Shown here: positions 1 to 30,055 of the stretch, in pieces | How the letters are laid out: each line of letters starts with the position of its first letter | How positions within the stretch are numbered: the stretch's first letter is position 1 | Source: a virus | Strand: one strand, 5' to 3' | Virus record (IMG/VR): IMGVR_UViG_3300042549_000597 | Location: 1 to 30,055 of that record | DNA length: 30,055 nucleotides | The notes under the pieces: generated by a model | Seen by the model: only the letters and a program-made list of their open reading frames with translations | What the model was told of the DNA's origin: nothing | The model's database searches: none | Translations under genes and position numbers: made by a program

Positions 1-2
1 AA

Positions 3-335
3 CGCCTTGTGGGCGTTGCAGTGGCTGGGCGTCCTGTGGCCAGAATGCTTGATGATGGGATGACGCTAGAAGTTACTCGCACTTGCACAGACGGCACGCG
101 CAACGCCAACTCAATGCTTTACGGCGCGATTGTCCGCGCAGCAATAGCACTTGGCTATGCAAAGTGTGTGACCTATACGCAGCACGACGAATCCGGCGCT
201 TCTTTGCGTGGCGCAGGGTGGACGCCAACGCAGACGTTAGCGCCTCGCGCAGGATGGGACGCGCCTTCGCGTGCCAGGGGTGACATTGGCTCGGCAGGCG
301 TTGCCCGCATACGGTGGGAGAGAAACTGTGCTTGA
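3..335 (+). CDS. XF1762-family (GNAT-like) protein, 5' truncated by window edge
   Basis: The reading frame is already open at the first complete codon and continues through a GTG at 9, so the true start lies outside the window. The visible part reads GRPVARMLDDGMTLEVTR, then CTDGTRNANSMLYGA, then ASLRGAGW. This is the core of the phage and bacterial XF1762 family, which resembles GNAT N-acetyltransferases. What it acetylates, if anything, is unknown. The C-terminus after the GAGW motif looks divergent. The stop codon lies inside the next gene, an 8-bp overlap that suggests translational coupling with the VRR-NUC gene. The family assignment is from pattern recognition; enzymatic activity is inferred. 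Confidence 0.72.
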   Translation, partial: RLVGVAVAGRPVARMLDDGMTLEVTRTCTDGTRNANSMLYGAIVRAAIALGYAKCVTYTQHDESGASLRGAGWTPTQTLAPRAGWDAPSRARGDIGSAGVARIRWERNCA

Positions 336-612
336 GAAGCAAATCGAAGCCTACCTCGTCAAGCGCGTCAAAGAGCTGGGCGGTCGGGCGTACAAGTTCA
401 CCAGCCCTGCGCATCGCGGCGTGGCCGACCGGATCGTGTGCCTGCCCAACGGCCAGACATGGTTTGTTGAGGTCAAGACTGAAGGCGGCAGGCTGTCTGA
501 GTTGCAGAAGGTCTTCGCCAGTGACATGGCGCTGATGAACCAAAGATATGTGTGTCTGTGGAACAAAGAACAAATCGACGGATGGTTGTATGAGAGTCTT
601 GGTAGCTTGTGA
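328..612 (+). CDS. VRR-NUC domain nuclease
   Basis: A 94-residue single-domain VRR-NUC protein of the PD-(D/E)xK superfamily. The catalytic signature is visible as GVAD (Asp34), then FVEVK (Glu48 and Lys50), then Gln60 in the following helix. Stand-alone VRR-NUC proteins in phages are thought to act as Holliday-junction or structure-specific nucleases. I chose the GTG at 328 because GGGAGAG at 316-322 is a strong ribosome binding site five bases upstream and because the domain begins LEKQIEAYLVKRVKELGG. An upstream ATG at 271 would add 19 residues from the overlapping gene. It overlaps the genes on both sides and sits two genes before a SNF2-type helicase, a frequent partnership in phage replication modules. 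Confidence 0.88.
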   Translation: MLEKQIEAYLVKRVKELGGRAYKFTSPAHRGVADRIVCLPNGQTWFVEVKTEGGRLSELQKVFASDMALMNQRYVCLWNKEQIDGWLYESLGSL

Positions 613-1183
613 ATCTAGCGGCGCTGTACGCGACGCCTTTATCCGCGCAGGACATTACGCCGCGTCGTGCGATCTGTTGCCCGGCGAATCACCGTTGGGT
701 GACCACTATCAATGCGACGTGACAGAAATTCTAGACCACGGTTGGGACTTGCTGATTGCACACCCGCCTTGCACCTATCTGTCTGTCAGCGGTATGCACT
801 GGACCACCCGTGGCCTGCGCGACCCCAAGCTGACCGAGGACGCGCTGGACTTCGTGCGCTTGTTCATGGACGCGCCTATTGAGCGCATCGCCATTGAGAA
901 CCCTGTCAGCGTGATCAGCAGCCGCATTCGTAAGCCCGACCAGATCATCCAGCCGTACCAGTTCGGCCACGACGCCAGCAAGAAGACCTGCCTATGGCTC
1001 AAAGGATTGCCGTTGCTCAAACCAACGCAGATGGTCGAGCCGCGCATTATCAACGGTAAAGCGCGGTGGGGCAACCAGACCGACAGCGGCCAGAACAAAC
1101 TGCCGCCCAGCAAAGACCGCTGGAAGCTGCGCAGTAAGACCTACGAGGGCATCGCTAACGCGATGGCAACGCAGTGGAGTTAA
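590..1183 (+). CDS. Phage DNA methyltransferase-like protein (PPC/ENP motifs)
   Basis: A 197-residue protein starting MRVLVACESSGAVRDAF, which looks like the SAM-binding motif I of cytosine-C5 methyltransferases. It continues with HPPCTYL (Cys61, equivalent to the catalytic PC motif IV) and AIENP (103-105, equivalent to the ENV motif VI). The QPYQFGH and TCLWLKGLP blocks are typical of a compact phage family usually labelled DNA cytosine methyltransferase. It is about half the length of a classical C5 enzyme and has no evident target-recognition domain, so activity and specificity are unproven. The ATG at 590 is preferred over one at 548 because the conserved fold begins there. It overlaps the VRR-NUC gene by 23 bp and the helicase gene by 10 bp. 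A role in protecting phage DNA from host restriction is inferred. Confidence 0.72.
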   Translation: MRVLVACESSGAVRDAFIRAGHYAASCDLLPGESPLGDHYQCDVTEILDHGWDLLIAHPPCTYLSVSGMHWTTRGLRDPKLTEDALDFVRLFMDAPIERIAIENPVSVISSRIRKPDQIIQPYQFGHDASKKTCLWLKGLPLLKPTQMVEPRIINGKARWGNQTDSGQNKLPPSKDRWKLRSKTYEGIANAMATQWS

Positions 1184-2448
1184 GGCCATACCAAGAGGAA
1201 GCGGCTGACTTCTTGTACGAGCACGACCGCGCCATGATCCTGGCTCCGGTGGGTGCTGGCAAGACAGCCATCACGCTGACGGCCATGTGGGAGATGCTGC
1301 GCGACGAGCACGTCAAGCGCTTTCTCGTCTTGGCTCCCAAGCGCGTCTGCACCGACGTGTGGCCGGTCGAGCAGCCCAAGTGGGCACCGATGGCCTCGCT
1401 GGCTGTTGCCGTGGGCACGCCCAAGCAGCGACTGGCGGCGCTCAAAAGCAACGCGCGCATCGTGGTGACCAACTACGACAACATCCAGTGGCTGGCCGAT
1501 CAGAAGTTTGAGTTTGACGGCGTGGTGTTCGACGAGCTGACCAAGTTGAAGAACCCATCAGGCGCACGTTTTAAGGCGTTGAACAAAGTCCTTGACTGCC
1601 CAGTGCGTTGGGGCTTGACCGGCTCGTTCACCAGCAACGGTCTTGAAGACGTGTTCGGCCAGTGCAAGATGATCTCTCCTGCTCTATTAGGCCGCGCCAA
1701 GGGCGCGTTCATGCAGCAGTACTTCGTGCTGATCAACAAGGACTTCGGCGAGTGGGAGCCGCGTAAAGGCTCACTGGAGCTGGTGATGCAGCGCATCAAG
1801 CCTGCCACGTTCGTGCTGGAGCCTGGCGAGTACAAGGACAAGCTGCCACCCCTGCACACCGTGGAGGTGGCCTGCAAGATGGACATGACCGACTACAACA
1901 AGATGAAGAAAGAGTTTGTGCTGGATGACGTGGTGGCCGTCAACGCGGCTGTCGTCACGCAAAAGCTCCAGCAGATGTCGTCTGGTTTCCTGTACTCCGA
2001 CAACGGCCCGATCTGGCTGTCGTCACACAAGTTTGATCGCCTTGAAGAACTGCTTGATGAAAACCAACATGCCAACACCCTACTGGTTTATCAATACCGA
2101 GAAGAACTTGCCGAGCTTAAGCGACGGTTTGGACACCTCACAACACTCGATGATGACGACGCCATTGAGCGCTGGAACCGAGGCGAGGTCAGGCTGCTTG
2201 CCGTCCACCCCAAGTCGGCAGGCCACGGCCTTAACCTCCAGCACGGAGGCCATCACGTCGTCTTCCTGTCCTTGCCCTGGTCGCTCGAACTGTACGAGCA
2301 GACCCTCGGGCGCTTGCATCGTAGCGGCCAGCGGCATGACGTGTGGTGCTACGTATTTCTGACCGACGCGACTGTCGATGAGAAAATCTGGGGTTCACTG
2401 CACGACAAGCTATCCCTTTCTCAAATCGCCTTGGAGGCACTTAAATGA
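1174..2448 (+). CDS. SNF2-type DEAD/DEAH-box helicase
   Basis: A 424-residue superfamily 2 helicase. The N-terminal ELRPYQEEA is the Q-like motif. Walker A is PVGAGKT (25-31), Walker B is VVFDE (Asp120, Glu121) in place of canonical DEAH, and LTGS (148-151) is motif III. The C-terminal lobe has QTLGRLHRSGQ (376-386), the arginine-finger motif VI typical of SNF2/Rad54-type proteins. Such short SNF2-like helicases are common in phage genomes and probably translocate on double-stranded DNA. The start is a GTG inside the end of the methyltransferase gene. With VRR-NUC and the methyltransferase it forms an overlapping three-gene unit acting on DNA, either in replication/recombination or in DNA protection (inference). 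Confidence 0.9.
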   Translation: MELRPYQEEAADFLYEHDRAMILAPVGAGKTAITLTAMWEMLRDEHVKRFLVLAPKRVCTDVWPVEQPKWAPMASLAVAVGTPKQRLAALKSNARIVVTNYDNIQWLADQKFEFDGVVFDELTKLKNPSGARFKALNKVLDCPVRWGLTGSFTSNGLEDVFGQCKMISPALLGRAKGAFMQQYFVLINKDFGEWEPRKGSLELVMQRIKPATFVLEPGEYKDKLPPLHTVEVACKMDMTDYNKMKKEFVLDDVVAVNAAVVTQKLQQMSSGFLYSDNGPIWLSSHKFDRLEELLDENQHANTLLVYQYREELAELKRRFGHLTTLDDDDAIERWNRGEVRLLAVHPKSAGHGLNLQHGGHHVVFLSLPWSLELYEQTLGRLHRSGQRHDVWCYVFLTDATVDEKIWGSLHDKLSLSQIALEALK

Positions 2449-2606
2449 AACGAATCGACCAATGGAAGGCCAAGCTGCGGGCGGCCAAGTCTGAGCTGCG
2501 ACACAAGACGCGGCAGCTCAACGCAGCCCAGCGCACGCATGACCGCACGACCAAACTGATTGAACAACTGGAGAAGAAAATTGAGCTACACATGGCGAAA
2601 ACTTAA
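2445..2606 (+). CDS. Small coiled-coil protein, unknown function
   Basis: A 53-residue, highly charged protein beginning MKRIDQWKAKLRAAK, with a continuous helix or coiled-coil pattern ending EQLEKKIELHMAKT. The ATG overlaps the helicase stop (ATGA arrangement), and GGAGG at 2434-2438 gives a clear ribosome binding site about six bases upstream. I do not recognise a family. It may be a small accessory or structural coiled coil. The strong ribosome binding site and exact stop/start overlap argue that it is a genuine gene. Confidence 0.62.
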   Translation: MKRIDQWKAKLRAAKSELRHKTRQLNAAQRTHDRTTKLIEQLEKKIELHMAKT

Positions 2607-2610
2607 CGAG

Positions 2611-2772
2611 GTGCTGGCGCTGCTGCCAGAGGTGGACGTCAAGGCGCTGCTGGACTCCGAGATGGCAGGCGCGCGCCGTGTCAAGGTGATCGAACGTCTG
2701 CACCAGCGTTACAACACGCTGCGTGTGGCTAGAGAGAGGGCCGAGCTGCTGGCGCTGGCCACCAAATCATGA
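2611..2772 (+). CDS. Small helical protein, unknown, start uncertain
   Basis: The frame is open from a TTG at 2560 that directly follows an in-frame stop. The likely start is the GTG at 2611, just after the previous gene's stop at 2606, giving about 53 residues (LALLPEVDVKALLDSE, then RVKVIERLHQRYNTLR). It ends in ATGA overlap with the next gene. No good Shine-Dalgarno sequence is visible, so it would depend on coupling to upstream translation. The protein looks all-helical and slightly basic at the C-terminal half. Function is not recognised. If the TTG start is used, it has 70 residues and overlaps its neighbour. Confidence 0.42.
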   Translation: MLALLPEVDVKALLDSEMAGARRVKVIERLHQRYNTLRVARERAELLALATKS

Positions 2773-2966
2773 ACAGGTTTGAGGCGTGGGAAGCGCATAA
2801 CCTGGCCAAGTTTGCACAAGACGCCGCCACACGGCTGCTTGAGCAAGAAGAGCTGATCGAGAGTCTGCAAGCAGACTTGAAGGCAGCGATCCGTGCCTAC
2901 CGGCACTTAGTAATCGAAGGAGCAAAACATGAAAGTCTACCCATCAATACCGAACAAAGATTTTAA
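2769..2966 (+). CDS. Small helical phage protein, unknown
   Basis: A 65-residue protein, MNRFEAWEAHNLAKFAQ, followed by LLEQEELIESLQADLKAA, with a strongly helical, coiled-coil-like pattern. The ATG overlaps the previous stop. Its last 13 codons overlap the start of the following gene at 2929, which has its own strong ribosome binding site. I see no catalytic motif, signal peptide or membrane segment. It belongs to the run of very small early genes between the helicase and the 149-residue gene. Confidence 0.58.
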   Translation: MNRFEAWEAHNLAKFAQDAATRLLEQEELIESLQADLKAAIRAYRHLVIEGAKHESLPINTEQRF

Positions 2967-3087
2967 ATGGACCAGCGGCTCGGACGTACAAACGACTTGG
3001 CGCAAGTGGGGCTGGACGCCCCCGTCCGAAAAGATGGCGCCGCCCCCGCCAGAAAAGAAAGTCGAGCCACTGCGGAGATACAAATAA
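2929..3087 (+). CDS. Small conserved phage protein (FKWTSG / W-rich), unknown
   Basis: A 52-residue protein, MKVYPSIPNKDFKWTSGSDV, then TWRKWGWTPPSEK, ending in a proline- and lysine-rich tail. The start is set by GAAGGAG at 2916-2922, six bases upstream, the best ribosome binding site in this stretch. The DFKWTSGxDVQxTWRKxGWxPPS pattern recurs in many phages of Pseudomonadota as a hypothetical protein (recognised from memory). Its short length and Trp-rich block suggest a small binding protein, but no function is known to me. Its stop overlaps the next ATG by one base (TAATG). It overlaps the upstream gene by 38 bp in a different frame. Confidence 0.68.
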   Translation: MKVYPSIPNKDFKWTSGSDVQTTWRKWGWTPPSEKMAPPPPEKKVEPLRRYK

Positions 3088-3257
3088 TGCTGACTCGACT
3101 AGAGCAGGCTGAGATCATGCGGCAGGTTAAAAACCTTTTGGCTGTGCAGCGCCGCAATCGCACATCGGTGCAAAGCAGCCGCATGACCGAAGAAAGTGAG
3201 AAGCAGAGCAACGCGAAGGCGTTGGAAAACTTCGCTGATTTTCTGAAAGAGTTATGA
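3087..3257 (+). CDS. Small helical protein, unknown
   Basis: A 56-residue protein, MLTRLEQAEIMRQVKNLLAV, ending ALENFADFLKEL. It is predicted mostly helical with a basic middle (QRRNRTSVQSSR). The ATG at 3087 is coupled by TAATG to the preceding gene and has GGAG at 3074-3077. The frame is open further upstream to 2967, but that part lies over two other genes and is unlikely to be used. No family recognised. Confidence 0.6.
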   Translation: MLTRLEQAEIMRQVKNLLAVQRRNRTSVQSSRMTEESEKQSNAKALENFADFLKEL

Positions 3258-3258
3258 C

Positions 3259-3351
3259 ATGACCGAATGCAAACACAAATGGGAATCACTGAACGACATG
3301 CCTTTGTACCGCTGCATCCGCTGCGGTGCTTTTTTGAGGGTCATCAAATGA
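3259..3351 (+). CDS. 30-residue zinc-ribbon-like miniprotein
   Basis: The peptide reads MTECKHKWESLNDMPLYRC, then IRCGAFLRVIK. It has a Cys-Lys-His pair near the N-terminus and a CxxC pair (YRCIRCGA) 15 residues later, a plausible single zinc-binding site of the CxH...CxxC kind. GAAAGAG at 3246-3251 precedes the ATG. The start lies just after the previous stop and the end overlaps the next ATG. Similar minimal CKHxW...CxxCG proteins occur as hypothetical genes in other phages (from memory). Function is unknown; nucleic-acid or protein binding is only a guess. It is too short for most gene callers. Confidence 0.55.
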   Translation: MTECKHKWESLNDMPLYRCIRCGAFLRVIK

Positions 3352-3458
3352 ACGAAGACGAAGACAAACCCACCCCTGCTGACGGTCAGTTGGTGTGGGC
3401 CTTGGTGGCCTTCATCGTGCTGATGCTGGGCCTGTTGACATTGAGGAGTTGTTTATGA
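3348..3458 (+). CDS. Small single-pass membrane protein
   Basis: A 36-residue protein with an acidic hydrophilic N-terminus (MNEDEDKPTPADGQ) and one membrane segment (LVWALVAFIVLMLGLLTL), ending RSCL. The positive-inside pattern puts the N-terminus outside (periplasm) and the short basic C-terminus in the cytoplasm. The ATG overlaps the preceding stop (ATGA) and the stop overlaps the next start. Function unknown. Early phage membrane miniproteins sometimes alter the host envelope or act in superinfection exclusion, but nothing here shows that. Confidence 0.58.
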   Translation: MNEDEDKPTPADGQLVWALVAFIVLMLGLLTLRSCL

Positions 3459-3589
3459 CTGACGAAAGATTTCTGGTGTTGGCAGGTTGCATCTGGCTTG
3501 CACCGCACCTTCCAAAGTGGCTTGGCCTTATCAACGGATGCGTCATGCTGATCTTGGCATCGGCAAGTGGATTGGGGTGGAAGCCATGA
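3455..3589 (+). CDS. Small membrane protein
   Basis: A 44-residue hydrophobic protein, MTDERFLVLAGCIWLAPHLP, then WLGLINGCVMLILASASGLGWKP, consistent with one or two short membrane helices. GAGGAG at 3443-3448 lies six bases upstream of the ATG. The ATG overlaps the stop of the previous membrane gene, and the stop overlaps the next gene, so it sits in a continuous overlapping chain. No family recognised. Two adjacent tiny membrane proteins may act together (inference). Confidence 0.58.
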   Translation: MTDERFLVLAGCIWLAPHLPKWLGLINGCVMLILASASGLGWKP

Positions 3590-4035
3590 CCAAAGACGAA
3601 GCATTGGACTTGGCGCTGGAGGCGTTGGAGTGGCAACAGCACATGCTGATAACCGCTATGCAGTATTCCGCTGCAAAAGGAATGACGTTTCTAGGCCACC
3701 CGCCAAATCCAAACGAAGCCATCACCGCCATCAAGCAAGCCCGTTCAGCACCTGTGCAGGAGCCTGTGAAGTTCCTTGCCAACGGTACACGGTTCAAAAC
3801 GTCCGAGTTCCCATATGGCGTGTGCATCAATGGTCTGCCGAAGGAATTGTCTGGCCGCTGGGTTGCGCTGGTTGCAGCGGAGGACGACTGCCGTTTGCAA
3901 CTGACCACCCCACCCGCAGCACAGCGGCAATGGGTTGGGCTGACGGATGAGGAGATGGATGAACTTGTGAACAGGTTTGCACGTTACGAATTAGTCCGGG
4001 CCACTGAAAACTTGTTAAGGAGCAAGAACGCATGA
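3586..4035 (+). CDS. Hypothetical phage protein, 149 residues
   Basis: Starts MTKDEALDLALEALEWQQHM, followed by a helical region ending AITAIKQARSAPVQEPVKF. This opening (LDLALEALE...AITAIKEAL) is a widespread phage hypothetical-protein N-terminus. It is joined to a central block with FPYGVCINGLPKELSGRWVALVAAEDDCRLQL and a C-terminal helix (VGLTDEEMDELVNRFARYE). The QEPV and PPAAQRQWVGLTDEE linkers are typical of modular phage proteins that swap cassettes. No enzymatic motif seen. The ATG overlaps the upstream stop. The frame is open further upstream, but only over the preceding gene. Confidence 0.66.
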   Translation: MTKDEALDLALEALEWQQHMLITAMQYSAAKGMTFLGHPPNPNEAITAIKQARSAPVQEPVKFLANGTRFKTSEFPYGVCINGLPKELSGRWVALVAAEDDCRLQLTTPPAAQRQWVGLTDEEMDELVNRFARYELVRATENLLRSKNA

Positions 4036-4370
4036 AAACCATAGTTGAAATGACCCGCGAAGCTGGTGGCTTTGATGCTACCCCTGAGTTCCTTGAACGC
4101 TTTGCCGACCTTGTCCGTGCTGATGAGCGTGAAGAAACCAACCGCAGAGCAAACGCAAGCTGGTCTCTGATGTGTGAAAAGATGGTCGCAGCCGAGCGTG
4201 AGGCGTGTGCAAAGGTGTGTGATGACATTGGTGAAGACCTATGGTCGCTTTACAAAGGTCGTGCGCCTTACACCGGGAAGGAAGAAGGAAGGGCAGATAT
4301 GCACGTGCAGGGCAAGAGCGATGGAGCAGATGAATGCGCCGCCGCTATCCGAGCAAGGGGGAACAGTTGA
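4032..4370 (+). CDS. Hypothetical phage protein, 112 residues
   Basis: MKTIVEMTREAGGFDATPEFLERFADLVRADERE, then EREACAKVCDDI, ending DGADECAAAIRARG. The AAEREACAKVCD...ADECAAAIRAR arrangement is a very common phage hypothetical family. The paired cysteines near CAKVC and ECAAAIR may be structural, but no function is known to me. AAGGAG at 4017-4022 gives a good ribosome binding site, and the ATG overlaps the upstream stop. The middle (WSLYKGRAPYTGKEEGRADMHVQGKSD) looks like a loop inserted between two helices. Confidence 0.66.
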   Translation: MKTIVEMTREAGGFDATPEFLERFADLVRADEREETNRRANASWSLMCEKMVAAEREACAKVCDDIGEDLWSLYKGRAPYTGKEEGRADMHVQGKSDGADECAAAIRARGNS

Positions 4371-4819
4371 CCACCACCAACACAGGCATGCATGTCATCA
4401 AGGCACTGGAAGCGTTCGCAGAGTTTAAACGCATGACCGCACAGGAGTTTGCCGACTACGCCGACATCGGACGATACGATGCACACGCTGTGCTCAACCG
4501 CATGAACAAACGCACCAAGGCTGGCGAGAAGCGCATCCACGTTGCCGACTGGACGTACATCCACGACAGCGCCAAGCGCTACCCACGGGCGGTGTTCATG
4601 CTGGGTGACAAGCCCGACAAGCCAAGGCCCAAGCCCGACCTCAGGGCAAACCGCAAACGCAGTGAGCGCAAGATTCTGGCGTCATTTCGCATGAGCAGCG
4701 TGTTTAACCTGGCGATGACCCGTGAGGTTATCCGCGAAGCACGTCGGAGTCTGATTGCACCTCGGCCACACGCCGACTCCAGCCCTTGCCAAACGTACCC
4801 CAGTGCGGCAGGTCCATGA
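4367..4819 (+). CDS. Basic helix-turn-helix-like DNA-binding protein
   Basis: The probable start is TTG at 4367, overlapping the upstream TGA, with a purine-rich AAGGGGGAA at 4355-4363 before it; an ATG at 4388 is the alternative. The N-terminal part (HVIKALEAFAEFKRMTAQEFADYADIGRYDAHAVLNRMNKR) fits a winged-helix or helix-turn-helix fold. A wing-like segment (KRIHVADWTYI) and a very basic proline/lysine tail (KPRPKPDLRANRKRSERK) follow. Related small HTH proteins occur in phages of Pseudomonadota and are suspected regulators. It is the last rightward gene. Its final 30 codons run through the 3' end of the convergent endolysin gene, so the terminal residues may be an accidental extension. Confidence 0.62.
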   Translation: MTTTNTGMHVIKALEAFAEFKRMTAQEFADYADIGRYDAHAVLNRMNKRTKAGEKRIHVADWTYIHDSAKRYPRAVFMLGDKPDKPRPKPDLRANRKRSERKILASFRMSSVFNLAMTREVIREARRSLIAPRPHADSSPCQTYPSAAGP

Positions 4820-5237
4820 GAAAGGACAGGCGGCGCTTGCTGTAGTCGTCCACCAGATCGCCCTTGAACGCTGCCACAGCGGCTAGCGTCTTGGGTCCGA
4901 TGCCACCATCAGGCTCGACCCCCACGCACGCTTGCAGCCACTTGGCAGCGCGTCCGGGACCGCTGTTCACGGCAGCGTCAAAAACGGCGTAATCCACACC
5001 ATCGGGCAGATCGTCGCCCCTGATCTTGTCCCAATACTTGGCCTTGTACAGCGGGGCCACTTGGGCTGGCGTCAAGGCACGCATGGCCTGCTCAGTAACA
5101 GGGTGGCCGACCCACTCCTCCCAGACTCGTTTGGTGACGCCTAAATTGGTCATGCCACCGGGGTCATCGGGGTGGTTGACGTAACCACCCTCGTGCTTCA
5201 AGACGCGCTGGAGCGCCTCGGCAAAGTTCTCTCTCAT
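4728..5237 (-). CDS. Endolysin, glycoside hydrolase family 108
   Basis: A 169-residue lysozyme-like muramidase. The GH108 signature is clear: LKHEGGYVNHPDDPGG with the catalytic Glu16, then TNLGVTKRVWEEW, and the C-terminal peptidoglycan-binding-3 part (AACKWLQ-like KWLQACVGVEPDGGIGPKTL). It would cleave the glycan backbone of the host cell wall at lysis. There is no N-terminal signal or SAR helix, so it needs a holin for release; a holin gene lies immediately upstream with ATGA overlap. It is the last gene of the leftward late operon. Its 3' end overlaps the convergent plus-strand gene by 92 bp. Confidence 0.93.
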   Translation of the reverse strand: MRENFAEALQRVLKHEGGYVNHPDDPGGMTNLGVTKRVWEEWVGHPVTEQAMRALTPAQVAPLYKAKYWDKIRGDDLPDGVDYAVFDAAVNSGPGRAAKWLQACVGVEPDGGIGPKTLAAVAAFKGDLVDDYSKRRLSFLMDLPHWGTFGKGWSRRVAEVQSDSDVLRG

Positions 5238-5644
5238 TTCTTGCTCCGCATGTCTGCGAGTTTCTCAACTGTGCGGCCACCGAAGTAGGCCAAGAAAATG
5301 ATCTGCCCCCACTGCCCCAGCAACTGGACGTAGGACTCTTGAGCGTTGTACCCATAGGCAGACATCATGGTGAACACGAAGTACGCCACAAAAATGGCTA
5401 TAAGGGCCATAGGGCGAATGTTTTTGGACAGCCAAGAGTCAGACCCCATGTCGGCCCGCCAGCGCTCTGTGATGGACGTCTGTTCGATCTCAAACAGTTT
5501 GGTGTCGTTAGCCATCTTTGCCAGTTCGCCGTCCTGCGCCATTTTTGCCAAGTCGAGTTGTGCCTTGGCTTTGGCCTCGGGGTCTGGGATCAGCTTGTCG
5601 ATCAGCTTACCGCCGACCTCAAGCAATGCGGTCAATGGAAACAT
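5234..5644 (-). CDS. Holin, GTA-type three-helix family
   Basis: A 136-residue protein resembling the GTA_holin_3TM family. It begins FPLTALLEVGGKLIDKLIPDPEAKAKAQ, has an amphipathic helical middle and the family block WRADMGSDSWLSKNIRP. Two clear membrane helices follow (about residues 77-99 and 106-124), and the tail is basic (KLADMRSKK). Proteins of this type make the inner-membrane lesion that lets endolysin reach the wall. It overlaps the endolysin start by 4 bp, and the plus-strand bases 5645-5647 separate it from the next membrane gene. Holin function is inferred from family and neighbourhood. Confidence 0.82.
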   Translation of the reverse strand: MFPLTALLEVGGKLIDKLIPDPEAKAKAQLDLAKMAQDGELAKMANDTKLFEIEQTSITERWRADMGSDSWLSKNIRPMALIAIFVAYFVFTMMSAYGYNAQESYVQLLGQWGQIIFLAYFGGRTVEKLADMRSKK

Positions 5645-5647
5645 AAT

Positions 5648-6064
5648 TTATCCCCTTACCGCGCTGACCTTGTCAGCACCTTTGGTTACGGTTACCTTGT
5701 CACCCACTACGTCTACGCGCATGGGCTGCTCTTCTCGGTCCAATCGGTCCAGCTTGTCGATCAGTTGTTTCATAACCTCAAACTCGGGACGTTCTTGTTT
5801 GGGGTTGGCTCCAGCGATGCCGTTGAGCATTGATATCAGGGCCGTGAGTGCAGCGCCCAGCAAACCCATGACGGCAGCAATTTTGGACTCCTCTAGCGCA
5901 AGGGAGGCTAGCACGCCAATCACCACGATGAACGTGATGTAGAACAGGCCTTGCTTGCCGATAGCCTTGCCCGCAACTTCTTTGGCGCTGGAGTCGGCTT
6001 CAAGACGATTCAGTTCTGCTTGCGCCTGCGCTTTAAGCATTTCAATGTCAGAAACTTCAGCCAT
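5648..6064 (-). CDS. Two-helix membrane protein of the lysis region
   Basis: 138 residues with an amphipathic N-terminus (SDIEMLKAQAQAELNRLEADS), two membrane helices (about 41-58 and 63-86), then a charged segment containing EVMKQLIDKLDRLDREEQP and a small C-terminal beta-like part (VDVVGDKVTVTKGADKV). The position beside the holin and endolysin suggests a second holin, antiholin or other lysis accessory protein. It has no lipobox and no typical spanin periplasmic coiled coil, so it is not an obvious Rz or Rz1. It is an independent gene, not a frame variant of the holin. Confidence 0.68.
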   Translation of the reverse strand: MAEVSDIEMLKAQAQAELNRLEADSSAKEVAGKAIGKQGLFYITFIVVIGVLASLALEESKIAAVMGLLGAALTALISMLNGIAGANPKQERPEFEVMKQLIDKLDRLDREEQPMRVDVVGDKVTVTKGADKVSAVRG

Positions 6065-6152
6065 ACGCTACCTCAATAAAAACCTTGGCGCACCAGACGA
6101 CAAGCCCAGCAACAAGGGCCGCTGCAATGAATGCAACAGCCCAGTCTTTCAT
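6057..6152 (-). CDS. 31-residue membrane miniprotein
   Basis: The peptide MKDWAVAFIAAALVAGLVVW, then CAKVFIEVAYG, is one long hydrophobic helix preceded by two charged residues. The ATG overlaps the stop of the upstream gene (ATGA), and its own TGA lies inside the start of the downstream gene (8-bp overlap). This is the same tight coupling as the rest of the lysis block, which supports it as a genuine gene despite its size. It may be a pinholin-like or regulatory membrane peptide (inference only). Confidence 0.55.
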   Translation of the reverse strand: MKDWAVAFIAAALVAGLVVWCAKVFIEVAYG

Positions 6153-6328
6153 TTGATGATCCAGATGGCAGAAAAGATGGTTCCGGCCATCGCCACAATC
6201 ATGAGGCCAGCGGTCTTCATCATGATGGATTCGATGCGCTTGAGCCGCGCATTGATCTGCTCATAGCGGATGGCGCAGACTTCTTCGTGGGTGGACAGCC
6301 TAGCTTCCGTCGCGTTGATCGTGCTCAT
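6149..6328 (-). CDS. XhlA-like small membrane protein
   Basis: 59 residues starting MSTINATEARLSTHEEVCAI. A short coiled coil (RYEQINARLKRIESIMMK) and a single C-terminal membrane helix (AGLMIVAMAGTIFSAIWII) follow. This soluble coiled coil plus terminal helix layout resembles hemolysin XhlA-type holin partners in phage lysis cassettes. The ATG at 6328 is preferred; the frame is open upstream to 6394 but that part overlaps another gene and reads as non-homologous. It overlaps the upstream gene by 29 bp. Role in lysis is inferred from layout and neighbours. Confidence 0.6.
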   Translation of the reverse strand: MSTINATEARLSTHEEVCAIRYEQINARLKRIESIMMKTAGLMIVAMAGTIFSAIWIIK

Positions 6329-6452
6329 CTTTTGCTTTCTGCAACTGCTGGTTGATTGACTGTACGACAGGCGCAACCTCACCGTAGGGTGCAAGCATGA
6401 GTGCCCGGTTGATGACAGCCAGTTCTTGAGGGGTTAAGACAAGGGTGATCAT
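6300..6452 (-). CDS. Small conserved phage protein, 50 residues
   Basis: MITLVLTPQELAVINRALML, then APYGEVAPVVQSINQQL, then KAKDEHDQRDGS. This pattern (LTPQEL.VI..AL...PYGEV.P....I..Q) recurs in phages just downstream of tail genes as a hypothetical protein. The start codon overlaps the stop of the tailspike gene (ATGA). It has no membrane segment or recognisable catalytic motif. The stop falls inside the next gene. A compact helical fold is likely. Function unknown. Confidence 0.6.
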   Translation of the reverse strand: MITLVLTPQELAVINRALMLAPYGEVAPVVQSINQQLQKAKDEHDQRDGS

Positions 6453-7738
6453 AGATTGTAGTATGGTACTTTAACGTATCCAGTGCCAACAAAAATTTTC
6501 AAATAGCCCGCAACTTGTGCAGGAGTTGCGCCCGACGATCCAGCAGTAGCCGATGCAAACGAATAGGCGCTGGTGAACGCTATCGTGTCGTTAAAAATAA
6601 CGTCACCCGCATCACTAAACAACACCTTATCGTTTCCGCTGACTGAGTACACCAATCCGGGTATTGCGCCTACGCTGTCATGGCGCAGACGGTACAAAGA
6701 CGAACCGTCAAAGGCTATATTTTCGTTGTTTTTGATGCGGATGGCTGATGTGCTGTTGGTGGCACCACTCAAGTCAACGCCGACAGTGTAGGTGCCGTTG
6801 AACTGAGCACCCCAAGTGCCAGAACTTGACACCTGAAGGCCGACCACCATGTTGCCTTGCAGCGTAATGCCGTTGGTCAACTGGCCTTGCGTCAGGTCAA
6901 GGTTTGTAGGGGCGATTCGCAAGCCGTTAGAGACAGTGTTGATCGTGCCGCCCGCAACGCCTTTACCCACGGACACATCAATGCCGATACGGTTTAAGCC
7001 GGTGTCTGTGCCGTTAGCAAATATACCCGCCTCAATACTAACCAATCCCTTAGTTGGGTTAGCGACTTGAGTGAAGTCACGCGCTTCAGCCACAACACCC
7101 CATGTCGGACCAGTGCTGCGCTTGTTGCCTTGACCGTAGACGCCCACGTTTTCGCCATCGGCTGAGTAGTTGTCCACAATACCGACAATCGTCCACTCGA
7201 ACGATGTCTCAGTTGCGCCTGTGATGGTGCGTGCTGCAATGTTGGGGTTGACAAAGCCAACCGTGCCGCCCGAGACAGCCGAGGCGTCACGCAGTGTGTT
7301 GATGGAGGCTTTGGTGGCCGAGTCCAGCGCTCCGGCTGTGGGTGATGTGCCGTCCAACAACTGAAGGCGGGCGTTGACAGTGGTCGCCACGCCAGTGTCG
7401 GCAGGAGTGTAGCCGATCAGCGTAGCGCCGTTGCCAGCAGCCAGCACGGCCAGCGTGGGGCCGTTGGCACCGTTCACGTTGTCGGAGGTCCATATCTCCA
7501 CATCATCGGCGTCTTTGAGCACCATGAAGTAGCGGTTGTCGCCGCACCACACAGCCGCCTCGCCTCGGCTGTTCAGGATCACCGGGTTGGTGTTGGCCGT
7601 GCCGCCGTTGTAGTCGGTGAACGTGGCTTGGGGCGTGGTCGTGCCAGCAGCGTAGGTGAACAGCTTGCCGCCCACCAACGGGTTACCGTTGGCGTCGAAG
7701 AACTGCATTACTGGACTGGGGATGAGCGTAGTAGGCAT
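6449..7738 (-). CDS. Tailspike / tail fibre protein
   Basis: 429 residues. The N-terminus (MQFFDANGNPLVGGKLFTYAAGTTTPQ, then TDYNGGTANTNPVILNSRGEAAVWCG) is the virion-attachment domain shared by many podovirus tailspikes and fibres. A linker with IGYTPADTG follows. The rest is Gly/Thr/Ser/Val-rich beta sequence compatible with a trimeric beta-helix or fibre, and it ends in a short hydrophobic motif (GYVKVPYYNL) seen in other tail fibres. I see no identifiable depolymerase active site. It follows the ejection proteins in the late operon and probably binds the host surface. It is one of at least three candidate receptor-binding proteins in the window. Confidence 0.8.
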   Translation of the reverse strand: MPTTLIPSPVMQFFDANGNPLVGGKLFTYAAGTTTPQATFTDYNGGTANTNPVILNSRGEAAVWCGDNRYFMVLKDADDVEIWTSDNVNGANGPTLAVLAAGNGATLIGYTPADTGVATTVNARLQLLDGTSPTAGALDSATKASINTLRDASAVSGGTVGFVNPNIAARTITGATETSFEWTIVGIVDNYSADGENVGVYGQGNKRSTGPTWGVVAEARDFTQVANPTKGLVSIEAGIFANGTDTGLNRIGIDVSVGKGVAGGTINTVSNGLRIAPTNLDLTQGQLTNGITLQGNMVVGLQVSSSGTWGAQFNGTYTVGVDLSGATNSTSAIRIKNNENIAFDGSSLYRLRHDSVGAIPGLVYSVSGNDKVLFSDAGDVIFNDTIAFTSAYSFASATAGSSGATPAQVAGYLKIFVGTGYVKVPYYNL

Positions 7739-7752
7739 GATCGTGTTCCTGG

Positions 7753-10179
7753 TTACTTAGCGAGGGCGTTTTGGATTTCCTGCTCGGGCGTGAGCATGTT
7801 ACGCTGGAATGCGCGCGTCTTTGGACCCTGACCGCCGGTCTTGACTGGGCGTGCCTTGCGGAATTGTTCTTCCAGCATCTCCAAGTTGCTTTGCAACTTT
7901 TCGCGCTCCATCATAGCGGCTTGACGCAGGCGCAAGTCTTGCGAACGGGCAGCAATATCTGCCTGCATCTGAGCTTTTTGCTTAACCTTATCGATGGTTT
8001 CTTGCAACCAAACGCGGTCCATCATCTTAGTGGCCAAGGCTTTGTCACTCAGCGCCTTCATGCCTGGCACGGCCTCGGCTAAATCGACTTTGGTCTTCTC
8101 CCACGCAATCCGCTGCTCGGCACTCATCAAAGCAGGCGACTTGCCAGACGACAAAATGTCGGCCGCACCTGACAAACTCTTGCCGGTGCTTTCGATAATT
8201 TGAATGTCAGGCGTAGCGCCGCGCAGCGTTGTGTCTACAGGCACCAGTCTGCCGGTAACAGGGTCCAGCTCAAACGCTTGACCGCCGCGTGTGGGCCGGC
8301 GTGCAGCGGCTTCGGCCGCAGCTGCCTGCTGTTCGGCTTGCTGGCCCAACGTGCGAGACATTCCCGCCGCACGCTGACGTTCGGCGGCGAGTGTTTCCAT
8401 CGTACCGCCGTAGCCTAATTGCGGTGGTCCACCAGTCTCAGGCCCAACAAATGTTGCGCGAGGTGGGTACTGGTTAGGCTGCATTACAAAGTTGGGCGGC
8501 GTAAACGCTTGCTGCGAATAGTCGTAAGGCGCCAACGCGTTAATGGGTGTGTTTGGCTCAACAGGACGCAAACCGCTGGGGATGGGGCGGTAGTCTTGAG
8601 GTATAGCCCGCGAACGCTGATACCCCGGCGACGCCATGCGGCGAGCCATCAAAGCAGACGCAATATTGCCGCTTGCCGCGCCCGCCGCACCACCAACGAT
8701 TGCACCTGGCAAGCCAAACGGCGAACCAATAATCGCGCCCGCTGTACCGGCAGCGCCCGAGCGGGTGGCTTTCTCACGCCATGTTGGTTCACGAACTAAA
8801 CCACCTTGAGTTACTTCTGGAAAGTTAGCCGCCACGTTAGCTAATTTGGCCAATTTGCCAGACAGCGGTCTGCCTTCTGCGGCCAACGAAGCCAACGCTT
8901 GCGGATCCACTACGCCAGTGGCTAAGTTTGTTGCCCGTTCGTAATCATAGGTGCGCGCCAAAGCTGTGCGCGCATTACGGAAATCGGTGACCAGTCGTGG
9001 ATCGGTAATGCTGTTTTCAATCGCCGTTTCCAAAGCGTTGGCCACGCCCATGTTGATGTCGGCGCGCGCGATTGCTTCCGGCGATGGCGGATTAATTCCA
9101 GCCGACTGTTGGTTGTAGATCGCTTGCGCGTCGCGGCGTAGCTGGCGAATACTTTTAACGGTTGTCTCGCCGTTTGTGCCTGCTTGAAGTTGACCTTTAA
9201 TAGTGTCCAAAAAGTTATTGATTGCCGCCGCTTGCCCCGTGTCGCCAATCATTGGTGTAACGCGCAAACTGTCAATACGCCCCAACACCGATTCGTCGGC
9301 GGCTACTGTCGGCAGCGCCCGCACTTTGTCGTATGCACCGCTGATGCCAGGTGCGTTACGAGCTGTCTCAAAAGCCTTGGCGTCTAGCTTGGCAGTTTCG
9401 GGCAAACCCATGTCTTCGCGGGCAACTTTGGCTACCTGCGGTAAGTTAATTTTGGACAAATTACTTTGTAGACTTGTAGTGCCGATAGCCCCTGTACGGA
9501 TGCGGTTGGCAGTTGTGGGTTTGGAAATCGCTGGGTCCAGCGCAAGCCCTAACTCCAATGCATCTTTAGCCGCATCAATGCGCGGCGCGGCCAATTCGCT
9601 TTCTTTAACGCGTTGCGTCTGGATGCGTCGCTGACGCGCTTCAATTGGTGCTTTGACAACAGGAGCGACCTGCTGCACAGAAGGCCCGGCAAGCGTTGCC
9701 AAATTACCCATCATGTTTAAGGGCACGCCTTGCAAACCAGTGCGGGCAAGCATATTGCCAATTGCCTGTGTCTGCGCCTCGGACTCAGGGCTAACCTGCG
9801 GTTGAAAAAACTGCTGCACTTTGCGGCCTGTGGCTTCGCCAGCTTTGATACCCTGCTGTGTACCAAATTTACCGCTGGTCAACGCGCCGTAAATCTTTGC
9901 GCCTTCCACAATAGGCGCTGTAATTGCGCTGGTGCCCAGCGTAACGGCGGTTTCCAATGGCGCCAACAACTTGCCAAAAAAGCCAGATTCGGGGCGCTCG
10001 GGCGCGGCAGTGGGCGCAGGCGCAGCAACGCTGGAGCCTGGAATTTGGTCAACACGGGTGCCTGTGCGGCGCGGGGCGGGGATGCCATTTGATGTTGCCC
10101 GCAGATACGCATCTGGATCAAACGCGGCCGGAGGCGCAGACTGCTTTTGAGCAAGGTATTTGTCGGGATCAAAAGCCAT
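7753..10179 (-). CDS. Large internal virion / DNA ejection protein candidate
   Basis: 808 residues. It opens with a repeated FDPDxYL motif (residues 3-9 and 20-26), and a Pro/Ala-rich linker follows. Long helical stretches rich in Ala, Gln and Arg make up most of the protein. Near 475-510 lies a glycine-zipper-like hydrophobic segment (GAAGTAGAIIG, then GAIVGGAAGAASG), typical of membrane-inserting ejection proteins. The last part is again helical and charged. I see no lytic transglycosylase motif. Its place after the gp7-like protein and before the tailspike matches the gp7/gp20/gp16 ejection set of P22-like phages. The role is inferred from position, size and composition. Its ATG overlaps the preceding stop by one base. 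Confidence 0.68.
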   Translation of the reverse strand: MAFDPDKYLAQKQSAPPAAFDPDAYLRATSNGIPAPRRTGTRVDQIPGSSVAAPAPTAAPERPESGFFGKLLAPLETAVTLGTSAITAPIVEGAKIYGALTSGKFGTQQGIKAGEATGRKVQQFFQPQVSPESEAQTQAIGNMLARTGLQGVPLNMMGNLATLAGPSVQQVAPVVKAPIEARQRRIQTQRVKESELAAPRIDAAKDALELGLALDPAISKPTTANRIRTGAIGTTSLQSNLSKINLPQVAKVAREDMGLPETAKLDAKAFETARNAPGISGAYDKVRALPTVAADESVLGRIDSLRVTPMIGDTGQAAAINNFLDTIKGQLQAGTNGETTVKSIRQLRRDAQAIYNQQSAGINPPSPEAIARADINMGVANALETAIENSITDPRLVTDFRNARTALARTYDYERATNLATGVVDPQALASLAAEGRPLSGKLAKLANVAANFPEVTQGGLVREPTWREKATRSGAAGTAGAIIGSPFGLPGAIVGGAAGAASGNIASALMARRMASPGYQRSRAIPQDYRPIPSGLRPVEPNTPINALAPYDYSQQAFTPPNFVMQPNQYPPRATFVGPETGGPPQLGYGGTMETLAAERQRAAGMSRTLGQQAEQQAAAAEAAARRPTRGGQAFELDPVTGRLVPVDTTLRGATPDIQIIESTGKSLSGAADILSSGKSPALMSAEQRIAWEKTKVDLAEAVPGMKALSDKALATKMMDRVWLQETIDKVKQKAQMQADIAARSQDLRLRQAAMMEREKLQSNLEMLEEQFRKARPVKTGGQGPKTRAFQRNMLTPEQEIQNALAK

Positions 10180-11540
10180 TATCGCACTCCCAGCCGTTGT
10201 TTAATTTGCGCTGATCGGGGATCGTTAGGGTTGCTGTTTGCCCAATTAAGAGCTTCTTGATCTTGCGGCGCTAACTTAGGTGCGGCGGCTGCGGGAGCGC
10301 TGCCAGCTTTGTATGCGTAAGTTGAATCGTACGCTTCGCGCACGCGTGCTTGTGAAACACGAATTTCTTCAATCAAATCGTTAATCCCTTGCTGCACGTC
10401 CTTGATGTTTTGAGTACGGTCAAGCCCGCCAACAATTGATTTCTCAAGACGGCGGCCTTCTTCGTTAGATACGTTGCCCAACGCACCGCCAGTTTTAGAC
10501 GCTTCGCGCATATCTTGCAATGCTTGAAAACCACCTTTGGCAAAAATCTTATCGTACAGGGATTGAGCGCGACTGCCTTCACGCGATACGCTTGGCGTGC
10601 GTCCGTAAATGGGTCCGGTTATTTGGTTCAGCCCAGGGTCATCGCGGAGTTTTTCAAGTTCTTTAATGAATTGCTCAGATTTAGTCTCAAAACTTTTAAC
10701 CGACGCCGTTGCTTGCGGAAATGTCGCTTCGCGTTTTTGAATATCTTTTGGATTTAGCCCTGCTGCGGCTGGGCCACCGGGAATAGGCTCTAAATCGCCA
10801 GTCGGTGTGTAGCGATACCCAGCAGGCGCTTTAGGCATCTCGCCACCAGCACGAGGGGTGCCGCCGCCTGCGCTGCCACCAATAAACTTGACAGAAGCGG
10901 GGGTAAACGGTGTCATGCCAATAGCTTGCTCACGGCTTACGTACTGCGGCTTGCCATCTGGTCCTATGACAGCAACAGGCGCGCTAGGTGCAACTACTTG
11001 CGGACGCTCGGGCGGCTCAATATAACTCATTGTTCTGGGGTCAAATACCCGGTTACCGACCGTTTTAGGCAGCTGCGATTTCATCCACTCGGACATACCC
11101 ATCGCTTCGCGCTGGACGTATTGCTGAAATTGAGTAAGATCGTCTGGAACTTCAGCAAGCGCTTGGTCTAACGAACCGAATTGCGACAGCAGACCGCCAA
11201 CATCGGGGTCAGCATATTGCATCTTTACCACTTCACGGGCGGCTTCAGGCGTCGGCGCGCGAAGCAGCCGATCACGAAACATGCCTGTTTTTTGAGTAAC
11301 GACTTGATTGCGCCGCGCCGATTCTTGATCTTGAATAGCACCACGCGTTTTTTGCATTTCCAGTTCAGTCTGTCGCATTTGCATCTCAGCCTGCTGGCGG
11401 CGCAAGGCGTTCATGTCTTGCTCTTGAGCCATTTTCTGCTGATTCAGCGCGTTGACCCGCTGTTCTTCCTGACCTTGGGTAAACCCTTCGTAGAAGTTTG
11501 CAGGACCAGCCTGTCGCAAAAGATTGAAATTGACTGCCAT
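10179..11540 (-). CDS. Internal virion / ejection-type protein, coiled coil
   Basis: 453 residues. The N-terminus (NFNLLRQAGPANFYEGFTQGQEEQ) and the following long Gln/Glu/Met/Arg coiled coil (about residues 25-85) are typical of phage internal or ejection proteins. The middle is Pro/Gly-rich with APAGYRYTPTGDLEPIPGG, a segment common in such proteins. The C-terminal half contains LYDKIFAKGGFQALQDMREASKTGGALGNVSNEEG, again a recurring phage pattern. No catalytic residues identified. It lies between the gp7-like gene and the 808-residue protein and is probably injected into the host with them (inference). Confidence 0.68.
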   Translation of the reverse strand: MAVNFNLLRQAGPANFYEGFTQGQEEQRVNALNQQKMAQEQDMNALRRQQAEMQMRQTELEMQKTRGAIQDQESARRNQVVTQKTGMFRDRLLRAPTPEAAREVVKMQYADPDVGGLLSQFGSLDQALAEVPDDLTQFQQYVQREAMGMSEWMKSQLPKTVGNRVFDPRTMSYIEPPERPQVVAPSAPVAVIGPDGKPQYVSREQAIGMTPFTPASVKFIGGSAGGGTPRAGGEMPKAPAGYRYTPTGDLEPIPGGPAAAGLNPKDIQKREATFPQATASVKSFETKSEQFIKELEKLRDDPGLNQITGPIYGRTPSVSREGSRAQSLYDKIFAKGGFQALQDMREASKTGGALGNVSNEEGRRLEKSIVGGLDRTQNIKDVQQGINDLIEEIRVSQARVREAYDSTYAYKAGSAPAAAAPKLAPQDQEALNWANSNPNDPRSAQIKQRLGVR

Positions 11541-11549
11541 GATTAGTCC

Positions 11550-12248
11550 TTAAAGATACTGACCAAGGTCTTGATTGCCGTAGGCCAATCCAGAACCAAA
11601 TCCAGAACCGCCAAGACCTGTTTGGCTAAAAGCCGCTTGACCACCACCACCCAAATATCGGCCAAGGACGTTGCCGACTTGACCGTAAGAACTTGAACGT
11701 GCTTGTTGAGCAGCCAGCAACGCATTCGCGCCGACATCTGCCTGACCCATGCCAATGTTGCCAACGGCGTTTGCGTAATTGCCGCCTGCTGTGCCCATTT
11801 GGTTGGTCGCTGTCTGACCAATACCAGCAAGGGCCGCAGTCGTGTTGTACCGGCCTAGCGCGCGGTCATACGCATTTTGGTATTCCTGCGAGGCAAGCCC
11901 TTGGCCAAACCGTTGCAATGCGCCGCCGGTATTGCCGCTGATCAGACCACCGCGCATGGCAGCGCTGCGCTCCAGCGCTTTCTGACCTTGCTCAAGTCGG
12001 AACGCATAGCCAGGGTCTTCCATCAAGTTGACTTCGCCTGTAAAACCCGTGCCCATCTTTGCAAGCGCGTTGACACCGGCCTGACGGTAAGGTTCCTGCA
12101 ATTGAACCTGACGTTCAAATTGCTCACGCTGAAGATCGGCTGCTCGGTCTGCGGCAGACGCAGTGACGTCTGCCGCTCTTCCAGCAGCTTTTGCCGATTG
12201 ACGACCGCCAATCAGCGCGGCGGCGGCGGGAATAATGAGGTTCCACAT
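11550..12248 (-). CDS. P22 gp7-like DNA transfer (ejection) protein
   Basis: 232 residues. An Ala-rich hydrophobic N-terminus (NLIIPAAAALIGGRQSAKAAG) is followed by a helix with LQEPYRQAGVNALAKM. The family hallmark comes next: EDPGYAFRLEQGQKALERSAAMRGGLISGN, then GQGLASQEYQNAYDRAL. The C-terminus is Gly/Ser/Ala-rich and low complexity. Phage proteins with this PGYxFRLxQGxxALxRSAAxRGxLxSG block are annotated as DNA transfer or ejection proteins and would be released from the capsid during infection. An AAGGA ribosome binding site precedes the ATG, and the gene is followed by the two larger ejection candidates. Confidence 0.77.
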   Translation of the reverse strand: MWNLIIPAAAALIGGRQSAKAAGRAADVTASAADRAADLQREQFERQVQLQEPYRQAGVNALAKMGTGFTGEVNLMEDPGYAFRLEQGQKALERSAAMRGGLISGNTGGALQRFGQGLASQEYQNAYDRALGRYNTTAALAGIGQTATNQMGTAGGNYANAVGNIGMGQADVGANALLAAQQARSSSYGQVGNVLGRYLGGGGQAAFSQTGLGGSGFGSGLAYGNQDLGQYL

Positions 12249-12293
12249 ATTAAAAGTCCTTGTTTCAATTATCCGTTAAAACTGTTGGCACTG

Positions 12294-12659
12294 CTACCTC
12301 GAAATCGCCGTGATGGTGGGTGTGCCTGAATACGTGATGGTCAGGGCATCGCCGGGGGACAAACCGAACATACCGTAGTATGAACCTGTGTTGTACTTTG
12401 TACCAGTGCCGCGCTGAAACTCAACTTTGATGACGCCCCCGCCACTGATCATTATGTCGATGGGGCGCTCAGTCGTGTTGCCGTACACCAGCGGGGAGCC
12501 ACTCAGGGGCACAGGCGCTGGATCATTTGGCGGCACATAGTCAACGTCAGAGTTCAGCAGCGCCAGCAAATACCGATACCATTCCCGCGACATCAGGCCC
12601 GTCCGTTCATCAAAGAACGGAACCCTGTTCGATGGGATGTTGGTGTCGGCGTTAAGCAT
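12294..12659 (-). CDS. Small virion-associated protein, unknown
   Basis: 121 residues. It starts with a recurring podophage motif, NIPSNRVPFFDERTGLMSREWYRYL. A Pro-rich linker and a compact beta-rich domain follow (IDIMISGGGVIKVEFQRGTG, then GMFGLSPGDALTITYSGTPTITAI). It overlaps the gp10-like gene by 8 bp. In P22 this slot holds the tail needle gp26, but the protein is much shorter and lacks the long heptad coiled coil, so I do not call it a needle. It could be a tail-tip or fibre-attachment protein (inference). Confidence 0.62.
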   Translation of the reverse strand: MLNADTNIPSNRVPFFDERTGLMSREWYRYLLALLNSDVDYVPPNDPAPVPLSGSPLVYGNTTERPIDIMISGGGVIKVEFQRGTGTKYNTGSYYGMFGLSPGDALTITYSGTPTITAISR

Positions 12660-14169
12660 TTGTCGGCGATAGGATCAGTTCTGCGCCCATGATGGCGATC
12701 TTAACGGGGTCCGTACCTGACAACTCATACACCCGATCACGCAGCTTCATGGTCATGCCCAAGCGCCGCCAGAGCACTCGCTTGCCAGTTTGGCCCGTGG
12801 TGCCCATGTCCTTGCCGTGGTAGTTGCTCCAAGTGTGCCCACCATCGTCGGACCAGCGCAGCAGCACCACTGGCTGCGGGTTGACCGAAATGCCAGTTTC
12901 ATCAATCAGGAAGTCATACGACTCGGTGATGATGTCGTCCTCGTCCTCGGTCGCCAAAAACACCGGCTCACTAACAGGCGGCAGCGTAAAGCCTACCTCG
13001 CAGTCAAGCTGCATGGAGTGCTGCGCTGTGCGCTTGAGGTTGTTCGTACCCGTGGGCAAGGCACGCCACGAACGAATCCACTTCTGGATGCCGCCGTTGT
13101 CCGAGTAGACATCCAAGTCAAAGGCGTACAGGTTGCCGTTTTGGAAGTCGCCAACAGTCACCTCGCCGTTGAACACAGCGCGGCAGTTTGAACGGTGACG
13201 AATGAAGTTGTCGTTGGCCCAGCTACCGCGCTCATGCCACGCCTGTGTCGAGGCGTCATACACCCAAGTGGCGTTGGCCGATGGGAACGTCAGCACGTAG
13301 AAAGAATGGCCTTCTTGCTGGTACGTGTAGGCGATGGCGTCTGAGATGTTGTCGTACTGTGCGATAGCGTACTCAACTGCGTGCGTTGACACCCGCTGGC
13401 CGGTGTAGCCGTTGGCCCGGTAAACGATGCCCTTGCCTCGGGCGTCTGCGCCCAGCCAGAACAGCGAATTGTCCAGCTTGGCTACCGAGTACGTGGCAGC
13501 GCAGCCGATCTCGTTGAACGCGCCTTGGATGCGCTGGAACGGCACGCCCGGTGGCGGCAAACCTGCGTCATACCAAACCTCGACCGAGTTGCCGCCAAAC
13601 AGCCACAGTTCGTTGTGGTCGGCGATCAGCGACACCAGCCCGTCTGGGGAGCCTTCGGCGTTGGCAACGCTGGTCCCTTCAAGGGCCGTGCCATCGTAAG
13701 ACTCGGTGACCCAGAACTTTTGGCTGTTGGGTTCGTTGAAGATAAAGTACCCGTTGATGAACGTGACAACCTGCGCCCGAGGGAACGCCGAGTTCTCGAC
13801 ATAGGCATTCGTGACGGCGTTGTAGACGTAACTCGGGCCGTTGGCCGCAATAAACACTTGAGTGCCGTTGGATGCCATCGAAACAGGGCCAGTGTTGCCC
13901 ACAACGCCGATCAGCGTGGCGGCGTAGTTCTGGTCCACCTTGTACAACTCGTTGCCCGACACGACATACAGCCACTGGCCGTAGTCCAACAGGCCACGGA
14001 CTGGACCCGTGCCCACGGTAGCCAGCAGGCGCAATCCCGGCGCACGGTTTAAGAACGCCGGTTCCTTGCCACCCTCGGGAACAATCTCGGGGAACAAGTT
14101 GATCATGCGGTTGTCCGCAGCGTTGGTGCTGCGGGCAACGTAGCTGGACCCAAGGATCGGCGATTTCAT
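12652..14169 (-). CDS. P22 gp10-like packaged-DNA stabilisation / tail hub protein
   Basis: 505 residues (P22 gp10 is 472). It starts SPILGSSYVARSTNAADNRMINLFPEI, the hallmark N-terminus of this family, followed by PAFLNRAPGLRLL. Repeated beta-propeller-like segments follow, such as GLLDYGQWLYVVSGNELYKV, NGYFIFNEPNSQKFW and LWLFGGNSVEVWYDAG. The C-terminal part has a block conserved in these proteins, VVLLRWSDDGGHTWS, then GKRVLWRRLGM. In P22-type phages the protein plugs the portal after packaging and carries the tailspikes and needle. It overlaps the gp4-like gene by one base (TGATG), matching the P22 gene order 4 then 10. Confidence 0.88.
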   Translation of the reverse strand: MKSPILGSSYVARSTNAADNRMINLFPEIVPEGGKEPAFLNRAPGLRLLATVGTGPVRGLLDYGQWLYVVSGNELYKVDQNYAATLIGVVGNTGPVSMASNGTQVFIAANGPSYVYNAVTNAYVENSAFPRAQVVTFINGYFIFNEPNSQKFWVTESYDGTALEGTSVANAEGSPDGLVSLIADHNELWLFGGNSVEVWYDAGLPPPGVPFQRIQGAFNEIGCAATYSVAKLDNSLFWLGADARGKGIVYRANGYTGQRVSTHAVEYAIAQYDNISDAIAYTYQQEGHSFYVLTFPSANATWVYDASTQAWHERGSWANDNFIRHRSNCRAVFNGEVTVGDFQNGNLYAFDLDVYSDNGGIQKWIRSWRALPTGTNNLKRTAQHSMQLDCEVGFTLPPVSEPVFLATEDEDDIITESYDFLIDETGISVNPQPVVLLRWSDDGGHTWSNYHGKDMGTTGQTGKRVLWRRLGMTMKLRDRVYELSGTDPVKIAIMGAELILSPTNA

Positions 14170-14885
14170 CAGTAGTTACCGGCGTAGATGTTGAAGCGCT
14201 GGCGTGTCGCCACGATGGCGTACGGCATCGACATCACATCGTCAGGGTTGTTGATGCGCTTGAGATCGCGCTTGCTGGTCATGGCGATGCGCTGCACTTG
14301 TGGGCTTGGCTCAACGCCAAACTCGGGCGCAATCTCCATCGCCAAGTTGTAGGTGAACGCACGCAGGTAGCCCGGTGGGTAGTACAGCACCGTTGACAAA
14401 CCAGCCGGAATGTCCAGCTTTTGCACGGACACGAAGTGCCACTCCAAGTCCCGTGTGGGGCGTGGATAGACGTACATCTCAACGTCTGGAAACGTGTTGT
14501 TGACGAAGATAACCTGCGGATACGTCGAGGTCACGGTCTTGACCGCAATGCCGTTGTACTGCTGCTGGTTGATAAACTTGATGCCGAACGACACGTTCGT
14601 GCCGGGGTCACGGAAATACGTGGCGTCATCAAGCAACACGGGGCGCAGGCCAACAAAGTCGCCAGTAGGGCCAAGGGTGCGGGAGAGAAGACCTGCGGGC
14701 CAGGTGAAGATTTGATCTTGGGTGCAGAACACAGACAGACGTTCTGTGTTCCAACTGTCGATCATTTGGTTCATCGCCATCAAGGCATCTTGGGCGGTTT
14801 CGGCTGATGGCACTTCGCCTTCTGCGAGTACACCCAGCAATCGCAGTGCCCTGTTGATTTGATCGCCAGCGGTGTACGTTGCCAT
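14169..14885 (-). CDS. P22 gp4-like head-to-tail adaptor
   Basis: 238 residues. It starts TAGDQINRALRLLGVLAEGEVPSAETAQDAL, then NQMIDSWNTERL, the typical opening of gp4-like tail accessory factors that dock on the portal ring and seal packaged DNA. The rest contains FTWPAGLL, PVLLDDATYFRDPG and a beta region with VYPRPTRDLEW. A helical end (YNLAMEIAPEFGVEPSPQVQRIAMTSKRDLKRIN) fits the family. It is longer than P22 gp4 (166 residues), as in many environmental podoviruses. The P22 gp4 muramidase activity cannot be judged from this sequence. It follows the 62-residue gene with a one-base gap. Confidence 0.83.
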   Translation of the reverse strand: MATYTAGDQINRALRLLGVLAEGEVPSAETAQDALMAMNQMIDSWNTERLSVFCTQDQIFTWPAGLLSRTLGPTGDFVGLRPVLLDDATYFRDPGTNVSFGIKFINQQQYNGIAVKTVTSTYPQVIFVNNTFPDVEMYVYPRPTRDLEWHFVSVQKLDIPAGLSTVLYYPPGYLRAFTYNLAMEIAPEFGVEPSPQVQRIAMTSKRDLKRINNPDDVMSMPYAIVATRQRFNIYAGNY

Positions 14886-14886
14886 G

Positions 14887-15075
14887 TCAGACTCCTTCGG
14901 TTTCAGCCTTACGGGTGTATTTGCGCTTTACCACAAGCGTGTTAGCCGCTTCTTCAGGCTCTGAAGGCGTGTTGGGATTGTAGCGCACCCAGCCATTTTG
15001 TTCATCAAATTCGGCCTCGGCCTCCATCGATGCAATCTTGCGGCCATGAATTGGGTGTTGAAGGTAAATTTGCAT
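14887..15075 (-). CDS. Small head-region protein, 62 residues
   Basis: MQIYLQHPIHGRKIASMEAE, then FDEQNGWVRYNP, ending in a basic LVVKRKYTRKAETEGV. This short protein (IYLxHPxHGxKVA...EANGWVRY...) is a recurrent gene between coat and adaptor genes in phages of Pseudomonadota. The charged tail may bind DNA or other virion proteins (guess). The start codon lacks a visible Shine-Dalgarno sequence and lies only eight bases after a perfect 9-bp hairpin, so its translation may be controlled by that structure. Confidence 0.66.
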   Translation of the reverse strand: MQIYLQHPIHGRKIASMEAEAEFDEQNGWVRYNPNTPSEPEEAANTLVVKRKYTRKAETEGV

Positions 15076-15082
15076 ATTGAAG

Positions 15083-15104
15083 AACGGGGTCCGAAGACCC
15101 CGTT
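15083..15104 (-). terminator. Perfect hairpin with UUCG loop after the 78-residue gene
   Basis: On the minus strand AACGGGGTC, TTCG, GACCCCGTT forms a perfect 9-bp stem capped by the very stable UUCG tetraloop. It is followed by CTTC rather than a long U-run, so it is better described as an attenuator or RNA-protecting hairpin than a full intrinsic terminator. It ends eight bases before the start of the 62-residue gene. It is one of three related elements that each begin at a stop codon. Confidence 0.68.
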
Positions 15105-15108
15105 TGGT

Positions 15109-15345
15109 TTAGCCGATAACCCAGTTTGTGCCGTTGCAGAAAACGGGCACGATGTTGGAACCACCGCCAGCAACGGTAGCGCCTGCGTTACCAGAGTATG
15201 CAGCGTTAGAGTTGCTCACAGCCGAGCGAGTGCCAGCCAAGGCAGCACTTGCGGGAGGCAATTGAGCAACTGTGTAAAGCGTAAATTGCGCCTCGTCCAG
15301 TGCGGGGTCAGCGAACGCTACGCCAACAGGTTTGGTATTTGACAT
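15109..15345 (-). CDS. Small head-region protein, 78 residues
   Basis: MSNTKPVGVAFADPALDEAQ, then FTLYTVAQLPPAS, ending VPVFCNGTNWVIG. The C-terminal VPV(F/Y)CxGTNWxIG motif is shared with many small phage proteins encoded beside coat genes. It is also seen at the ends of fibre proteins, where it forms a small beta fold. AAGGAAA precedes the ATG. The position two genes after the coat suggests a decoration or head-associated protein (inference). It may be paralogous in layout to the 131-residue gene upstream, because both end in Trp-containing beta motifs. Confidence 0.66.
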   Translation of the reverse strand: MSNTKPVGVAFADPALDEAQFTLYTVAQLPPASAALAGTRSAVSNSNAAYSGNAGATVAGGGSNIVPVFCNGTNWVIG

Positions 15346-15359
15346 GATTGTTTCCTTAA

Positions 15360-15383
15360 AAACAGGGGCCGAAACCCCCGTTT
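15360..15383 (-). terminator. Hairpin with U-run after the 131-residue gene
   Basis: On the minus strand AAAC G GGGG, loop TTTCGG, CCCC T GTTT is a stem of 4+4 pairs with one mismatch, followed by TTTTT-type sequence. It starts within a few bases of the TAA of the 131-residue gene. It is the most terminator-like of the three related hairpins and probably gives partial termination or 3'-end protection. The downstream genes must still be transcribed. Confidence 0.52.
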
Positions 15384-15387
15384 AGGT

Positions 15388-15783
15388 TTAGGCCACGCGA
15401 TACAGTGTCCAAGTGCCATCGCCGGTTTTACGGGCGCGGAACTGAGCAGATGTATTGGCAGAAACAGCGGCCACACCAACAATGGTCCAGCCTGTACCAA
15501 CCACAACAGTAGCGGCGTTGGTGCCACCGATGTTGATGATGGTGAAGTCAAACGCTGCGTTCACTTTGGCGGCGCTGCTGATGTCAGTTTCGAGCAATGC
15601 CACGGTGGGCAAAGTCAAGTTGACGGCTGCGCCGGTGTATGTGAACAGACCATTTGCCAGTTGAGCAGCGGTCAGAGTTGCTGCGGCAGTCAGCGCTGTG
15701 GGAGCGCCTTGCACGAACAGTTGAGCTTCGCCTGTATTGCCGTCACCTACTTGGTAACCGCCTGCGCCGTTTGGGAGTGCCAT
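15388..15783 (-). CDS. Head-region virion protein, 131 residues
   Basis: MALPNGAGGYQVGDGNTGEA, then a Thr/Ala/Val-rich beta sequence (LTAAATLTAAQLANGLFTYTG, FDFTIINIGGTNAATVVVGTGWTIVG), ending RKTGDGTWTLYRVA. Many phages carry such a small beta protein immediately after the coat gene. The composition suggests a capsid decoration or similar head protein. AAAGGA gives a good ribosome binding site. It is flanked on both sides by related hairpin elements. The role is inferred from position and composition only. Confidence 0.67.
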   Translation of the reverse strand: MALPNGAGGYQVGDGNTGEAQLFVQGAPTALTAAATLTAAQLANGLFTYTGAAVNLTLPTVALLETDISSAAKVNAAFDFTIINIGGTNAATVVVGTGWTIVGVAAVSANTSAQFRARKTGDGTWTLYRVA

Positions 15784-15816
15784 GATAATTTCCTTTCAAA
15801 ATTGAGATGTGAGAAA

Positions 15817-15843
15817 GGGGACCGAAGCCCCCGTTTCGGTTTA
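15817..15843 (-). terminator. Stop-codon-anchored hairpin after the coat gene
   Basis: Beginning at the coat stop codon, the minus strand reads TAAACCGAAACGGGG, GCTTCGGT, CCCC. Two alternative stems are possible: GGGG with CCCC, and ACCGAA with TTCGGT. No long U-run follows. It shares the TAAACC, AAACGGGG and TTCGG blocks with the elements after the next two genes. A likely role is to protect or partially terminate the abundant coat mRNA. Confidence 0.5.
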
Positions 15844-17052
15844 GCCCCAGATGCGGCAACCCATTTGTGGACGGATTGTGCTGAAGCCGTACAGAACGTC
15901 AATACGGCAAGGCAGACGGTCGTTGTTGATGTCGTACTGACGAACAACGCGCAGGCTGATACCGTTGTGAACGGCACGAGCAGCCATGTCAACGCCCTGT
16001 GGCAACAACAGGTCAGCAGTTGCGAAAGTGATCGCATCTTTGTGGTAGACCAAGTTCTGAGCGTACTGAGAAGAAGCAGCGCCCAAGAAGGTCACAGTTT
16101 TGCCAGTAGCAGGCAGAGAAGTCATGGTTGCCAAGGCGTGAGTGGCCGAGTACATCGGGGCCACAGTCACAGTCCAGTCACCAGCCACAGCGGTAGCGCT
16201 GGTCAAGGCAACGAACTGGAACAGCGAGCCAGTGGACTCACGGGTCTGTGGGTTGACTGCGAAGCAATCAGCAACGGTGAACACGTCACCGGCGTTGATT
16301 GTTGTAGTCACAGAACCTTGGGTCAACACGATGGTCGAAGCGCCTTCAGAAGTCACGCCGGGAGTCTTCACGGTTGTGGCAGCAGAAGCGTCACGCGAGC
16401 CAGTGGTGTGCTGCTTGATCGACTGAGACATATTGATCTCGTCGAAGCCCAACACGCCAGTGCCCATCATGCCGTTCTTGAACTGCTTGCTGATGGTGTC
16501 GGTGGGGTTGAACAAGCCCTTCATGCCTTCAACCAAACCAGCGTTAGCGGCAGGGTTGACGGTGGCGTAACGTGGGTTCATCACGGCGGCGTTCTCGTTC
16601 AGCTTCTGCTGGGCTTGCAACAGCACCAAAGAAGTCGAAGGAGTGGTGCCGGGTGTGCCGACCGAGTTACCAATGGTCTTGTAAGCGTTGGCAACGTCAG
16701 CGTCGATGCTGGAGGCCAACTGGCTGATACGAGGCTTGAGCACACGTTCAGCGAAGTCGTCCAACTGCATGGTCAATTCAGCAGATGTGAAGTTGACGCC
16801 GATGTGCTTTTGGCTGGCGACAGTCAAAGTGGTGAACTGTTCGTTGTCGTCCTGAACTTGCAGGGCGGCACCGTCAGTCACCAGAGCGCGGTCGGGCAAA
16901 CGGATACGCAGTGTAGAACCGATCTTTGCACCTTCAACAGCGAAGCTGTCGTCGTACTGGCGGTTCACGTTGCGGGTGAGTACAAGGTTGTTCTCCAGAA
17001 TTTCCAGAGCCTTGCGGGTGATCATGTCGATCGTGAGGATGCTGTTAGACAT
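15841..17052 (-). CDS. Major capsid (coat) protein, P22 gp5 family
   Basis: 403 residues (P22 coat is 430). It begins MSNSILTIDMITRKALEILENNLVLTRNVNR, then IGSTLRIRLPDRALV. It contains the P22-coat blocks HIGVNFTSAELTMQLDDFAERVLKPRISQLA, FNPTDTISKQFKNGMMGTGVLGFDEINMSQ and a C-terminal SLRVVRQYDINNDRLPCRIDVLYGF, then RPQMGCRIWG. This is the HK97-fold shell protein with an inserted beta domain (residues about 215-330, Thr-rich). It follows the scaffold gene with an AAAGGA ribosome binding site. It is the most conserved marker tying the virion to P22-like podoviruses. Confidence 0.93.
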   Translation of the reverse strand: MSNSILTIDMITRKALEILENNLVLTRNVNRQYDDSFAVEGAKIGSTLRIRLPDRALVTDGAALQVQDDNEQFTTLTVASQKHIGVNFTSAELTMQLDDFAERVLKPRISQLASSIDADVANAYKTIGNSVGTPGTTPSTSLVLLQAQQKLNENAAVMNPRYATVNPAANAGLVEGMKGLFNPTDTISKQFKNGMMGTGVLGFDEINMSQSIKQHTTGSRDASAATTVKTPGVTSEGASTIVLTQGSVTTTINAGDVFTVADCFAVNPQTRESTGSLFQFVALTSATAVAGDWTVTVAPMYSATHALATMTSLPATGKTVTFLGAASSQYAQNLVYHKDAITFATADLLLPQGVDMAARAVHNGISLRVVRQYDINNDRLPCRIDVLYGFSTIRPQMGCRIWG

Positions 17053-17072
17053 TTCAAAAGTCCTTTCAAAGT

Positions 17073-17864
17073 TTAGCGGGTCATCTGTGCTTGCAGCTTC
17101 TTCATCTGCCTTGCACGTTCGGCTTCAATCCACTGCGAGTCCGTCATGGTCTTGATAGACCGTGGGTCCGTAGTGTCATAGGCCGGTGCTCCAGAGGAGC
17201 GTGCGGTGACAGGTGAAATCGGCGCTGGCGCAGATGTGGTTCGTTTTACGGGAGGCTCAGCGGCCAATTTGGCTTCGATCTTCCCGATTTCCTTCGCCTG
17301 ACCGAGTGGCGTCATGCGTGAGATGCGATCTGCTTCTTTTGGATTGGAGCCGAGGTAGTACGCTAACTCAGGTCCGATGTCCGAAGACTGGATCGTTTCA
17401 GCCATCACGTTTGTGATTGGCAGCTTGGGGTTGTAGGCGACTTGTTCAAAGTCATCGTACTTGTCCCGCGCAGCTTCTTCACGCTCTTGATAGCTTTCGA
17501 GAACTGCCGATTGCTGCTTGGCGGCTTCGCGTTTGGCAATCAGTTCTTCGGCTTTCTGAAGGGCCAGCGCTTCCGCATAGGCTTCAGTTGACTCGAACTG
17601 ATCAACGCTGGCCGTTGGCGCAGCTTTTAGCGTCTGCTGTTCAGACTGACGCTGTGCTTGTTCTCTTTCCCACTTGCGTTGCTCTCTTGCGAGGCGTTTG
17701 CCAATCATCGCGTCGATCTCAGCTTGGGAGTATTTTTTCTCCTCGGCCTGCTCGATTTGATTCTCAGCGACTTCCGGCGTACTTTCAACAACTTCAGGTG
17801 TGGCCGTCACATCCGTGGTTGGCGCGGAGTCTACTTCCGCTAGGGCTTGGACTTCTTCAGTCAT
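17073..17864 (-). CDS. Scaffolding protein
   Basis: 263 residues (P22 gp8 is 303). It has an acidic, Thr/Pro/Glu-rich N-terminus (EEVQALAEVDSAP). A long charged helical region follows with KYSQAEIDAMIGKRLAREQRKWERE and AEELIAKREAAKQQ, and then SSDIGPELAYYLGSNPKEADRI, a block shared by podovirus scaffolds. The short basic C-terminal helix (QWIEAERARQMKKLQAQMTR) resembles the coat-binding end of P22 scaffold. It would template procapsid assembly and leave before packaging. The position immediately before the coat gene is as expected. Confidence 0.87.
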   Translation of the reverse strand: MTEEVQALAEVDSAPTTDVTATPEVVESTPEVAENQIEQAEEKKYSQAEIDAMIGKRLAREQRKWEREQAQRQSEQQTLKAAPTASVDQFESTEAYAEALALQKAEELIAKREAAKQQSAVLESYQEREEAARDKYDDFEQVAYNPKLPITNVMAETIQSSDIGPELAYYLGSNPKEADRISRMTPLGQAKEIGKIEAKLAAEPPVKRTTSAPAPISPVTARSSGAPAYDTTDPRSIKTMTDSQWIEAERARQMKKLQAQMTR

Positions 17865-17897
17865 TTATTTACTCGTTAGAGTTCCTGATGAACTGCA

Positions 17898-18245
17898 TCA
17901 GTACAGTTTGATTGGCACATATTCCTGTTTTACCCAAGGCAAACCTGGCGTAGCCAATTGTGGTGCTGCTTTCTTAGCCAAGGCTTCATCAGCTTCGACT
18001 TCGTAGGCTTGCACTTGATCATTGCCGAGTGCGTTTTTAACCCAACCAAGCACTTGCTCGTGGGTCAGTTTGTCGTACTCAGTATACGGCGAACCGGCAG
18101 CGTACTCAAGGTTCGTCGTATTGTATATTTGAACAGTATGCTCACCTTGCGTGGCTGTCAAGAGCCAGTTGACCACATAGACGACATTTTGCTTGCCGTC
18201 TACGCTTGGGAAGCACTGCATTTGTTCGATAGACCAAACTTTCAT
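17898..18245 (-). CDS. Small hypothetical protein of the adhesin cassette, 115 residues
   Basis: MKVWSIEQMQCFPSVDGKQN, then VVYVVNWLLTATQGEHT, then YDKLTHEQVLGWVKNALG, ending VKQEYVPIKLY. Short proteins with the VWxIxxMxxxP...G...VVxxVxW opening are common near phage fibre genes. It overlaps the upstream 178-residue gene by 4 bp (ATGA), so the two probably act together. Without a recognised domain I can only suggest a chaperone or accessory role for the neighbouring fibres. Confidence 0.63.
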   Translation of the reverse strand: MKVWSIEQMQCFPSVDGKQNVVYVVNWLLTATQGEHTVQIYNTTNLEYAAGSPYTEYDKLTHEQVLGWVKNALGNDQVQAYEVEADEALAKKAAPQLATPGLPWVKQEYVPIKLY

Positions 18246-18778
18246 GGTTGCACCTCTGTTGATTTCTCTGCTGGTTCCACGTAATCAGGGTCGTGCGGCC
18301 AAGTAATGTTGCTCATCACTGCTTCAAGTGCTGGCATATCAGCAGCGGCTACAATGTCCGCAGTGTACCCCGCAGCCGTGGTGCGGATTGACTGTCTCCA
18401 AGTGTTCCACTCAGGCGACATAGGTTCGCCTGTCTCAGTGGCCTTGACCACCATCCAGTCGTTGGGCAGGAGGAGGCTGTAGGCCGTGGCGTTGATCTGC
18501 GAGTTGCAGGTTGCCTTGGTCTGATCCAAGTCCTTAGGGGTAGAGGTGTAGTTCACCACCACCTGACCGTCAATCAGTGCTGGCGCTTCTTGCGTCACCC
18601 AGTAGTAGGTGTCTGACGGTGCAGGGCCGTAGATCACATCAACCATGCCGATGGCAGCTTTGTCTTCAGGGGTGGACAGGTTGCACCAGTTGGCAGGGTA
18701 CTGAACCCCATTCAACTCAAAGGCTGAACCAGCAGGTACAAGCTGGACGATGGTGTTGTTTTGGACAATTGCGAACAT
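18242..18778 (-). CDS. Tail-fibre-assembly-like accessory protein
   Basis: 178 residues. The N-terminus has FAIVQNNTIVQLVPAGSAFELNGVQYPANWCNLSTPEDKAAIG, which matches the layout of small phage proteins encoded right after fibre genes. A conserved-looking block, DLDQTKATCNSQINATAYSLLLPNDWMVVKATETGEPMSPEWNTWRQSIR, is typical of fibre-assembly chaperone-type proteins (DUF4376-like region). It lies directly downstream of the 819-residue adhesin, which it may help to fold or attach (inference). Confidence 0.62.
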   Translation of the reverse strand: MFAIVQNNTIVQLVPAGSAFELNGVQYPANWCNLSTPEDKAAIGMVDVIYGPAPSDTYYWVTQEAPALIDGQVVVNYTSTPKDLDQTKATCNSQINATAYSLLLPNDWMVVKATETGEPMSPEWNTWRQSIRTTAAGYTADIVAAADMPALEAVMSNITWPHDPDYVEPAEKSTEVQP

Positions 18779-18786
18779 GGTTTTCC

Positions 18787-21246
18787 TTAACGTGCAAGAG
18801 CGTTTTTGAAGGGGTTTTCGGCAAAGGCGGCGTAGATGTATGTGCTGCCGTTGGTGTTGTGATTAGAGCCTGATGTTCTGGTCTTAAAACCGTTGGAAAG
18901 AATATCTATACCATTTTGAGTTGCTTCAGCGTCTGCTCGGTTTGGAAAAAGCACTTTATCGGCCAAATTAAATGGGCTTCTTGATGTGTCATGCAACAGC
19001 CAATAATTGCCCGATGACGTTGTATCTTTAACTAAAATCCACCGTGGCCTGAACCCCGTGTAGATGAACGGGCCATCTGTGCTGCCGTTGCCTGTGTAGC
19101 TGCCAAATGCGCTGAAGCCAGCGATGGGGGCAAAGCAGTAGGCAACATAGTTAATTCCACTTGCGTTGGTTCCGCTGTTATTCCCAACATAAAACACAGA
19201 ACTGTTTGGCAGCGTGTTAGACCATATTGATGTTGTAGTGCGAATAGCGCCAGTTGACTCCAACTCCATTACTTGATTTGCGGCAAAAAATTGATGCCAT
19301 ACGGGCCATCCTTGAACGCTTCCGTTGCGTTCTTTAACAATAATCAAACCCGGAGAAACTCCCAAACCGTGCCCAATAGTTGTGTTAGCAGTGCTATTAC
19401 CCGCATATGTCACCACACTGAACCCGCTGGTCGTGTTGGCGCTGACCGTGCTGGTAGTGGAGCCAGCAGTGTTGGTCACACCTGCGCCGTTGGCTTTCCA
19501 TTGCCAGCCGACATAAGTGGCAGCGTTGGTGTTGACTTGGGCAAGTGTGCCTACTGTAAAACCACCAGTGCCAAATGCAGTGACACCGTTGTCAGATGTT
19601 ACCTCTGCGTCTGTGGTGTTGCTTTCCAGACGGGATTGCGTGCCTCGCAACACATCGTAAAGTGCATGATCTGTAGCCGCGCTGCGAGATTTGATCCACA
19701 CCCAATCTGGCTGCATTGAACCACTGTTGGTCACTGACAGGCTTGAACCCGTACCCGTGTACAGCGTGGCATCCATGAACTTGTTGCCAGCAGGGATCGT
19801 GGAGCTTGGCAGGTTGAACGTGTTCAACGGAAGGAAGCCGCTGGGTGGCGTGTAGGCAAAGGGGCGTTGGCCGAAGTTGGCAATAAAGTCAGTCCATCGA
19901 ACATTGCTACTGGCATAGTTAGCTACTGACGGCACATATACGCCAGATGAAGAAAGACCGCTTACGTTTGGCGATGTGTTTGTAGCTGGGTCTGGACTAC
20001 CAGTTCCCTGCCATACGCCATTTTTACTAAACCAAACTCGCAAGTTGGTTAAGTCCAATGCAACGCCAATCACATCATTTGTTGTATATGAATTTCCGCT
20101 TGAGTTAACTGTTGCCCCTGTTGCAAGAACGGAGCCAGATCGGTAATAGCCAGCTCCATTGTTTGTGTAAATTTGGCCCGGAACGCTATCGCCTGATGCC
20201 ACATTGGGGGATGAATTTAAGTTGACAACGCCAATAATTGCCTCGTTATCATTTCCATCACCCACACCACCAGACCCGCCATGTGTGACTTCAAAATACC
20301 ACTTTCCTGTTGTGACACCAAATGTTGATTGTGTGTTTGTATATGGTGAGCCGTTGGAATCGCCAAACGCCCTGACTTGCAAATTAGCGTTGGAAAAAGT
20401 TTGCGCTGTTTCACCTGTTTTGTTGTTTACGATTAACGGATTCAAAACACAGTAGTTTGCCGCAGTTGGGCTGGTCAGTGTCGGCACATCGGTCATGGCA
20501 TCGTAGGTGACCCCCGGTGTCAGGCTGATGTTGTTCGTTGTCCAGTTGTTGCCGTTGCCACTGAAGTCATTGCCCAGAGTGGTCGTGCTGGTGGTGTTGG
20601 TGAACGGCAGGTAGAAGCCGTTTGTGCCGTATGTGCCTGTGTACTTGGCTGGTTGCCAAACGCCAGTGGTGGGGTTGGTTGAGCCAAACGATGATGGTGT
20701 CAGGGCTTGACCATCGATGAAGTTGATCTCATCCATGTAACCGTCAAAGTTATTCAAATACCCTGATCCAATGTATTGGACAACGCCAGAATTATTTATA
20801 TGAACAAAATTGTAGTTTTGCGCGGGATATGATGCTGTTGAAAACGCCGTAATTTGAACGCCGTTTACATACATTCTGATGCGGTTAGCCGCCGTTGCTT
20901 GGGTCGTATCAACAGAAAAAACAAAATGATACCAAGCTGAAGGATCACGAAAAACTTGTGTTGTAACCAACGAAGCGCTGCCCCCTCCGTCGGCATAAAA
21001 AGCAATGACATCGTTTTGAAAATATATTGGATCGCCCGCGCCTGAGCCAATAGACCCAGCACCAAATATATTCTGGTATTGATTGCCAAGAGTGCCCCGT
21101 TTTACCCAGCCACTCCAAGTAAAAATTTGACGGTTTCCAGTGCTTGCAGGAGTACGGCTTAGATATGCAGTAGCACTTGCGCGAAACCGCAAAGAGTTGG
21201 TCAGGTTGTAGGCGCTTGTGCCAGCCGAGAAGACGGGGAAGGTCAT
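18787..21246 (-). CDS. LamG- and SPRY-domain adhesin / receptor-binding protein
   Basis: 819 residues. Residues about 40-215 form a LamG-like concanavalin-type jelly roll (FTWSGWVKRG, WYHFVFSVDTTQ, IRMYVNGVQ, GYMDEINFIDGQALTPSSFG). Residues about 310-460 form a SPRY/B30.2-like domain (GKWYFEVTHGG, YRSGSVLATG, DVIGVALDLTNLRVWFSKNGVWQG). The last 300 residues hold about three diverged copies of a PxhhxxKxR module (PDWVWIKSRS, PGLIIVKERN, PRWILVKDTT), a DUF7483-like domain. Such proteins are surface-exposed virion adhesins that probably recognise host glycans. The start overlaps the end of the tail fibre gene (ATGA). Base composition alternates between AT-rich and GC-rich patches, indicating mosaic origin. 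Confidence 0.8.
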   Translation of the reverse strand: MTFPVFSAGTSAYNLTNSLRFRASATAYLSRTPASTGNRQIFTWSGWVKRGTLGNQYQNIFGAGSIGSGAGDPIYFQNDVIAFYADGGGSASLVTTQVFRDPSAWYHFVFSVDTTQATAANRIRMYVNGVQITAFSTASYPAQNYNFVHINNSGVVQYIGSGYLNNFDGYMDEINFIDGQALTPSSFGSTNPTTGVWQPAKYTGTYGTNGFYLPFTNTTSTTTLGNDFSGNGNNWTTNNISLTPGVTYDAMTDVPTLTSPTAANYCVLNPLIVNNKTGETAQTFSNANLQVRAFGDSNGSPYTNTQSTFGVTTGKWYFEVTHGGSGGVGDGNDNEAIIGVVNLNSSPNVASGDSVPGQIYTNNGAGYYRSGSVLATGATVNSSGNSYTTNDVIGVALDLTNLRVWFSKNGVWQGTGSPDPATNTSPNVSGLSSSGVYVPSVANYASSNVRWTDFIANFGQRPFAYTPPSGFLPLNTFNLPSSTIPAGNKFMDATLYTGTGSSLSVTNSGSMQPDWVWIKSRSAATDHALYDVLRGTQSRLESNTTDAEVTSDNGVTAFGTGGFTVGTLAQVNTNAATYVGWQWKANGAGVTNTAGSTTSTVSANTTSGFSVVTYAGNSTANTTIGHGLGVSPGLIIVKERNGSVQGWPVWHQFFAANQVMELESTGAIRTTTSIWSNTLPNSSVFYVGNNSGTNASGINYVAYCFAPIAGFSAFGSYTGNGSTDGPFIYTGFRPRWILVKDTTSSGNYWLLHDTSRSPFNLADKVLFPNRADAEATQNGIDILSNGFKTRTSGSNHNTNGSTYIYAAFAENPFKNALAR

Positions 21247-22841
21247 GCCACCCCCTGCGAACGGCCTTGCTCATACAGGTTTGTGCCATCGGATCGGAAC
21301 ACAAAGTAATCCCGAGCGCTTGCCGCAGTGGAAAGAGTCGGCGCAGTGCCGTTGGCCCACTTGAAGACAGCGTTCCATGTCAGGGTGTTGCTGCCAGCGT
21401 TCTGGATCACAGCCAGTGCGTAAAAAGCCCCAGAAACAAGGCTAGAAGGCGCTCCCATCGTCCGATTGCTCGACACAAAGGTGAAGGTAGCCACCTGGCC
21501 TGTTGTTGTGTCCCAAGCCACTGTGGCAGCATCGGTCAGTGCAATGTTGGGGCTGTAACCAGTACCGACCACACCCAGACGGTTGTTTGTGGCGTCATAA
21601 GTCAAATTGGACTCGTTGCCAAATGCCGATGTGCCGTTGCCGTAGGGAATGTAGCCAGCAGTCAACGATGTCAAGCCAGTGCCACCGTTGGCAACAGCCA
21701 CGGTCCCAGTCACGTTGGCGGCTGTGCCCGTGGTGTTCTGGTTCAGCGTAGGAACATCGGCAGCCTGGATGGTCGCCATGACCACGTTTGTGCCGTTACC
21801 GCGCAGATACGAGCCAGATGTCACAGCACCCGCAAAAGCATTCATCGCCAGTTGCGCAGTGGTCTGCCCAGAGCCACCATTGGCAATTGCCACAGTTCCA
21901 GTGACGTTGGCAGCAGTACCAGTCGTGTTCTGGTTCAACGTGGGCACATCAGCGGCTTGGATGGCTGCCAGCGCGGCATTTGTGCCGTCAGAGCGCAGGT
22001 ATTGCCCAGCAGTCTGGGTGCCAGTCAAGGCCGTGATGGCCGCAGCAGCAGTCGTCTGACCCGTGCCGCCGTTGGCAATTGCTACGGTGCCTGTGACGTT
22101 GGCCGCAGTTCCGGTGGTGTTCTGGTTGAACGTGGGCCAAGTGAATGTGCCCGTGCTGAAGTTGCCCGAGGTGGGTGTGCCCAGCAGCGGGGTCACCAGC
22201 GTGGGTGAAGTGGACAACACCACATCGCCTGTGCCGGTGGTGCTGTACGAAGTGCCCCAAGCCGAGCCGGTGGACAGCGGAATGCCAGCACCAGGGTAGA
22301 CCATGCCGCCACCGCCGCCGGACGAGTTGATCGTCTGGTTGGGCCAAGTACCTGTGATGGACACGTTGGTGCCTGCAATCAAAGAGGGTGTGGTCGTACC
22401 TGTACCACCGTTGGCAACGGCCAGCGTGCCTGCCAAGGTAACCGCACCTGTGGTGGCCGTGGCCGGTGTCAGGCCAGTCGTGCCTGCGCTGAACGATGTC
22501 ACGCCTCCGCCACCGCCGCCAGTTGAGGCAATGGTTTGGTTGGGCCATGTGCCCGTGATCGTGACGTTTGCACCTGCCACCAGCGATGGTGTGGCTGTGC
22601 CGTTGCCGCCGTTGGCAACCGGCAAGATGCCAGTCACGCCAGTGGTCAGGGGCAAATTTGTCGCATTGGTCAGATTGACGGCTGATGGTGTGCCCAAAGC
22701 AGGCGTAACCATGACAGGCGATGTGAACAACCCCGCAACGCTGACCTTCTTGGTCGTCGTACCTTGAACAATCGGCAAAACTTCCGTGCCCGCCAGTGGG
22801 GTCGTTGCCGATGGGAGCTGGGAAATTTTGACGTTTGCCAT
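21243..22841 (-). CDS. Tail fibre protein with internal repeats
   Basis: 532 residues. N-terminus ANVKISQLPSATTPLAGTEVLPIVQG is a fibre attachment motif in many phages. The body is built from GTxAxANGGTGxTT segments. The C-terminal domain is a common fibre tip (FYALAVIQNAGSNTLTWNAVFKWANGTAP, then FVFRSDGTNLYEQGRS). The middle contains copies of a 64-residue repeat starting at 239 and 303, with a partial third at 367, and an earlier 67-residue-spaced pair at 75 and 142. Repeat number probably sets fibre length. It is the second major host-recognition protein of the cassette between portal and scaffold. Confidence 0.83.
   Translation of the reverse strand: MANVKISQLPSATTPLAGTEVLPIVQGTTTKKVSVAGLFTSPVMVTPALGTPSAVNLTNATNLPLTTGVTGILPVANGGNGTATPSLVAGANVTITGTWPNQTIASTGGGGGGVTSFSAGTTGLTPATATTGAVTLAGTLAVANGGTGTTTPSLIAGTNVSITGTWPNQTINSSGGGGGMVYPGAGIPLSTGSAWGTSYSTTGTGDVVLSTSPTLVTPLLGTPTSGNFSTGTFTWPTFNQNTTGTAANVTGTVAIANGGTGQTTAAAAITALTGTQTAGQYLRSDGTNAALAAIQAADVPTLNQNTTGTAANVTGTVAIANGGSGQTTAQLAMNAFAGAVTSGSYLRGNGTNVVMATIQAADVPTLNQNTTGTAANVTGTVAVANGGTGLTSLTAGYIPYGNGTSAFGNESNLTYDATNNRLGVVGTGYSPNIALTDAATVAWDTTTGQVATFTFVSSNRTMGAPSSLVSGAFYALAVIQNAGSNTLTWNAVFKWANGTAPTLSTAASARDYFVFRSDGTNLYEQGRSQGVA
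21660..22127 (-). repeat. 192-bp tandem repeats inside the tail fibre gene
   Basis: Codons for NQNTTGTAANVTGTVA start at 22127, 21935 and 21743, exactly 192 bp (64 residues) apart. The first two units are complete through IQAADVPTL; the third is truncated after the ANGGTG segment. The protein-level conservation is strongest at the start and end of each unit, while the middle (ALTGTQTAGQYLRSDGTN versus AFAGAVTSGSYLRGNGTN) has diverged. Such repeats can expand or contract by recombination. Confidence 0.85.
22307..22619 (-). repeat. 67-codon-spaced repeat pair in the tail fibre gene
   Basis: Two related segments encode VANGGNGTATPSLVAGANVT and VANGGTGTTTPSLIAGTNVS, each followed by ITGTWPNQTI and a Ser/Gly-rich linker. 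They begin at residues 75 and 142, a 201-bp spacing. They belong to the same ANGGTG repeat family as the downstream 192-bp units but form a separate subfamily with a poly-Gly hinge. Confidence 0.75.
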
Positions 22842-22844
22842 AGA

Positions 22845-23111
22845 TTACTCGTAGGAAATGGTTGCCGAAACAGTGCCGCCAATCACGACATAAATGCCTT
22901 TGTTGGCGTACAAACCAGTGAAGAAATTGTGGTTTGTGTTGGCCGTTGGTGTGAAAGTCGCCAGTATCACGGGGTCCGATGTGCTGGACGCAGACGAATC
23001 GTAAACCGTAATGGTGGGTGTGCTGGATGCAGCACTGACAAAAATTCCGTTGAGTTTGCCAGCATCTCGTTTGATCTGAGTAGTGGCAGTGATGGCGGTG
23101 TAATTGGACAT
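22845..23111 (-). CDS. Small beta-rich virion protein, 88 residues
   Basis: MSNYTAITATTQIKRDAGKL, then NGIFVSAASSTPTITVYDSS, then HNFFTGLYANKGIYVVIGGTVSATISYE. The sequence suggests an all-beta sandwich of the type found in head decoration or fibre-associated proteins of marine and freshwater podoviruses. The ATG at 23111 has AGGATA upstream. An upstream extension is open but overlaps the 261-residue gene and looks non-coding. It lies between that gene and the tail fibre. Role inferred. Confidence 0.66.
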   Translation of the reverse strand: MSNYTAITATTQIKRDAGKLNGIFVSAASSTPTITVYDSSASSTSDPVILATFTPTANTNHNFFTGLYANKGIYVVIGGTVSATISYE

Positions 23112-23112
23112 A

Positions 23113-23898
23113 TCAGTATCCTGTGGAGTTTTTAACCAAAACCAAAATGAACATTGAAGAAACAGCGTTGTTGGTGGAACTGCCGACCGCTGTTGCCTCA
23201 ATTGTGGTCTTTTCGGGAACAGCCAGTGGGTACTCAAACACGTAGTTTGCCACGCCGTTGTTGATGGTGGTGATCGCTGCGGTGCGACGAATGTTGTCCG
23301 TGCCTCGGGTCAGCAATCGACCTTGAACTGCGTTAGAGCCACCTGCTTGACCAGTCGAAAACAGACCTTGGGAAACATACGCCGTGTACCCCGCAGGGAT
23401 GGTGTAGCTGCCTGTGGTCGTGACGTTGTAATCAAACTTGATGATGTCGTACACGGTCGCTGGAACGCCTGCGGTTACGGTGCCTGTGCCGATGTAGATG
23501 TCACCGGCTGCGCTGTTACCAGAGCCAGCAGTCAGCACATAAGCGTAGTTCACGCGAAGCAACGCTTTGGTCATCGTCACAGCCGTTTGGCCGTTCATGG
23601 TGACCGTTTCGCTGATCTCGTTGTAGTCGGCATCCAAGCCTTGCACCACGATTGTCCGAGCGCCAGTGCCTGCGCTGGTGTCGCTTGCGCTGGATGAACT
23701 GACTGTCATCTGAATCGCTGCTGCTGGGAATGTGATGAGGCTTGGCAGGGGCCACACCGACACCTGAGTGGAGTCAACGTCTGGGTTGAAGCCAAAAACA
23801 GTCACGTTTCGGTGACCTTGAACCTGACCACGGGAAACTTGAAGAAAGAACTCCTCAAATTTTCCGTACTGGGTCTGCGAAACGTAAGGTGTTGTCAT
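23113..23898 (-). CDS. Virion structural (head-decoration-like) protein, 261 residues
   Basis: Starts MTTPYVSQTQYGKFEEFFLQ with the block VQGHRNVTVFGFNPDVDST. A beta-rich region follows with TIVVQGLDADYNEISETVTMNGQTAV, a pattern shared with structural proteins of pelagic and cyanophage-like podoviruses. The last part (GRLLTRGTDNIRRTAAI, then FEYPLAVPEKTTIEATA) also fits a jelly-roll virion protein. GAGG eight bases upstream supports the ATG at 23898, which overlaps the previous stop (ATGA). It could be a head fibre or decoration protein (inference). Confidence 0.72.
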   Translation of the reverse strand: MTTPYVSQTQYGKFEEFFLQVSRGQVQGHRNVTVFGFNPDVDSTQVSVWPLPSLITFPAAAIQMTVSSSSASDTSAGTGARTIVVQGLDADYNEISETVTMNGQTAVTMTKALLRVNYAYVLTAGSGNSAAGDIYIGTGTVTAGVPATVYDIIKFDYNVTTTGSYTIPAGYTAYVSQGLFSTGQAGGSNAVQGRLLTRGTDNIRRTAAITTINNGVANYVFEYPLAVPEKTTIEATAVGSSTNNAVSSMFILVLVKNSTGY

Positions 23899-24257
23899 GC
23901 CAAAAACCTCAATTTGTAGAGCGTTGACAGGTACAGACCAACAATTTCGTCGATGATGTTCTGGATCGGGGTGTCCGTTTTCTCGCACACCTCGTACCGG
24001 CACTTTTCAATTTCAGCCATTGAATCGGTCAAAAATTCAACAATGTTGTTGGTTTTCTTGGCGCTCATCAGGCTGATGGGGCCAATCAAACCGTGCCGAC
24101 CTTGGTAGGCTTCAGCAAACTTGTCGGCCAACTCAACCACCTCGTCGTAAAACGATTGTAGGGCCGAGTGCTTGGAAAAGCTACGGGTGTTCAGGTGCAC
24201 GGAATGGGCCACATCCCGTGCCAGAAACAGCGTTCCTACAAAATCAGCGGCGTTCAT
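23895..24257 (-). CDS. DUF5856-like helical protein
   Basis: 120 residues. The helical N-terminus MNAADFVGTLFLARDVAHSV is followed by HLNTRSFSKHSALQSFYDEVVELADKFAEAYQGRHGLIG. These blocks match the phage family I know as DUF5856, which appears near portal genes. The repeated helical His/Glu pattern (ARDVAHSVH, FYDEVVELADKFAEAYQ) recalls ferritin-like or Dps-like four-helix bundles, but metal binding is not established. It overlaps the portal stop by 4 bp. Function in the virion or infected cell is unknown. Confidence 0.73.
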   Translation of the reverse strand: MNAADFVGTLFLARDVAHSVHLNTRSFSKHSALQSFYDEVVELADKFAEAYQGRHGLIGPISLMSAKKTNNIVEFLTDSMAEIEKCRYEVCEKTDTPIQNIIDEIVGLYLSTLYKLRFLA

Positions 24258-26404
24258 TGTTGAATCCCCATTTCAGGCATTTCCCGAGGCTCTGGAGCAC
24301 CGGCAACCAGATCGCCAGTGTCCAAAGCTGCTGCAATTGTACCCATCACGATGTCTTGAATTTGCTCGGGACTCATACTGGCTTGAACAGCGGAAATTCG
24401 CTGTGTTTCGGCCTGATATGCCTTGATTTCGGCCTCGTAATCCTTGCGTGCTAAGTCCTGCATTTCGATGGATTTGCCCACATTTTGGATCATCTGGTAC
24501 ATCTGCTCCATCTCAGCGCCCATCGCTTGGATTTGCATCTCTGCGGCCTGCAACTCTGGCGATTTGTCGTCGTCGGCCATGATTTTGGGGTCGATGGTCT
24601 TGGCAAAACGCTTGGACATTTCTTGGGCACCGGGCCAGTCCATGTTTTTGACGAACAAATCACCGGCCACTTGCCACAATTGCGGGTTGCCTTGCAGCAA
24701 CTGGGCCATCGCCTCCAGCGCTTCTTGGCGTTTGGTAGCGTAGCCGGGGCCAGTGATTGCCACAACGTCGTATTTGCCCACGCCGGGGTTGTAAATCTTC
24801 TCGATCACGATGCCTTCTTCGTTCACGATCTGATTGATTGGCTCGGGCTGGTCAGGATTGATCTTGACCATCTTTGTTTCGCCGTCTTCCCCAATGATTC
24901 GGGCAATACGCTGCGTGTCGTAGATTTTGGGGATCAAATCGACCAGTTGACGGGCCACATGGCGCACGCCACGGGCCAAGTTGTCACCGTAGTGGTACGT
25001 GCCCACGTCACCTTCACGCTGACGGGCAAGAATGGCCTTGCCAGAGCGCTCGTTGGAACCCATGCCCAGCGATGCGTTGTATTGACCTGTAGTGGACTTG
25101 ATGTCTTCAGATGCGCCCGCCTTGGCTTGCAGCAGGCCGCTGGAGGCCATTGGGGGCTGTGCCCGCTGGGGTAGTGGCAGGGCAGCGCCTTGGCCGTCTG
25201 TAACGTCTGGATTGACCTCCAGATACGGCCAGTTGTTGGTGTTGGCCGTCTTCCACTTTTTCTCGTAGCCTTCAAACTGACCGCCGTAACCGATGAACGG
25301 CGCTTTGGGGGCCAGAGCCAGCATTTCAGCTTCCTGCGACACCCAGTAGTTGTACATGCGCTGGGCGTCTTTGGCGTTACGCACCAAACCCGACACATAC
25401 AGGCGGCCATCGACCTCAAACTCGTTGCCGACAATACGGATTACTGGAATCCACTTGCCAGCCCACTCGCGTTCTTCAAGGATTTCGTAGCCGTTGATCT
25501 TGCAATACTTGACCTTCGGGCGGTCTGACTCACGGCTACGCAAAGGTTTGCCGTAGATGACCTTCAGTTCTTTGTCCTCGGGCGTGCCTGCAAACGCAGT
25601 CATGTTGCCGGGGTACAGGTTAAGCGTGGCTCTGTCGTAGTCGATGTAATAGTAATCGGCGATGCGGATCGTGTCTTCGTTCAGCCAGTTGCTGATCGAC
25701 TGGTCACCCACGCCCAGCGACTGAAGTGTCGTGATCGGGGTGGCATCGGGGTACATGCGCTCAAACTCAGCCTTTGTCACGTCTTCGGTGATGAAGCACC
25801 ACTTGGCGTCTGAGCCAGTGGGGTCTTGAATCAGCGGGTCCATGTAGACTGAGAAGCTGTTGCGGATGCGGCCAATCTTGATGTCTTGGTCGAACGAGTT
25901 GTCGTCGCAGTATTCGGTCAGCAGCCGGATGTAGCCTTCGCCGTAGGCCACTTGGTTTTCGCAGGCGGTGTCGTAGGCCACGTCAGCATCGGAGATGTAC
26001 TCGATGTGGCGAATCATGCCGTTGAAGACTTCGGCCACCTGCACATCGGCGTTGTCATCCACGGGGATGACTTTGGCACCGGGGCGGTTTTGCCGCATGT
26101 CGTTGGTCACTTGACGAACGTGCTGCGGCAGCTTGTTGATGGTCAGGCACGGGCGGGCGTTGATGGTCTGACCCTGCACCGCACCACGAGTAGCCAACAC
26201 ATCGGCGGGCCACTGCCAGTGGTTGTCAGGTGAGCCAGCGTAAAACTTCAGGTCGTCTGTTTCATCTTCCCGAGACTCGGAAAGCGCCGAAACCGCCAAA
26301 TCAAGGCGGGCACGGGCGACAGCCAGAACATCTGACGCGCTTTTTTTGGGTTTACCACCATTCGCTACTGCGGCGGCGGCAACCATGCCAGTTGGGTCAG
26401 CCAT
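24254..26404 (-). CDS. Portal protein, P22 gp1 family
   Basis: 716 residues (P22 portal is 725). Near the N-terminus: DDLKFYAGSPDNHWQWP, then RPCLTINKLPQHVRQVTNDMRQNRPGAKVIPVDD, the hallmark of P22-type portals. Further blocks are GEGYIRLLTEY, YMDPLIQDPTGSDAKWCF and GQYNASLGMGSNERSGKAILARQREGD. The C-terminal 100 residues form a Gln/Glu/Met-rich helix that would build the portal barrel (MQIQAMGAEMEQMYQMIQNVG). The protein forms the dodecameric DNA channel. The ATG at 26404 is chosen over the TTG at 26407 because AGGAG lies upstream and it begins MADPTG. It overlaps the GroES-like gene by 8 bp. Confidence 0.94.
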   Translation of the reverse strand: MADPTGMVAAAAVANGGKPKKSASDVLAVARARLDLAVSALSESREDETDDLKFYAGSPDNHWQWPADVLATRGAVQGQTINARPCLTINKLPQHVRQVTNDMRQNRPGAKVIPVDDNADVQVAEVFNGMIRHIEYISDADVAYDTACENQVAYGEGYIRLLTEYCDDNSFDQDIKIGRIRNSFSVYMDPLIQDPTGSDAKWCFITEDVTKAEFERMYPDATPITTLQSLGVGDQSISNWLNEDTIRIADYYYIDYDRATLNLYPGNMTAFAGTPEDKELKVIYGKPLRSRESDRPKVKYCKINGYEILEEREWAGKWIPVIRIVGNEFEVDGRLYVSGLVRNAKDAQRMYNYWVSQEAEMLALAPKAPFIGYGGQFEGYEKKWKTANTNNWPYLEVNPDVTDGQGAALPLPQRAQPPMASSGLLQAKAGASEDIKSTTGQYNASLGMGSNERSGKAILARQREGDVGTYHYGDNLARGVRHVARQLVDLIPKIYDTQRIARIIGEDGETKMVKINPDQPEPINQIVNEEGIVIEKIYNPGVGKYDVVAITGPGYATKRQEALEAMAQLLQGNPQLWQVAGDLFVKNMDWPGAQEMSKRFAKTIDPKIMADDDKSPELQAAEMQIQAMGAEMEQMYQMIQNVGKSIEMQDLARKDYEAEIKAYQAETQRISAVQASMSPEQIQDIVMGTIAAALDTGDLVAGAPEPREMPEMGIQQ

Positions 26405-26633
26405 CAAAGACTCCTAAAACGTGAGGCTCACGCATGACCACGTAGTCTTTACCATTGTGCGTGAATTCCTGCCCTACGTCAAAGTATAGCCTATCGCCTA
26501 CTTTTATCGTTTTGCAGTCCGGCCCAGTGGCGGTTGCAACGCCAGTACCCAGTTTTTCACCGGGTGGCAAGACGAACAGCGCGTGCTTCTCAACGTCACG
26601 CTCAATGATGATGCAGTTTTGCAGTGCTTTCAT
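26397..26633 (-). CDS. GroES-like co-chaperonin (Cpn10 fold)
   Basis: 78 residues. The N-terminus MKALQNCIIIERDVEKHALF aligns with the GroES PLHDRVIVKRKE strand. VLPPGEKLGTGVATATGP corresponds to the mobile loop and following strand. TIKVGDRLYFD matches the conserved VKVGDxVxF, and DYVVMREPHVLGVFDG matches the C-terminal EEVLIMSESDILAIVE. It is shorter than host GroES (about 97 residues) with a reduced mobile loop. Phage co-chaperonins such as T4 gp31 replace GroES during capsid protein folding; a similar role here is inferred from its place next to the portal. It overlaps both neighbours. Confidence 0.75.
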   Translation of the reverse strand: MKALQNCIIIERDVEKHALFVLPPGEKLGTGVATATGPDCKTIKVGDRLYFDVGQEFTHNGKDYVVMREPHVLGVFDG

Positions 26634-26770
26634 TTCTTTTTCTTTTGTTCAGCTTCACGCTTGACAGAGTATGCGATGGCCACGGCTTGCTTGACTGGCT
26701 TGCCAGCTTGCACTTCGGCCTTGACGTTCTTGCGAAACGCCTCGGGTGATTTTGACTTGACCAGTGGCAT
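26630..26770 (-). CDS. Small basic conserved phage protein, 46 residues
   Basis: MPLVKSKSPEAFRKNVKAEV, then QAGKPVKQAVAIAYSVKREAEQKKKK. The P(L/V)xKSxSxxAxxxNxKxExxAGKPxKQAVAIAxS pattern is one of the most widespread small phage gene families in Pseudomonadota. The lysine-rich helical sequence suggests DNA or RNA binding, but no function is established that I know of. The ATG at 26770 immediately follows the terminase stop region. The open frame upstream of it lies over the terminase gene and is not expected to be used. Its stop overlaps the GroES-like start (ATGA). Confidence 0.78.
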   Translation of the reverse strand: MPLVKSKSPEAFRKNVKAEVQAGKPVKQAVAIAYSVKREAEQKKKK

Positions 26771-26771
26771 A

Positions 26772-28298
26772 TTAAGCACCCATCCATCCAGTTGAGACCA
26801 TGCCGCGCTCTGACACGGTGCGCCGCTCGGGTCGATTGTAGTCACCCCGGTTTGCGACCGGGTACGAGAATGTCAGCGCGATGGCGTCGGCAGCGTCGGG
26901 CGACGCCAAGCCACGGGCCTTCATGTCTTTCTTTGACTCCAGGAAGATCGAGCCTTTGGAGTCCGGCTTCATCATAGGCGAGATCAGGTCGGTTTTCAAG
27001 AACCTGTCGTTGGGAATGCTGGCCGACTTCAACCAGTCGCGCATGTCGCCCCATATCTGCGCCCGCATGTTGCCGTACATGGCTGGGTTGCGCGACTTCC
27101 AGCCGAAGTTCACACCCTTGATCTTGTAGCGCTGTTCTTTGAGCCGGTCCACAATGCCCGCCCCCAGCCCGCCCTCGTCGATGAACACCATCGCTGGCTT
27201 GAACTCCTCGATCGCCTCGATCACGTGCCCGACCACCGTCATGGTGTCGTCGCCTCGGTGCCTGATGATCCGCACGATGTCCCGCCCCTGCCGCACGGCC
27301 AGCACGGTGGCGTCTGCCCCGAACCGCGCTGGGTCCACGCCGATCACGACGGGCGCTGATGGGTCTTTGTACGCGGGCCGCTTCATGGCATCGTCCACCA
27401 CCATGCTGGAGATGAACTGGTCGTCGCCAGCGTTCGGGAACTCGCCGTACACCTCGACGTGCGCTTGTGATGAGTCGGCCCCGTATTCGTCGATGATCTG
27501 CTGGTAGACCTGCTTGTCGGTCCCCTCCACGGTGCGGGCGTCTACCACCTTAGTCTTCCAGAACTCCCGCTTGCTGTGGAATGTCTCGTAGAAGTACCCG
27601 CTGTTGCGCCGTGGGTTGGAGAACGCCAACCAGAAACGGTTGGGTGTGTTCTCCGTAAAGAAGCCTGCCGTCACCGCCCAGATGGCGTCGTCGATACCCG
27701 AGGCCTCGTCGAAGATCACCATCACGCCGTCGAAGTTGTGGACACCCGCGTAGGCGTCTGGGTTCTCCGCTGACCACAGCCGCCCCTCGACGCCCCAGTA
27801 ACGTGTGCCCTTCTTCAGGTCGCGCTCGACCAGCTCGGTCAGCCACTTGGCTGGCATCAGCCTGGTAGCCGAGACTTCAAACCAGTGGCTGTTGAGTGAC
27901 ATCGCCAACCACTTGGTGATCTCGGCCCATGTGATCGACCGTAATTGGCTTTCTGAGTTAGCCGACACGATGGTCGTCGAGCCGATGCGTGTGGACAGCA
28001 TCCAGATCACGATCCAGCTGACCAACGCCGACTTGCCAATACCGCGCCCTGATGAGACTGAGTGGCGCAAGGTGTTGAAGTCCACCTGACCTTTGTTTTG
28101 TTTGATGTGGTCGCCGATCTGCTGGAGCACCTCGCGCTGCCATTTGCGTGGTCCCGAGAAGTGTTCCAGTGGCGTGCCCTTGACGCCCCACGGGAATGTG
28201 TACAGCACGAACGCCAGTGGGTTGTCCTTGTACTGTGGCGACCAGAGCCTGGCCATCAACTCCTGTTCGTCTTCAGCCGAATAAATGGTGGTTTGCAT
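26772..28298 (-). CDS. terL: Terminase large subunit
   Basis: 508 residues (P22 gp2 is 499). ATPase domain: Walker A SGRGIGKS (83-90), Walker B VMVIFDE with Asp197 and catalytic Glu198, and coupling motif FSNPRR (226-231). Nuclease domain, RNase H fold: GVDPAR (Asp322), MVFIDEGG (Asp374) and SPDAADA (Asp468, Asp471), the expected metal-binding acids. The protein pumps DNA into the procapsid and cuts the concatemer. It is linked by a TAATG overlap to the small terminase gene. Headful packaging is suggested by its relatives but not shown here. Confidence 0.96.
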   Translation of the reverse strand: MQTTIYSAEDEQELMARLWSPQYKDNPLAFVLYTFPWGVKGTPLEHFSGPRKWQREVLQQIGDHIKQNKGQVDFNTLRHSVSSGRGIGKSALVSWIVIWMLSTRIGSTTIVSANSESQLRSITWAEITKWLAMSLNSHWFEVSATRLMPAKWLTELVERDLKKGTRYWGVEGRLWSAENPDAYAGVHNFDGVMVIFDEASGIDDAIWAVTAGFFTENTPNRFWLAFSNPRRNSGYFYETFHSKREFWKTKVVDARTVEGTDKQVYQQIIDEYGADSSQAHVEVYGEFPNAGDDQFISSMVVDDAMKRPAYKDPSAPVVIGVDPARFGADATVLAVRQGRDIVRIIRHRGDDTMTVVGHVIEAIEEFKPAMVFIDEGGLGAGIVDRLKEQRYKIKGVNFGWKSRNPAMYGNMRAQIWGDMRDWLKSASIPNDRFLKTDLISPMMKPDSKGSIFLESKKDMKARGLASPDAADAIALTFSYPVANRGDYNRPERRTVSERGMVSTGWMGA

Positions 28299-28768
28299 TA
28301 GGCGCTTTGTTTATGTGGGGCCAGTCTGGCTTGCAGCACTGGTGTGGTGGCGTGTTCTACTGCTTGTACGTCGATGACGTCTGCGGCGCCCGCTGCGCGG
28401 CGCTCGGCCTCGGCCAGTGCACCAAGAATACTGATCTGTTGGTTGACGTCCACTGTGATGGCCTGCTTGGCGACCCAGCCGTGGACGTTCTGCAAGATGG
28501 CCAGCGCTGCTTTGGCGTCGCCCTGCTCGGCTGCGCTGTGCAGCTGCTTGGATGCCAGCAGCTCACCGTCGGCGCGGCCTTTTTGTTCGGCCAACTGCGC
28601 CGCTCTGTCCAACTCGCACAACTGCCGGTAGGCGGTGGGCACCATGCCTGCTGCGAGGGCCAGGTTGTCGCCCTTTAAGCCGAGCTTGGCGGCGTCATAG
28701 ATGCGGTTAAGCACCGCCTCTGTGGCGCGCACTTCGTTGATGACAAGTGGCAGTGAATGAAAACTCAT
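28298..28768 (-). CDS. terS: Terminase small subunit
   Basis: 156 residues (P22 gp3 is 162). The N-terminal half contains a helix-turn-helix-like region (IYDAAKLGLKGDNLALAAGMVPTAYRQLCELD) typical of small terminases that bind the packaging site. A long charged central helix follows (AAQLAEQKGRADGELLASKQLHSAAEQGDAKAALAIL). The C-terminal HGWVAKQAITVDVNQQISIL block is common among phage TerS proteins and would contact TerL. An AAGGAG ribosome binding site lies five bases before the ATG. It is the first gene of the leftward late operon. Confidence 0.86.
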   Translation of the reverse strand: MSFHSLPLVINEVRATEAVLNRIYDAAKLGLKGDNLALAAGMVPTAYRQLCELDRAAQLAEQKGRADGELLASKQLHSAAEQGDAKAALAILQNVHGWVAKQAITVDVNQQISILGALAEAERRAAGAADVIDVQAVEHATTPVLQARLAPHKQSA

Positions 28769-29071
28769 ATTTCTCCTTCGCCAACACGGCTGGGGACTGG
28801 TGGGTATTCCTGTATGGGCAGGCCAGTAGCATGTACCTGCTTGAGCATCCCTGACTAGCCAGCCCCCATGCGTGTTGACGTGTGCGGGAAGTGTAAAGCA
28901 TTTTGTAAAAAATAAAAATTGTTTGCGAGCGCTCCGCTGCGGTTGGCCCTTCCGCTCGGCCCTACCCCCTCCCCCTCCAGCTCAAACCATCACGCAGTTA
29001 GTGTGTGCACACTGACATTTTGTGGACAATGTGGACAGTCCACACAAAGCCGCCAACCCCTAGATGTGTGC

Positions 29072-29114
29072 ACTGTATGCTCATGCAGTACTGTATGTAT
29101 GTACATCACTGTAT
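29072..29114 (+). repeat. Three ACTGTAT repeats at an 18-bp period
   Basis: ACTGTAT occurs at 29072, 29090 and 29108, each exactly 18 bp from the last. A fourth copy is at 29500, over the start of the first rightward gene. The 11 bases between copies differ, so this is spaced motif repetition and not a simple tandem duplication. It lies between two TGTGGAC pairs and may be a second binding-site family. Confidence 0.62.
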
Positions 29115-29153
29115 AGAACTGTGGTTTGTGGACAATGTGGACAATCTGTTTTT

Positions 29154-29234
29154 GCATGGTCCACAATGTCCACAATGCGCGGGCCAAAATGCGCGACGCC
29201 AGGGGCGTGGACAATGTGGACATGTGGACCATGC
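29154..29234. repeat. Large inverted repeat within the TGTGGAC array
   Basis: GCATGGTCCACA at 29154-29165 is exactly complementary to TGTGGACCATGC at 29223-29234. The similarity continues inward through further GTCCACA/TGTGGAC copies with a one-base offset. The arms enclose a GC-rich loop that includes the ATGCGCG direct repeat (29176 and 29190). The region could form a cruciform or bind a protein as a dyad. Confidence 0.7.
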
Positions 29235-29258
29235 AGTTTAAATCGCTGTACCCCTAGT

Positions 29259-29288
29259 TGCTTAATTTTTAAGCAGTTGATTTTTTTT
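29259..29288. other. AT-rich inverted repeat followed by a T-run
   Basis: TGCTTAA (29259-29265), three T, then TTAAGCA (29269-29275) is a perfect 7-bp dyad, followed shortly by eight T at 29281-29288. The weak AT stem is not a strong terminator. It may instead be an easily melted DNA unwinding element beside the TGTGGAC sites. Confidence 0.42.
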
Positions 29289-29417
29289 ATCATTTGATCT
29301 AATAGTCCACATTGTCCACAAACAGCCCAAACCCGCATAAATAGGGGCGTCGCATGTGGACACCGGCCGCGCTTTTTCGCTATCCACGCGCTATCCACAA
29401 CGTCCACACACCGAAAA

Positions 29418-29474
29418 TTGTAACAAGTTGTAACAAACCCCTTTACAGTTGCAAAGCAATTCTTTACAGTCGCA
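29418..29474 (+). promoter_or_regulatory. Paired operator-like repeats upstream of the rightward operon
   Basis: TTGTAACAA, itself a TTGT/ACAA dyad, is repeated at 29418 and 29428, a 10-bp spacing. CTTTACAGTYGCA follows at 29441-29453 and 29462-29474, a 21-bp spacing (two helical turns). They lie 18-74 bases upstream of the ATG at 29492, where a promoter and operators are expected. No clear -10 element was found. Confidence 0.5.
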
Positions 29475-29491
29475 TTGTGTTCAACCAAACC

Positions 29492-29716
29492 ATGAAAGTA
29501 CTGTATATGAACAAAGCAAATACGCGCGAATTGAACAAAGCGCTTGCATGGATCGCCACCGGCGACGCCAGCGCGATTGACGTCGCATGTCGCACCCTGG
29601 CGACGTTGCAGCGCGCCGGTACAGCTAGTGATACAAAAACAATCCTGGCAATCATTAAAGAAAACAAGTTGTCGCATAAGTTTTACACCGACAACCATTG
29701 CCTTGTCGCCTATTAA
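29492..29716 (+). CDS. Small helical protein, first gene of rightward operon
   Basis: 74 residues from ATG 29492, or 69 from ATG 29507 (MNKANTRELNKAL). No strong ribosome binding site is seen for either; GAAAG before 29507 is slightly better. The sequence ELNKALAWIATGDASAIDVACRTLATLQRAGT resembles a small helical domain. It ends IKENKLSHKFYTDNHCLVAY. I do not recognise a family. As the first gene downstream of the repeat region it could encode a regulator or early host-takeover protein (inference). Confidence 0.58.
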   Translation: MKVLYMNKANTRELNKALAWIATGDASAIDVACRTLATLQRAGTASDTKTILAIIKENKLSHKFYTDNHCLVAY

Positions 29717-29722
29717 AAACCC

Positions 29723-29741
29723 GCGCGGCCACCGGCCGCGC
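29723..29741. other. Strong GC hairpin between early genes
   Basis: GCGCGGCC (29723-29730), ACC loop, GGCCGCGC (29734-29741) is a perfect 8-bp stem just after the stop of the 74-residue gene. It lacks a U-run, so it is more likely an attenuator or mRNA-processing hairpin than a terminator. The string ACCGGCCGCGCT also occurs at 29362-29373 in the intergenic region. Confidence 0.55.
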
Positions 29742-29762
29742 TACCAACTAAGGACCAAAACC

Positions 29763-29858
29763 ATGAAGCAATTTTTTACAGACCTTTTCCACGCGGCATT
29801 GTTCGCGCTTTGCATCGGCGCACCTTTCGCCATGTTCTTCTACTTTTATGGGGCTTAA
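29763..29858 (+). CDS. 31-residue membrane miniprotein
   Basis: MKQFFTDLFHAALFALCIGA, then PFAMFFYFYGA, is an aromatic-rich single hydrophobic helix. AAGGA at 29750-29754 is an adequate ribosome binding site. It sits one base before the next start. It may insert in the host inner membrane; no family is recognised. Confidence 0.52.
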   Translation: MKQFFTDLFHAALFALCIGAPFAMFFYFYGA

Positions 29859-29859
29859 C

Positions 29860-30055
29860 ATGACTGACAAATTTTTGGGCTTTATAGCGTACGAAGGACC
29901 CTCGGAAATTGACGGCGCGCCGATTGTTGTCATTGTGAACAAAATTGACAGTGACAGTGAAAACGAAAAAACCGGCGCGCTTGTACAAACTTTTATCATC
30001 CGGTCCGATATTGCGCCTACAGACGCGCTTAAGACCGGCGATGACGCGTCAATCT
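29860..30055 (+). CDS. Conserved phage protein, 3' end outside window
   Basis: The 65 visible codons read MTDKFLGFIAYEGPSEIDGA, then PIVVIVNKIDSDSENEKTGA, then LVQTFIIRSDIAPTDALKTG, then DDASI, with no stop. The (G)FIAYEGPSxIDGAPIVVI...NxKTGALxQTxIxRxDxxPxxAxxxGxDxSI pattern matches a family in phages and plasmids whose later part (outside the window) usually carries cysteine-rich CGDCxHR-type motifs. I recall it as function unknown. GGGG at 29850-29853 precedes the ATG, which is one base after the previous stop. Confidence 0.7.
   Translation, partial: MTDKFLGFIAYEGPSEIDGAPIVVIVNKIDSDSENEKTGALVQTFIIRSDIAPTDALKTGDDASI

Follow-up and report, generated by a model that had tools for sequence, protein, structure and literature searches.

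What is the function of a dense array of the heptamer TGTGGAC at the junction between two divergent operons of an uncultivated phage? The array lies in the window, by which we mean the whole stretch of 30,055 nucleotides analysed here, a linear 30-kb fragment (G000) of a P22-like podovirus in which portal, coat, terminase and gp10-like genes were found. The podovirus family to which it belongs is common in freshwater viromes and has genomes of 36-39 kb, so that about 6-8 kb are absent from the window; in several relatives, repeats of 60-127 bp at the ends suggest a circular map. In the annotated relatives MW202483.1 and OR003940.1 (DSL-LC05), the part missing from the window encodes a primase-helicase or primase-polymerase, a DNA polymerase, an SSB and an exonuclease. 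When this part was sought via the right end of the window, the sole match was a contig with distant similarity, at 87.6% over 306 bp. A nucleotide search with the array region against annotated phages gave no match, nor did an Rfam search.

An earlier note made from the sequence alone had placed the array between the leftward late and the rightward early operons, and rightly so, since TerS and TerL are encoded on the minus strand as far as 28768 and the early genes begin with the ORF at 29507. The features of the junction are as follows.

28298..28768, minus strand: terminase small subunit-like gene (TerS), left of the array
29021..29044, no strand: left iteron cluster, TGTGGACAATGTGGAC then inverted GTCCACA, conserved 0.91-0.94 in ten relatives of 94-97% identity
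29127..29142, plus strand: iteron pair TGTGGACAATGTGGAC with 9-bp spacing, identical in 10/10 relatives compared
29159..29174, minus strand: iteron pair with 9-bp spacing in the opposite orientation, weakly conserved in relatives (0.31-0.41)
29206..29229, plus strand: iterons on the left side of the AT-rich element, with a one-mismatch copy (CGTGGAC) at 29206 and exact copies at 29215 and 29223, the copy at 29215 conserved 0.99
29230..29304, no strand: AT-rich element (up to 80% A+T per 50 bp) containing a small inverted repeat, TTGCTTAA..TTAAGCA
29305..29320, minus strand: right iteron pair with 9-bp spacing, inward-facing, conserved 0.96-1.00
29355..29361, plus strand: single iteron, from the exact-site count and the alignment of relatives
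29391..29408, minus strand: degenerate TGTGGATAG copy and an exact TGTGGAC in 9-bp register, from the site scan and the alignment of relatives
29442..29470, plus strand: promoter-like sequence TTTACA-17-TACAGT for the rightward early operon, from a consensus scan only
29507..29716, plus strand: first early ORF, 69 aa, no function assigned

Our count agreed with the 13 exact copies of TGTGGAC previously reported at 29021-29408 (7 on the plus strand and 6 on the minus strand). The whole window contains 18 copies, a number never reached by dinucleotide shuffles (5.4 +/- 2.3); the five copies outside the array, spread over about 29.7 kb, correspond to the chance number. From one exact site to the next, the gaps are 9, 8, 89, 9, 23, 9, 47, 8, 82, 9, 41 and 47, thus indicating that the close pairs described earlier as 9-bp-spaced are real; most copies belong to pairs with a gap of 8 or 9 bp. 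Both copies of TATCCAC mentioned in the earlier note are present as well, near 29383 and 29391. The pairs nearest the AT-rich element face inward, with plus-strand copies on its left and minus-strand copies on its right, such that several short repeats in a non-coding region surround an AT-rich element, as in iteron origins. This element is likely the unwinding element.

To follow the array through related phages, we used loci selected by terminase alone or, later, by the primase-helicase, in both cases without regard to the word; one further set carries TGTGGAC by construction. Alignment with relatives, which the earlier note had proposed as a check, showed that the place and architecture of the array are conserved and the word is variable. 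Nearly all relatives read far enough bear an array at the same place, and in the terminase-selected loci the TerS/early junction often has another word: besides TGTGGAC, we found TGTTGGC, TTTGGGTC, TGTGRGTC, TGTAGGY, TATGGAC and others. No clear array was apparent in six loci for which the downstream search covered more than 4 kb (L276, L302, L330, L335, L336 and L343). In a repeat search of each whole record, the junction array ranked first in most genomes, and elsewhere it was one of the strongest. Across ten close relatives the match to the window was highest in the iteron columns (0.83), lower in the spacers (0.66) and lowest in the left flank (0.55). In L131 (TGTTGGC) and L114 (TGTGGAC), the AT-rich core is the same except for one inserted C, and the flanking iterons differ. 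L028 was considered as an exception to the relation between word and initiator described below, and was rejected as such: it bears a chimeric origin (coordinates 605-1165 upstream of TerL), where nine TGTGGAC copies at 605-799 abut TTGGGTC repeats from 803, and the right half, beside the AT-rich element, fits its own initiator, which is of the TTTGGGT type. A chimeric origin was also seen in L300.

The variability of the word bears on the proposal that the array is made up of variant DnaA boxes to which host DnaA binds. It is true that TGTGGACAA differs by one base from TGTGGATAA and that one TGTGGATAG copy is present, but the consensus 9-mer TTWTNCACA, to be expected at a DnaA-dependent origin, is absent from the whole window, and close relatives swap every copy for TGTTGGC, TTTGGGTC, TATGGAC or others. 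A word that changes freely between close relatives is not explained by a conserved host protein, and we regard binding by DnaA as extremely improbable.

A search among the core families common to most relatives for one that follows the word showed that the primase-helicase best separates the word classes, the difference being greatest in its C-terminal tail. An apparent difference in its N-termini between the word classes was rejected as an artefact of ORF starts. As the tail and the word change together, the primase-helicase is implicated as the reader. Its gene is absent from the window; in relatives it lies about 2-2.5 kb beyond the array. Of the binders suggested in the earlier note, a phage initiator acting at an origin is thus favoured by this co-variation, and host DnaA is disfavoured by the missing consensus box and the changing word.

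The terminase small subunit, by contrast, does not follow the word. Because the TerS gene adjoins the array on the left and the phages are P22-like, the array could be a packaging (pac) site read by TerS, but near-identical TerS proteins occur with different words: 149/150 residues are identical between L131 (TGTTGGC) and L134 (TGTGGAC), and 136/136 between L189 (TTTGGGT) and L105 (TGTGGAC). TerS as the reader is thereby largely refuted, and the chance that this is a pac site is minimal. In plasmids, iteron arrays also serve partition and copy-control roles, so that the array might belong to a plasmid-like state, as a parS-like site or copy-control iterons bound by a Par-type protein. The co-varying winged helix belongs, however, to the primase-helicase, and no centromere-binding protein was recognised in the survey of shared families, which makes such a role very improbable.

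The identity of the primase-helicase fits with a helicase that could act at an origin. A Pfam search identified DUF5906 (E 3e-11) and, weakly and below the cut-off, RepB_primase; among solved structures, the NrS-1 helicase is nearest, together with SaPI5 PriRep1 when folds are compared. The relatives thus encode an SF3-type helicase/primase of their own. The AlphaFold model of the C-terminal 132 residues of the L134 protein, with pLDDT above 90 over the core and most of the domain, predicts the order helix-strand-helix-helix-strand-loop-strand-helix, that is, a winged-helix topology, and the co-varying residues fall in the modelled loop that joins the final two strands (construct residues 86-91 and 100-104). 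The full-length model is weaker (mean pLDDT 70.7, pTM 0.38). When the C-terminal domain was submitted to Foldseek on its own, no match was significant (best E 0.065); many of the weak matches were winged-helix proteins.

Near the C-terminus the protein carries the motif GR-[LIV]-x-S-x-x-x-x-x-KKH, and the loops correspond to the words as follows.

Loop (L/I)KSRxxD/E: TGTGGAC, or mixtures of TGTGGAC and TGTGGGC
Loops LASRxYQ and LGSREYA: TGTTGGC
Loop VAS(G/S)xx(Q/P): TTTGGGT
Loop LKSRA(H/N)T: TGTGRGT
Loop IASRELI: TGTGGGC
Loop KSSLHD: TATGGAC
Loop VASRxHS: TGTRGGY

Relatives with terminases 94-97% identical to that of the window combine the loop KSRR(H/Y/F)D with TGTGGAC. Altogether, the wing sequence predicted the word in 124 loci (112 of them tabulated first), and a tree of the helicase body, with the tail left out, requires at least 17 word changes. 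When independent pairs on the tree were compared, a GGAC-type word agreed with Asp/Glu at the seventh loop position in 6/7 and was opposite in none (p=0.03); for G at base 2 and Arg the agreement was about 3/3, too few for significance. In an all-column scan over the last 420 residues of 114 sequences, positions 731, 726 and 728 ranked highest for the whole heptamer and position 728 for base 2. The training set showed Arg728 with G at heptamer position 2 in 86/86 cases and non-Arg with non-G in 10/11, the one clear exception being the distant relative MW202483.1, which has Pro at the 728 position and G at base 2. This rule was found post hoc; a second, out-of-sample set was fetched by the primase-helicase with already seen loci excluded and at least four copies required, although it is phylogenetically dependent on the first. 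There, G2 was present in 24/24 loci with Arg728 and absent from 9/9 loci without it (Fisher 2.6e-8, uncorrected for relatedness).

A natural swap is seen between L131 (TGTTGGC) and L134 (TGTGGAC), where the helicase body is identical in 672/681 residues, but the loop segment in only 9/13 and the tail in only 22/31; in this near-identical pair, the switch is confined to the loop and C-tail of the protein and to the iteron words. Since the wing codons lie about 2-2.5 kb from the array and could be exchanged with it as a block, linkage contributes to the association. Linked inheritance accounts for it only in part, however, and not for similar residue/base pairings that recur in distant bodies, as with LASRxYQ in L131 and LGSREYA in L163, both accompanied by TGTTGGC.

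Taken together, these results lead us to propose, with a probability of about 0.8, that the array is an iteron replication origin opened by the phage's own primase-helicase via its C-terminal winged helix. The sequence basis is the conserved place and layout and the co-variation of word and loop; physical binding, loading, melting, priming and origin activity we infer from these. The protein would consist of an N-terminal RepB-type primase, a central SF3-like DUF5906 ATPase and the C-terminal winged-helix domain, which would bind TGTGGAC in its close pairs to the left and right of the AT-rich element. Loaded as a ring at the iterons, the primase-helicase would melt this element and prime synthesis at the melted origin. 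The word would be read largely by the wing loop between the last two strands (residues ~726-731), and a change in the loop would be accompanied by a change in all iterons. Initiator loading on iterons, melting and priming would be the simplest account by analogy with SaPI Rep/Cch2 and P4 alpha.

A different account of the same junction is that the array is a multi-copy operator, an early/late switch where a repressor or activator controls the divergent promoters and replication starts elsewhere. Its divergent location, the promoter-like sites overlapping or adjoining it and the extra palindrome array at the same junction in related phages would all suit an operator, and an array-bound initiator could also autoregulate transcription. 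However, in families taken from a simple ORF finder, no early-operon protein that might be the reader, such as the conserved repressor encoded near a lambda-type operator region, is common to most relatives. The primase-helicase does occur in most of them and its wing varies with the word; inward-facing pairs around a conserved AT-rich element also suit an origin. We therefore consider an operator alone unlikely, though a switch or repressor role may exist in addition to the origin function.

The proposed origin resembles several known systems. SaPI Rep has been described as a self-loading helicase that recognises iterons close to its own gene by its C-terminal domain, and Cch2 beside it offers a model for an iteron-loading initiator (PMC7581432). 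The predicted phage protein is structurally similar to SaPI Rep (SaPI5 PriRep1, PDB 7pds/7ola), but it has a RepB-type primase N-terminus, an operon of small genes separates its gene from the array at a distance of about 2-2.5 kb, and the wing apparently reads the word, a heptamer in tandem pairs of 8-9 bp. The alpha protein of phage P4 is likewise a primase-helicase fusion whose C-terminal winged helix binds origin repeats (PMC4234260), although its primase is of the Toprim type and its repeats are different. The NrS-1 phage polymerase (PDB 6k9c) is the closest solved relative of the helicase part, but the sequence match stops short of the C-terminal winged helix. RFX1 provides a case of a winged helix reading DNA with the wing. 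It has been grouped together with the P4 alpha domain as winged-helix proteins (PMC10516667). In the case of PLE RepA/origin modules and ICP1 Odn, the initiator DNA-binding domain and the iterons co-vary and swap while the rest of the protein is conserved (PMC8263062), which the word switching described here resembles; RepA is, however, a RepA_N-family protein and not a helicase, with an N-terminal reader and iterons of ~30 bp. For the iteron-related domain of geminivirus Rep, an unrelated initiator of circular ssDNA viruses, residue/iteron correspondences were similarly derived from natural variation (PMC10653810, citing Arguello-Astorga 2001).

This kind of origin would thus already be known from SaPI Rep and P4 alpha; what appears new, judging from sequence comparison, is wing-based word switching across a large lineage. 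For an abundant group of uncultivated phages, an unexplained repeat becomes a candidate initiator-origin pair, with more than 100 natural variants for reading a wing-based DNA-recognition code. Origin words switch quickly, which suggests that the identity of the origin is under selection, by incompatibility or by attack on the origin. There is about an even chance that the lineage repeatedly diversifies its origin word, with some six residues of the wing, and not of the recognition helix, setting the word by a readable code and defining compatibility groups. The details of such a code are equally balanced: Arg728 might pair with G2 and Asp/Glu731 go with GGAC, the driver perhaps being origin-targeting competitors or nucleases, as with PLE/Odn.

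The GC-skew analysis suggested in the earlier note was uninformative, as skew appears to follow gene direction. The cumulative minima lie mostly away from the array, at a second divergent junction near 10 kb from TerL. In the complete relatives G001, G002, G007, G009, G010 and G017, this is the divergent junction of an exonuclease-like gene and a helicase gene (families F2 and F3), and the minimum there possibly reflects gene orientation only. At the place of the 640-aa polymerase of most relatives (F6), G001 encodes a 928-aa protein (5616-8402 from the TerL start) whose family has no member in the other genomes. Two relatives, L260 and L262, are in contigs of a Rhodoferax MAG, which hints at betaproteobacterial hosts, though a binning error is possible.

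Left of the iterons, L026, L151, L166, L174, L198 and 26 more loci bear a second array, operator-like, of 3-6 palindromes of about 20 bp under the loose pattern GTTAGTN(4-10)ACTAAC. The AAGTTAG "words" of one subclade were rejected as iteron words, being this palindrome array beside ordinary iterons. In the early operon of the window, an ORF at 29763-29858 encodes a 31-aa hydrophobic peptide (MKQFFTDLFHAALFALCIGAPFAMFFYFYGA), and similar short ORFs occur in L131. Finally, ACTGTAT is present four times between the iterons (29072-29116) and at the start of the early gene (29497-29505), and is largely retained in L114, L025 and L131.
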